Assembly (NCBI GenBank): GCA_963082975.1
Contig: OY720346.1
Coordinates: 77,492,767-77,556,766, forward strand
Length of the DNA stretch: 64,000 nt
Origin: Labia minor
Lineage: Eukaryota > Arthropoda > Insecta > Dermaptera > Spongiphoridae
Direction of reading: 5' to 3'
Shown here piece by piece: positions 1 to 64,000 of the stretch (its first letter is position 1; every line of letters begins with the position of its first letter). A model generated the notes under the pieces. That model searched no databases. It was not told the origin of the DNA and saw only the letters and a program-made list of their open reading frames with translations. The position numbers were made by a program, and so were the translations under genes.

Positions 1-397
1 TATACAACGAAAAACATTTAGTTTTATTTATTTATATGAAAAATCAGGTCAAATTTTTGTAATAATGTAACAAATTTTAAAAGAATTATTAATAAACATA
101 TTATCTATCAAATTAAAAACAGTTGATTATATAAGAAGAAATAGTGTTACTTGTTGTAGTGTTAAGTGTTTTAGTGTGATATGTAAGTATATATTTAAAT
201 TTTAGCTCTATAAAGGAATTTAATTGCATAGAAATAAAATAGAAAGTAAATATATGTATATAATTTAAACATAAAATAATATAAATAAAGACGAATCCAG
301 CGCCTCTGTGGTTCTTCCACTTAAACATCTTTTAATAAAATTATATATGATATATTTATAATTAACAAATATATAATATATATAATAATAAAAATAT
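1..397. other. A+T-rich unique DNA
   Basis: I see no gene or named repeat here, only A+T-rich sequence with short open frames that look random. Confidence 0.5.
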
Positions 398-550
398 TTA
401 TAGAAATTTTCAAAAAGTCTATCTCAATTTAAGTTAAAGATGAAAAATCGATTTCATTCACGCCATTAGACGGATGAATATTGAGTTAAGAGCGAATAGA
501 CAGACAGACAGACAGACAGTCATGAAGTGAAGTTGAGAAAAACGTTATAA
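398..550 (+). repeat. Interspersed repeat family D, copy 1 (partial)
   Basis: This copy matches 17870-18080 and 52768-52913. Shared landmarks are a block containing GATGAAAAATCGATTT, then GCGAA followed by an ACAG tetranucleotide run (longest in this copy), then GAAGTTGA and AAACGTTATAA. It is non-coding and lacks the upstream CTAATTA-rich part seen in the other two copies. Its class is unknown. The internal microsatellite recalls families A and B, but I could not define termini. Confidence 0.6.
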
Positions 551-786
551 AATAATAAAGAAAAGAATCTTCAATAAAATAAATTACTTAACTATTCATA
601 TAAATAACTTTTTTTTCCTATCATTTAGAATCATTTGATTTAGATAGAATTTAGAAAACAATTTTTCTAATAATACAAAAATTATACAAAATTATTAATT
701 GATGTTGAATTATATTCAAATATTTTTTTAAATTAATTTTTCATTCTAATGACACAAATATTTTTATTCTTCTTTTAATTATTATT

Positions 787-1380
787 ACTTCTCGTAAGAG
801 ATAGTATTGCGATCACGAAAATTTTCGATGTTGAGATTTTGATGTTTTTATACGTTTTTAAGGTTCCTGAATCATTTTCACTAAGGTTGAGAAAAATGTC
901 TCTGTGTGTGTGTGTATGTATGTAGGCAAGATTACGCAAAAACGGTTTGAGCTAGAATGATGAAATTTGGTACATGGACATTATTCAAAATTCATAGTTT
1001 TCTATCAACTTTTGAGAAATGTAGCTCAACCGGAAGAGGGTCATTACCTACAACGTTTTGATTTTTTTTCCTCTAAAGTGACCGTAAAAATAAAAATATA
1101 TGTTTGATAATTTTTCACATGATTAATAATTGTATAAAACTGCTATATATAGAATTTCAGCTTGATTGAATTGCTGAAAGTACCAGAATTAATTTTTTAA
1201 CACTGCAAATCTCACACGCCAACACGTGCCATGGTGCCATCAATAAAAAGCCAAACATGCGCTGGTTTAATATTTATTATTTATAATTTATAATTAATTA
1301 AATTTAATTTAAATATAATATATTATGTTATTTAATCCAATTCTCAAATTGCGAGATAGTCGAGTGGAGACACTCCAGCT
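787..1380 (+). mobile_element. Repeat family A (Helentron/HINE-like), copy 1, near full length
   Basis: This is one of seven copies in the window. It begins with a decayed form of the ACTATCTCGC subterminal repeat, runs through a TG-rich microsatellite (about 900-926) and a conserved core containing ATGAAATTTGGTAC, and ends with GCGAGATAGT. That terminal repeat is the exact inverse of the consensus 5' repeat and is followed by the stem-loop GAGTG-GAGA-CACTC and the terminus CAGCT. This order fits non-autonomous Helentrons (HINE/DINE-1). There is no coding capacity. The class assignment is inference; the repeat structure is seen directly. Confidence 0.75.
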
Positions 1381-1910
1381 TATTTATTGTATAAACATCA
1401 TAAAGAAAATATTTTCAATACCAATTTCGATTGAAAACGCATATAAATATTTATACCTTTAATCAATTCATTAGAGAAAAATGCCTTTAGTTTAATAGCG
1501 TGAAATATTTTGGAATGAGTCGTGACGACGCCTTCGTTATTAATTACTCATTCACTTGGCGTCTTGATTAAAATTATTGATTAAATCATACTCTGGAATT
1601 TTAACTAATTGTATCTGATCCAAGGAAAAATACATTACAACACTGTTTATTAATGTTAACTTTAATAAGAGAACGGCTTGATTGTCTCACTATCTCAAAT
1701 ATTATTAAATTAATGAGAATATTCAACTTGTAATCTATATTGATTATCAAATATTTAGCATATCCTATCATCATGTTATTATCCAAAAAAAAAAAAATAG
1801 GGAAATTTTAAAAATAAATTATATTTATGTTTATTACTATAGAAATGATTGGAAATCTTCATAGAGGAGTAAAATATGAAAAATCTTGAATAAAAATCCT
1901 TAGTGTGGAA
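1381..1910. other. A+T-rich unique DNA
   Basis: Nothing recognisable except a short, less A+T-rich patch around 1510-1570. No gene is supported. Confidence 0.4.
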
Positions 1911-1983
1911 AATAGAGGGTTATTCCCGGGAATTCCCGGGAAAACCGCTCAATTTTTATTTCCCGTTTCCCGGGAAAACAAAA
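1911..1983. mobile_element. Probable hAT-type terminal fragment
   Basis: A GC-rich patch with repeated TTCCCGGGAA motifs resembles the ends of hAT-like MITEs. No matching opposite end or target duplication was found, so this may be a truncated solo end. Confidence 0.35.
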
Positions 1984-2108
1984 CAAATTATTTTTCATGC
2001 TGATACCGAAATCTTTATTTATTAACTGAAATAATCGTAATAAATATAAATTACAAGTGTACATACATACATTTGTCTTTTGTTATAATTTTTTTTCCTT
2101 TCCTTTTT

Positions 2109-2737
2109 ACCGACCGACGATAGTAAGGGAGGTATTGTTTTCACACCAAATTTCACATGTGGAGATTTTTACATATCTCCACGAATCATGCATTTTCTAA
2201 ACAGAAAAAAGTATTTTTAGCATGATGTCTGTCCGTCCGTCCGTCCGTCCGTCCGTATAGATGTGTACAGCCTGAACGGCTCAACCGATTTTGATGAAAT
2301 TTGGTATATTTACTTAATGCATCAGTGGGATGAATTGATCAACTTTTGGTGCAATTCCGGAAACCGGAAGTGGTAGTATTAGCGATCGACGATAGGAAGG
2401 AAAGGGTTATTTTCACACCAAAGGAGATTTTTTTATATATCACCACGAATCATGCACTTTGTATTGGTTTTATCCTCGAGAAAAATCATATTTATTAGTT
2501 TTTTCTTGATTTAAAATTATATGACGTCATCCAGCCATTCATGACGTCACAGTCTGGTCTTGCATATATATTATAAATAAAATAAAATTAAAAATGTTTA
2601 TATTTATTATTTATGTATCCATATCTGTTTTTTATTACATTAATAGATATATTAAAATTATTTGAAATTGTTTCTGTAGCTGGAAATTAATTTATTTCAA
2701 ACAGTCGGTCGGTTCGGACCTGGCCACAGGTCAACTT
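2109..2737 (+). mobile_element. Repeat family B (Helentron/HINE-like), copy 1, full length
   Basis: Nearly identical to 56418-57053 and 62655-63265, so young. It starts ACCGACCGACG, has a TCCG tetranucleotide run at about 2229-2255 (six units), then a conserved core with ATGAAATTTGGTAT and ACCGGAAGTGG, and later two TGACGTCA-type sites. It ends with CGGTCGGT and the stem-loop GACCTG-GCCA-CAGGTC (2717-2732), then AACTT. In the other copies the terminal repeat is the exact inverse of the start; here it carries one mismatch (AGTCGGTCGGT). It is non-coding. The same plan as family A supports a HINE/DINE-1 assignment. Confidence 0.8.
2717..2732 (+). other. Terminal stem-loop of repeat B copy 1
   Basis: Six-base stem GACCTG/CAGGTC with a GCCA loop, five bases from the apparent 3' terminus and just after the inverted subterminal repeat. 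It is conserved in copies 4 and 5. Confidence 0.8.
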
Positions 2738-2836
2738 ATTCTTTATAATTTCTCTATTTTTTGAGTTTTTTTACAGTGAACTCTGGCAGACGGCAGTTGC
2801 CATTGCCAAATTATTTTGTATTTAACTTTTTTTTAA

Positions 2837-2874
<38 letters not shown>

Positions 2875-3904
2875 TTAAAATTCGATTTCACAAGCTTGAG
2901 TCTGTTTTAATTGCCATACCTGACACCTTGGTAAGGTTCTTTATAAAATAGTTCTTGAATAGGTAACAATAATAAAATACACTATTGCACTTGACCATTT
3001 GGAAAGAGAGTAATTTTCCTTACACCCTTCAAATTAACCCTTCTCCATCACCTGCCCCTTAACTTAAATTAATTTAAATAAGCTGTCGTTGAGAGAGAGT
3101 AAGGTAAAGACCTAATTATATTTTTTGATAAATAAATAAATATTATTATTTATTTATTCAAGAAATATATATGAAATCATTCTGTATGTTATTTCAGTCC
3201 ACCTTTTTGGGTGGTGACAAAAAAATAGCAAAAACATCGAAAAAGCAAACAAAAACAAAAAAAAAAGGCAAAACATATTTACATATTTACATAATAACTA
3301 ACACTCTGTAATCAACGATCATAAATGTCTTTAATTGAGGGCACACATAATCACAGACTCAGAGTTTTAGTTTTCCATCTTTTTAGATATATACAATATA
3401 AAGATAAACCAAAATAAGAAAAACAAAATACAAAAATAATGCCAAAAAAAAAAAATCGAAAATAATGCAAAAAAATAATGCAAAAAAAAAAAAAAACACA
3501 AAGAAACAAAAAAAAAATAAAAAGGAATAACTAATCGTTACTCCTCTAATATGAAGGATCTCAGTTTTAGGCGACATTTCCCTTGATTGCCTCTCGTTTC
3601 TAAAATGTTATTTTCTAAACAAGTAAAAGAAAAAATAATTATGTTTATGTTATATTTTGATGATTATATATTATATCTTTCTGAATTTTTTTTTTATTTT
3701 TATTTTTGAATTAAATTTATTTTATTTTTTGGCAAAAGCAACATTTATTTAACTTTTTCGTAAAATTTTACAATTTCCACCTCAAATTTATAATTTTTAT
3801 AATTTCTCGGGATGGAAAATAAGTGGAAAATAAAAATATTTAGATTACTAGTTTTTTTCATTTATTTTGCTGGTTGTATTATATGTGTGTTAAGTGTGGT
3901 CAAT
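2738..3904. other. A+T-rich DNA with microsatellites
   Basis: Contains a TA run near 2845-2872 and a long A-rich tract (about 3215-3530) broken by short unique pieces. No gene or named element was seen. Confidence 0.45.
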
Positions 3905-3968
3905 TGACTTTAGGAGATGAGAGTAAATTTGACAGGACATGTGGCTAGAATGGGAGAAGATTCATTCA
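3905..3968 (+). pseudogene. LINE 3'-end fragment (GHVARMGED motif)
   Basis: A short frame reads RVNLTGHVARMGED. The GHVARMGE motif is widespread near the C-terminus of one lineage of arthropod non-LTR retrotransposon reverse transcriptases. Only about 20 codons remain. Larger pieces of the same lineage lie at 4505-5437, 8110-8345 and 9420-9745. Confidence 0.5.
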
Positions 3969-4504
3969 TAAACTTTGTCAGGTTTATAGAAAAATTATTT
4001 TTTTCTTTTTAGTCCATGAAAAAATTTATTATTTCATAATTTTTTTTTTAAAATTTATATTTTTTAAATTATACCTCCTACGTCTATACTCCATCCCTCC
4101 ACACAAGCAAATACATTTTATAAGCCATTGTATATGGAATAAGCTCAATAATTCTGATTTCATTAGATTAGAATAGATAGTATATTTATGTATATCTATA
4201 TATTTAATACGATAGTGTCCGTCTGTACGCAAAAAACTCCAGAGCCTAAACTACAAGGAGTAAGATAACCAAATTTTTCTGAGGTGAAGAGTACCTCAAA
4301 TGATGAAAAATAAAAAAGAAATTAGAATCTTAGGTAACTCCTGAGCTGAGCTGCGGGTGTTTGATTTTCCAGAAATATATATAAAGGAGAGTGTTTGTAT
4401 GTATGTAATTTGTTTACTTTTTTGTGCTGTCATAGAAACAGATATATATATATATATATAATTAGAACCTCTCTCTCTCTCCCTCTATTTAAAATTTTAA
4501 AAAA

Positions 4505-5437
4505 TGGAGTGTTCTAGCCAAATTAAGAAATTTAAATTCCTTATGCAACATTGATAGGTAAATGAATTGGACTGGAAGAGGAGACATATGATTAGAGAAA
4601 TTGGGCAAAAATCAACCGAAATGTAATTAAACAAAAAATTCAAGAATTATGATACGGATACGACTTACATACAATTAACATACAAAATGTAGAATTTGAA
4701 AAAGTATAATTATTTAAATACTTAAGATCTCTAATCACGAAAGATAATAATATTCGAGAAGAATTTAAATCGACGTTGTAATTGAGTAACGTCTGTTATT
4801 AAGCAGTAAAGGGGCTTATCTCATCAAAGAGGATCAAAATTAAAATATATAAAACAATTATTTTTCATGTTGATCGATGACTAGGGTGACCATATTTCGA
4901 AAACACCAAACCGGGACAAACGGTATACCTTTTTTTAGAACTAAATTGAAAAAATTTTGAAAAAAAAAATTACGAAATGTCCTAAATATTGAAAAAACGG
5001 ACAGTAGGCTGTCCCGAAGTCATTTTTGGGACAGAGCACCTAAAGACGGGACGTTTGGTCACCCTATCGATGCCTCTGGGAGACGAGAGTAGATTTAGAG
5101 TATTTGTGAGATTAATATTGTTCGCAGCATTTATAGGCCAAAAGAAGATGAGGTCACAGGGGGATGGCGGAGATGGCATAACGAGAAATAATGTCCAGAT
5201 ATAGTTAAGGTTATAAAATCAAGAAGGCTGGGATGGGAAGGGGACGTGGTTGGAATTGGAGAAACTAGAAATTGGGAGAAACCGATTGGGAAACATCCGG
5301 TGGAAGACCAAGGACCAAGGTGGGTGGACAATGAAGGAAGGGACATGGGAGAGATGGGACAGGGTAGGATTTGGTTGTAGCTCAGGATAGGGACGCTTAG
5401 AGAAATGTGGATGCTGCGGCTAAGAACTTTCGAAAAC
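4505..5437 (+). pseudogene. Decayed LINE reverse-transcriptase C-terminal region
   Basis: Fragments in several frames resemble the region after the RT catalytic motif of an arthropod LINE: NGIELNKKIQ-like near 4600, then FEKV...LFKYLRSLITKD near 4690-4740, and AVKGLISSKRIKIKIYKT near 4800-4855. After a hAT insertion the 3' region resumes with a GWEGDV..IGETRN stretch and KPIGKHPV (5230-5310). There are many stops and frame changes, and two further pieces of the lineage lie downstream. An old copy, split by the hAT MITE at 4882-5066. Confidence 0.65.
4882..5066. mobile_element. hAT-like MITE with 8-bp target duplication, nested in LINE fossil
   Basis: A 185-bp element with inverted ends TAGGGTGACCA / TGGTCACCCTA (the right end reads TTGGTCACCCTA). 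It is flanked by TCGATGAC (4874-4881) and TCGATGCC (5067-5074), an 8-bp target duplication with one mismatch. Eight-base duplications are typical of hAT elements. There is no transposase, so it is non-autonomous. It interrupts LINE-derived sequence and is therefore younger than it. Confidence 0.75.
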
Positions 5438-5479
5438 TGTAGAGACACAGAGTTAGATAAATATAACATATATAATAAT

Positions 5480-5685
5480 AATATATAATTAATTTACTGA
5501 TTAAATTAAAATATATTTTACAATAAAACAAATACATGTCTTATCTACTTATACTGATTGAAACAAAATGCATGAAAACCATTTACATACAGACTTTCAA
5601 CCAAATACTATGTATCACTCGGGGGTACAGGGGGCGGAGCCCCCGTCTAGGTGTGAAGAGCGCCGAAGGCGCTCGGAGCAGCTAG
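5480..5685 (+). mobile_element. Helitron 3' end (5' limit unknown)
   Basis: The right terminus has the canonical Helitron form: hairpin GAGCGCC-GAA-GGCGCTC (5658-5674), seven bases, then CTAG (5682-5685) followed by host T. A second GC-rich hairpin GGGGGC-GGA-GCCCCC lies just upstream (about 5630-5644). Such GC-rich ends are usual for insect Helitrons. No Rep/helicase coding is present, so this is a short non-autonomous or truncated copy. I could not fix the 5' TC terminus, so the start is approximate. Confidence 0.7.
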
Positions 5686-6207
5686 TATATTTTTATTATT
5701 ATTATTTTGTTTATTGAAGCAGATTTGTTTTGTATTGTAATTAGTTAATTAAATGTTATTTATATACAAAAATTATAAAATAATATATACTTTTTCTTGT
5801 TTTTACCAATCATGATTTATTTATTTATTTATTTATTTTAAGTTAATGCACATTTTACACAGTAATTATAAATTATACATACGTAAAATGAGTATACATA
5901 TTATATTTGTTTGTTTTTGTTTTTTTGTTTGTTCTTATAACACAAAAACAAATGTAAATTTAACCAAATTACTTTAACAAATCATTGAATAAATTACATA
6001 TCTACAAATAATATTATATTATATTGTTTCATATTAAATCATATATATATATCAATATATACCTAAATATACCTGTACCTATATGTATATACCGATATCA
6101 TACTATGTATTTTATTTATTTATCAAAGCATTCTTACATTTTTTTTCTATAATTATTTTATATTTGATAAAGGACATTTTTTTTTTTATTAATTTTTATT
6201 AACTTTA
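5686..6207. other. A+T-rich unique DNA
   Basis: Low-complexity A+T-rich sequence with TTTA and TATA runs. Nothing else was seen. Confidence 0.45.
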
Positions 6208-6221
6208 ATTTTGTTAAATAT

Positions 6222-6389
6222 GACCGGGAGCTTAGCCGCGAGGTTATAGTGACCGGTCCGCCGACTCGAGTTCGAGTGTTCAAACCTCGCTGAGTGCATC
6301 GATATATAAATCGATATATATAAGTATAGATATAAGAATAATAAAGAAGGCTGGCTAAAATGGTGATAATCCGAAAGCCAAATAAATAA

Positions 6390-6419
<30 letters not shown>
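6222..6419 (+). mobile_element. tRNA-derived SINE with poly(A) tail (SINE-2)
   Basis: The head (6222-6300) has a tRNA-like layout: an A-box-like TTAGCCGCGAGG and a B-box-like GTGTTCAAACCTC. A short body with AAATCGATATATA repeats follows, and a pure A tail of about 30 bases ends the element. It is flanked by a perfect 14-bp target duplication, ATTTTGTTAAATAT (6208-6221 and 6420-6433). The intact tail and exact duplication mark a recent LINE-driven insertion. I saw no other copy of this family in the window. Confidence 0.85.
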
Positions 6420-6424
<5 letters not shown>

Positions 6425-6535
6425 GTTAAATATTGTTTTAACAGATATTTGTCCACTCGACTAAATTGTACATATTCAAATTGATATAATATATATATAT
6501 ATATATATATTTCTAAAATGTATCATAGTTATATA

Positions 6536-7023
6536 CGAGGGTCATTCAACGAGTACTTAGCCTCACCAGCCGATGGAGCTGCTATCACAAAAGAGTTTTA
6601 CCATCATGTAGTACATTCTTTTACTAGCCTATTAACAAAGTTTCAGTCAATTCCCTTCACTAGTATTTTTTTAACAGCCTTTGGAAGCGAGCGTGTCGAT
6701 TAGTTGTACAAAAAACATTTTTTGTTGTACAGAACCAATTTTTGACGGTCGCCATCGAAGAAGAAGAGTCACCGTACACAGCATCCAAGCGTTTTCTCTT
6801 CCAAAAATAAGAATCTAATCACCGAACGATATGTTCTTTATCCATTTTTGTACAACTGATCGACACGCCCGCTTCCAAAGGTTGTCAAAACAAAACTAGT
6901 GTAGGGAATTGACTGAATCTTTGACAGTGGGCTAGTAAAAGAATGTACTACATGATGGTAAAACTCTTTTGTGATAGCAGCGCCATCGGGCGGTGAGGCT
7001 AAGTACTTGTAGAATGACCCTCG
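6536..7023 (-). mobile_element. Foldback mariner derivative (two 5' ends around a transposase start)
   Basis: A 488-bp element flanked by TA on both sides, with inverted arms of about 175 bp starting CGAGGGTCATTC that align closely along their whole length. Read on the minus strand, an ATG at 6845-6843 follows the right arm. It opens a decayed frame beginning MDKEHIVR and containing LDAVYGDSSSSMATVKNWF, which recalls the N-terminal helix-turn-helix region of mariner transposases. The frame then runs into the second arm. Both arms are thus copies of a mariner 5' end. No catalytic domain remains, so it could move only in trans. Confidence 0.75.
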
Positions 7024-7029
7024 TATATA

Positions 7030-8104
7030 TGTTTTCTAAAGTTATATTTTATATATATACATAATTAATATTTTAACGATATAATTGTAAAATAATTTTA
7101 ATAAATAAACTCTAAGGAATATTGGAACAAAACATTAATCGTTTCCTTAGTAGCCTTTTGCGTCTTCGACAATATCAAATCCAAAATTAAAATTTTTTAA
7201 TATAATTTATTTAAAAGAAAATAATTATTTTCTTATTCATTATTATTATTATTATTTTTGAATATATTAAATAAAATTAATTCATATTTTGTATTTATTA
7301 AATGATTATTCAATTTAAAAAGATATTGTATGTATATATCGTATATTAAATTATTATATAAATTAGATTATTTATTTCAAAATACATTCAATATATATAT
7401 ATTATATCATTAAATATTTATATCATATAATTATTTTGTTTATACTATCGCTTGAGATTATTTTAAGTACCAAAACATCAAAATATTCTAATATTTGATA
7501 GCTGGATTGAAAAGGGTACTAAGCTCTTTTCAATAAACCATTCATCATTCTTTGGCGTAAAATCTAACTCGAGCGGTCTCTACTCGCTTTTCTTCAACCA
7601 CCCATCCCCTACCTTTATATATCTATATATCTATATATATTATAGATCTTTACGTCTTGAATGAATGGTTCAATATGCTTCAAATACTTTTGAGTTGATG
7701 TTTTACGGATACACCACTAAGAAAGTCGAAGTAACTCGATTGGAAATATGACGAAAAAACTTCTCATCATTTTAAAATATTATTTTTCATTTATATATAC
7801 CAATGGTATATGTATCATATAGATGATGTAAAGTGTCAGGTTTTCTAAGAAATTAAATGAAACGTTTTTAAATTGAATGTGCATGTAAAACAAACCAAAA
7901 GAAATGTTGAATTTCAAATGATATAAAAGCAAAGCTCATTAGCAAATAACAACAAACATTGAAATTTATTTTCATTTCATTATCATACATACATTTAGGT
8001 ATATTAAAAATTAATCATAGAAAAAGCAAAAGATTTATTATTAATCAAAAAATCAATATCATTTAATTCGCTAATGAATTAAATAAAATAAAAATAAAAA
8101 TCTA
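7030..8104. other. A+T-rich unique DNA
   Basis: A+T-rich throughout, with a slightly more complex patch around 7540-7615. No gene or named repeat is supported. Confidence 0.45.
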
Positions 8105-8109
8105 TATCT

Positions 8110-8345
8110 ATGGCTCTAGCGTACTCGAAAGTTCTTGACCGCTACAATCACGTTTCTCCAAGTGTCTATACTGAGCCACAACCATCCGACACCTACTCTC
8201 TCCTATCTCCCTATCTCCCTTACATCTTTCATCAATCACCGCATCCTTGGTCTTCCAAACGGACGTTTCTCAATCGGTCTCCTCACCAATATATTTTTCA
8301 CCATACTTTCCTCTGCCATTCTAGCCATTATGATAAATGTAAATA
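8110..8345 (-). pseudogene. LINE 3'-end fragment, minus strand
   Basis: Read on the minus strand, the sequence gives MARMAEESMVKNILVRRPIE followed by KRPFGRPRMR and, further on, TWRNVIVAVKNFR. This matches the C-terminal tail (GHVARM..., GRPR.RW, AKNFR-like) of the LINE lineage also seen at 5220-5437. Stops interrupt it. Only about 80 codons survive. Confidence 0.6.
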
Positions 8346-8360
8346 AATATAATAGATAAT

Positions 8361-8562
8361 AAAAAACCTCTGACTTTGTACGTCCTACGCAAGGACAACG
8401 CCTATCAAGCCGGTTATATCAATGAGGTGTCCTATGATCAGTAAAACGGGTCCTCTCAACCTTTACCTTGATTTTCTTGATCGGAGGCGCTATCAAGTAA
8501 CTTTTCCCCAATGTTGTTCCCGGAGGCTGGGTTGACTCCGTCCCATAGACCCCAGCTAGGGA
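8361..8562 (-). mobile_element. SINE-1 copy, 5'-truncated
   Basis: A copy of the recurrent tRNA-derived SINE (best heads at 22551-22797 and 24714-24904), inverted. It retains the body and 3' end (GTCAGAGG then a T run in the SINE orientation) but stops before the tRNA-like head. Confidence 0.75.
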
Positions 8563-8753
8563 TAAGCTAGAATAAATCAATATTTCTATATTTTTAAAAT
8601 AATAGTCAATTATTTGATTTGATTGACATATTCTAATAAATAGAAAAAAATATCATGTAAAATCATATTGTAAAAATATACTTCTTCTAATGCTTAAACA
8701 AATCTCATTATCCTAAAAAACAAAGTAACAAATGTTAATATAAAACTATAGAG

Positions 8754-9105
8754 CAGTGGTTCCCAATCTTTTCTGGTTTGCGGCTCCCTAAATAATCGGA
8801 TTTTTTCCAAGGCTCCCTTAATACATCCGATTTTTATATAAATTTTTTACTTTCTTGAAAAATTAGAAAACTTTTCTTGAAATGTTTCAGAACATCGCAA
8901 AATCATCTGACCTTTTTTTTTAGAACCACATTGAAAAAAATTGAAAAATAATCGAAAATGTTCATAAGTTTGCCCAAAAAATCATCTTACCCTTTTTTTT
9001 AGAACAAAAAAAAAAAGTATTAGAAAATTTAATTTAATATTTCGCGGCTACCTAATGACGGCATCGCGGCTCCCCATGCCGCGGCTCACAGTTTGGGAAT
9101 CACTG
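8754..9105. mobile_element. hAT MITE (CAGTGGTTCCCAA family) with target duplication
   Basis: A 352-bp element. Left end CAGTGGTTCCCAATC, right end GTTTGGGAATCACTG. Flanks are CTATAGAG (8746-8753) and GTATAGAG (9106-9113), an 8-bp target duplication with one mismatch. GCGGCTCCC motifs recur inside near both ends. It is non-coding. Left-end copies of the same family lie at 63467-63730 and at the right edge of the window. Confidence 0.85.
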
Positions 9106-9109
9106 GTAT

Positions 9110-9419
9110 AGAGTATAAAGTATAGTTTACAGTAATATAAAGTATATTTAGAAATATGCCTTTATTTCATTTCAAAAAGAAATAAAAATTTTGAAATTGG
9201 AATTTTTATGTATGCAAAATAAATAAATAATCAATAGAAAAAAATATTTTATTCTATTATTCGAGGTTTAAAAAAGTATATTATATATCTTTTATAAATA
9301 ATAAATAAATAATTAACTTTTAAAAGTTTTTGTTAATTTAAAGTAGAATTAATATATATGATATTGTGACTATAAAAATTAAATTAATAAAATCCTAGAT
9401 AGATCAAATATTTTCATTA
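9110..9419. other. A+T-rich unique DNA
   Basis: Nothing recognisable. Confidence 0.4.
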
Positions 9420-9745
9420 AGGCAGATATTAGAAAAGAAACGAGAATTCAATGTTTCTGTTCACCAGCTTTTTGTATACTTTAATAAGCATAAGACTCAG
9501 TAGATCGGGAAAAACTTTTTCAAATCTTGATCTTTATGAAAATTCCAAAAAAAAACTAGTACGTATGATTCAAATTTGTCTTGTGGGTAGTAAAGGAAAA
9601 GTAAGATGCGGGAATCAATTGTTAGAAACTTTCGAAAATTCGAAATGGGTTACACCAAGGAGACGCATTATCACCTATTTTATTTAATTTAGTTCTGGAA
9701 TTGGGGAGAGGTCAAACGGAATCGAATTAAACAAAAAAATTCAAG
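9420..9745 (+). pseudogene. LINE reverse-transcriptase fragment (fingers/palm)
   Basis: Frames read KKLVRMIQICLVGSKGKVRC and GNQLxETFE, followed in another frame by LHQGDALSPILFNLVLE. This is the conserved RT block just before the YADD motif in arthropod LINEs. It ends with NGIELNKKIQVL, the same peptide as at about 4600, so it is the same lineage as 4505-5437. Several frame changes are present; it is an old fragment. Confidence 0.7.
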
Positions 9746-9764
9746 TATTAGGTTACTACTGTTA

Positions 9765-9810
9765 CCTCACGCCTCCCAGGGGGGCGCCCCCCTAGGTTGA
9801 GAACCCCTGA
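9765..9810. mobile_element. hAT-type right-end remnant
   Basis: A GC-rich patch with GGGGGGCGCCCCCC and the terminus-like GGTTGAGAACCCCTG resembles a hAT MITE end. No partner end was found. Confidence 0.4.
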
Positions 9811-9812
9811 TG

Positions 9813-10984
9813 TAGATTATAAATGTACTTACCATACATGTGTAAAAAATCCAAATGAACTTTAAAAGGTATTTTCTCGAAATATATATATTTCAACTTA
9901 AAAAATAAGTAAGTAAGTAAGTAAGAAGGTAAACAAAGAAATGTATTTATAAAAGAAAAAGAAAAAGTCTAAATTTCATTTTGTTATTTTTATTTTTTTA
10001 TTAAAGAAGATAGATATACAAATACTAATAAACAATTAAGAGAAGGAGAGATTAATAATATTTTCATACCTTCATTTTAAATTACTGTGTAGCAGTTTTA
10101 ATAAATTTTGTAAATATTATTCTAAAGAGATGTTTGTTTCATTTCAAAGAGGGAACGTTATATATAATCTGAGATTGAAATTGAATAAGAACTGAAAAAA
10201 ATAAATAAATATATTAAATATATGTTATCAAAGTATCATTTTATTTCAATTTTAAATATAGAAACATATAATTGGTTCAAGTTGATGGTATAATATCGGA
10301 TATATATTTTCTTAAATATATTTACTTACTTTTACAAGTTGATTTATCAAAATGGATTGAAACGATTGATTGGCTCTTAACATTACATTGATAATGTTTA
10401 TTTTAAATAAAATATATCAATTATAAATTATAACTAAACTTTATGAAATATTAATATTAGAATAAAGGCATGTAAATTGATATAAAAGTAAATAAATAAA
10501 TAAATAAAATAAATCTGGTATATACTTATAATTACACTTGTTGATTTATGATTAGTATATGAAATGATACATTTCTAGTTTTATATAAATAAAATTATTT
10601 TATTTCTAATTTGTATCTCTAAGATATGTTTATTTAATAGCAAATTACTATTTTATTTATATTTAATAGTATATATAATTGTTTATTATAAATTACTTCT
10701 GTTTATTATTATTAATTAATTTTACTACTATAAATAGGATATTTTCTAATTTTTATATTCCAATGAAGTTTGTACATTTTTGTTTTGATCATTCAACGAA
10801 TGAATTGAAATGTTGAATATTGACACATTTCATTTTAATTTTAATTTAACTTTAATTTTTCTTTACTATGAAACTATAATTTATACCATCCATTCTATTA
10901 CTTTATTCTATAAATTATTTGAGTAACTTTTAAGTAAAAATTAAAATTTTTTAAAAACTTAATGAAAACTACAATTAAAATGTT
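9813..10984. other. A+T-rich unique DNA
   Basis: Over 1 kb of A+T-rich sequence with short TAAG, TAAA and ATA runs. No gene or named repeat was seen. Confidence 0.45.
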
Positions 10985-11331
10985 TAGAAAAAATAAATAG
11001 TCAATAAAACACACAACCCTTAAACGTTGGTATCAATGCACTTAAAGATAGAAAAGTATGACATGTAACACAATATCTATTTAGTAATTTGACTTTATTT
11101 ATATTTATAATATTTTGTATTTAAAAAAGCGCTATCTGACGTAGTTGCTGACTGATTTAAATTTTTTATTTTAATTAATTAATTAAGAAAAAACTAATAA
11201 ATATGATATTTCCAGAGGCGGAAACCAATACAGATCGTTTTTTCTTTATAAAAAATTTCAAAAAAATCCTTCTATACAAATATATATATATTATATATAC
11301 AATTTTTGCTATAGTATAATAAGATAAGATA
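10985..11331 (-). repeat. Repeat family C, copy 1
   Basis: Inverted copy of family C (best copy 41844-42396). Landmarks in minus-strand order: ATCTTATCTTATTATACTAT and GCAAAAATTGTATAT at the 5' end; AAAATTTCAAAAAAAT-type spacer complement; GATCTGTATTGGTTTC; TTAGTTTTTTCTTAATT; GACGTCAGATAGCGC-like; and CATTGATACCAACGTTTAAGG. Non-coding and moderately diverged. Confidence 0.6.
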
Positions 11332-11989
11332 GAAATTTTATTACGAATGAATGAAAGAATCTTGAAATAGAAATATGAACTAATAATTATTAAATTAAAA
11401 TTAATTCAGCATGATAATGAGAGCTTGATATGCAAATCCAATTCAAATTAAAGATGATGGCCTAAAAACATATCAATTGCAAATAAAATAGATTTTTATT
11501 AAAAATAATAATGAAACCATTTAATTATTATTAATATTAAGTATTATTTTTATTATTATTATTTTAATAAATCTACATATAAATACATTTATAATATAAT
11601 AACTATCATATTTTTTCTACTAAAAATCTTTTTCAAATTTATATTAAATTTACCTTATAAAAAAATTAAGTGATTCTTTGAGAAGATTTACAATCCACTT
11701 TTTAATTCCAAGAAATCTACTTTTCCTTTTCATTATGCATATTCAATCAGTCTCTGTAGTTATGACGATCTATATTCTCTCTTTTCTATTATATTTTTTA
11801 AAATTATATTTATTGCTGAAAATGCTAATAATAAAGTAAAATACAATGGTTTTGATAATTCTTCATTTAGTATTATTTTATTATTAATATATTAATAATT
11901 TTTGTATTTAATATTATTAAGTTATTCAGTGTATACAAACCATATTTGTAGTTTTTTTGATGAAATCTCCACTTTTGATGCTTCTCCCA
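11332..11989. other. A+T-rich unique DNA
   Basis: Nothing recognisable before the mariner fossil. Confidence 0.4.
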
Positions 11990-12355
11990 CATATCCCATA
12001 GGCCAATTTTGCATCTAACGATTTTCAAGTTAATTACAAATAGAAGGAATTATTCATGCAAAAAGATTACTATTACTGTTAAACAGACAGAAAGTGTTCA
12101 TCCTCTTGCATAATAATACTGAATCTTGAAGAGTTATGAAGACTATACTGTTACTGCTAGAATGAAAAGCTCTGCCGCACCCATCATACTCACCAGGCAT
12201 AGCCCCTTCTTATTCTTATCATTTCGAACTAATGTCACCTACACGGTTTTGAAATGATAAAAAAGTGTCAAAATGATTGGATTTCTGTCTAATCAATATC
12301 GATCTTTTAAACTATGTCGCCATCTTGTCAGAAATATATGAAAAAGTTATAATAA
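11990..12355 (+). pseudogene. Mariner transposase fossil, central to C-terminal part
   Basis: Reading the plus strand gives FILLHNNT (compare the FLHDNA block around the second catalytic aspartate), then LPHPSYSPGIAPSYSYHFEL. That matches the mariner LPHPPYSPDLAPSDYHLF block around the third catalytic residue, with the key Asp replaced by Gly. A VSKWLDFCL stretch follows. Stops and frame changes show it is long dead. No TIRs were found. It is a different mariner lineage from 42522-43418. Confidence 0.6.
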
Positions 12356-12365
12356 TAATGAAAAT

Positions 12366-13009
12366 TATTTTAATTAATATATAATGTACATTAATATATA
12401 AATATTATACCGAAAATGATCAGAATATATGCAAATATTTAATAATAATTTGTGTTTAATAAAAAAATGCCCAAGTGAATTGAAATGAAAAAGTCTTTCA
12501 TGTAAGGAAAGAAAAAAAAATAGTGAGCTTATTTCGTGAATATTATTTTCTTTTGATATTATTTGATAATACCAATAATAAATTCTCTATTAATATATAA
12601 TATGTAGTTTTAATTTAAACTTTAATCTAAAGATATTCAAATTAGATAAATGGAAATAGATAGAAAGAAAAAATACGAATTTTTAATCATGATAGGAAAT
12701 GTTCAATAGTTCATAAAACAATTTAGAAAGATAAAAATAAAATGTCGTTGATTTATTAGTTATTTCTTTTTTGCATCATGTGCGAATTCACAAAATACCT
12801 GACTAAAAGGAAATGATTCCAATTTATTAAATCGGGAAATTTTCATATTTCTTATCAGCATCGCCATTTTGAATAGTCATCTTTCACCAAAAATTCCGAT
12901 TTGTTAATGATAAACTGATTTCGTTTATATATATAAAAAAAATAATATTTATTTGTTTTTATATTTAATGAAAGATAGAAGAAGAAGTAAGAATAAACTT
13001 GTGTGGATT
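12366..13009. other. A+T-rich unique DNA
   Basis: Nothing recognisable. Confidence 0.4.
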
Positions 13010-13525
13010 TACAGGGAGAGAAAGAGAGAGATGGGTAAAATGAAAAGGGGAAAGGAGGGAGGTGTGAGGTAGGGGGTGGGGTGGGGTGGGGGTGGGGGTA
13101 AAAGAAAGAAATGGAGGTGGAGAAGTATATACCGTGAGCGGTGGTATTCCCGATTACCCAAGGGGCGTTTGTTCGTGACAAAGTGCTTTTGGTTGCTAAA
13201 GTAAACCCCGTAACCCTTTTTAGGGAGCCTCTTTGTCTTTCTGTTGACACTAAGTCTTGGCCCATGCTTATATACAAGCAATGAGTGGCTTCCACACAAA
13301 GTTAAATAAATCCAAGGGTCTTTCCGAGGGCAAGAGTGACGAAACTGATAAAAATCGAACAAAGCATAGGAATAGAGAAGATATTGAGTTGAAATGACAA
13401 GAGAGCCTCTTGTGAAGCCACCACAACGAACCATTTTCATGGGGACTCCACTTCCACATAATAAATGCCAAATTAAAAGATTCATTGACATCATTAAAAT
13501 TATTGTTAGTGTTTGAAGTTTTAAA
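13010..13525. other. Higher-complexity, purine-rich unique island
   Basis: The first 120 bases are strongly purine-rich with G runs on the plus strand. The rest has markedly more G+C than its surroundings and resembles no repeat in the window. A long open frame on the minus strand has low-complexity proline/serine content and no family resemblance, so I do not call a gene. It could be a conserved regulatory region or an unrecognised exon. Confidence 0.3.
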
Positions 13526-13531
13526 AAAATT

Positions 13532-14106
13532 AGCTGGAGTGTCTCCACTCGACTATCTCGCAATTTGAATTGGATTAAATAACATATTATATTATATTAA
13601 AATTAAATTTAATTAATTAGAAATTAAAATTAATAAATGATATTTATTAAACCAGCGCATGTTTGGCTCTTTGTTGATGACACCACGCGTGCATTCGTGT
13701 TAAAAAATGAATTCCGGTACTTTCAGCAATATTCAATCAAGCTGAAATTCTATATTTAGTAGTTTTATACAATTTTTGATCATGTGAAAAACTATAAAAC
13801 ATATATCTTTATTTTTAAGCCAGTTTAGAGGAAAAAAATCCAAACGTGACCCTCTTCCAGTTGAGCTACATTTCTCAAAAGTTGATGGAAATCTACGAAT
13901 TTTGAATATTGCCTGTGTAGCAAATTTCATGATTCTAGCTCAAACCGTTTTTGCGTAATCTTGTCCACATACATACACACATACACACAGACATTTTTCT
14001 CAACCTTAGTGAAAATGAATCAGGAACCTTTAAAACGTAAAAAAAACATCAAAATCTCGACATCGATTTTCGTGATCGCAATACTATCTCTGATGAGATA
14101 GTAAAA
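13532..14106 (-). mobile_element. Repeat family A, copy 2, full length, inverted
   Basis: Begins with AGCTGGAGTG, the inverse of the 3' terminus with its stem-loop, then ACTATCTCGC. It ends with a decayed copy of the 5' terminus (ACTATCTC then GAGATAGTAAAA). The core and a short TG-rich microsatellite (about 13965-13990) are present. It is more diverged than copies 1 and 7. Confidence 0.75.
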
Positions 14107-14484
14107 AAGTTGTTTTTTTTATTATAAACTATACTCGTATTTACTCTGAAAAGTTGATTATCTTCATTTAATTTATATAAATAATAAATAAAAAAATATA
14201 TACCTACATTATTAATATTAATAGGAAATCTTTGCAAAACAAGTTTTATTTATTATTATATTTTATTTATTAAGGTAAATGATCTAATTATGAATAATTT
14301 TGTTTTTTATTTTCAGTTTATAAAATTTTCAATTCACTTCTTAGGTTTTCTATTATTTATTTGATGTTATTTATTTATTTATTAGAATGATCAATAAGAT
14401 ATATTTTTCTATATGAAATATTAAACAATGAAATAATATATAATAACTATTATATTTATAATAATTTTAATTATAATATTAAAA
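14107..14484. other. A+T-rich unique DNA
   Basis: Nothing recognisable. Confidence 0.4.
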
Positions 14485-14910
14485 AAATGAGCTGTGGCCA
14501 GGCACAGAAGCGACTGACGATTTAAAAATAATTAAAAACAACATTATATATATTTATTTTTTATTTCACCAATTAGTTGTAATGTAATAAAAATTTTCCG
14601 ACAATGAATATAAAATTAATACTTTGTAAACTACCTCTTCCGGTTCCGGATATACACCAAAAGTTGATAAATTCATGTTACTGATGCATAAAGTAAATAT
14701 ACTAAATTTTATCAAAATCCTTTCGGTCGATCAAGCTGTACACATCTATTTGGACACACATGGATAAGACGGACAGACGGACAGACATCATGCTAAAAAC
14801 ACTTTTTTCTGTTAACAAAATACATGATTCGTTGAGATATATAAAAATCTCCACATGTAAAATTTGTGTGAAAACAATACCTTTCCTTCCTATCGTTCGT
14901 CGGTAAAAAA
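14485..14910 (-). mobile_element. Repeat family B, copy 2, inverted, diverged
   Basis: The 3' end appears as GAGCTGTGGCCAGGCACAG plus CGACTGACG, recognisably the stem-loop and subterminal repeat. The core (AACCGGAAGAGG in element orientation) and the TCCG-type microsatellite follow, and the 5' end is at about 14885-14905 (CTATCGTTCGTCGGTAAAAA). The middle differs from the young copies, so this is an older subfamily shared with 16035-16352. Confidence 0.65.
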
Positions 14911-15339
14911 GATATTAAATAAGAATACATCTATGATGGATTGGTTGCCTATATATAAGGGGCACAAAATCGGCAATATGTCAGTATTTTCAAAATTATC
15001 ATCATCACTAACTGGCTTGTCTTTGCTATAAATCAAACAAAACTGCTGTAAACAAGATTGTTGTTTTTTCTATCTTTGAATTCTATCCACAGTTTTAATT
15101 TAATAAACTGAAAAATAACATTTTTGTTTTTGCATTGATTGCTTCAATTAATTTCAAATATAATAACTATAGATATTAACACTTTTTAATAAATAATATG
15201 ATACTTATTATTATATATTAATTTATAAAAATTCATTATGATTCCTTTTATGTTTATTTAAATACCAATACTTATATACTAATATTTTAATGAATATTCT
15301 TGTTTGAATGTAAAACATTTGAAAAATCTTCATTATCTT
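14911..15339. other. A+T-rich unique DNA
   Basis: Nothing recognisable. Confidence 0.4.
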
Positions 15340-15560
15340 CCAGGTCACAAAGAGGCGGCATAAAATATGCAAAAATTCTATTATATCGAGACGATGTCAA
15401 TGTCTCTCCACCCATTCTTTACACTATATCGTTATTGTAATCATGAATAATACCATGTTTAACTAATTAATTAACTTGACGGTGCGAATGAAAAAAGAGC
15501 TTCGCTTTGCTTTCGTTCAATGCTTGCTAACAGAAACCGACTTTCTCTCTTGTTTGAATT
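15340..15560. other. Higher-complexity unique stretch
   Basis: Balanced-composition, non-repeat sequence (for example around ATCGAGACGATGTCAATG and CTTGACGGTGCGAATG). No coding frame is supported. A possible non-coding regulatory region. Confidence 0.25.
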
Positions 15561-16034
15561 TTAAATTTTCAAAGACAAATGATGAATTTTACCTAAAATA
15601 ATGTTGGAGTAACCAAATTTAGAAATTCATGATTGGATTATATGGATATGAAAAAGTTTTACAGAATACAACTTTACTACAACAATTCAACCAGTTTAGA
15701 ATAATCAAAACCCATACACTAAAAGAGTAAAAAAAAAATATTTTAAATTTAAAGTACTTACTCTTAAACCTTTATTTCTTTTTTTAACAAAAACAAAGAG
15801 AATAAGCATCAATAACAAATAAATACCATATATAATTAAAAATAGATATAAATAAATTATTATTATTACTATTATTATAGAATGAAAAATGTTTTATTAA
15901 ATATTTATACGATAAGTATATAAAGTATCAAAAAAAAAGTATTTTTAAAACTTGAATTAAAATGACTAAATTATATTATCTTGGTTTTGGTTTTTAGTTT
16001 AATTACTCAATTATTAATTACTACTATATATTTT
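15561..16034. other. A+T-rich unique DNA
   Basis: Nothing recognisable. Confidence 0.4.
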
Positions 16035-16352
16035 AAGTGAACTATTTTCCGATAATGAATATAAAATTAATGCTTTGTAAACTACCACTTTCGGTTTTTG
16101 GATATACACTAAAAGGTGATGAATTCATGCATTAAGTAAATATACCAAATTTTATCAAAATCCGTTGAGCCGTTCAATTTGTACACGTTTATATGGACAC
16201 AAAGGACAGACGGACGGACGACACCATGCTAACAAAATACATGATTCGTGGAGATATGTAAAAATCTCCACATGTAAAATTTATAAATAATTTTACAATT
16301 TTTAAATTTATTTATAAATAAACCTCCACTTCCTATCGTCTGTTTGTACAAA
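16035..16352 (-). mobile_element. Repeat family B, copy 3, inverted, partial
   Basis: Matches copy 2 from CCGATAATGAATATAAAATT through the core and microsatellite to the 5' terminus (CTATCGTCTGTTTGTA, decayed). The 3' subterminal repeat and stem-loop are missing. Confidence 0.65.
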
Positions 16353-17365
16353 AAAAAACAAACAAACAAACTAAATGTAATATTTAAAATAAAATATTAA
16401 TTTTATAAGTCAGTGAAAATAAATTTATTAATACAATTGGAGCTTAAATGTTATTAAAGGTAACTAATATTACAATGACTTATGATATTGGCTGAATTTG
16501 ATGGAAAGAGAAAAATAAGAAAGAAGAAGAGTTTGTGAATGAAATGCACCCGCTTTTTAGCTACTAGCCAATCACTCATTCAATCTTCTCTCCCCCCCTT
16601 TCCCCTCCCCCTCCCCTCTTCTTCACCAAGTCTGTGGTCCTTTGCACATTTCTCCACTTTCGTACTCTTTTTTTTATCCTGATTCTTATTTTTCGTTTTC
16701 TTTTTATTTCTTTTCTTTTTTTTTCTTTGCAACCGAGCCCCTAAACGAACCGTGAACGAATTGACGACTCGTTCTTTTTATCAAGAATGGTGAAGGAAAT
16801 TCCAATTGCAAAACAAACTCATTATGGTGAATCGGGATAAAATCGTGAAATAACGAGACCCGCTCAATTTCAAGGATATTAACTTCCACTATGTATATAT
16901 GTTCCAAAAGGGGTTAAATCAGTGAAAGAGAGAGAGAGAGAGAGAGGGAGAGAAAGAAAGAAAATAAAATTTTAAATCTTAAACAGAAGAAATTGACTCA
17001 AATCGAATCCAATTTAAATTTTTATAAAAGTTTTCCCTAAGTTTCAAAAGGAACTTAAATAAATAAATAAATAATATTCTTTCTTAGAGTTTCATTTTCA
17101 AAATTTAAAGATTTATTAAAATTGGTTATACTTTTAGAAATATACTTGTATTTTACATCGATAATAATATATTATAGTATGCATAAACACACATTTTTTT
17201 TAAATTTATTAATTTATTCCTGTTACTCTATTGCAATGTTACTCATTTTTTTTTGTAATTGATACCACAGAAATATCCATCAAAAATATCAGGTACCACG
17301 AGTAATACCTCAGTTTGAGACTTGTATATAATATACTTATATTGTAAAATAATATAAATATAAAT
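16353..17365. other. Unique DNA with a pyrimidine-rich island
   Basis: 16540-16740 is rich in C and T runs on the plus strand. 16740-16900 is of ordinary complexity. A GA microsatellite lies at about 16925-16950. The rest is A+T-rich. No gene is supported. Confidence 0.35.
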
Positions 17366-17556
17366 TTTTTTTTATAAAATAACGTTTTTTTCATAGACTA
17401 AAAAGAATAAAATAATTTTTATAAAAAACTTAATGTGCCCAACGTTTTTCGTTGAATATGAAACAATTCATCTATAAACTTTGTCAGGCTTATAGAAAAA
17501 TTATTTTATTCTTTTGAGTTCATGTAAAAATAAACGTTATTTTTTGAAATTTTATT
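17366..17556. repeat. Small foldback element
   Basis: Two arms of about 55 bp are inverted copies around a 70-bp centre. The left arm contains AATAACG and AAAGAATAAAATAATTTT; the right arm contains AAAATTATTTTATTCTTTT and AACGTTATT. Part of the right arm (AACTTTGTCAGG and the following 40 bases) recurs at about 3975-4040, so this is a repeat family, probably a MITE. Confidence 0.5.
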
Positions 17557-17869
17557 TGTATTTACATATATTATTTTATTCTATTTAGTGTGATTTTTAT
17601 TCGATAAAATAAAATTATTCATTAAAAAGGATCTAAGATGAGAAATAGATAAAGATAATGTTATACGAGAATTTGCAAATAGTTTAAAACAAAAAGAAAA
17701 TATTAATTTTATAAAAATGATTATAATTATATTAAGTAAATTTTATTATTGAAGTAATGGTTTTAAAATATATTTAGGTATTATAATTATTATATTAATT
17801 AAAAATTTCTCTTTTAATTTTATAAATTATTTTGAATTATTTTCAAAATGAAAACCAACTCAAATATTA
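17557..17869. other. A+T-rich unique DNA
   Basis: Nothing recognisable. Confidence 0.4.
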
Positions 17870-18080
17870 AAGCAATTAATCGCTAATTACATTACAATTA
17901 ATTAATTATAATTCAATTATATTTCTTTATATATTTATATATATACCTTCTAGAAATCCATTGAAATATCTATAAAATTTTCAAAAGTTTATCTCAATTT
18001 AACGTTGTTGAAAAATCGATTTTAATTTTTCCTAAAAGCGAACAGACAGACATGAGGTGAAGTTGTTAAAAACGTTATAA
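17870..18080 (+). repeat. Interspersed repeat family D, copy 2
   Basis: Begins TTAATCGCTAATTACATTAC, runs through CCTTCTAGAAATC, GAAAAATCGATTTTAATTT and a short ACAGACAG run, and ends AAACGTTATAA. The longest D copy without rearrangement, and the reference for interpreting the palindrome at 52407-52763. Confidence 0.6.
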
Positions 18081-18689
18081 AAAAAGAAAAAAATATTTAC
18101 ATTAATCATTTTTTTTTTTTCAATAATTTTAATTTAATAAATTACAATTTTTCCAAGTGATTTCTTCACATAAATAAATGAAGCAAAAATTAAAGTAGAA
18201 AAAGTTGATTTTGTTTAAAAATGAGGACAACATTATTACAAATTAACAAATGTTGAGTTATGTTGGATTCTAACAAAAAAAATGCAAACTATTAGATATT
18301 TTATTAAATAGTAATAATTTTATTTTATTTTTCTGTTATTTCTGTAATAAAAAAATAACAAATAATAGAGACAAAAGAATGTTTGGTATTTTGAATTTCA
18401 TAATAATTTTTAATTTTTAATAATAAGATTTTAATTTTATTATTCAAATATCTATCTATCTATTTATTTTATTTACTTAATTATGTTCTTATCATTTATT
18501 TAATTTGGTTTGTTGGTGTTGTTGTTGTTGTTTTTAGAAATTTATATGAATACCTTTTTAGTTTATTTCTTATTGATGGATGTAATGATTTATTTTATTC
18601 TGTCTTCAAGCTTTCTGCTATGTTGCTATTTGCTCTGTTTGTCTATCACTTCATTAAAATGCTCTGTTAATTCACAATTGTCTTCAACG
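18081..18689. other. A+T-rich unique DNA
   Basis: A+T-rich, with a TTG run near 18510-18533. No gene was seen. Confidence 0.4.
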
Positions 18690-19180
18690 ACATTGAAATT
18701 TGCCGTAAACCGCTCAGAAATAATGAATATGTATAATTTATACAATCCAACAATCAAGCTTGTGACGTGGCTATGGATATGGATGCTGCGTATGGTTGGA
18801 TAGGATGCCTGCCCTCTCCTCTCAACCGAGCAAACTAACCCAAAGACTTAATCCACAATACAATGTTTGCCTGTTACAATTCATTAGTTTAACTAACATG
18901 ACCAGTTGGAAATTTCCAATCCACCCTCAAGCTATTCAAGCTTTACCGCCCCCCGCCCCCTCGCCCTTCCGCCACACCCCTCCCTCCACCTCTCCACGCC
19001 ATCATTCCTTCATCCCCATTGGGCCCATGGGCTTTGTTTTCGATACACTGGGCCTTGGTCCTTTGTACAACCAAGTCAGCACTTAAGCTCTTAAGAGTAG
19101 GAAGAGGAGGAGGAGGAGGAGTGGTGGTGGACGAGATGTAGGGATTAAAACGGTCAATGAGTTGAACAATATTCAACCAC
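18690..19180. other. G+C-rich unique island
   Basis: The most G+C-rich non-repeat stretch in the window, with C-rich tracts at 18945-19010 and a GGA/GGT microsatellite near 19098-19128. Overlapping open frames on both strands reflect composition, not coding. No domain or splice pattern was recognised. A candidate regulatory element or unrecognised exon. Confidence 0.3.
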
Positions 19181-19283
19181 TTTATTCAAAATTAGTAATT
19201 ATTATATACTAGCAGAACCCGTAAAAGAGCATATATAATTAAGATATACAAATAATCAACGAATTTTAATAACAATAAAAAAA

Positions 19284-19551
19284 CTGACTTTGTACGTCCT
19301 ACGGAAGGACAACGCCTATCAAGTCGGTTATATCAATGAGGTGTCCTATGATCAGTAGAACGGGTCCTATCAACCTTTACCTTGATTTTCTTGATCGGAG
19401 GCGCTATCAAGTAGCTTTTCCTCAATGTTGTTCCAGGAGGCTGGGTTGACTCCGTCCCATCGACCCCAGCTAGGGAAATTCCCTTGCCAGGCCCGGGTCT
19501 TGAGCCCGCGACCACGTGGATGTGAGGCAGGTTCGTTACCCGAACACAAAT
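19284..19551 (-). mobile_element. SINE-1 copy with altered head
   Basis: Inverted copy. The 3' end with its T run lies at 19275-19290, the body is complete, and the head reaches the B-box region. There the ends of the tRNA-like part differ from the other copies (GGTCGCGGGCTCAAGACCC in element orientation), so the B box is changed. Confidence 0.75.
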
Positions 19552-19597
19552 AGCGTCTTCGATTTTAATATCAATGGATAAACTATATAGTTGTCCC

Positions 19598-19847
19598 CAG
19601 TGATGTATTGGTAAAATAAAAAGTAAGGGAACGCATAGTGGGAGCAAAAAAAGTCCTATTTTTTCCATATAAGTTTTTATTTTTACTTTTATTTTTACTA
19701 TACAAAATAATTACGAACACAAAGAAATTCTAACAATAGATTTAAGTGGGAGTTGGTGGGACATGAAAAAGTACTGGAACGCGTTCAGGTTCTGAAAAAA
19801 GATAAGGGAACGCCGTTCCACCGCGTTCCCCTCCCAATACACCACTG
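19598..19847. mobile_element. hAT MITE (CAGTGATGTATTGG family), copy 1
   Basis: A 250-bp element running from CAGTGATGTATTGG to CAATACACCACTG, with GGGAACGC motifs repeated inside both ends. It is closely similar to 59000-59269, which has a clear 8-bp target duplication. Here the flanking octamers (GTTGTCCC and ATTTTTCC) match at only five of eight positions. Confidence 0.75.
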
Positions 19848-20395
19848 ATTTTTCCTTTTTTTTATTTATTATTTAACCTAATTAATATACACATATATGT
19901 ACCAACATGACAAAAAAATTTCGATAATCGAATGTACACAGCCCACGAAAATTTAAAATTCATCTTTTTTTTTAAACAGACCTTGTATATAATTATTATA
20001 ATTTTAATCAATTTGATTTTTCTTCAATTTCTTAACAAGTATCTAATAAAAATAAAATAAATAATCCATTTTGATTTTATTTAATATTACTATTATGATA
20101 TTTCAGCTTTATTATTCATGATTCCATGACGGTTCATTTACAATAAAAAATTACTACCATTCAAAATCCTAATGTAAGAGTGATTTATATTTCTTATATG
20201 TTAATGAAATTATCAAAATAAATCTATTCTAATTCTATTTAAATATATATCGAATTTAAATTTATAAAATATTTAACCTTTAAGAATTTTAATGTTTATT
20301 TTCAGCATTTAAATATTGCTTTCAATACATTTTTTATTAAAATAATTGACCTTACACTTAGACCATTTACCTTAATAAGATACAATAATAAATAA
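19848..20395. other. A+T-rich unique DNA
   Basis: Nothing recognisable. Confidence 0.4.
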
Positions 20396-20748
20396 ACCGG
20401 AAGAGGGTCATTACCTACAACGTTTTGATTTTTTTCTTCTAAAGTAACCGTAAAAATAAAGATATGAGTTTGATAGTTTTTCAAATGATTAAAAATTGTA
20501 TAAAACTGCTATATATAGAATTTAAGCTTGATTGAAACGCTGAAAGTACCGGAATTAATTTTTTAACACTGCAAATCACGCGCCAACACGTGACCTGGTG
20601 CCATCAACAAAGAGTTAAATATGCGCTGATTTAATAAATATTATTTATTCATTTTAATTTATAATTACTTAAATTTAATTTAAATATAATATATGTTAAT
20701 TAATTCAATTCAAATTTGCGAAATAATCGAGTGGAGACACTCAGGGCT
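20396..20748 (+). mobile_element. Repeat family A, copy 3, 5'-truncated
   Basis: Starts inside the core (ACCGGAAGAGGGTCATTACC) and continues to the 3' end, where the subterminal repeat is changed to GCGAAATAAT but the stem-loop GAGTG-GAGA-CACTC is intact. Confidence 0.75.
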
Positions 20749-21296
20749 TATTTGATATAATTTTCTATTTGTTTTTTCTCTAAATAAAATAAAAAAAATT
20801 CCTATTTATATAATAATCTAGCTAAGTTATATTATAAAAAATCGACATTATTTATTTTTTTTCTAAAATTATTTTTAATTAAATTGTCTAATTGTATAAA
20901 ATACGTACCTACATATAATAGATTATTTTATAAATATGCTACTGATTTACTATTGTTTCAAAAATTGCAATATGTCAAATATATATATCCAAACTTTAAT
21001 TTAAATATATACAAAATAATATTTCTTTAATTAAAATAGATATTGTAAATATGACTTCGACGAGAATGAATAAACTTAATTAAACTGAATATTTTAACAT
21101 ATATGTTATTGATTCATACAATTATTTTATATTTTAATTAAATTTGATTGCTATTTGATAGATTAATAAAAATTGATTGAATTTATTTTATTATTAGAAT
21201 ATGAAATTCAAATTATGGAGTATCAATTAAATAAAATTCTATTATCAAATAAATTATTAAATTTGTATAAAATAATTGTATATACATATGTATATA
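20749..21296. other. A+T-rich unique DNA
   Basis: Nothing recognisable. Confidence 0.4.
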
Positions 21297-21782
21297 GTAC
21301 CTGGTTATTATTCTTTATGAACTATGAATATTTAAGTTTAATATTATTATTTAAAATAAATAAAATACAAAATAATTATATGAAACAATTTCAAATAATT
21401 TAAAAAAATATAAATTAAATAAAAAATAGTCATAAAACGTACAGCCCTTAAACGTACGTATTAATTCACTGAAAGACAGAAACGTATGTCCTGTGAATAT
21501 AACCTAATATATATTTCGTAATTTGATCACAAAATACTATTAAAATAAATATTTTTAATTTTATTTTATTTATAATATTTTGTATTTAAGGAAGTGCTGT
21601 CTGGCGTTGCCCGGCACCATTTTTTTATTATTAAATTTCCTATTTTAAATTAAGAAAAAACTAACAAGGATGATTTTTCCCGAGGCTGAAACCAATACAG
21701 ATCGATTTTTCTTTATAAATATTATCTATGGTATGAATTTCAAAAAAATCCTCTGAGGGTTTTAATATTTTAAAAAATACAA

Positions 21783-21814
<32 letters not shown>

Positions 21815-21842
21815 ATTATTGGTAGTATCATAAAATAAGATA
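21297..21842 (-). repeat. Repeat family C, copy 2, long, inverted
   Basis: Extends from the 3' motif (AACCAGGTAC in element orientation, 21297-21310) through TTTGAAATTGTTTCATATA, the TCAGTGAATTAATACGTACG region and GGCAACGCCAGACAGC, to the AT-rich 5' end at about 21790-21842. With 41844-42396 it defines the full family of roughly 550 bp. Confidence 0.65.
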
Positions 21843-21945
21843 TATTATAAACGTATTTCATATATTTCCATTTATTTACTTGATCTATTTTTAATAAAAA
21901 AAAATATAAGAAAAGGATAAGAAATATTTTTTTTTTCTTCTCTTT

Positions 21946-22260
21946 TAATGATTATTATGCTGTCGCAAAGGGTTTTCATTTCCTAGATATTTACTTTCAA
22001 ACAAGAGAATGTAAATTAAAGGGTTTAATCAACGAAAAGTCCAACAAGGTTTGGACCATCAAGCCTACAGACTCCTTTGATGCCAGTGTCAGGTGGTGGT
22101 CGTTGGTCATTCATTGGCAAGCGATGCTGAAAAGTAAATAACCCCCGACGACAGGCCATTTTCCAAACGAATAACGAATTCGGGCCAACACATTGCAATT
22201 GGGAATGTGAATTAATGAAGAAGCTACCAGTAGAATGTCATAACAATCAATAATAAATAT
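21946..22260. other. Higher-complexity unique island
   Basis: About 300 bases of balanced composition, unlike the surroundings and matching no repeat here (for example GTTTGGACCATCAAGCC and CCCCCGACGACAGGCCATT). No open frame spans it. A good candidate for a conserved non-coding element. Confidence 0.3.
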
Positions 22261-22462
22261 GTAATATGTAGTTAGTTGGAGATGAGGAGAAATAAAAATA
22301 AAAAAAGATTTATCTTAAATATTAATTTAATATGTATTTGTATAATTATTTATCAAATTTAAATAAATTTGTAATTTTTTTTTAAATGATTGAAATTAAT
22401 CGATAGAAATTAAAAAAAAGAAAAAAGAAAATTCTATTAAATCAATTATGTATGCATAGCTC

Positions 22463-22496
<34 letters not shown>

Positions 22497-22550
22497 GATG
22501 GTTTAAATTAAGATTAAATGGAAATATCTTAATTCTATTAAAAAAAAGAA
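22261..22550. other. A+T-rich DNA with ATA microsatellite
   Basis: An AAT/ATA run lies at about 22466-22494. Otherwise nothing. Confidence 0.45.
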
Positions 22551-22797
22551 ATCAAGTCGGTTATATCAATTACGTGTTCTATGATCAGTAGAACGGGTTC
22601 TATTAATCTTTACGTTGATTTTCTTGATCCGAGGTGCTAATTTGCATCAAGTAACTTTCCAATTTTGATCCCGGAAGCTGGATTGACTCAGTCCCATAGA
22701 CCCCAGCTAGAGAAATTCCCTTACCAGCCCCGGGACTTGAACCCGGGACCATGAGAATGTGAGCCAGCTACGCTACCTCCCACCCTGTGGAGCATTT
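22551..22797 (-). mobile_element. SINE-1 copy with the best tRNA-like promoter
   Basis: Inverted copy reaching the 5' terminus (CCACAGGGTGGGAGG in element orientation). The A box TAGCGTAGCTGG (22775-22764) and B box GGTTCAAGTCC (22743-22733) both match the RNA polymerase III internal promoter consensus. Spacing between the boxes is short, about 20 bases. The 3' end is truncated. Confidence 0.8.
22733..22775 (-). promoter_or_regulatory. Pol III A and B boxes of SINE-1
   Basis: A box TAGCGTAGCTGG and B box GGTTCAAGTCC fit the TRGYNNARNNGG and GGTTCRANYCC consensus sequences. Confidence 0.75.
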
Positions 22798-23297
22798 TCA
22801 ATTCTATAAGACGTTCACTTCAATAATAATTATCTATACATTGGGATTCAGACACAAAATGTGATTAATGTATTAAGAAATATTAAATTAGATTAGTATA
22901 TTAAATAATACAATAGAAAGTGAAATACTGAAATAGGCATGGCCAACTAACTCAACTATCAAACACTCTATCAATAAATAGAATGAAGGGGTAAGCATTT
23001 GGTTATCATTAACCTTAAAACGTTATTATAGCAAGAGTCAATTTCCATTAGTTAAATTAATGGACTGCATGTTGGGTAAAATTAAAATCTATTATTTTCA
23101 GTGTCTCGCGAGAATTGAATGGATTTAGTCGGATGGTGCGGCAACCTCATCGTCCCATTACCACCCACCATCAACCACATTCCAAATCAAACCAATGACT
23201 TTTACACAAATCGAAAACTCTCATCAATTATGAATTTAGAATTTGAAATTCATTCAAATAGTAATATCATCTTACACACACATATATATATATATAT
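22798..23297. other. Unique DNA, partly higher complexity
   Basis: 23095-23220 has mixed composition (for example GTGTCTCGCGAGAATTG) with no supported gene. The rest is A+T-rich and ends in a TA run. Confidence 0.35.
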
Positions 23298-23764
23298 TAT
23301 CTTATTATAATAGCAAAAATTGTATATATATATATTCATATTTTAAACTGCTAAAAGGATTTTTTTCAAATTCACACCATAGATAATTTTTATAAAGAAA
23401 AATCGATTTGTATTGGTTTCAGCCTTGAGAAAAATCATCTTTATTAGTTTTTTCTTAATTTAAAATACGAAATTTAAATGACGTCAGCAACTACACCAGA
23501 CAGCGATTCTTTAAATACATATTATTATAAATATAAATAAAATAAAATTACGAAATATATATTAGGTTATATTCACATGCTATACTTTTTTGTCTTTCAG
23601 TTCATTAATACCAACGTTTAAGGGCTGTATTTATGACTATTTTTTTTATTTATGTTTTTTAAAATATTTACAGGGCGGCTATGTGAACCAGGTACTCAAT
23701 ATTACCAGCCAATTCAGATAATAAGGAATAATTATTTTTAATGACCTCGGTGAACTACAGGTAC
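23298..23764 (+). repeat. Repeat family C, copy 3
   Basis: Runs from TTATCTTATTATAATAGC and GCAAAAATTGTATATATAT through CACACCATAGATAATTTTTA, TGTATTGGTTTCAGCC, GACGTCAGCAAC and CCAACGTTTAAGGGC, to a 3' part with GTGAACCAGGTAC. The last 80 bases are present in copy 4 but diverged. Confidence 0.65.
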
Positions 23765-24290
23765 TTATTATTATTATACCTATATTTAAGAAGGGCAGAA
23801 AATTTTTTTATAACAATTAAAATGAATTTTTCTTTATTTTCGAATATGGATTTTGTCGAAAAATCAAAATAAAATATAAAGGAATAATTGAATTGCACTC
23901 ACACATGAAATGAAATGGTTTTGATAGAAATAAACCGACAGACAGGATATGTTTCTATGTGGTGGTGGTGGTGGTGGGGAAGGTAAAGTATTTGTCCTCT
24001 ATAACCCTCTGCCAGATATAATTTGTGTATTAGAATGCTTTTGGATTCAATTTACCTTCATGTCCTCCCTATTCTCTTTTCAAGGATTATTATTAGAATC
24101 GGAAGGAATTAAAAAGAGCTCATTTAGCAATTTCCATCCGAATACCCCCGGATCAGTGATAATTTGACAATTAGTTGCTAGTTTATATTGTCACAACCGA
24201 AAGCTATATATTAACAATTCATTAGCTGATCTAAGCCACCGGTTCAATGGAGATAAAATGAGAGGCCGAGTATATGCATTTCATTTTCCT
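23765..24290. other. Unique DNA with higher-complexity patch
   Basis: A GGT run lies near 23959-23977. 24080-24290 has several TAATT/AATTA homeodomain-type cores in mixed-composition sequence and matches no repeat here. No gene is supported. Confidence 0.3.
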
Positions 24291-24713
24291 AATCATTTAT
24301 ATATATATATATATATATATGAGTGTATTATTATCAATTTGATTTTAATATTTAATTAGATGTGTAGGTTTCTTTATTATTCATTTAATTTAAGTAAGAA
24401 ATGATTTTTGAAAGATTTTTTTTATTCATATTCACAATATTGATTGATTCTGAATAAAAATTTGAATTATTTTTGATAATATTTTTAAAATATTTTAATA
24501 TACATGTGCATTTTATTATTTTGTAAATTAAATTGAAAATAAAAATTAAAACTCTTGAAAAAAAAAAATTATTTATTTGATGAAATTTCAAGCTTTATAA
24601 TCATTTCGATTGGTTGTTGTTGTTGTTGATAAACTATCAATTAGAAATTTTCTTCTTCTCAACTGATAGTGTTTTAAATATAATTGATTCTTATTTAGTG
24701 TTTATATAAGAGG
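24291..24713. other. A+T-rich DNA with TA microsatellite
   Basis: A TA run lies at about 24298-24320 and a TTG run near 24613-24628. Nothing else. Confidence 0.45.
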
Positions 24714-25203
24714 CGCCACAGGGTGGGAGGTTGCGTGGCTGGCTCACATTCTCGTGATTCCAGGAATCAAGTCCCGAGCCTTGCAAGGGAATTTTTCTAG
24801 CTGAGGTCTATGGGATGGAGTAAACCCAGCCTCCGGGATCAAAATTGAGAAGCTACTTCATAAAAAGTAGCGCCTCCGATCAAGAAAATCAAGGTAAAGT
24901 TTGAGAGAGAGAGAGAGAAAGTTAAAAAGTGTTCAACATCTTTTTGAATGTTTATTTAATTATTTATTTATTAAATTATATAATACATATTAATATCAGA
25001 TATATTTTTCTTTTTTTTTGTCTCCCAATAATTTGTTCCATTCTTTAGATTATAAGCTACTTCATAAAAAGTAGCGCCTCCGATCCAGAAAATCAAGGTA
25101 AAGTTTGATAGGACCATATAGGACCATCATAGGACCCCAAATTGATATAACCGACTTAATAGGCGTTGTTCTTGCTTGGGAAGTACAAAAGTTAGAGGTT
25201 TTT
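24714..25203 (+). mobile_element. SINE-1 copy, split by a 150-bp segment between 54-bp direct repeats
   Basis: The head starts GGCGCCACAGGGTGGG, with an A-box-like TTGCGTGGCTGG (24731-24742) and a mutated B box (24763-24774). The body continues to 24904. A segment follows (GA run, then sequence ending at 25054), after which 54 bp of the body (24851-24904) is repeated at 25055-25108 with one mismatch. The rest of the SINE then runs to its 3' end and T run near 25200. The intervening segment also lies inverted at 26530-26670, next to another SINE-1 body. Confidence 0.75.
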
Positions 25204-26529
25204 TTTTATGTTTTATACAATTAAATTTAAAACTTTTAATATTAATACTTACAATTAGTAGAAAAATGATGAGACAAACTTAAAGAGTGGAGAAATCTAT
25301 GAAAGTAAGTTGTAAAAAATTATTATTTTAATTATCTATAAATCTACTATATATAATTGAAGAATTTTGGATATTTACATTATAAAAGAGAAAAATGATT
25401 TATTATTCAATTTCCAAAAACATTATTAATAATAATTTTAATTTTTAATGTGTATTATTAATTTAAAATAAATTACATAACATCTTATAAAATTATATAT
25501 GGTGAAGGAAGTTTTGGAAGTTTCCATTTTGGCTGAATAATGTTAGATTTATATGTTGATGTTGATAATGAATGTTGAAAGTTGAAACAAACAAGTTGTT
25601 CATGTTTATCAGATGAGTAACACATCACAATTGACAGTGTTACTTGAACCAACAAAGTCATTCCAATTCTAATTTATATTTATTTTATATAGAATAAAAA
25701 TTGTTGTTATGTGTTGTTTTTATTATATCTTATAATAATTATGAGGTATATGTTTATTAAAATAAAATTAATCAAATTTTATATTTTATTGATAGATATT
25801 TGTTATGTTTGTAATTGTGGTTATTTTTATTTATTTATTTATTTATTAATAAATTATGAATATTGTATTGTTGTGATTGTTTTGGTGCCCTCTGGTGTCG
25901 TGATAATGAACACAACGGAATTACTATATATAAATATAGGTATCAAAATAAAACTAAATGTATATGATAGTTCATTTTATTTCATTATATATTAATTAAA
26001 TTAAAATTTGAATTGGATAATTTTTTAATCGAATTGGTTTAATTAGGTTTATTTTGGTAGTCAGAATCCCAGGAGTGGGGGGGGGGGCAATGCATTTTCT
26101 CCATAGCTGGGGTTGATTTTAAATTTAAACAACAATTTAAATTGAAATTCGAAAAAAATACAATTGGTAACCATGCTAGTTTCTTGTCTACCAGTGACGT
26201 CACAATTATTTCTCTTATTAAAAACATAAATGTCATAATAATCATAACCTCTAAATTCAAATAAATGTATATTTTATATCTTATGAAAATATTTTAACTC
26301 AAATCATTCCATTAAACAAAAAAAAAAAAAAAAAAAGGAAAAACGCCAAAAGAAATCGTTCTATCGTTTCTTTGAAATAGCTATGCACAAAGTTGTTTTT
26401 CTATTTATGTTAAGGATAAAGAATAAGTTTGTGATTTTTTATACAATATCAACATTTGATATCAAATTTATCAATATAAAAATATATGTAATAATAGATA
26501 AATATTATAAGAGAGATACAATTTTAAGG
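25204..26529. other. A+T-rich unique DNA
   Basis: More than 1.3 kb with no gene or named repeat. A G run (nine G) lies at 26078-26087, with TTTA and A runs elsewhere. Confidence 0.45.
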
Positions 26530-26865
26530 AATAATCTAAAGAATGGAACAAATTATTGAGAGACAAAAAAAAAAGAAAAAGATATCTGATATTAATATGT
26601 ATTACAATCTAATAAATAAATAATTAAATAAACATTGAAAAAAGATTTTGAAGACTTTTTAACCTTCTCTCACTCAACCTTTACCTTAATTTTCTTGATC
26701 GCAGGCGCTATCAAGTAGCTTTCCCAATTTTAATCCCGGAGGCTGGGTTGACTCCGTCCCATTGACCCCAACCAGAAAAATTCCCTTACAAGGCCCGGGA
26801 CTTGAATCCGGAACCACGAAAATGTGAGGCAGCTTCGATAACCTCTCACCCTGTGGCGCCTTAAT
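26530..26865 (-). mobile_element. SINE-1 copy plus the same 150-bp companion segment, inverted
   Basis: In minus-strand order: head GGCGCCACAGGGTGAGAGG, B box GGATTCAAGTCC, SINE body, then GTTGAGTGAGAG and a segment ending AATAATTTGTTCCATTC. This matches 24714-25054 over its whole length, so the two loci form an inverted pair of about 335 bp arms, 1.5 kb apart. Confidence 0.75.
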
Positions 26866-27589
26866 TCAATCTTTATACAAGTGAAAAAAGAAATAATCAA
26901 ATTATAATTTATTAATAAATATATAAATCTATGATCTTCAAAAAAAAAAAATTATTTCCAAATAACCATATCAATATTCAATTGTGATTTCCTTATAAAT
27001 ATGTATTTTTTCATTAAAACACTTTATTTCTCTTTCACAATTCAACGTAAATATTTTCAATTTAATCATTTTCTAATCAAAATATTAAATAATATTTATT
27101 TTTATTAATTTATTAAAATTATAATACAAATCGTTTCTATTTAAAGTGATTATTTCATTAATAAAACATGATTAAATCAAGTTAAGAGAAAAAGTTTTTT
27201 TTTTTTGTTTTCATTTTTTTTCTTCTTCTTTTTAAATATTCAACTTTACTCATATATTTTCTTAATTAAAAGATTTAAAAAATTTTTATAGAGAAAATTT
27301 TCAAGATAAAAAAAAAAAAAATTAATAATGATTCAAAGATGTTTAAATTTCTATTTATGCATCACCCCTTTATGAAATTTAGCCTCTTTTTTAAATCATT
27401 TTTTTTTATATATATAAAACATTCTTTTATTTATTTCAATATAAATTAATTACTCTCTTCTTTAACACTCTTTTATTATTCCTATTAAATTGAATTATAT
27501 AATATATATATATGAAAGAAAAATATTTAGATAGATGAATAGGGAAATTGATCAAAACATATTAGGGTTAATTTTTTCAATTAAGATTC
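26866..27589. other. A+T-rich unique DNA
   Basis: Low complexity, with T and A homopolymer runs. Nothing else. Confidence 0.45.
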
Positions 27590-28077
27590 TTGAAATTCGA
27601 AAGCGAAATGAATGAATGAAGAAATAAAGAGTGGTGTGGAAAAAAAGGGGTTGAAAGAATTATATCCAAAGCGGAGAGAAAAAGAGGACCAAGAGAGAGG
27701 ACTGTGCCTAGCTAGGATGGGGTATTATATTCTGGTCACGAATCACGAATCTCTCTTGATTTTTTTTTTTTCATCCCTTCTTTTTGCTTCCATCAACTGC
27801 GTGCTTAATTGAAAGAGGCCATCAATTACAAAAAAAGCCATTTATAACTTTTTATGCTTGATGCTAGAGACTGTATAAAATTTTTTAAAAGTTTGCAATT
27901 GTAACTGAATAAAATATAATAAATATTATATTTATACAAGAATATCTCGTAGAGTATTATTATAAAAATAAAGTTTCACTAAAGATATAATAACTATTAA
28001 AAAAAAGCAAACAAAATTTAAATATTTTTTTTTCTAGATTTTTATAGAATATATAAGGAATTGTTCTTTTATATATA
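27590..28077. other. Unique DNA, partly higher complexity
   Basis: 27600-27810 is purine-rich then mixed, with a 66-codon open frame of no recognisable family. The rest is A+T-rich. Confidence 0.3.
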
Positions 28078-28503
28078 TATCTTATCTTATTATTGTATAT
28101 ATATTTGTATTGTTGAAATATTAAACCATTTTTTGAAATATTCACACCATAGATAATTTTTATAAAGAAAAATCGATCTGTATTGGTTTTAGCCTCTTTA
28201 TTAGTTTTTTCTTAATTTAAAATAGGAAATTTAAATGATGCCAGCAACTACGTTAGACAGCGCTTCCTTAAATACAAAATATTATAAATATAAATAAAAT
28301 CAAATTACAAAATATATATATTGTTATATCCACAGGCCATACTTTTCTATCTTTCAGTGCATTAATACGGAGGGCTGTATATTTTATGACTATTTTTTTA
28401 AATTTATGTTCTTTTAAATAATTTGAACGGTGGCTCAGTAAACCATATATTAATAGTACCACCCAAACTCGATAATAAGGAATATTTTTTTTAATGACCA
28501 AGC
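28078..28503 (+). repeat. Repeat family C, copy 4
   Basis: From TCTTATCTTATTATTG through CACACCATAGATAATTTTTA, GATCTGTATTGGTTTTAGCC and GACAGCGCTTCCTTAAATAC, to a 3' part with AATAAGGAATA, as in copy 3. The 3' GAACCAGGTAC motif is degraded. Confidence 0.65.
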
Positions 28504-28689
28504 ATAATGATATATTTAATTATTAATTGTATACTCATTTGTCACGATAGGATTTTCGTTTGTTTGTTTTTTTATGATTTACGAGTGTATCTCGTTTCGA
28601 ACATGTTTACAGTTTCCGTTATATAATATTCTTTTATATGCCATGGTTTTTTCTGTTGAATTCACTATTTGCTTGAAAAGTATTTTTTG

Positions 28690-28920
28690 GCTAAAAGCAA
28701 CCCAACAATCATGCCTCAGACAACCATATTCACCAGATTTGGCTCCATGCGTTTATTTTCTTATATTAAAAATTGATGAAACCCATGATGAAAAAGATGA
28801 GTGAAGTAAAAGAGTTAAGGCTATACCAAAATTTACTTATCAGAAGTGCTTTGATAAATGATTGCGAAAAGCCTTTTGTATATATTATATCTCAAGAAGA
28901 TTACTTTGACGGATACACAA
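28690..28920 (+). pseudogene. Mariner transposase fossil, C-terminal part
   Basis: Reads RQPYSPDLAPCVYFLILKID, matching the mariner YSPDLAPCDYFLFPKLK block, with the catalytic Asp after PC replaced by Val. In another frame, CEKPFVYIISQEDYFDG resembles the C-terminal W.KCI...GDYFEG end. Different from the mariner at 42522-43418. Confidence 0.6.
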
Positions 28921-28959
28921 AGAAAAAATTATGATAAATAAATATGATTTGATAAAAAT

Positions 28960-29881
28960 AAAATGTTACCTTACTTTTTAAACACATCTCGTCATTTGTA
29001 AAGTTCACAAAAAGACAATGATAAGTAATACAAAGATTGTTTTTTAAAAAAACAATATTTTTATTTTATTTTGCTATTTCTAATACTATATCTTCAATTA
29101 TCATGAGTCAGACAGACACTACGATTTATGTCAAACTCAAAGGTACAAGATTCAAAACTGTGTATTCTCTTTAATTATTAATTAAATTAAAAGCAAAAAT
29201 TATAAAAATATTTAATTTTAATTTAGATACTGTTTGATTCAGTCATGTTGAAAAATGGTTTCCGGTTTTGCGAGTATCTTTGAGAAGATATATCATCAAA
29301 GGATGTCCACACTAATGATTTTGAAAGACTAAACCCTAAAATTTAATCAGGTGTTATTATGTTAAATAACTGTTGTGGAAAACAAACATCAGGAACATTA
29401 ATAGTCTTCTGAAAAAGAGACGACGATAGAGAGAAAAAGTAAAAGAACAAACGGAAAAGGAAAAACACAGCTTTTAGATCAAAGAAATATTAATACAATA
29501 TATACCTTTGTATATATATATATATTTATATATACAACAACAACAACAAACATATCAATAGGAGAAAGTAAATTTTTTACTTTAAAAAAAAAAAAAAATT
29601 GATAAAGAAAAAAGAAAAATCAATCAACTGAATAGGAAAAAAAAAATTCAAATCACGTATGCATAAAAGTTCAAATAGAGAGAGAAAAAGAGGGAGAAGA
29701 AGGAGAAAAGAAGGGAAAAAAAACATTTGTGTTATATCTTAGATCAAAAAAAAAAAATGTAAAAAGAACTCAGTTGGGTTTCTTGCAAAACTTATTAAAA
29801 TGTCGTAAAAGAAAAAATAGACCCCAAAAGAAAAGAAAATCCTATCTAAATTAAAAATTTAAATATATTTATAAAAAAAAA
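28960..29881. other. A-rich unique DNA
   Basis: 29530-29880 is dominated by A runs and GA-rich sequence. No gene was seen. Confidence 0.45.
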
Positions 29882-30030
29882 AACCTCTGACTTTGTACGT
29901 CCTACGCAAGGACAACGCCTATCAAGTCGGTTATATCAATGAGGTGTCCTATGATCAGTAGAACGGGTCCTCTCAACCTTTACCTTGATTTTCTTGATCG
30001 GAGGCGCTACTTTTTATCAAGTAGCTAAAA
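29882..30030 (-). mobile_element. SINE-1 copy, 3' half
   Basis: Contains the 3' end with a T run of about 11 in element orientation (29872-29882) and the body up to the GGCGCTACTTTTTATCAAG motif. The head is absent. Confidence 0.75.
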
Positions 30031-30208
30031 AAAAAAAATAAAAAAAAAAGATTACTGATAAATTCAATGAATCAATATATATTTTCATTTCAATAACGAT
30101 TAATGTTAGTAAATATAAATTTTAAATATTTAAGGTTCTACATAATATTCAAATATTGTTCAAGTCAAAGTCTTGTCTTGTTGGTTCAATCTGAATCAAT
30201 CAAGTTTA

Positions 30209-30246
<38 letters not shown>

Positions 30247-30495
30247 TGTATTGTTAATTAGTATATCAACCATTGCTACAATTCAACTTTTTGTTAAATA
30301 ATATTCAAGAAAAATAATTAATTAATTAAAATAAATAATTTAATTATCCATTAGATTGCCAATTTCATATCAAAGTGATCTTAAGATTGCTGTCTCTCTC
30401 AAGTTTTTGTCCTTAAAATCTTTTTAGAGATTACAATCCAAATTTAAGCAAAATTTTTCACCTTATAAAATAATATATATTTATATATATATATG
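30031..30495. other. A+T-rich DNA with TTA microsatellite
   Basis: A TTA run lies at about 30214-30244. Nothing else. Confidence 0.45.
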
Positions 30496-30690
30496 AAACC
30501 TCTGACTTTAGCATTTCTTACACAAGAAAAACCCCTTTCAAGTCAGTTATATCAATGAGGTGTTCTATGATCAGTAGAATCAACCTTTACCTTGATTTTC
30601 TTGATCGCAGGCGCTATCAAGTAGCTTCCCAATGTTGATCCTGGAGGCTGGGTTGACTCCGTCCCATAGTCCATAGCTATAGTCCGGGAA
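30496..30690 (-). mobile_element. SINE-1 copy, diverged
   Basis: Begins with the inverse of GTCAGAGGTTTC (the T run is decayed) and continues through the body to GTCCCATAGTCC. The tRNA head is not recognisable. Confidence 0.65.
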
Positions 30691-31093
30691 ATGAGAATTG
30701 ATGCATGAGGGGTGGCGGCCAGGAGAGGCGGGACTACCCCTCCTCCTAGAGTGATTTCCCCACCACAAAAGTCTTCTACTCTCTCAAACGTTCCGGGTGA
30801 TAAAAAAATAATTTTGACAAAGATTTTTATTTAATTTATTTTTTTTAATTAGACATTTCATTAGTTGAGATTCACCAACCTCTTACAATATTTATCGAGG
30901 TTAGGTTAGGTTAGGTTGGGTTTTCTGGGAATGGGGGGTGGGGTCAAGCGCGGGAACTTCTTGGCCGAGGGTGGAGGTCGGCTCGTGCACCAACTCTCAT
31001 CTCCCGGACTAGAGAAAATCCCTTGCCAGGCCCGGGACTTGACTTTGGTGTGGTGATATTTTATCAGAATTTTATCAGTATGTGACATGTGTC
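30691..31093. repeat. G+C-rich composite with SINE-1 head fragment and TTAGG repeats
   Basis: 30690-30770 and 30920-31010 are G+C-rich unique pieces. Between them, 30899-30920 holds three TTAGG units plus one variant. 31012-31050 matches the SINE-1 region CCCTTGCCAGGCCCGGGACT, again inverted. It looks like an assembly of rearranged SINE pieces. Confidence 0.5.
30899..30920 (+). repeat. Short TTAGG (insect telomere-type) run
   Basis: GG followed by TTAGG three times and TTGGG. The unit is that of insect telomeres. Far too short to be a telomere. Confidence 0.6.
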
Positions 31094-31119
31094 ATACACA
31101 CACACACACACACACACAC
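31094..31119. repeat. CA dinucleotide microsatellite
   Basis: About 12 CA units. Confidence 0.9.
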
Positions 31120-31170
31120 TGGTGCCTTAACACTATTATCTAATGTTAATTTGTAAATATTATATATATA

Positions 31171-31407
31171 TGTAAAATATTTATATTTCCCTCTACCTAC
31201 TTATATCACCCTCTAGCGGACATCTAATTACTCATTTATTATTTATCTATTTATATGTGTTATCGACATTTAATTTACTCATTTTATTATTTATCCATTT
31301 GTATATATTTTATTTATAAACTTGTAAAATAATTTAAAAGAAATAAACTTGAAAATTAATTATTCCTTTTTGGATATAATAAATTCTGTTCTGTTATTTA
31401 TTTTACA
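31171..31407 (+). repeat. 5' LTR of element 1
   Basis: 237 bp, TGTAAAATATT to TTTTACA, identical by eye to 35587-35823. It contains a TATAAA-like site near 31315 and, at 31349-31361, TTGAAAATTAATT, the exact complement of the 13 bases that follow the LTR. Confidence 0.93.
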
Positions 31408-31420
31408 AATTAATTTTCAA
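31408..31420 (+). promoter_or_regulatory. Candidate self-primer binding site of element 1
   Basis: AATTAATTTTCAA, directly after the LTR, is the perfect reverse complement of LTR positions 31349-31361. It sits where a tRNA primer-binding site is expected, but there is no TGG start. Interpretation as a Tf1-like self-priming site is inference. The low sequence complexity weakens the case for this copy taken alone. Confidence 0.5.
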
Positions 31421-31427
31421 TTTTAAA

Positions 31428-32550
31428 ATGGAAAAAAAAAATTTTTATGTACATATTGTAAAAAAGGAAGAATATGAATATGAAATTTCTGGGTTGTCCG
31501 AAGACAAAGAACTATGGTATAGGTTACCGGAAGAATCAAGGAAAGTTCAAAATCATCCCATATTACTTTCAAACTCTATAATTAAGAGTTCAATGCTGGC
31601 TATAAAACCCATTCAAGGATATCGTAAAATTGGTATAAAATTAAATGAAGAACTTAAAGAAATTTATTTTGATGAAGGTGAAAATATTTCTTTTAATAAA
31701 ATTCCGTTAGAAGAAATTTCTAATGAAATCAACTTCAATCAAGAAGAAAAGAAAAATTTGCAAATGGAAATTGAAAAATTACAACTACAGCTAAGTGCAA
31801 CTCATTTTAATTTTTATGATATTGAAAAAAAATTAAATTTAGAAAAATTTAATAAAAATCAAGATCCAATAATTTGGATTCAAAAATTTGAAAATGAATG
31901 TTTTAGAAATAATATAGTGAATGAGACTAATATTATTGAAACGCTTCGATTTTATATACTAGGCATATCAAAAGACTGGTATGATACAAATTTAACAAAA
32001 TTTGGATTAAATAAATGGAATCTTTGGAAAGAATCTTTTCAAAATACATTTAGAGATATAAGTTGGATAAAAATAAAAAAAGCTTTTGATTTTAAATATT
32101 TAGGAGGGTCCATCATCGATTATGCAATTACAAAAGAAAAACTATGTATTGAAATAGAGAACGGTGGAACAATACAGTCTAGGATTCATATGATAGTGAT
32201 GGGACTCCCTGAAAAATTTCAAAATAGACTAGATTATGAAAAAATAAAAACAATTGAAACATTGTTTTCCGAATTAAAGAAAATTGAATATTTATCAAAT
32301 GAATTTAATAAAATTAAAACGAATTATAATAAAAATTTTAATAAAAACGAAAATATAGATAAAAATAATACAAGTGATACAAAAAAAAAAAAAAAAATTT
32401 TCGTGCTCAATTTGCGAATCTTTTAGTTGGCCAAACCGTTATCACTCTGAAAATATATGTAGAAATAAAAATTTAAAGATAAAACAAGAAAGTAATTTAA
32501 ATGAAAAAGAAAATTTTAAAATAAATGAAAACTATGATTCTTTAAACTAA
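31428..32550 (+). pseudogene. gag: gag region of LTR element 1
   Basis: Encodes a Gag-like structural protein resembling that of element 2. Shared features are the YVDEG/YFDEG motif (YFDEGENISFN here), a middle region with KDWYD (RDWYE in element 2) and an F.Y..GS..DY motif typical of retrotransposon capsid domains. A lysine- and asparagine-rich tail follows. Part of a broken element and treated as a fossil. Confidence 0.8.
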
Positions 32551-32569
32551 AAAGCCCGGAAGAATTTAA

Positions 32570-35547
32570 TCCACTTATAAAAATAAATGTATTAATAGAC
32601 AATAAATATAATATAAAAGCTATTTATGATAGTGGGTCGAATGTAAGCTTACTAAATAAAAAACTTTTAAATATTTTAAAGTTAAATTTAGAAAAAAACA
32701 AAACTATATTTAGAACACTTAGTGGTAAAAATTTCTGTCAAGGCCGGGCAAATATTAGTTTGAAAATCGGAGAGATTACGGAAAATCTAAATACTTATGT
32801 AATTAAAAATAACAAATTTTCTTATGATTTACTGTTGGGACTCGACGCAATAAAGAAATTCAGACTCATACAAAATGAAAATTTAAAAATTTTTCAGAAA
32901 ATAGATGATGAGAATATTATAAAAATAAAACCAACAAATATAAAAAATAATGTTAACGATTTTCAAATAAATATGAATGAATTGGATTATATAGAAGATA
33001 AGAATAAAATTATAGAATTAAAAACGATAATAGAAAATTTCAAAAATATATTTGCTAAAAATAAATTTGATGTTGGAAAAGTAAAATGTAAAGAAGGTGA
33101 GATTAAATTAATTAAAGAGGAATATATTAATTCACGACCTTATAAATGCAATATAATAGACGAGAGAGAAATACAAAATCAGATAAAAAAATTATTAGAG
33201 GCAAAGTTAATTGAGGAATCAGATGGAGGTTTTTCATCACCAGTTACACTTGCATTCAAAAAAGAGGATGGTCGGAGGACAAGACTTTGTATTGATTACC
33301 GAAGATTAAATAAATTGATAATACCAGAATGTTTTCCATTTCCAACTATAAATGATGTTATTGAAAAGATACCTAATTGTAAATATTTTTCGATAATTGA
33401 TATAAATTCGGCTTTTTGGAACATTCCTTTAAGTGAAAATGATCGAGAGAAAACCGCATTTATTACAAAATTTGGGAAATTTAGGTTTAAAGTATTACCA
33501 TATGGTCTTAAAAATGCTCCAGCGATTTTTCAAAGGACATTATCTAATATTTTAAGAAGGAATGGTTTAGACGAATTCTCTATAAATTATATCGATGATA
33601 TCTTAATATTTTCTAAAACATGGGAGGAACATATGAAACATATAAAAAAAACTTTTGAAATACTAGACGAAGTGGGTTTCAAACTAAAATATGAAAAATG
33701 TAAATTTGCTTCTAATTCAGTGAAATATCTTGGACATTTCATACAAGAAAATAAAATATCACCAGCAATTGAAAATTTGGCTGCTATTAGAAAACTAAAC
33801 AAACCAACAGATAAATCTGGTGTAAGGAGTATTTTAGGATCAATAAATTTTTTTTTAAAATATATTGAAAACAGTACAGAAAAATTTGAACCACTTCATC
33901 GATTATTAAAAAAAAATGTAAAATTTGAATGGACAAAAGAATGTGATGAAAGTTTTAATTTAATTAAAGAATATTTATGTTCCTCACCCATTTTAGCAAT
34001 ATATGATACAGACAAAGAAATAATAATTGAAACAGATGCTAGTTTAAAAGGAATTGGTGCAGTATTGAAACAACCACAAATTAATGGTATGTTGCATCCA
34101 GTTGCTTATTTTTCTAGGAAATTATCAGAAAAAGAAAAGAAAATGGATATTATTCACCTGGAGTGAAAAGCAATTAAAGAAGCAATAAAATATTGGCAAT
34201 TTTATGTCATGGGCCGAGAATTTAGAGTTTGTACGGACCATAAACCCTTAGAAAATTTAAGAACAAAGAGCAGAACAGATGAAATATTGGGAGATTTAGT
34301 CAATTATCTATCTCAATTTAATTTTAAAATCATTTATAAAAAAGGGAAAGACAATATTTTGGCAGACCTTTTATCAAGACAACCAATATTAGAATACTTT
34401 GAAAATGAAGACGAAATTAAAGTAGTAAATTTAATAGAAATAAAAAAAATAATTGAAGATCAAAAAGAAAATTTTAAAGAAATAGAAAATGATAAAAAAA
34501 CAGAAAAACGAAATAATATTTTTTTTAAAAATCTAAATAACAGAGCAAGGATATATATTTCAATTGACTTTGGTATAAAATTAATAAAGCTCGTTCATGA
34601 ATATTATGGTCATATAGGAAATGCTCAATTAAAAAGGAAAATAAGACCCTATTATTATTTTAAAAATATGGATCGACTAATTAATTCATTTTGTGAAAAT
34701 TGCAAGATTTGTAAAGAAAACAAAACTCGTAAAGGAAGAACAATTGGATTAATGTCGAAATTAGGGCCTCCAAGTAAACCCTATGAAATTATGTCCATTG
34801 ATACGGTAGGAGGATTCGCCGGGAACAGATCACCGAAAAGATTTATGCACATTTTAGTGGATCACTTTAGCAGATACGCTTGGATCTCCACTTCGACAGG
34901 TCAAGACGCTAAAGAATTTATCAAATTAATAGATCCAGTTACAAAAGGAAAGGAAATTAAAATGATTTTGACAGACCAATACTCTGGATTTAATTCTCAA
35001 GAATTTAAAAACTATTTAAATAAAAAAAATATACAACTTGTATTTACATCAATAGATTGTCCCCAATCTAATGGCCTAAATGAGAGACTAAACCAAACTC
35101 TTGTTAATAGAATAAGATGCAAAATAAATAGTGGTGATAATAGAGCGTGGTCTAAAATCGCAGAAGATTGTACAAAGGAATACAACAAGACAATTCATAG
35201 TTCAACAAAATTTGAACCTGAATATTTACTTTTGGGTATAAAATCAACAATTTCTCCTATCACTTTTGGGGAAGATAATCTGGAACAGGCCAGGAAAGAA
35301 GCTTTTCAAAATTCCGAAAAAAGTTTCCATACTAATAAAGAAAGGATAGATAAAAATAGAAAAAAAAAAAGAATTTAAAATAGGCGAGATGGTATACATC
35401 GAGAATGGGAATAAAATAAACCGTAGGAAAACGGATAAAGTAAGGATGGGCCCATTCAAAATATCAAAAAGAATTTCCTCATCCATATACGAGGTTGACT
35501 GTGGAAAAAAAAAAAATTATCAAACTGTTTCCACTGCAGTAAATTGA
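32570..35547 (+). pseudogene. pol: pol region of LTR element 1
   Basis: Parts recognisable in order: retropepsin motif YDSGSN (about 32625); reverse transcriptase with LCIDYRRLNK and the catalytic YIDD (about 33590); RNase H with TDAS and TDHKPL (about 34035 and 34235); integrase with an HHCC zinc-binding region (about 34590-34720), a core with SIDTVGG, and the closing GLNERLN (about 35075). A GPFKI motif of the GPY/F module follows near 35450. Family order and motifs identify Ty3/gypsy. The region is broken and treated as a fossil. Confidence 0.88.
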
Positions 35548-35586
35548 CACCTTTTTCTTCTGAAGAAAAAGCCTAAGGGGGTAAGA

Positions 35587-35823
35587 TGTAAAATATTTAT
35601 ATTTCCCTCTACCTACTTATATCACCCTCTAGCGGACATCTAATTACTCATTTATTATTTATCTATTTATATGTGTTATCGACATTTAATTTACTCATTT
35701 TATTATTTATCCATTTGTATATATTTTATTTATAAACTTGTAAAATAATTTAAAAGAAATAAACTTGAAAATTAATTATTCCTTTTTGGATATAATAAAT
35801 TCTGTTCTGTTATTTATTTTACA
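35587..35823 (+). repeat. 3' LTR of element 1
   Basis: Identical by eye to 31171-31407. Preceded by the polypurine-like AAGGGGGTAAGA. Followed by a TA run shared with the left flank, so the short target duplication (TATA) cannot be sized exactly. Confidence 0.93.
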
Positions 35824-35834
35824 TATATATATAC

Positions 35835-35871
35835 ATCTTATATTATTATACTAGCAAAAATTGTATATATA
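35835..35871 (+). repeat. Repeat family C, copy 5, left piece
   Basis: CTTATATTATTATACTAGC and GCAAAAATTGTATATAT are the family C 5' end. The copy resumes at 40769 after LTR element 2; the two halves join to match 41844-41900. Confidence 0.75.
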
Positions 35872-36198
35872 TGTAAATTTGAAATTGCCACTAGAGTGTA
35901 GAGCGCATCACAATCGCATCTCACTAATGGAAAGCGACTGTCCCGCCCATCAGAGAACTGCATCAAGAACGCCAAGACAGCAGCAAGATTTAAATAATTA
36001 TCAAATATCTAATCTAATAATTGTATTGTATAATATATTAAAAAACCTGTGAGATTGGACCTGAAAATTCGATTTCTATTTGTTTTTAGGTACCAATAAC
36101 ATAATTCAATAGTCTTGTATCATATTAAAATTATAATAAATTCTATTTGTTTTTAGAAACTCGAATTTCATTTACCAAGCCATCTTGTTAACCTTACA
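35872..36198 (+). repeat. 5' LTR of element 2
   Basis: 327 bp, identical by eye to 40442-40768. A TATA-like TATAATATATTA lies at 36029-36040. GAAAATTCGATTT at 36063-36075, 23-34 bases below it, is exactly complementary to the bases after the LTR. CTATTTGTTTTTAG occurs twice (about 36077 and 36147). Confidence 0.95.
36029..36040 (+). promoter_or_regulatory. TATA-like promoter element in LTR 2
   Basis: TATAATATATTA lies 23-34 bases upstream of 36063, where the putative self-primer sequence begins. That is the distance expected between a TATA box and a transcription start. The start itself is inferred. Confidence 0.4.
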
Positions 36199-36210
36199 AA
36201 TCGAATTTTC
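36198..36210 (+). promoter_or_regulatory. Candidate self-primer binding site of element 2
   Basis: AAATCGAATTTTC, beginning with the last base of the LTR, is the perfect reverse complement of LTR positions 36063-36075. Compare the Tf1/sushi mechanism, where the 5' end of the transcript folds back as primer. Mechanism inferred; complementarity seen. Confidence 0.6.
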
Positions 36211-36228
36211 TACAAGTCTTAAAGGATC

Positions 36229-37320
36229 ATGGATACTTGGTTTACTCTGCATATAAGAAGAGAACAGATTGATGGAAAAACGGTATGCTCATTTCACTCT
36301 ATTGGTTTTTTATACAATAATTCAAATTATATCTTCCCCCAAAAATTTCGTCATGAGAAATTTCATAAAGAGCTAATGAAGTTAGGGCCCATAAAGGCAG
36401 CTTGCAAAGGGATGGCTAGCTTAGGACATTATAGAAATGCTAAGGTAGCATTAGATGATGAAATAAAAAAATTATATGTTGATGAAGGGGGTAATTTTAT
36501 TTTTAATGAGGAGATGTTGGAAGAAAAAAATGATATGTATGATGTATTAGATATATCTCAAAAGACGAATATAAATAGTCAGCTCGATATACTAAGGGAT
36601 ATAGAAAATAAATTCAATATCACAGTATTTGTGGGTAAAAATGAAGATGTAGAGGAATGGATTAGTGCTTTTCAAAATGAATGTGATAGATTCCAAATAA
36701 CTGACGCTGCCACCAAGTTACGAGCGGTGAAATATTTCTTGAAAGGTAGTGCAAGGGATTGGTATGAACTATCCATAAAGAAAAATACATTGGATTGGCT
36801 AGGCTGGATTGAGTCTTTTAAATTAGCTTTTAAAAAAAGAGGCTGGTCACACCTAAGGCATGCTTTTAAATTTGAATACATGAAAGGGTCCTTAGTAGAT
36901 TATTGCATTAAAAAAGAAAGTCTGTTGTTACAAGCCCAGCCAAATATTCAATTAGAAACGGTTATTAATCTAATTGTCATTGGATTGCCAATCAATATCC
37001 AGGATAACTTAGATAAAATGGATATTAAATCAACGGAACACTTGATTGGTTTACTACAAAAGTATGACTCGGATAATATATTAATAGGAAAATTAAATAA
37101 AATAAAATTTAATGATGATAATCGAGCTGAGGGAATATCAAATCCAATAAATAAATTTAAAAAAGAAAAAAAGCCATGTTTTAAATGTGAGAGGCTAGGA
37201 AAACCAAATAGATTTCATCCAGTAGAAATATGTTTTAACAAAAATAAATATGATAATTTAGCGAAAAATTTATTAAATGAAAATATGAATACTGATGAAA
37301 TAGATGATATAAAAAACTAG
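36229..37320 (+). CDS. gag: Gag protein of LTR element 2
   Basis: 363 residues, starting at the first ATG, about 30 bases after the LTR. It would form the capsid and package the element RNA. Visible parts: an N-terminal region; a YVDEGGNFIFN motif (also in element 1); a capsid-like middle with RDWYE and HAFKFEYMKGSLVDY; and near the C-terminus one zinc knuckle of the form C-x2-C-x9-H-x4-C (C317, C320, H330, C335), with a spacing longer than the classical CCHC. The pol frame overlaps its end in the -1 register, the arrangement Ty3/gypsy elements commonly use with programmed frameshifting. Confidence 0.9.
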   Translation: MDTWFTLHIRREQIDGKTVCSFHSIGFLYNNSNYIFPQKFRHEKFHKELMKLGPIKAACKGMASLGHYRNAKVALDDEIKKLYVDEGGNFIFNEEMLEEKNDMYDVLDISQKTNINSQLDILRDIENKFNITVFVGKNEDVEEWISAFQNECDRFQITDAATKLRAVKYFLKGSARDWYELSIKKNTLDWLGWIESFKLAFKKRGWSHLRHAFKFEYMKGSLVDYCIKKESLLLQAQPNIQLETVINLIVIGLPINIQDNLDKMDIKSTEHLIGLLQKYDSDNILIGKLNKIKFNDDNRAEGISNPINKFKKEKKPCFKCERLGKPNRFHPVEICFNKNKYDNLAKNLLNENMNTDEIDDIKN

Positions 37321-37445
37321 AAAAGCCCAGTGATTTAATACCACTAATTAAGCTAAAAGTAATATTAAACAACAACAAAGAAGCAATTGGTATATATGAT
37401 TCTGGATCAAATATTTCCATAGTAAATGAAAAGCTTATTAGAGAA

Positions 37446-40406
37446 ATGAAGGAAGAAATTTTAAAAAAAGATAATAATAAAATTTTGTTCAAAACTCTTA
37501 GTGGTATAAATTGCACTACTGGGCAAATCAAATTGAAATTAAAAATAGGTAATATTGAAGACAGTCTAAATGTTTTTATAATAAAAGAAAATGATTTCTC
37601 ATTTGACTTGATATTGGGCCTAGATGCTATTAAAAAATTTAAGCTTAGTCAAAATAAAAATTTGCAAATTTTACAGGAAAAGGATGATAAAAAAATAATA
37701 TTGAACAAAATAGGAAGATCAAATATGGATAGATGTAAAGTTGATAGAAAGGAAAATAACGTAAATATTAATACATATATAAATGAATATATTAACTTGA
37801 AAGATTATGAAGATTTTTTGAATCATTTAGACACACATCAAAAAAAAGAGATAACAAGGTTGCTAGAGCAAAATAGATCTATTTTTGCTAAGAATAAGTA
37901 CGATGTCGGTATTATAAAAAATGCTCAAGCTAATATAAGACTGAAAGAATATAAATATGTTTACAAAAAACCTTATAGATGCTCAATGGAAGATCAGAGA
38001 GAGATAGATGATCAAATAGTGAAACTTTTAAAAGCAAAATTAATTGAGGAATCGAGTTCTCCTTTCGCAGCTCCTGTCACAATGGTTTTTAAAAAGGATG
38101 AAAATAAAAGAAGTCGACTGTGCATAGACTATAGAGGTATAAATAATATCTTGACCCCTGAAAGCCATCCTTTTCCGCGGATTGAGGATATACTGATAAA
38201 AGCAGGAAACTGTGCCTGGTTCTCGGCTTTTGATGTAAATTCTGCTTTCTGGTCTATCCCGGTTAGAGAAAAAGATAGGGAAAAGCTGGGATTCGTAACA
38301 CAAAACGGCCATTATCAGTGGAAAGTTCTTCCGTTCGGTCTCAAAGTATCGAGTAGTATCTTCCAAAGAATTCTCGCGAATGCAATTAGAAGAAATAAAT
38401 TAAGTAATTTCTGTATAAACTATATAGATGACGTATTAGTTTTTTCAAAAACTTTTAATGAACATTTGAAACATATTGAATTGCTGATTAATGTTATCAA
38501 AGAAGAAGGCTTTAAATTAAAATTGTCAAAATGTAACATAGCAAAAAATTCAATCAAATATTTAGGACATGTTATTGAAAAAAATAAAGTTAAACCTTAC
38601 AAGGATAATTTGATCTCTATAAGAAATTTTGAACAACCAAAAAATAAAAAAAATATCAGGCAGTTTTTAGGCAAAATTAACTTTTACCATAACTACATTG
38701 AAAACTCGGTTCAGTTACTAGAACCATTACATAACTTGTTAAGGAAAGATATAAAGTTTCTATGGGATGATAAGTGTCAGACAGCCTTCGAGAAAGTTAA
38801 AAAACTTCTATGCTCTGCTCCAATTTTACAGATATTTGACGCAGATAAAGATATCTATATTTATACAGATGCGTCAGGAGAAGGCTTGGGTGCCATCTTA
38901 AAGCAGCCAGACAAAGAAGGAAACCTACATCCAGTAGCATACTTCTCAAAAAAATTGAATCCATCTCAAAAGAAAAGAAAAGCAATTTTCCTGGAATGTC
39001 TGGCTATCAAAGAAGCAATTCGTTTCTGGCAGCATTGGCTGATAGGTAGACAATTTACAGTAGTGACAGACCATAAACCCTTAGAAAGTTTAAAAGTAAA
39101 AGCCAGACCGGATGAACCACTGGGAGACATGATATACTATTTATCTCAATATTCATTTAAGATAATATATGCACCTGGGAAAGAAAATTTGGAGGCAGAT
39201 TCATTGTCAAGAAACCCTGTTTTGGAGAGTTTTGACAATGAAGAAGATATATTGAAAGTAGTTAACATGGTATCTATACAAGACATTATAAATGATCAAA
39301 CTCTAAATGAAAGTGAAATAGAACTATCAAGAAATATATATAAAAGAGGGAACATTTATTTTAAAAAAAATAATAATAATGCAAGAATATATGTTTCGAA
39401 ATTATTTGGGATAGAGCTTATACAGAATGTACATAATTACTATGGACACATAGGGAGTAAACATTTGATTAATAAGATAAGACCGCACTACTATTTTAAG
39501 AATATGGATGCCATAATAGAAGATTTCTGTAATAAATGTAAAGCTTGCATTGAAAATAAAACAAGAAGAAAAAGAATAATAGGAAAATTATCTCAATTAG
39601 GTCCAGCCACCAGACCTTACGAAATTATGTCTATTGACACAATAGGGGGCTTTAATGGAAATAATTCAAATAAAAAATATATGCACATATTAATTGATCA
39701 CTTCTCGAGATATATTTTTGCATCAACATCGAAAACACAATCAGCTAGAGATTTCATTAATCTGTTAGAACCAATAGTCAAAAAAAATGATATAATTACG
39801 TTGCTGGGAGATCAGTATGCAGGCATAAATTCTAATGAATTTAAGAATTATTTAAATAATAAAAATATTGAAATGATATTCACATGCGTTGATTGTCCTG
39901 AATCAAATGGACTTAATGAACGTGTTAATCAAACATTGACAAACAGGTTAAGGATTAAAAGAAATGATGAAAAAAATAAAAATAAGTCATGGGCAGTCTT
40001 AGCAGAAGAATGTGTTAAGGAATACAACAAAACAACACACACAACAACAAGATATCCACCTTCATATTTATTATTAGGAGAAAAATCTGAAATTATACCA
40101 GAGTGTTTACAAGAGATAGAAAATTTAGAGGTAGACAGAAAAAAGGCGTTAGAATTCTCAATAGAAAAATTCAAAATAAATGAGGAGAGAATAAATAAGA
40201 AGCGAAAGGATAATTGTTTTAAAGAAGGGGACCTAGTATATATAGAGACAGGGAATAAGCTAAATAGAAGAAAACTGGATAAAATAAGAAGAGGCCCGTT
40301 TAAAATAATAAAGCGCATTTCAAATTCAGTTTATCAAGTAAACCAGACTAAGAAAGGTAAACAGTTCACATTGTTTCACGTAAACAAATTATTACCCTTT
40401 AAATAA
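37446..40406 (+). CDS. pol: Pol polyprotein of LTR element 2
   Basis: 986 residues from the first ATG. The frame is open further upstream, overlapping the end of gag, and carries the retropepsin motif YDSGSN near 37400. Domains, counting from this ATG: reverse transcriptase with LCIDYRGINN and catalytic YIDD at 326-329; RNase H with D475, E517 and D542; integrase with an H-x4-H / C-x2-C zinc-binding region, catalytic D731, D789 and E825 (D,D-35-E); and a C-terminal GPFKII motif of the GPY/F module. RT-RNase H-integrase order is diagnostic of Ty3/gypsy. All catalytic residues are present. Confidence 0.95.
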   Translation: MKEEILKKDNNKILFKTLSGINCTTGQIKLKLKIGNIEDSLNVFIIKENDFSFDLILGLDAIKKFKLSQNKNLQILQEKDDKKIILNKIGRSNMDRCKVDRKENNVNINTYINEYINLKDYEDFLNHLDTHQKKEITRLLEQNRSIFAKNKYDVGIIKNAQANIRLKEYKYVYKKPYRCSMEDQREIDDQIVKLLKAKLIEESSSPFAAPVTMVFKKDENKRSRLCIDYRGINNILTPESHPFPRIEDILIKAGNCAWFSAFDVNSAFWSIPVREKDREKLGFVTQNGHYQWKVLPFGLKVSSSIFQRILANAIRRNKLSNFCINYIDDVLVFSKTFNEHLKHIELLINVIKEEGFKLKLSKCNIAKNSIKYLGHVIEKNKVKPYKDNLISIRNFEQPKNKKNIRQFLGKINFYHNYIENSVQLLEPLHNLLRKDIKFLWDDKCQTAFEKVKKLLCSAPILQIFDADKDIYIYTDASGEGLGAILKQPDKEGNLHPVAYFSKKLNPSQKKRKAIFLECLAIKEAIRFWQHWLIGRQFTVVTDHKPLESLKVKARPDEPLGDMIYYLSQYSFKIIYAPGKENLEADSLSRNPVLESFDNEEDILKVVNMVSIQDIINDQTLNESEIELSRNIYKRGNIYFKKNNNNARIYVSKLFGIELIQNVHNYYGHIGSKHLINKIRPHYYFKNMDAIIEDFCNKCKACIENKTRRKRIIGKLSQLGPATRPYEIMSIDTIGGFNGNNSNKKYMHILIDHFSRYIFASTSKTQSARDFINLLEPIVKKNDIITLLGDQYAGINSNEFKNYLNNKNIEMIFTCVDCPESNGLNERVNQTLTNRLRIKRNDEKNKNKSWAVLAEECVKEYNKTTHTTTRYPPSYLLLGEKSEIIPECLQEIENLEVDRKKALEFSIEKFKINEERINKKRKDNCFKEGDLVYIETGNKLNRRKLDKIRRGPFKIIKRISNSVYQVNQTKKGKQFTLFHVNKLLPFK

Positions 40407-40441
40407 AATCCATGACGAATTTTAAAATAAGGGGGGGGAGA

Positions 40442-40768
40442 TGTAAATTTGAAATTGCCACTAGAGTGTAGAGCGCATCACAATCGCATCTCACTAATGG
40501 AAAGCGACTGTCCCGCCCATCAGAGAACTGCATCAAGAACGCCAAGACAGCAGCAAGATTTAAATAATTATCAAATATCTAATCTAATAATTGTATTGTA
40601 TAATATATTAAAAAACCTGTGAGATTGGACCTGAAAATTCGATTTCTATTTGTTTTTAGGTACCAATAACATAATTCAATAGTCTTGTATCATATTAAAA
40701 TTATAATAAATTCTATTTGTTTTTAGAAACTCGAATTTCATTTACCAAGCCATCTTGTTAACCTTACA
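40442..40768 (+). repeat. 3' LTR of element 2
   Basis: Identical by eye to 35872-36198. Preceded directly by a polypurine tract with eight G. Confidence 0.95.
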
Positions 40769-41190
40769 TATATATTAATATTTGTATTTTTGAAATATTA
40801 AAGCTGCTGGAATATTTTTTTTGAAATTTACACCATAGGTAATATTTATAAAGAAAAATCAGTCTGTATTGGTTTCAGCCTCGGGAAAAATCATCTTTGT
40901 TAGTTTTTTCTTAATTTAAAATAAAAAATTTAATAATAAAAAAATGGCGTCGGGCAAAGCCAGACAACTCTTCCTTAAATATAAAATATTATAAATAAAA
41001 TTAAATTAAAAATATTTATTTTAATAATATTTTGTAAGCAAATTACGAAATATATATTATGTTATATCCACAGGCAATACTTTTCTGTCTTTCAGTGCAT
41101 TAATACTTACATTCAAGGGCTGAATGTTTTATGACTATTTTTTTTTAATTTATATTCTTTTAAATTATTTGAAATTGTTTCTAATTATAC
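40769..41190 (+). repeat. Repeat family C, copy 5, right piece
   Basis: Continues from 35871: TATTAATATTTG, GAAATATTAAAGCTGCTGG, CACCATAGGTAATATTTA and TCTGTATTGGTTTCAGCC. It is nearly identical to 41883-42290. The 3' end is replaced by unrelated A+T-rich DNA. Confidence 0.75.
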
Positions 41191-41843
41191 TTTATTTATA
41201 TATTATTGAATCACAATTCTTACAATTGCTAATACCTATACTTTTGTATCGAAATTCCCTAAACATTTTTATTTAAAGTGGTAAATTTATTATAAAAATA
41301 TTTATATATTGTTTCAATCTCTCTTTTATTTTTTCTGGCAAGACTGACGAAGAAGTGAATTGATATCTAATGCCATTCCACTCTTCGTTCAGGAGTTTAC
41401 CTACTTTTAATTATTATGAAATTTAATGTTTTTTTTTTTTTTTAAAAAAACAAAGTGTAATAAATGCTAAGTTTATTTTGATTAAAGAGTTAAAAAGTTT
41501 CTATACACAATTTAGATATTAAATGAAGTTGTAAAGTTTTGTTATTTATTATACATAAAAATTATAATTTTAAAGAAAACATATGTACTAATTTCGAAGA
41601 AAAGTTTTTATGCAAGTATAATTCATTACACAAAATATAATAAACTAAAACGTACTACAATATAATTAAAGTTTTGTTTCTATTCAGGACTTTTGTCACC
41701 TAATGTGATCTCTAGCTATGATATGATAAGATAATAATAATACAAGTACATATTTTATTTACTTTACTTTACAGTAGTTTAAACTTATAAAGTGATATTT
41801 TAAAGTAAATTATTTTTCTTTTGAAAATATTATATATTTTCAT
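41191..41843. other. A+T-rich unique DNA
   Basis: Nothing recognisable between two family C copies. Confidence 0.4.
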
Positions 41844-42396
41844 CTTATCTTATCTTATACTAGCAAAAATTGTATATATATATATTAATATTTGTATTTT
41901 TGAAATATTAAAGCTGCTGGAATATTTTTTTTGAAATTCACACCATAGATAATATTTATAAAGAAAAATCGGTCTGTATTGGTTTCAGCCTCGGGAAAAA
42001 TCATCTTTGTTAGTTTTTTTTTAATTTAAAATAAAAAATTTAATAATAAAAAATGGCGCCGGGCAACGCCAGGCAGCGCTTCATTAAATACAAAATATTA
42101 TAAATAAAATAAAATTAAAAATATTTATTATAATAATATTTTCTAATCAAATTACGAAATATATATTATGTTATATCCACAGGCCATACTTTTCTGTTTT
42201 TCAGTGCATTAATACGTTTTATGACTATTTTTTTTTTAAATTTATATTCTTTTAAATTATTTGAAATTGTTTCATATATATATTTTGTATTTTATTTATT
42301 TTAAATAATAATCTTAATCTTAAATATTCATAGTTCATAAGGAATAATAATTTTTTTAAAGTACCGAGACGCAGCTTGGTGAACCAGGTACTATAA
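41844..42396 (+). repeat. Repeat family C, copy 6, full length
   Basis: Reference copy. The 5' end is a CTTAT run, ACTAGCAAAAATTG and TA run. The middle has CACACCATAGATAATATTTA, GGTCTGTATTGGTTTCAGCC and GGCAACGCCAGGCAGCGC. The 3' end is GTACCGAGACGCAGCTTGG with GAACCAGGTAC, in which CTTGGT-GA-ACCAGG can fold back. The central part from TGTATTGGTTT to TTATTTGAAATTGTTTC is shared with repeat B. Confidence 0.7.
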
Positions 42397-42521
42397 TACT
42401 ATATATATTATATGATATAATATTATTAGAGAATAAATTATGTAAAAGTGACAAATTAAAAATAAACAAATAAATCAATTAATTTCTAATATAAAAAAAA
42501 ATGTATAATAAAATTTATATA

Positions 42522-43418
42522 CGAGGTAGGGTCAAAAAGTTCGCGGAATGGTCGCTTATAGTCAAGTATTTCTTAGCTGAAAGGGAAATTTTTGTTTGTA
42601 AGGTTGGCATAACTGGTAGTGAATGTGCTTTTGAGGTTAGCAGGCAGTTGTAGTTGGTTCCGTGCGTTCGGTGTTTAATATTGTAGATCGTAGTTTCTTT
42701 CTTTCGTCGGATTGTGCAATGTCGTCATTAGGCAATATTAAATTCTGTGTGTTGCTGGAGAAATCACCCTCGGAGACTCTTGAGATGCTAAAAAAAGCAT
42801 ACGGAAATTCTGCGATGAAGAAAACAGCAGTTTACGAGTGGCATAAGCGTTTTCGCGACGGTCGCACAACAATTGATGATGACGTTCGGACTGGGCGGCC
42901 TTCCACTTCCACTACAGACGACAATGTTGAGCGCGTTCGACAAATTGTGCGTGCGGACAAACGAACAAACATGAATAATATTGCCTCTGAAGTTGGTATT
43001 TCACATGGGAGTGTTCACAGCATTCTTCATAATGACTTGAACATGCATCGTGTTTGCTTGCACTTTGTTCCAAAAATGTTATCCCCTGAGCAAAAGGAAA
43101 TGAGAGTGACCCTGTCCAGGGACTTGATTGAAATCCCGATCTCGCACCACCAGATTTCTACCTGTTTCCAAGGTTAAAAATGGCATTGAAGGGACATCGT
43201 TTTGCTGATTCGTCAGAGGTGATTGAAAATGCGACGGAGCGGCTGAAGGAACTTTCAAAAAACGGCTTTCAAGAGTGTTTCCAACAATTATATGAACGGT
43301 GGAATAAATGTGTAGATGCAGGAGGAGAGTATTTTGAAGGGAAATAATGTAAGAATGTTATAAATATTTTTAATAGATTTTTAATAACCAATTCCGCGAA
43401 CTTTTTGACCCTACCTCG
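42522..43418 (+). mobile_element. Mariner transposon, internally deleted
   Basis: An 897-bp element with 28-bp inverted ends starting CGAGGTAGGGTC, flanked by the TA target duplication (42520-42521 and 43419-43420). Intact mariners are about 1.3 kb, so about 0.35-0.4 kb of the centre is missing. The ends look undamaged, so it could be moved by a transposase supplied elsewhere. Of the mariner elements here it is the least decayed. Confidence 0.9.
42719..43345 (+). pseudogene. Mariner transposase with central deletion
   Basis: The likely start is MSSLGNIKF at 42719 (the frame is open 19 codons further up). The N-terminal half has both helix-turn-helix motifs (AVYEWHKRFRDGR; ASEVGISHGSVHSILH), which bind the TIRs. 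After LSRDLIE the sequence jumps to the block around the third catalytic residue, read in another frame as LAPPDFYLFPRLK. It then runs to the normal C-terminus (WNKCVDAGGEYFEGK, stop at 43345). The first two catalytic aspartates (of the D,D34D triad) lie in the missing part, so it is inactive. Confidence 0.88.
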
Positions 43419-43537
43419 TATTTATAGATATATTGATTATTTCTTAAAATGAAATAATTTGATATTATATATTCACTTTCCTTAAGGCAAAAAACTTGTA
43501 TATTATTAATGGCAAATTCTAACAAGATACATTATAT

Positions 43538-43790
43538 CAGTGATCGGGTAACTTTTTTAATCATTACCCCAAAATATTTTTGTGTAAGTTGATATTACCC
43601 CATGGTGAAGAGCAAAAAAAAAACGAAATCTCCTCTTAGCATCTTTCCTATTATAGTCCCCCCCATGATAATTTTGAAAAGAAAACAATAACTATTTATA
43701 AAATAGCAAATTAAAAATATATACTTTTTACTCACAAAAGTTTCATTTTTACCCCATTTGGGGTAATATACCCCGGTTCCCCTACCGCTG
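43538..43790. mobile_element. hAT MITE with perfect 8-bp target duplication
   Basis: A 253-bp element from CAGTGATCGGGTAAC to GGTTCCCCTACCGCTG, flanked by CATTATAT on both sides (43530-43537 and 43791-43798), exact. TTACCCC motifs recur inside the ends in both orientations. No coding. A third hAT MITE family in this window. Confidence 0.88.
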
Positions 43791-43798
43791 CATTATAT

Positions 43799-44750
43799 GA
43801 TAAATATATATATATATTGGTAAAAACATTTCTTATTGAAAATATTATAGCAAAAAATAATGTCATAAACAATATAGAAATTGCAGAAATAAATAACACT
43901 TTGGCAATTATTTCTAAAAATTTATGTGACATACCATCGATACGAATCGATTTTTTTTCTTTTTTTTTTTGTTGTTTTATTTTATTATTATCATTTTTCT
44001 AAAAACAAATAATAAAAATATTAATAGAAGAATACGATTGAGAATGCTTTATGTGCTTATGGATGATCAAAAGAAGAAAAAAAGAAATAAACAATTTATA
44101 TGAATAGGGAAAAATAAATAAATAAATAAAAAAAAAGAAAAGTATTCTAGAGGATTGGGTGGTTAAGAACAAAAAAAAAAAGAAAGACAAGAAAAAGAAC
44201 AAAGGAAAAAGTAGTGGGGGAAGAAGAAAGGGAAAAACAACGTATCAAAAAGAAATAGAAATCTGATCCGATCATATAGAGGGTGAGAAAGGGTGAACAA
44301 AAAAAAAAAAAAAAAAAAAAACTGAAGGAAATCTACCAATAAAATAAAAACAAAATATTGCATTTGATCTTATTCAATTGTTTTCTTTTATACGTATATT
44401 TAAATATATTCAGATATTAAACATTTTTTTTTCTTATGTAATATGGAATGATTTAAAAAAAAAAATAAAATAAAATAAAAAAATAAACAACTAAAATATT
44501 TTTACTAATTCATATATACTTATATATAAATCTATAAAAAGTAATTTTAATTACTTACTTTTTTTATTTTATATGTTTCATATGTATTATATGTTGTATA
44601 TGTTTCAATAAATAAATAATAAAATAAATATAATACAAAGTATGTATATATGTATATATTATATAATGATTATACAAATTATAATAATTTATTCGGATTA
44701 AAATTTTTTTAATTATATGAATTTAAAATATATATATACCCACATATAGA
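43799..44750. other. A-rich low-complexity DNA
   Basis: Dominated by A runs, AAAT/TAAA runs and GA-rich stretches. The open frames here are homopolymer artefacts (Lys- or Phe-rich). Confidence 0.5.
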
Positions 44751-44751
44751 G

Positions 44752-44825
44752 CAGGTGTGGCCAAACTTTTAGCTTTTAGGGGCTACTTTTTGAATAAAAT
44801 ATAGTCTGCGCTCGACTATGGATAT
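44752..44825. mobile_element. hAT-type left-end remnant
   Basis: CAGGTGTGGCCAAACTTTT resembles the CAGTGGTTCCCAAACTTTT ends of the hAT MITEs at 8754 and 63467. No right end was found. Confidence 0.4.
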
Positions 44826-45660
44826 GGGCAAATAATTTTAAAATTTTAGAAGATAATTAAAGAAGTCATTATATCGCCGATTTAGATATATGAAAGATAT
44901 GTTAGTTTTAATTAATATAATAATATTAATAAAAAAAAATTGTAAATGGAAGGGCTGTTATTTTTCATTTAAATTTATAACTTCAATTAAAATAAATACT
45001 TCATTTTGGAATGGATATGAGAGGAGGTGGAGGTAGAGGCGAAATTTGGGTAGAGTAGAGTAGTCTAGGACTAAACGGTGTTTTGAGAAAGGGAAGCCAT
45101 CGGATAATAAGTATATAAATTATCGGGATAAGAAAAATATAAATATATGGTATATAAAAGATGTAATAACATATAGGATGATTATGATCTAAAATTATTT
45201 TTTAATAAATTTAAAAATAATATCCCGGGTAGCGAGTAGATTCTTTTCTATAAACCCAGTAGAAAAGAATTCTACTTCAGGGATTGGCGTCCCTGCCCTC
45301 ACGTGAGCTCATGATTTCTTCTAAATCCCTCTTCTACCTGGAGGAATCATGTCCTTTACCCATTGACGCCTTTCCATCCATTCCCTTACTCTTACTCTCC
45401 CCCCCCCCTCTCCTGATCATCCAAAAAATAAAATTTATTTGGATGAAGGAGAATACCTAGCATAGCTTCATTAAAAAGAAAAAAATTGAAATCTTGTCTC
45501 TTATAGGAGACTCTGGGGGGGTTAATTCAAATATATCCAGATTACGCCAATTCTCCGACTAGCAAAACCCCGTATATTCACGAGTGAGACATGTCTTATG
45601 TGCCTCTGAAAGGACCCACCTCTCTTACGCTTCATATTAGTAAAAATTTGGAACTCATAT
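44826..45660. other. Unique DNA with higher-complexity patch
   Basis: 45250-45640 is of mixed composition and matches no repeat. 45229-45277 can fold as a hairpin (TTCTTTTCTA / TAGAAAAGAATTCTACT). No gene is supported. Confidence 0.35.
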
Positions 45661-46140
45661 TTAAAGGTTCCTGAATCATTTTGAAGGTTCCTGAATCATT
45701 TTAACTAAGGTTGAGAAAAATGTCTGTCTGTGTGTGTGTGTGTATGTTTGTATGTATGTAGACAAGATTACGCAAAAACGGTTTGAGCTAGAATCATTAA
45801 ATTTGGTACACGGGCAATATTCAAAATTCCTAGTTTTCTTTCAACTTTTGAGATTTATATCTCAACTGGAAGAGAATCATTACTTACAACGTTTTGATTT
45901 TTTTTCCTCTAAAGTGACCGTAAAAATAAAGATATATGTTTGATAGTTTTTCACATGATTAAAAATTCTATAAAACTGCTATATATAGAATTTCAGCTTG
46001 ATTGAATCCCTGAAAGTACTGGAATTAATTGTTTTACACGTTGAGTGGTAATCACGCTCCTGCAAGTGACGTGGTGTCAAACGTGGAGCCAAACTCTAGG
46101 CTGGTTTAATAAATATTTATTAAATTTAATTTAAATATAA
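45661..46140 (+). mobile_element. Repeat family A, copy 4, 5'- and 3'-truncated
   Basis: Starts with a 20-bp tandem doubling of AAGGTTCCTGAATCATTTT. It has a TG microsatellite (about 45728-45756) and the core, and ends before the subterminal repeat. Confidence 0.75.
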
Positions 46141-46619
46141 CTGGCTCTCGTGTATTCGATTATAAAATAAATATCCCCGTTTAATCCATATTCAAATTCC
46201 ATTATCCATATAGTAAAATATAAGTAATTGTATACACATTGAACATCCCATATAAGAGATGTAATGGGATCATCAATTGCTACGTCCCCGTCGAGTACCT
46301 GGTAATGTATTTAATTTTTATCAAAACTATGATAAAAGTTAAATGCAGCTAAAAGCACTTGAAAACAAATGCTATTTTATAAATTTGCGCAACCCACAAA
46401 AAATAGTATTAAGGCAATAAGTATTCTTATATCAATAAAATGTTTTCAGTGAAAATTATGTTAAAAAACTTAATTCTTCTGTAATTGGATAGAATAAAAT
46501 TTCAATTAATTTTAAAATATAGAAAAAACTTGACTAATTTTATATCTTAAATAAAATTTTTATAATTAAATAATTTACTCTTTTAAATGTATACATTTTC
46601 AAAAACAATAATCCAATTA
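46141..46619. other. Unique DNA
   Basis: Mixed to A+T-rich with no recognised feature. Confidence 0.35.
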
Positions 46620-46778
46620 TATAGCAGTTAGGGACTTGCTCTTTGGTCGTGCTAGAGGTCGGACGCATTACTTGCTCCCACTGATATAAATAGAAATATA
46701 GAATATTATATATATATAATTATATTTATAAGTTTTTGAATTGTTTTTTCTTTTTTTCTTTCGTTTTTTATCAATAAA

Positions 46779-47546
46779 ATGAGTGAATTTAAGGAAGTTA
46801 TGAAGAAGTTTGATGATTTTAAAGATGAGATCAAGAATTTGATTCGAGAAGAATTGAGGAATCTCAATATTTCGTCGGCATTGGAGGAGATGAACGAGAG
46901 ATGCGAAGATTTGAAGAGAGAGAATGAACAACTAAGAAATGAATTGTCACGCCAGGGAGAAGAGCTGGAAACCTACAGAAGACAAAATAATTTAATCATC
47001 CACGGAGTGCCCTGCAAAGAAAATGAAGATTATGAAATGCTAGAAGAGTCGGTCTTAGACATTTGTAATAAAATTATGTCTGTGGCTACAACCGGCAGTG
47101 ATATCAATTATGTAAAAAGAATTGGTAAGCGAAACTCCGAGAAAAAACCAATTGTGCTATCGCTTGTCTCCAAAAATCATAAGATGAAGATTTTACGCAA
47201 TACAAGAAAATTGAAGAATAGTAAAATATATATATTTGAAGATTTGGGGAAGAAGAAGCAAGGGCAACGGAGGGAACTGATAAAGTTAAGGGATAAATAC
47301 AGGGAAGAGGGAAAAATTTGCAAATTGAAAAATGATGGTCTTATTGTGGATGGCCGTTATGTTCATTATGATCTGCTTTTTAAAGATCCGCAGAAGACGA
47401 GGACGTCGACAAAGCCTCAAAGAGAAGAGGAAACAAATGATGAGGATAGATCGAAAAAGAGGAAGAGGAATGTGTGTACTAAAACCAAACCCACATCTAT
47501 AGATAATTTTTTTCGTCCCCGAAGCAACTCCGGACCAACACATTAG
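46779..47546 (+). CDS. LINE ORF1 protein (RNA-binding, coiled coil)
   Basis: 255 residues. An N-terminal coiled coil (about 1-75, for example ERCEDLKRENEQLRNEL) is followed by an RRM-like region (NNLIIHGVP at about 70-80; KKPIVLSLVSKNHKMKIL at about 120-140) and a C-terminal part (about 165-205) similar in layout to L1 ORF1p (transposase_22 fold). The tail is basic. It is expected to trimerise through the coiled coil, bind the LINE RNA and form the retrotransposition particle. The start is the first ATG after a 148-base leader. Its last 44 bases overlap the open frame of ORF2. No zinc knuckles were seen. Confidence 0.85.
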   Translation: MSEFKEVMKKFDDFKDEIKNLIREELRNLNISSALEEMNERCEDLKRENEQLRNELSRQGEELETYRRQNNLIIHGVPCKENEDYEMLEESVLDICNKIMSVATTGSDINYVKRIGKRNSEKKPIVLSLVSKNHKMKILRNTRKLKNSKIYIFEDLGKKKQGQRRELIKLRDKYREEGKICKLKNDGLIVDGRYVHYDLLFKDPQKTRTSTKPQREEETNDEDRSKKRKRNVCTKTKPTSIDNFFRPRSNSGPTH

Positions 47547-50500
47547 GCGGATAAAACGGCAGGAAAATGAAAGTGAGTTCCTCGACATAATTTCTTATAA
47601 TATTGCCGGGATAAAAAGTAAAATAAACAATTTTGAGTTTTTAAATTTTATTAGAGGTTTTAAAATTTTTGTATTGATAGAGACATATGTTGAGGATGTT
47701 AAAACATTTGCCAGAATCCAAAATCTGTTTCCAAATCATACTCTTAGATTCATATCTGCTTCTAGAATAAAAAAGAGAGGGAGAGCGAGTGGGGGTATGA
47801 TTTATGGCGTAAATAATCAATTAAGAAGCATGGTAAAGATGATTGAAATTGATAGTGTCATAATCTTTGAAATGAATATTCACTCAACCAAACATTACCT
47901 GGCGCCTGTGTATTTGAATTGTAACAATTGGATTGACGACTATGATTCCCTGTATAAGTTTATGGAACGAATGCAAAATGAGCAAATTATTTTAATAGGA
48001 GATTTTAATGGAAGGGTGTCGGACTGGCAGGAGATACCAGTGGGAGATATCGGATTGAGAAGTTTAAAAAAATATAGACTTTCGAGGGATAATGTAATTA
48101 ATTCAAATGGCAGAATATTATTAAAACTTTTTAATGATTTTAATTTAGCAATTTTAAATGGACGTATTGAGGGGGATCAGATGGGTGAACACACATTCAT
48201 TGGGGCAATGGGTAACTCAGTAATAGATTTATGTGCTGTATCATTGGATGCTGCTCAATATATTCATTCCCTCGAAATACTCCCAAAACATTTTTCAGAT
48301 CATCTCCCGTTAGCTCTGAAATATAAATATAATTATTATGAGACAACAGACTCCATTGCGCTGCTTCCTAAATTGAAATGGATTGATGGGAGAAGGGATA
48401 ATTTTAATAAGGAGGTAGATAGGGCATTGAGATCGAGCCCAATGATGGGGGATTCGTCAATGGAGACAGATCACTTAACAAATTTATTATATGAAATAGC
48501 AATTAAAAATAATATGACTTACGATAATAATAAAAATATATTGAAATTCGAAAATAGGTGGTATGATTACGAATGTTATAAATTAAGAAAAAAATTATAT
48601 ATAGCATTGAACCTTCTTAGAAAGAATAATTCTAAAATATTTAAATCGAATTATATTAAAATTAGAAATGAATATAAAAATAAATGCAAAATAAAGAAAC
48701 AGCTATATTTAGATAATCTAATAAATGAATTTAAAAAAGTAAATAACAGTAAAGAATTTTGGTGTCTGGTACGTCATTTTAAAAATAAAAAATTTAATAC
48801 TGATAAAAATATCCCGCCGCTTGCATGGTTGAATTATTTTAAGAAGTTGTTAAACCCTTCGCTTTCGGGTTCAAGTATAAGCTATGCGGAGCCATTTATA
48901 ATTGTTGAATATTTAGATAGCCCTTTTTTGATGTCTGAATTGGTAAGGGTGTTGAATAAAGCTAAAAGTAATAAAGCTCCTGGTCTAGACAGAATTACTT
49001 ACGAATTTTATAAAAATGTTTCAAATCTTTTTTTGGAGAAACTCCTTACTTGTTTTAATAAGATTTTTGAAAATGGAATTGTTCCAAGGGGTTTCAAAGA
49101 TTCAATCATATTTCCAATACATAAAAAGGGACTGACTAGTGAAGTATCGAATTATAGGGGGATCTCTTTTAATAATGTTGTGAGTAAATTGTTCACAGGG
49201 TTATTGTTAAATAGAATCACTAGCTGGATAAATAACATGAATATAATAGGGGAATTTCAAGCAGGATTCCGAAGTAATTATTCAACTGTGGACAATATCA
49301 ACACCCTTATTAACATGATTAACCTCCGGTTAAATAAAAAAAGACAAAAAGTATTCGCATTCTTCGTGGATTTCTCCTCCGCATTCGATCGAGTTGATAG
49401 GCAGGCCCTGTATTACAAATTACTGAATTTGGGATTGTCTACCAAGGTAGTCAAAATAATAAAAAGTCTTTATACAGACACGCAGGCTAGTGTGTGGTGT
49501 GGAGAAGAGCTAACTAAAGCATTCGAAACAACTATGGGAGTGAAACAGGGATGTTTGCTAAGTCCGACGCTATTCTCATTGTTTGTGAATGATATAGAAG
49601 ATTTTATGGAGGGGGGGGGTGACCATTGGTGAAACTAAAATTAAGATGCTGGCCTATGCGGATGACATTGTAATTTTAGCCCCGGAAAAGATAGTGCTAC
49701 AAAGGATGATAAGCACATTAGAGAATTATTGCAAGATGTGGAATTTGATAGTAAATTTGGAAAAATCAAAGATAGTAGTATTTAGAAATGGTGGGCGTCC
49801 TGGGGCGGGAGAAAATTGGTATTTTGGAGGAAAAAAGGTGGAAATAGTTAATAAATATAAGTATCTTGGAATCACAGTATCGTCGGGGTTAGCAATGGGA
49901 TGGCACTTTAAGGAGAAAAAGGAGAGGGCCATATTTGCTCTTAATTCCTTTAATAGAATACTATTAAATAATAATATAAACTGGAATTCTAAATTGAAGG
50001 TCTTTAACTCAGTGTCACGATCAATAATATGCTATGGTGCCCAGGTGTGGGGATATAAGAGTTATGATGAGGTTGAAGTACCTTTCAAATTCTTCGTCAA
50101 AAAATGTTTTAATCTGCCAAGGAATACCCCCGATTACATATTATACTTGGAAACAAACCTCTCACCAACTTATATATACACTTTAAAATTACACTTGGAT
50201 TACATAATAAAATGTTTAAAAATGACGCATAATAGATATCCATTTGTAGTAATAAAAGAAATTATAAACAATAAAATTTCATGGTTTAAGGACTGGCAAA
50301 ATTTGTGTGAAAAGTGTAACCTTAACATTAGTGATATCCTTAATGGTAAAATCAGTTCCAAATTTATAGTATATGAAATGAAAAAAATAATAGTAAGTGA
50401 TCTAATGGAGAGAGTGAACAATAGTGAAAGACATACAATTTATAAACAACTAGAAAGATTTGAATATGAAAATGGAGAGATGAGTGTAAATAATAGGAGT

Positions 50501-50788
50501 TGGCTGATGAAAATTCGAGGAGAATTGCTATATTTAAATAAATATACTTTCAGAAGCCAAGTCAAAATATGCTCATTATGCAATCTTTTGGAGGAGGAGG
50601 ATACTTTCCATTTCATTGCGAGATGCCCCATCTTGAAAGAATTTAGGATGAGGGCACTCGGCAGGGAAGTGCTTACCTTTGAGGAGTTCAAAGAGTACCT
50701 TGAAGGGGGGGACTGGCAGAGTCTTGTCAAATATAGTAGGGAGGCCTGGAAATACAGGTACTCCCTAATAAGAGAATTTAATTTTTGA
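47503..50788 (+). pseudogene. LINE ORF2 (APE endonuclease + reverse transcriptase), one frame change
   Basis: The open frame begins inside ORF1 (+1 register) with no ATG before the endonuclease. Translation may therefore use a non-AUG start, reinitiation or frameshift. Endonuclease motifs: ISYNIAG (47590), GDFNGR (48000), SDHLPL (48297). RT: NKAPGLD (48970), HKKG, FVDFSSAFD (49362), GVKQGCLLSPTLF (49540), then AYADDIVIL (about 49653) in the next frame. The change falls in nine consecutive G (49611-49619); eight would keep one frame. The C-terminus has a CSLC...HFIARC zinc finger (50570-50625) and ends at 50788. About 1,080 residues in total; all catalytic motifs are present. Confidence 0.9.
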
Positions 50789-50996
50789 TATTAATCCCTG
50801 ACTTTGGGACTTTAAATTGTGTTTGTTTTTTTCTTTTTAATGTATATATGTATAGGGAAAGAGCAGTTCATCACAAGGCCAAATGCCATGATTATATCTT
50901 AAAGTAAATGTATATATTTTTGTATATAAAATGTATTATTTTTTCAAAATAAAGATTATTATTATTATTATATTATTATTATTATTATAGCAGTTA

Positions 50997-51350
50997 TATA
51001 CAATTTTTAATCAAATGAAAAATTATCAAATATATATCTTTATTTTTACGGTTACTTTAGAGGAAAAAAATCAAAACGTTGTAGGTAATGACCCTCATCC
51101 GGTTGAGCAACATTTCTCAAAAGTTGATAGAAAACAACGTATTTTGAATAATGCCCATATACCAAATTTCATGATTCTAACTCAAACCGTTTTTGCGTAA
51201 CCTTGTCTACATACACACACACACACACACAGACATTTTTCTCAACCTTAGTGAAAATGACTCAGGGTCCTTCAAAACGTATAAAAACATCAAAATCTCG
51301 ACATCGAAAATTTTCATGATCGGAATACTAACTCTGGCGAGATAGTAAAA
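50997..51350 (-). mobile_element. Repeat family A, copy 5, inverted, 3'-truncated
   Basis: Runs from the middle of the element (ATACAATTTTTAATCA) through the core and a CA-type microsatellite (51213-51233) to the 5' terminus (GGCGAGATAGTAAAA). The LINE's target duplication TATAGCAGTTA is family A sequence, so the LINE inserted at the edge of an already truncated copy. Confidence 0.75.
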
Positions 51351-52406
51351 AAAATTGGATCAAAGAATCTGTATTCAATTTTGCGTTAAAAATAGAATAA
51401 AGTACTTCAACGCACTTAAAATGTTGACTATGGTTGACTCCTCGGTGAGTCTACTTTGTCTCAAAAAAATGTTTATAAGTTGTATCAAATGTGAAGGTTT
51501 TGCTCACTGTTTTCTTCGATTACAAAAAAAACATATTATTATTTATTTTTACTCATAATAATAAAATAATATATAATAATTTTTAAATAAGAGGTAAATG
51601 TTTATTACGTACATAATACAATAATTATTATAGCTAGATAATATGTATGTATATAACCTCGAAACCCATCACTTTAATTTTAACATGATAATATTATAAC
51701 AAACCTTTAAAATGATATTATCTAATATTGATAATATCCTATTTTTATATTGAATATTAATTGAAAAATAATAATTATTATAAAGTACATTAGAGAGGTA
51801 AATCTATAGAATATAATATAGCTACCTAATTATTGATCTATCTTACTAATAATACCTACCTACTTGGTATATTATATAAAGTTGTTAATAAAGTTTTATA
51901 GTATATATATGTACCTATCTACCTATGAACAAGTATATTTATACGAGATCAAACTCAATATTAAATATAGCTATATTTTGTATATTTTGTAAAAAAAAAC
52001 TTTAATTATTTAAATTTATTATAAAATTAAAGATTTGTATTAAAAAATCTATAAAAAATATTATTTATTATTACGATTAGATCTTCTATAATCTTTTTTT
52101 AAATAAATAATGGATGCTATTATCAGGCAATTAACCGATTGAAAAGGCGAATTGCCCGACAACAGCGCCACCCTGCCTTTTTACTTTTTTATGTCATTGT
52201 ACAAATAAATTTTAAGTGCTTTTATTTATTATATTTTTTACTTCAATTTTAAAATTATATTGATTTGTTAGAATTTAAATTATATTTTAATCTAAATTTT
52301 TGATTAGAGATATTCATAAAATTTATAGTCTATTTTTAATAGTTATCGGCACAGCTAATTTTGTTTCTATAACTTTATAATATTTCATTCTAGCAGCATG
52401 TTTTCT
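51351..52406. other. A+T-rich unique DNA
   Basis: Nothing recognisable beyond a mixed patch at 52120-52190. Confidence 0.4.
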
Positions 52407-52763
52407 TTATTTATAAAATTTCATGATAAGTATGTTATTGTTTAATATAATATATCAATATAAATTTTGAATTTTTTTTTTTTAATTTATTTATATTATT
52501 TGGAACAATATAAAAGGAGTTAATTAATCGCTAATTATACTACAATTAATTAATTATAATTCAATTATATTTCTTCTTTACCTTCTAGAGATTGAATTAT
52601 AATTAATTAATTGTAATATAATTAGCAATTAATTACTTTTAGTAACTAACTCCTTTTGTATTGTTCCAAATAATATAAATAAATTAAAAAAAAAAAATTC
52701 AAAATTTATATTGATATATTATATTAAACAATAACATACTTATCATGAAATTTTATAAATAAA
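52407..52763. repeat. Near-perfect 357-bp palindrome in a family D repeat
   Basis: The left arm (52407-52565) and right arm (52591-52763) are inverted copies, nearly identical apart from about ten extra bases in the right arm, around a 25-base centre that contains CCTTCTAGAG. The inner part of each arm is the 5' region of family D (CGCTAATTA...). The family continues in normal order at 52768. Confidence 0.8.
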
Positions 52764-52767
52764 ATAT

Positions 52768-52913
52768 TTCTTCTAACCTTCTAGGGATCGATTGAAATAT
52801 CTTTAAAAGTAACTCAATTTAAAGTTGATGAAAAATCGATTTTAATTTGTCAAAAAAGCGAACAGACACCGGGGACAGACAGACGCAAAGTGAAGTTGAA
52901 AAAAACGTTATAA
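52768..52913 (+). repeat. Interspersed repeat family D, copy 3 (main part)
   Basis: CCTTCTAGGGATCGATTGAA, GATGAAAAATCGATTTTAAT, a GACAGACAGAC run and AAACGTTATAA, as in copies 1 and 2. Its 5' region is the inverted duplication described above. Confidence 0.6.
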
Positions 52914-53969
52914 TAAAAAACATACTCTTAAGTATAGTAATTATATTTATACACACACACACACATAAAATGGATCTTAAAAATATTCTTACAAGCCACT
53001 ACCACTGTCTCAAAATAAGTAAGTTTTTATTTAATTGTGATAAAATCAATGAAATTATAAATTTAAAATAAATGATATCAAAAAATAATAAACTAAATAA
53101 AGGTATAATATTGAGATGGAAAGTCTGGGTGAGATTTTAATTGTTCATTAAAATAATAACTTTTCAAGTGGGTTAAAAAAAATGAGTTGGTTGGTTTGGC
53201 TAATCTCTTGAACAAAACTCAAAAGATCTCAACAAGTTTATAAGTGTTTTTCTCTAATCTAAAGAGAAATTTACTTAATAAGTATATATAGTATATAAAA
53301 TACATTATATAAAGAATAAAAAAAAAATATTTTATTTTTTTAAAAATTGTCACAAATAAATTGATTTAGAAAATCAAAAATAAATTGTAAATAAATTAAT
53401 AATAGTATTATATTACTGTAATATTAATTATAATTAATAAAATTAAAATTGCTTTGCCTTACGATATGTAAAGAGGAGAATTTCCTACAATAACAGAAAA
53501 TATCATTTGTAATATTTTGACAATTTTATCCAACTGGAAAGGGTTACCAATGTAATAAATGAGAAGAAGGGTCGAGGGTTACAGTAACAGAAGGGATTCA
53601 GGTGGATATCGATTCAACTGCCCCCGTTAATATGCCTCTATCTATTATATCTCATTTTAAAAGGTGAAATATTAATAGGAATATAATAACACTTACTTTA
53701 TGAAAAAAAGAAATGGAAATAATTTAATTTATTTTATTTTCAATTGATATGTATTAATTAATCTTTGAAAAAAAAAATATTTTTAATATATTAATTTTGT
53801 TTTTTGTTTTTTTGATTTGTCTAACTAAATATTTATCGATATTCCAACCAATCCTACTTTCTTTTCTTTTAACTAATTGATTTCCATTATTCCCTTCCTC
53901 AAAAAAACAAAAAAACAATCTAGATAACTTTTCTTCATCTCTATTTTATGTATCTATTACAAAATATAT
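52914..53969. other. A+T-rich unique DNA
   Basis: A mixed-composition patch at 53540-53640; otherwise A+T-rich. No gene. Confidence 0.4.
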
Positions 53970-54509
53970 CTGTGGGTAATTGTTTACAAAAAGGGAAGCT
54001 TCAGGGAATTGGATGAAACTTTGCCAGTGGATTCCTTTTTTAATTCCAAAGAAATTTTCCTAATGCAATATTTCTCGGTCTCTTCTAGTTTACGAAATAA
54101 ACATTTTTTAAGTTTGACAGATTAGCTAGTTATAAATGCCGAATATATATATACAGCCATTAAGTAATGTTTTATTGACTAATTCACTTATTCACTAATT
54201 TTCGGGTTTGGGCATAGGAAAATTATTTAATTAATTAGTTTTTTAATTTTCATAAAAACCTAACTGAAAAAAAAACACACACGAAAATTAGTGGAGCCCT
54301 CTGCTGGCCAAATGAAAATAATATGGTAGCTAAATTGAATATCAATGGATTTATATGCAAATTTTAATAATTTCTATCTCGTAAACTAGAAGATACCGAG
54401 AAATATTACATAAGGAAAGTTTCTTTGGAATTAAAAATAGAATTCAATGGCAAAGTTTCATCCAAATCCCTGAAGTTTCCCGTTTTGTAAACAATTATCT
54501 ATTTGTGAA
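53970..54509. mobile_element. 540-bp foldback element with about 150-bp arms
   Basis: The left arm (to about 54119) and right arm (from about 54357) are inverted copies sharing TAATTGTTTACAAAA, GGATGAAACTTTGCCA, AATTCCAAAGAAA, AATATTTCTCGGT and CTTCTAGTTTACGA. The centre is unrelated A+T-rich DNA with a CTCTGCTGGCC patch. No clear target duplication was found, so the class is unknown (long-TIR MITE or foldback element). Confidence 0.7.
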
Positions 54510-56417
54510 TGTGTAATATGATAAGGCATACTTATATCATATCATATCATATTTCGGTTTATAATATATATTATAATTTACAGTTATATAGATGTTTATT
54601 AATAATTTTCATGAAATAAACCCATTTACTGTAAGCCTTTAAATTTTTCTCAATATCCTTTTTGTAACTATAGTATTTGAAGATTTTATATCATGTTTCA
54701 CCAATGATATAGAATATTTGTTTTTTTAATTAAAAATATTAATTATATTATATATATATTATTATTATTATTGTATGCATAAATTAATTTAAAACAAATT
54801 ATTTCGATAAATTTTTTGCTGTCTCTTTCTCTTTATATATCCACTATATAAAATTTTTTTGTTTTTGTTTTGTTTTGTTTTTAACTGTTTGTTTTTCTTC
54901 CGCTTTTCTTTTCCCTTGTGAAAATACTTCCAAATTCATGTCTGGGTTTATATACGTATATCTTAGTAAATGTGCAAATAATGCTATGAAGACTTCTCTT
55001 CTCTAACCCTTACCTTTTTTTTTTTTTTTTTTTGTTCACCCTTTCAGCTAACATACTTTATTGTTATTAATTTTAAACAAATGGCCTCGCCCTTAATAAA
55101 CTGTAACAGAACTTTGTAACATCTACTGTGCACATTTTCCTCATTTTTTTCGGACTCATTCTTTTCGTATCCCCCTCACCTCCTCACCTTTTCATCCTTT
55201 AAAAACCTCTTTATACACCACACACATACCTAATATCATATTTTTTTTTTTTTTAATTTTTCAAGTCTAAAGCTATTTTATTACTAAATTAATAATATAT
55301 AAATGAAAAGATTTTAGAAATCTTTATTAAACAAACAAAAATTGAAAATGCTAGTCTCACTTGTCATTAGAAATATAATTTTTTTCAAGTATGTCTTTAC
55401 ATTTTTCTTAAAATATATTATAATATAACATTTATCAAATAAATCTACACATTTGTATTAATTAAGGTAAACTTAGCTGTAGTTAGGTGGCTTAAGAGAA
55501 ATTTTCATAAAAAAATACTATTATTCTGTAACAAAAGTGAAAATAACAACAAAACAATTGCTAACATATTGTATAAGTAACTATTTTTAATTGTGAGACA
55601 GTTCGCTACCCACACACCCAATGGCGCCTAGTATCCACTATTGAATTGAACCTTTGGTTTGAAATTATTATTAAATAAAACATAATCTATTGAAAATAAA
55701 GTAACGTTTTACATAAGAAACTAACCTTAAAATTCAATAACGCTTACCCCCCCTCGTGTTTTAATAGATTCACAATTCTATTACAAATGCAAGTGATTGG
55801 TCTCTCTTTTATTGTTAAGTACTCCAGAAGAGTCTTTCGTTGATATTTATCGATATTTCTAGTTTAATTTGAAATTAAAAAGCTTATTTTGATGAAAAAA
55901 AATCTATTAAATTGTCAATTACTGCCACAGTGGTCCACTCCTGGTACGTTTATCTTATTTAGATTACAGGAAGGAAATATTGAATTTTGGCCACTGTTTT
56001 TCGTTAGAAAAGGAATATTGTCAAATTAATAAATTAATTGATGCTATTTATTTCTTAATATATATATATATATATATATAATTTTTCAAAAGAAAAAAAA
56101 AACAAAAAGTTAAAATTGAAATTAATTATAAAATAAAATAAAATAAATGCTTATAAAAGAATGGGAAACTCTATAATATATTTATTTTCCTCAAATTAAA
56201 TTAAACTTTATTTCTATTATAATTCCTTGGTCCTTGGTCTACCTTATCGCTTCCCACAAATAGATTTTTCGCCAATCTTTCATTCTCATTTTTGCCCATC
56301 GCGACCTTCTTGATTTTGTGTCTGAATTTATTGCAACCACTTTCCTTTATATTATTATATTATATCTTATAGTTTACTTTTTAAATTTAAGCCTTTTGTA
56401 ATAAATACTTAATTTTT
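54510..56417. other. A+T-rich and pyrimidine-rich unique DNA
   Basis: Nearly 2 kb without a named feature. It holds T runs near 55015-55034, a pyrimidine-rich patch at 55140-55210, a TA run near 56058-56080 and small mixed patches. No coding frame is supported. Confidence 0.4.
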
Positions 56418-57053
56418 ACCGACCGACGATAGTAAGGGAGGTATTGTTTTCACACCAAATTTCACATGTGGAGATTTTTACATATCTCCACGAATCATGC
56501 ATTTTCTAAACAGAAAAAAGTATTTTTAGCATGATGTCTGTCCGTCCGTCTGTCCGTCCGTATAGATGTGTACAGCCTGAACGGCTCAACCGATTTTGAT
56601 GAAATTTGATATATTTACTTAATGCATCAGTGGGATGAATTGATCAACTTTTGGTGCAAATCCGTGAACCGGAAGTGGTAGTATTAGCGATCGACGATAG
56701 GAAGGGATGGGTTATTTTCACACCAAATTTCACATGAGGAGATTTTTTTATATATCACCACGAATCATGCACTTTGTATTGGTTTTATCCTCGGGAAAAT
56801 CATATTTATTAGTTTTTTCTTGATTTAAAATTATATGACGTCATCCAGCCATTCATGACGTCACAGCCTGGTCTTACATATAAATATATACATATATTAT
56901 AAATAAAATAAAATTAAAAATATTTATGTTATATGCATATATGTTTTTTATTACATTAATAGATATATTAAAATTATTTGAAATTGTTTCTATAGCTGGA
57001 AATTAATTTACTTCAAACCGTCGGTCGGTTCGGACCTGGCCACAGGTCAACTT
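56418..57053 (+). mobile_element. Repeat family B, copy 4, full length
   Basis: Same termini as copy 1: ACCGACCGACG start; CGTCGGTCGGT and GACCTG-GCCA-CAGGTC at the 3' end. The tetranucleotide run is shorter and interrupted by TCTG (about 56536-56559). Nearly identical to copies 1 and 5. Confidence 0.8.
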
Positions 57054-57844
57054 ATTAATTGTTGGGTACACATAATTTTAAAGTACATAAATAGTTAAAT
57101 AGAAAAAACAAAAAACAAAAAATTATAAATTTAAATGACGGGAGAAGACTGATTTGATTTAATGAATATTTACTTCTTTTTATTTAATTGAATAACTACT
57201 TAATTTAAATAGCGGATATTTTGACAGTAAACTAACTGTCTTATATAAAACGAATACATAAAAGAAATAATTTAAATTCAGTTGATAAATAAACTAAATA
57301 TCTAAATATGAATATGAATGATGATTGATATTTAATTTTCCTAATGTAAACTAAAATATACTCATATATTATATTCAAAAATAATAAATTTAATTAGAAA
57401 AGAAGATTGAGAAAATTAAAAAGTAGCGAGATGGCTAGAGATAGTAAAATATTTAGTATTTGATTTCAATTCGATTACATTTCTTTATTTTCTCAAAGCA
57501 ATTAATTTATTGAATATTATTTTTAGAATATGTTCTTTTTTATTCTCTCTTTCTTAATCTTTTAAATTTATAACTGTCTTATACTAGAAATTAATATAAT
57601 ATTTATAAAAATATTTATTATAAATCATACACTAAATGAAAGTCAATTAAACAATAATATAATCAAAACAAAAAAAGTATTATGTTACGAGGACGATTTA
57701 AAAGACAAAATGGTAATTAAATCATAGAGGGATAGAGAAAGTGTAAAAGAAATAAGACTCGATATTAATAGCGCGCACATTAATTATTTATTACTAGAAA
57801 AAAAATTCAAAACGTGAAAATGTAAAAAAATATTATTATTTAAA
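57054..57844. other. A+T-rich unique DNA
   Basis: Nothing recognisable. Confidence 0.4.
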
Positions 57845-57955
57845 AGCCGGTAACGATCATTGTGAGTAAGTCCGCTTGAGTCGGGGCAAGCGTATGATAC
57901 TTGATAACGACTGCAGAATAAGTAGTCGAAACGTTGCACATTTATTTAACTAAAT
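57845..57955 (+). other. Mixed-composition patch with AGTCGAAACGTT motif
   Basis: Contains CCGGTAACGATCATTGTGAG and AGTAGTCGAAACGTTGCAC. The GTCGAAACGTT end is a motif often seen at the 3' side of dispersed animal retroelements, but too little is present to name a family. Confidence 0.25.
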
Positions 57956-58829
57956 AAATGAATTATACAATTATGTGGTGTTTTAATAAAAATCCCTTTA
58001 ATATTATTATTATTATTAAAATTATAATTATATTAAAGTTGTGTCGACGCCCCCAATATTTATCATTTATGTACTTTAAATTTTATATTCCACATAACAA
58101 ATCTATAAACAAAACCAAGACAAATTTGATAAATCAATATTCAGTTAAATTTCATTATCAATCTTTATTTATTTATTTATTTTTAATAATTTGGCCCTAT
58201 ATTTCCTTTCATTTGTTTATTACATATCATATACACAATTTCATAAGTTGAAATTAAACTAATTTGACCATTGAGTGGCCTTTGTTTTAATATTAACAAA
58301 AAAAAAAGTCCAATATTTACTTAAAGAGAGAGAGAGAGAATAATACTAGTGAAAAAAGTCTCAAATTTATATTTACATGGTATATAGATTAAATTTCAAT
58401 TTAAACAAAACGTTTATTAAACAACTTGTTTTTTTGTCTTTTTAATTTATAATATAAATTAATCATTTTTTTCTTATAACTGGTTAGTAATTTTCGTTAG
58501 TAATTCTCTTCTTCATTTGAACTAATACAATATTATTAATATTTAGAGATAATTTTGATATAACCAACCAACCTCTTCTTCAATATCTCTATAAAACATC
58601 CGTATTTATACGTTCCTCTAATGAGTCTAGCAAGCAAAAAAGTTAATTAAAATGATATTGACATTGTGAAAATTTATTTTTAAAGACAGTGGACTAATTC
58701 GAAAGTTATAGGATGTGTGATTATTGAAAAGAAAAATAAACATTTTAAGGGCGAGTCTGATGTGATAATGATAATTACAGTTTATCATATACTTTTATAA
58801 AAAATATAATTAATTCATTTAAAAAAAAT
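57956..58829. other. A+T-rich unique DNA
   Basis: A GA run at about 58326-58339. Nothing else. Confidence 0.4.
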
Positions 58830-59531
58830 CTGGAGTGTCTCCGCTTGACTATCTCGCAAATTTGAATTGAATTAATTAACACACATAAATTAGATTTAAA
58901 TTAAATTTAATTAAAATCATATAAATTCTAAATTAAAATTAATAAATACTATTTATTAAACCACCGCTTGTCTGGCTGGCTTTTTATTGGCCACGTCACC
59001 AGTGATGTATTGGTAAAATAAAAAGTAAGGGAACGCATGGTGGGAGCGAAAAAAAGTCCTATTTTCATCAAAAACTATTTTTTTCCATATAAGTTTTTAT
59101 TTTTTCTTATTCTTACTATACAAAATATTAACGAACACAAAAAAATAAATTCTAACAGTAGATTTAAGTGGGAGTTGTCGGGACATGAAAAAGTACGGGA
59201 ACGCGTTTCAGTTCTGAAAAAGGGTAAGGGAACGTCGTTCCCCCGCGTTCCCTTTGCTATACACCACTGCACGTCATTCTTTCAGCGACTCAATCAAGCT
59301 GTAATTCTATATATAGTCATTTTATACAATTTTTAAACATGTAAAAAACTATCAAACATATATCTTTATTTTTAAGTTTAGAGGAAAAAAAAAATGAAAA
59401 CGTGGTAGGTAATGGTCCTCTTCCGAAAGAGCTACATTTCTCAAAAGTTAATAGAAAACTACGAATTTTGAATAATGCCCATCTACCAAATTTAATTATT
59501 CTAGCTCAAACCGTTTGGCGAGATAGTAAAA
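58830..59531 (-). mobile_element. Repeat family A, copy 6, inverted, internally deleted, hosting a hAT MITE
   Basis: The 3' terminus (TCTGGAGTGTCTCC, ACTATCTCGC) is at the left and the 5' terminus (GGCGAGATAGTAAAA) at the right. The hAT MITE 59000-59269 interrupts it. After the core (AAACCGTTT) about 150 bases with the microsatellite and 5' part are missing, and the terminal repeat follows directly. Confidence 0.8.
59000..59269. mobile_element. hAT MITE (CAGTGATGTATTGG family), copy 2, nested
   Basis: 270 bp from CAGTGATGTATTGG to TACACCACTG, flanked by CACGTCAC (58992-58999) and CACGTCAT (59270-59277), an 8-bp target duplication with one mismatch. It is closely similar to 19598-19847 and lies inside repeat A copy 6. 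Confidence 0.88.
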
Positions 59532-59959
59532 GTGTTATCCAAAGGTAAAAAAAAAATATACTAAATTTTTTTTATAATTTTAATCAATAATTAATAATTA
59601 ATCATTAATGCTTATTTCCACAAAAAATTTGTTATTGTTTTTTTTTTTAATTTCTACTAAAATAATTTTGGATGGGAGAGAGAATGAATTTATTCAATTA
59701 TTCATTTCCCTCTCCCCCCACCCCCGCCATAGAAGTGAAATTGTCTGATATTCTAGTAATGAAGTGTATTTTGTTTTTATATATAAAATCCTCTCAGTAT
59801 ATTTGCTATATATTAAGAGTTGTTGTTGTAAGTACTAATATATATATATATATATAATTCCCCCATAAGTAATCTGTCTTCTTTTAGTTATGATATTTTT
59901 TTCTTTTGTTCCGTTAAATTGTTCCCTTTATCACTTTAATGGAGAAATAGAGATTAAAA
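59532..59959. other. A+T-rich unique DNA
   Basis: A short C-rich patch near 59710-59727 and a TA run near 59838-59856. No gene. Confidence 0.4.
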
Positions 59960-60450
59960 AAAAATGAGATGTGGCAAGTTATAGGCATAATGATAATGAA
60001 AGAGATTTATCTTGACTTCCAAAAGCATCAAACAAAAGGCTCCGCTTCTGTCATTCTCGTCATTCCCTCCTTCGTTCTCTCCCCCTTCGTCCTCCACCCC
60101 TTTATTCCTTCGCACAACATAGGAATGTTTCGAACAAGAAGACAAGTATTAAGCAAGAGTACTAGTCGAGCAGTAACATTTAGTTAGGTAATCCCTCTTG
60201 GCTGGACATGATGATGTCCGTCCTTTCTCTAAAGTGGGGAAGAAGAGAGAAGGATGAGTGGGTGGGTGGGGGGGAGAGGGTAATTCTCAGCATAGAGGGT
60301 TTACGAAGAATAGAGGGGGCAGTTGACACAATTTCTAGAGGAAATTAAGGGAAAGCAAACTGAGAGTGTGGATTTATGGAAGAAGAGAAGGCAACAAACA
60401 ATATCGAGAGAAGAGAGAGATTACTCGGACAGTGAGTGACATGGGCGTGG
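59960..60450. other. Higher-complexity unique island
   Basis: About 490 bases with clearly more G+C than the surroundings: pyrimidine-rich at 60050-60110, G-rich at 60238-60285, purine-rich later. Short open frames on both strands resemble nothing. A candidate regulatory region. Confidence 0.3.
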
Positions 60451-60622
60451 ATTTATGTTATTTATAACGATATTAATTAAAGCTGAAATGGGAGGAAAAT
60501 AATTATATTTTATATCAGTTAAAAAATTAAAATAAAAAAATCTGAATATTTTCATGAAAATAAAGTAATAAGAAACATATTACTTAATAGGATATATATA
60601 TATATATCTTTAACTTTTTTTT

Positions 60623-61189
60623 ACTATATCGCCAGAGAAAGTATTGCGATCACGAAAATTTTCGATTTCGAGATTTTGATGTTTTTATACGTTTTGAAGG
60701 TTCCTCAATCATTTTCACTAAGATTGAGAAAAATATCTCTCTCTGTGTATGTATGTGTATGTGTGTGTATGTAGACAAGATTACGCAAAAACGGGTTGAA
60801 CTCAAGAATCATGAAATTTGGTACACGGGCATTATTCAAAATCGGTAGTTTTCTATCAACTTTTGAGAAATGTAGCTCAACCGGAAGAGGGTTATTACCT
60901 ACAACGTTTTGATTTTTTTTTTCCTCTAAAGTGACCTTAAAAATCATTAAAAATTGTATAAAACTGCTATATATAGCATTTCAGCTTGATTGAATCGCTG
61001 AAAGTACCAGAATTAATTTTTTAACACTGCAAATCTCACGCGCCAACACGTGAGAGCCAAACATGCGCTGATTTAATAAATATTATTTATTAATTTTAAT
61101 TTATAATTAATTAAATTTAATTTAAATATAATATATGTTAATTAATCCAATTCAAATTTGCGAGATAGTCGAGTGGAGACACTCCAGCT
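60623..61189 (+). mobile_element. Repeat family A, copy 7, full length
   Basis: Best-preserved termini: ACTATATCGCCAGAG at the left (one change from ACTATCTCGC) and GCGAGATAGT, GAGTG-GAGA-CACTC, CAGCT at the right. A TGTATG/TG microsatellite lies at about 60743-60772. Confidence 0.82.
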
Positions 61190-61346
61190 CTTTTTATTTA
61201 TTTTAATTAAATAAATAATTATATAATAATTATGCCCAAAATTTGGATAATAAATTTTGGTAAGAATACTCTGAGTTCACACCATGACAATTTGAAATCA
61301 TTTAAAAAAATTTCTAAAGACTAAAAATAAAAAAAAAACATATATA

Positions 61347-61721
61347 GAGTAAAGTATATAGTTGTTGGCCCCGATGCAGTCATTGGCCCCCTATTACTAA
61401 AACACAAATAATAAGTGATTTTTATTTTAAAAATTGCGCTATTAACTATGATTATGTAATCGTTTGTTGTAGGGTTGTATAATCACTATAGAATACCTAG
61501 ACCAATAACTATAACAGGGGGCCAATATCTGTATTTTTTAGGATTTTCGCGTGCTTATTGAAAATGTCATGAGAAAATGATTTTTTTTTATTCATCAAAA
61601 TGTTCATAGTATCTATGATCTGCAAACCTAATTTGGCACAGATGGCTCCGCAATTTGCCCTGATATGCATTAAAGACTGCTAGGAATTGCTTAAGGGGGC
61701 CAACGACTGTATGCTTTACCC
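61347..61721. mobile_element. MITE with GTAAAG...GTTGGCCCC inverted ends
   Basis: A 375-bp element. The left end has GAGTAAAGTATATAGTTGTT and GGCCCC; the right end, inverted, has GGGTAAAGCATACAGTCGTT and GGCCCCC. Thus inverted repeats of about 27 bp differ at a few positions. TA lies on both sides, inside TATA runs. An additional internal GGGGGCCAAT occurs. Non-coding; superfamily uncertain (TA flanks suggest Tc1/mariner-like). Confidence 0.65.
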
Positions 61722-62155
61722 TATATATATAAAAAAAATTTCTTTCTTTAGAAATTATAAGAAAATAGTAATACTTTTTTGTGTAAAACTATTGTAATAG
61801 TTATAAAGTTTGAATTTAAAATGATAGGAAAAAAAAAACAAAAACCGTCTGCTAAGTAATATAAAAAGATTATTTATATATAAAAGCATTTCGGGATAAA
61901 GAAAAAAGCATTTATTAATATATAATACCCACTGTATGCTTTACCCTATATATATAAAAAAAATTTCTTTCTTTAGAAATTATAAGAAAATAGTAATACT
62001 TTTTTGTGTAAAACTATTGTAATAGTTATAAAGTTTGAATTTAAAATGATAGGAAAAAAAAAACAAAAACCGTCTGCTAAGTAATATAAAAAGATTATTT
62101 ATATATAAAAGCATTTCGGGATAAAGAAAAAAGCATTTATTAATATATAATACCC
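61706..62155. repeat. Exact 225-bp tandem duplication
   Basis: 61706-61930 and 61931-62155 read as identical. The unit starts inside the right terminal repeat of the MITE (ACTGTATGCTTTACCC) and includes about 210 bases of A+T-rich DNA. Confidence 0.92.
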
Positions 62156-62654
62156 AGGCCATTTATTTTATCATTAAGTAGTATGTATGTTTCTCCTTAA
62201 CTATTTGATTTGCTATAAAATTTTTAAGATTTAACTCTCTGTAGAACGTGGAGAGATGGGGGGCGGGGGAGGCTTCTAACTTTGTTTTATAAGACAGAAC
62301 GATTTTACGACACTTTTAAAAGTTAATTTTTGAAAGTCGCGGCGTTAAAGAAGAAATAAATGGTTAAGTTGAAGAAAAAGAGGTAAAAAAAAGAGAAAAG
62401 AATTCTAAAATGAGCAAAAAAAAAAAAAAAAAAAAAAACTGGGACACAAAAGATGCCTGGAGATTTCTTTAATAAACATTTCACGGTCACTTAATACACA
62501 TTTAAAAAAGAAACTTGTGTCTTTATATTACTGAAATGTACGTAAATTGTCTTTAAACACGGAAAAAGAAGAGTTGACTACTCCATTCTATATTATAGTT
62601 AAGAAATTATACCATCTATTACTGTAAAACAAAAAAAAAATTACTTTCTTTTTT
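62156..62654. other. A+T-rich unique DNA
   Basis: A G-rich patch near 62256-62272 and an A run of about 21 at 62418-62438. No gene. Confidence 0.4.
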
Positions 62655-63265
62655 ACCGACCGACGATAGTAAGGGAGGTATTGTTTTCACACCAAATTTC
62701 ACATGTGGAGATTTTTACATATCTCAACGAATCATGCATTTTCTAAACAGAAAAAAGTATTTTTAGCATGATGTCTGTCCGTCCGTATAGATGTGTACAG
62801 CCTGAACGGCTCAACCGATTTTGATGAAATTTGGTATATTTACTTAATGCATCAGTGGGATGAATTGATCAACTTTTGGTGCAATTCCGGAAACCGGAAG
62901 TGGTAGTATTAGCGATCGACGATAGGAAGGAAAGGGTTATTATCACACCAAAGGAGATTTTTTATATATCACCACGAATCATGCACTTTGTATTGGTTTT
63001 ATCCTCGGGAAAATCATATTTATTAGTTTTTTCTTGATTTAAAATTATATGACGTCATCCAGCCATGCATGACGTCACAGCCTGGTCTTGCATATATATT
63101 ATAAATAAAATAAAATTAAAAATGTTTATATTTATTATTTATGTATCCATATCTGTTTTTTATTACATTAATAGATATATGAAAATTATTTGAAATTGTT
63201 TCTGTAGCTGGAAATTAATTTATTTCAAACCGTCGGTCGGTTCGGACCTGGCCACAGGTCAACTT
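62655..63265 (+). mobile_element. Repeat family B, copy 5, full length
   Basis: Same termini and stem-loop as copies 1 and 4. The tetranucleotide run is contracted to two TCCG units (about 62775-62786). Otherwise nearly identical, so young. Confidence 0.8.
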
Positions 63266-63466
63266 ATTTATAATCGTATAAGTATCCTATATATAAAAAA
63301 GTCATTTATTTATTTAATGAAAAAAAAATACTATTTTGTAGTTAAGAAAATTTTGCTTTTAAATATTCAACCCTGGCTTGGAAATTTTTATAGAAATAAT
63401 AAAATATATTATTATAACAATTTAAAGTTAAGAAATGTATTTTTTAATATATTTATTATGTTAGAT

Positions 63467-63730
63467 CAGAGGTTCCCAAACTTTTCTGGTTTGCGGCTCC
63501 CTAAATAATCGGATTTTTTTCGCGGCTCCCTTAATATATCCGATTTTTATAATTTTTATAAATTTATAAACTTTTCTTCCCTTCATCGGAAATGTTTCAG
63601 AGCATCGCAAAATCATTTAACCTTTCTTTTAGAACATTATTGAAAAAAATCTAAAAATAATCGAAAATGTTCAAAAGTTTCCCCACAAAATTATCTTACC
63701 AATCATCTTCAAATATTAGAACATTTTTTC
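63467..63730. mobile_element. hAT MITE (CAGTGGTTCCCAA family), left part only
   Basis: CAGAGGTTCCCAAACTTTTC and TTTGCGGCTCCCTAAATAAT match the left 230 bases of 8754-9105. The right end is missing. Confidence 0.75.
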
Positions 63731-63940
63731 AATAAATTCAATAAACCAAATTAAGGAGGTGGATTTATTATATATATATTATTTAAGAAATTTTGAAATT
63801 ATTAACAATTAATTTTCAAATTCATACTATTAAATATTAATAATACATGCAAACCTCGTTTAATGTCATTTTTTTTAACTTCGTAAATCCAAAAATTTTT
63901 TTTATTTTTTTATTTTAAACTTTGTTATCATCCCCTAATA

Positions 63941-64000
63941 CAGAGGTTGACAAACTTTTTCGGTATGCGGCTCCCATAATACATCGGATTTTTTCCGCGG
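63941..64000. mobile_element. hAT MITE left end, running off the window
   Basis: CAGAGGTTGACAAACTTTTT and TATGCGGCTCCC match the same family. The element continues past the window edge. Confidence 0.65.

What the first reader, a model, noticed from the sequence alone, without database searches (positions are those of the whole stretch)
31171..36210. Two LTR elements with self-priming signatures in place of a tRNA primer-binding site
Seen: in element 1 the 13 bases after the LTR (31408-31420) are the exact reverse complement of LTR positions 31349-31361. In element 2, 36198-36210 is the exact reverse complement of 36063-36075. The pairs differ between elements (GAAAATTAATT versus GAAAATTCGATTT), yet each matches its own leader, which looks like covariation. 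In element 2 the LTR segment lies 23-34 bases below a TATA-like run, where the transcript would start. Known: the Tf1/sushi group of Ty3/gypsy elements primes reverse transcription with the folded-back 5' end of its own RNA. Inference: these arthropod-type elements do the same. I do not know of this being usual in arthropod Ty3/gypsy elements.
Basis: partly seen in the sequence, partly recalled or inferred. Interest (0 to 1): 0.78.

Follow-up and report, generated by a model that had tools for sequence, protein, structure and literature searches.

The report
Self-priming retrotransposons with a spliced leader
A group of jumping-gene families in this genome seems to start copying itself by folding the start of its own RNA back as a primer, and most of the families read also carry a tiny intron-like insert in their end repeats that may be lost and rebuilt at every copying round.

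Summary
Confirmed and extended. The two window elements have 13-nt and 12-nt primer-binding sites (PBS) that begin at the base after the 5' LTR and are exact complements of a segment of their own LTR; no TGG lies in the first 8 bases. In the same genome I could read the junction in 11 related families (pairwise RT identities seen 53-75%). In 11 of 11 the PBS matches its own LTR over 9-13 nt; pairs 1-9 are Watson-Crick in 11 of 11 with two-sided changes, and re-dealing PBSs among families never reached the observed fit in 100,000 trials. Five fold-back insertions in two families begin an inverted arm exactly at the primer's 3' end.
The copies agree in 27 of 27 complete reads of young elements (2 of 5 in older relatives) but differ between families. 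Best reading: the leader is spliced, the DR is the terminal repeat R, and strand transfer rewrites DR2 from DR1 each cycle. No RNA evidence was available.

The parts
31171..31407 (+). element 1, 5' LTR (237 nt, TGTAAAAT...ATTTTACA)
31349..31361 (+). element 1, self-primer segment (13 nt)
   Evidence: exact reverse complement of 31408-31420
31408..31420 (+). element 1, primer-binding site, directly after the LTR
   Evidence: kept in 34 of 36 readable family copies
31428..32426 (+). element 1, gag-like ORF (position-based; no Pfam match)
32760..35378 (+). element 1, pol region: RT, RNase H, integrase, in two listed ORFs (frame interrupted)
35587..35823 (+). element 1, 3' LTR
35872..36198 (+). 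element 2, 5' LTR (327 nt)
36063..36074 (+). element 2, self-primer segment (12 nt)
   Evidence: exact reverse complement of 36199-36210
36075..36089 (+). element 2, DR1: proposed R, from primer 3' end to AG|GTA
36090..36156 (+). element 2, proposed 67-nt GT-AG intron inside the LTR, with AATAAA at 36135-36140
36142..36156 (+). element 2, DR2: second copy of R, ending at the proposed splice acceptor
36199..36210 (+). element 2, primer-binding site
36229..37320 (+). element 2, gag-like ORF (position-based; no Pfam match below E 0.2)
37446..40406 (+). element 2, pol ORF: RT, RNase H, integrase; no chromodomain detected
40442..40768 (+). element 2, 3' LTR with the same primer, DR1, intron and DR2, preceded by a purine tract (by eye)

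Best explanation
These are Ty3/gypsy-type LTR retrotransposons that prime minus-strand DNA with the folded-back 5' part of their own RNA. SHOWN by sequence: the PBS lies at the LTR end and pairs with a segment of the same LTR, and the two co-vary over 11 families. INFERRED: RNA starts at or near the segment, folds back, is cut behind the segment's 3' end and extended. In 10 of 11 families the LTR also carries a short GT-AG insert flanked by a direct repeat (DR). INFERRED: the 5' leader is spliced, giving primer-DR1-U5-PBS; minus strong-stop DNA therefore ends in the complement of DR1, which lands on DR2 near the polyadenylated 3' end. Synthesis goes on through intron, DR1, primer and U3, so the intron is put back and DR2 becomes a copy of DR1. 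Landing on DR1 instead, or splicing of the 3' LTR, would give the intronless LTRs that are seen.
For: Covariation: own fit 128 nt in sum against a mean of 72.9 and a maximum of 117 in 100,000 re-dealings of 11 families; 115 against at most 108 without G74b, and 66 against at most 65 in the six families whose LTR end a second LTR confirms. DR borders in one read per family: the maximal repeat starts 0 (4 families), 1 (5) or 3 (1) nt before the primer's 3' end, never after it, and ends at AG (9) or one base later (1). DR1 = DR2 in 27 of 27 complete reads of 10 families, and no two families share a DR; 5 reads cut inside DR2 agree as far as they go. In F71 four DR versions occur, the same in both copies as far as read. 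In F75, 18 of 40 scored places lack the intron, 20 have it, 2 are fold-backs. Fold-backs L003, L121, L122 (element 1 family) and L123, L124 (F75) start an inverted arm at the primer's 3' end. Spliced loops would be 38-70 nt, intronless element 1 has 46.
Against: No RNA data: start, splicing and 3' end are inferred. Folding does not favour the spliced leader: helix probability exceeds 0.5 in 8 of 10 families unspliced, 7 of 10 spliced, and is 0.09, 0.22 and 0.02 in F73, F71 and F69 when spliced. Tf1-like 'pretzel' helices do not exceed chance (35 and 71 of 300 shuffles do as well). Element 1 and many F75 LTRs do without the intron. In the five G-type families AATAAA lies after DR2, so splicing does not remove it. 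Of five older element-2 relatives 3 have DR copies differing by 1-2 nt, read here as decay. PBSs of close families are nearly exchangeable (G75's LTR fits the PBSs of G71 and G74b over 12 nt, its own over 11). In G74b the LTR end was set by the match itself. The tRNA check covered 15 genes of 5 isotypes.
Confidence: 0.77

Rival explanations
1. Self-priming is right, but the leader is not spliced: DR1 and DR2 are kept alike by selection, gene conversion or repeated recombination, and the GT-AG borders are incidental.
For: Intronless lines exist (element 1; F75); the helix folds as well or better unspliced in several families; no RNA data.
Against: Copying DR1 into DR2 at constant length needs a template that joins DR1 to U5; transfer without splicing would be expected to duplicate or delete the insert (reasoning). 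The donor has GT in 26 of 27 reads, L091 reading AG|ATA; the script looked for AG before GTA or ATA, so the donor was not found blind, but the repeat's right border was measured apart from that.
Confidence: 0.15
2. A host tRNA, by its 3' end or an internal part, is the primer and the LTR match is coincidental.
For: tRNA priming is the usual way in Ty3/gypsy elements (recalled). Only 15 tRNA genes of 5 isotypes were checked.
Against: No TGG in the first 8 bases in 11 of 11 families; the longest match from the first PBS base to those tRNAs is 4 nt (6 nt if the start may shift), against 9-13 nt to its own LTR. PBSs co-vary with their LTRs, and fold-backs use this pairing.
Confidence: 0.02
3. The complementarity is a structural signal (packaging, dimerisation, RNA stability) and priming is done by something else.
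For: Hairpins near the 5' end serve such ends in retroviruses (recalled).
Against: The paired site sits at the LTR end, where minus-strand DNA must start, and the DR begins where a cut primer would leave the template.
Confidence: 0.04
4. The DR is a target-site duplication of one old insertion in the LTR that happens to be spliced or tolerated.
For: Direct repeats flank a short insert.
Against: DR length (9-15 nt) and sequence differ by family while the copies inside a young element stay equal; a fixed duplication would drift apart.
Confidence: 0.02

Closest known systems
Tf1/sushi group of chromoviruses (Tf1, Tf2, Tj1, Tosmo1-3)
   Same: PBS after the 5' LTR complementary to an LTR segment taken as the RNA 5' end (passages of PMC4600332; PMC10085805)
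   Different: No chromodomain detected in element 2; 'pretzel' helices not beyond chance; no intron between two R copies is mentioned in the passages seen
Ty3 (Saccharomyces) and other tRNA-primed Ty3/gypsy elements
   Same: RT-RNase H-integrase order; best match among solved structures is Ty3 (7q5b, E 2.5e-97)
   Different: No TGG in the first 8 PBS bases in 11 of 11 families
Skipper elements of dictyostelids
   Same: PBS without TGG; unconventional priming proposed (passages of PMC5006619)
   Different: There no complementary LTR segment was found and a polypyrimidine stretch replaces the PBS; here the LTR partner is clear
LTR elements and retroviruses with splice donors in or near R
   Same: Splice sites near the 5' end of the RNA (recalled)
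   Different: I recall none with an intron between two copies of R that strand transfer restores; no title or abstract start listed pointed to one

Membership tests
Ty3/gypsy LTR retrotransposons | paired LTRs with TG..CA ends, RT-RH before integrase | tested here: met
   (both window elements)
Self-priming LTR retrotransposons | PBS at LTR end complementary to own LTR segment, co-varying | tested here: met
   11 of 11 families with a readable junction
Self-priming LTR retrotransposons | that segment is the 5' end of the RNA and is cut off to serve as primer | not testable with these tools
   indirect support only: DR starts at the primer's 3' end
Tf1/sushi (chromovirus) group | chromodomain at the integrase C-terminus | tested here: not met
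   none listed for element 2 with E up to 5, HMMER filters permitting; other families not tested
Tf1/sushi (chromovirus) group | flanking helices of the 'pretzel' structure | tested here: inconclusive
   35 and 71 of 300 shuffles reach the duplex energy
Tf1/sushi (chromovirus) group | RT tree position | not tested
   no named reference RTs at hand
tRNA-primed LTR retrotransposons | PBS begins with or near TGG and matches a tRNA | tested here: not met
   0 of 11 families; tRNA side checked with 15 genes of 5 isotypes only
Spliceosomal intron | AG|GT ... AG borders, plausible length | tested here: met
   GT in 26 of 27 reads; length 62-89 nt
Spliceosomal intron | spliced RNA observed | not testable with these tools
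   no transcript data; precisely intronless LTRs exist in F75

The most novel reading that the evidence does not exclude
A lineage of Ty3/gypsy elements without a detected chromodomain combines RNA self-priming with a 'split R': the LTR holds two copies of R around a spliceosomal intron. Splicing places R next to the primer at the RNA 5' end, and first-strand transfer from DR1 to DR2 restores the intron and rewrites DR2 in every cycle. The element thus keeps an intron through reverse transcription, and R is under built-in concerted evolution.
Probability: 0.72. Interest if true: 0.9.

Novelty: new variant of a known kind. Interest (0 to 1): 0.8.

Why it matters
In the passages I saw, self-priming is tied to chromoviruses (the Tf1/sushi group); here it fits a multi-family lineage whose tested member has no detected chromodomain. 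Introns normally vanish on passage through RNA; a split R would carry one through each cycle, and in the five F-type families splicing would also take the poly(A) signal out of the 5' end of the RNA. Fold-back insertions give a DNA-level record of primer pairing that can be searched in any assembly.

Tried and rejected
Scans of viral contigs and genome contigs with the two-RT alignment and of phages with element 2's RT found no relative. Rfam and tRNA scans of the window were empty. Tf1-like flanking helices: nothing beyond chance. That splicing serves to remove the 5' poly(A) signal was dropped as a general reason, because in the five G-type families AATAAA lies just after DR2. A tRNA primer was rejected, with the limit that only 5 isotypes were read. 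The host was not identified.

Left out of the counts, having no usable junction: L073, L074 of 16 upstream pieces; L096, L099, L101 of 13, and L095, whose primer region was not fetched; L104, L105, L107, L108 of 14 F71 pieces, and L110, L113, which stop inside DR1. L002 and L037 are 3' LTRs without PBS. The family-1 copies L005 (12 nt of PBS, then unrelated sequence) and L033 (rearranged) are counted as keeping the site.
Full report
OBSERVATION. Both complementarities are exact at the stated coordinates. Element 1 has LTRs 31171-31407 and 35587-35823; its PBS 31408-31420 is complementary to 31349-31361. The chance of so long a match anchored at the LTR end is 2.4e-4 and 1.5e-4, and each PBS fits the other element's LTR over 5 and 3 nt only. 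The two RTs are 53% identical, so these are well-separated families.

FAMILY-WIDE TEST. The window lies in a 604-Mb assembly. Searches with element 1's LTR (41 rows) and with three RT proteins (102, 111 and 111 rows out of first looks of 2057, 1885 and 1843 candidates, only the best being scored) showed many related places. I read LTR-PBS junctions for 11 families: element 1, element 2, F75, F73, F71, F69, G75, G74a, G71, G68, G74b (my names, after the RT identity to element 2 for F and to element 1 for G). The LTR end is confirmed by a second LTR in element 1, element 2, F75, F73, F71 and F69; in G75, G74a, G71 and G68 it is taken from the ending TTACA or TTTACA seen in their relatives; in G74b it was set by the match itself. 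The 11 PBSs match their own LTR over 9-13 nt. Counting from the junction, pairs 1-9 are Watson-Crick in 11 of 11, pair 10 in 10, pair 11 in 9 and pair 12 in 6; two or more pair types occur at pairs 3, 4, 5, 7, 9, 10, 11 and 12. The summed own match is 128 nt; when PBSs are re-dealt the mean is 72.9 and the maximum 117 in 100,000 trials. Without G74b: 115 against at most 108; in the six confirmed families: 66 against at most 65. The narrow last margin is a swap between element 2 and F75, whose sites differ at one base of the first 12. Families are related, so they are not independent draws.

WITHIN FAMILY 1. Of the first 30 LTR loci (the window's own included), 27 have the identical 13-nt site, L005 has 12 nt, L029 a changed PBS, and L002 is a 3' LTR. 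Of 8 more, 6 have the identical pair, L031 a changed primer segment, and L037 is a 3' LTR.

FOLD-BACK INSERTIONS. L003 is a 426-bp palindrome: a whole LTR followed directly by the inverse of LTR positions 191 to 1, arms 191 of 191 identical, 44-nt loop, TATT on both sides. Position 191 is the 3' end of the primer segment. A search with its junction (40 of 152 candidates scored) gave two more with the same junction, L121 and L122. L121 keeps a full right arm (98.4%) but has lost most of the left U3; L122 has lost parts of both sides. In F75, L123 and L124 start the inverted arm at LTR position 181, again the primer's 3' end (181 of 181 identical, and 90.7%); in both, the left U3 arm is missing and other or rearranged sequence stands there. 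The simplest origin is plus strong-stop DNA whose 3' end, the copy of the primer, folded onto the primer segment of the same strand and was extended to the U3 end; as the arm includes all of U3, the template was DNA rather than an RNA starting at the primer (inference). This shows pairing of the two segments during reverse transcription, not RNA priming itself. L039 is a related accident: LTR, PBS, then pol inverted from 33777 downward, joined over 9 nt shared with the PBS, then the 3' end and 3' LTR.

THE SPLIT R. In 10 of the 11 families the LTR reads U3 - primer - DR1 - GTA...AG(DR2) - U5. In 27 of 27 complete reads DR1 equals DR2 (element 2 counted for both its LTRs), 5 reads are cut inside DR2 and agree over the 7-12 nt seen, and no two families share a DR. 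In F71 four DR versions occur, each the same in both copies as far as read. The maximal repeat begins 0, 1 or 3 nt before the primer's end (4, 5 and 1 families), as expected if the true border is the primer's end and A/T-rich flanks add chance matches; it ends at AG in 9 families and one base later in F75. The donor is AG|GTA in 26 of 27 reads, L091 having AG|ATA; the script searched for AG before GTA or ATA. The insert is 62-89 nt. Five older element-2 relatives (88-93% identical) have equal DRs in 2 of 5 and 1-2 differences in 3 (by eye).

MECHANISM. Splicing would join DR1 to U5. If RNA starts at the primer and the primer is cut off for use, the template then begins with DR1, so minus strong-stop DNA ends in its complement. 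The RNA 3' end should carry DR2 near the poly(A) site: AATAAA lies in the insert in five of five F-type families (element 2, F75, F73, F71, F69) and within about 20 nt after DR2 in five of five G-type families, G71 having both. Transfer onto DR2 rebuilds the full LTR with the intron and copies DR1 into DR2. This accounts for both borders of the DR, for its identity within young copies and for its change between copies. Landing on DR1, or splicing of the 3' LTR, gives intronless LTRs: L075 and 18 of 40 scored places in F75 (92 candidates), against 20 with the intron and 2 fold-backs, including four elements in which both LTRs lack it (paired by position). Element 1 looks like such an intronless line, with a loop of 46 nt against 38-70 nt for the others once spliced.

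AGAINST. There is no RNA evidence. Folding does not prefer the spliced leader, and three families fold poorly when spliced. Pretzel helices are not supported. The intron is dispensable. Its use to the element is unknown.

KNOWN SYSTEMS. Self-priming was shown for Tf1 and inferred for Tf1/sushi relatives. I saw passages of PMC4600332, PMC10085805, PMC5006619, PMC6934838, PMC3601003 and PMC4558846; the original Tf1 papers only as references in them. Papers on plant chromoviruses that hold the word self-priming (PMC2864245, PMC6317226) were seen only as listings. No chromodomain was detected in element 2, so I take it as working like Tf1 but not as a Tf1/sushi member. Literature searches for self-priming outside chromoviruses or in arthropods and insects and for an intron or split R in LTRs showed no such report among the titles and abstract starts listed; some searches listed only 20 of 172, 15 of 21 and 20 of 665 papers, and the library lacks most subscription journals. 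Novelty is therefore likely, not proven.

Facts were mended (RT identity range, the limits of the fold-back copies, how LTR ends were set, the further test); odds of the main reading were left as they were, two small rival odds lowered slightly so that the sum of the alternatives fits.

Noticed in passing
31160-31171, 35824-35832, 35860-35872, 40769-40780: Both elements sit in (TA)n stretches; in 24 of 30 family-1 LTR loci the 4 bases before the LTR read TATA, which suggests an integration preference. A 4-bp target duplication is clear only in L003 (TATT).
   Followed up: partly
23282-23343, 35823-35884, 41832-41893: A shared repeat with CAAAAATTGTATATATA lies at three places; both elements are inserted next to or inside one copy of it (by eye).
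   Followed up: no
L039 495-2057: Family-1 copy with about 1 kb of pol inverted between PBS and the 3' end; the joint shares 9 nt with the PBS.
   Followed up: partly
L085, L076, window 36157-36170: In some F-type LTRs the sequence just after DR2 resembles the primer (such as AAATCGATTT in F69) and may compete for pairing in a spliced leader (by eye).
   Followed up: no
36229-37320: Element 2 Gag ends in an unusual knuckle-like motif CX2CX9HX4C (by eye); no Pfam Gag family is matched.
   Followed up: no
46779-50788: Non-LTR (endonuclease/RT type) element in three listed ORFs (by eye).
   Followed up: no
42662-43177: Mariner-like transposase fragment (by eye).
   Followed up: no
L040 (C10:37843000-37848900): LTR1 followed by 12 nt of PBS and then sequence mostly unrelated to element 1; possible non-autonomous or truncated copy.
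   Followed up: no
G000 C2:20720561-20721097: Two F75 R-U5 stretches about 360 bases apart in one place; possibly a tandem or LTR-PBS-LTR copy.
   Followed up: no
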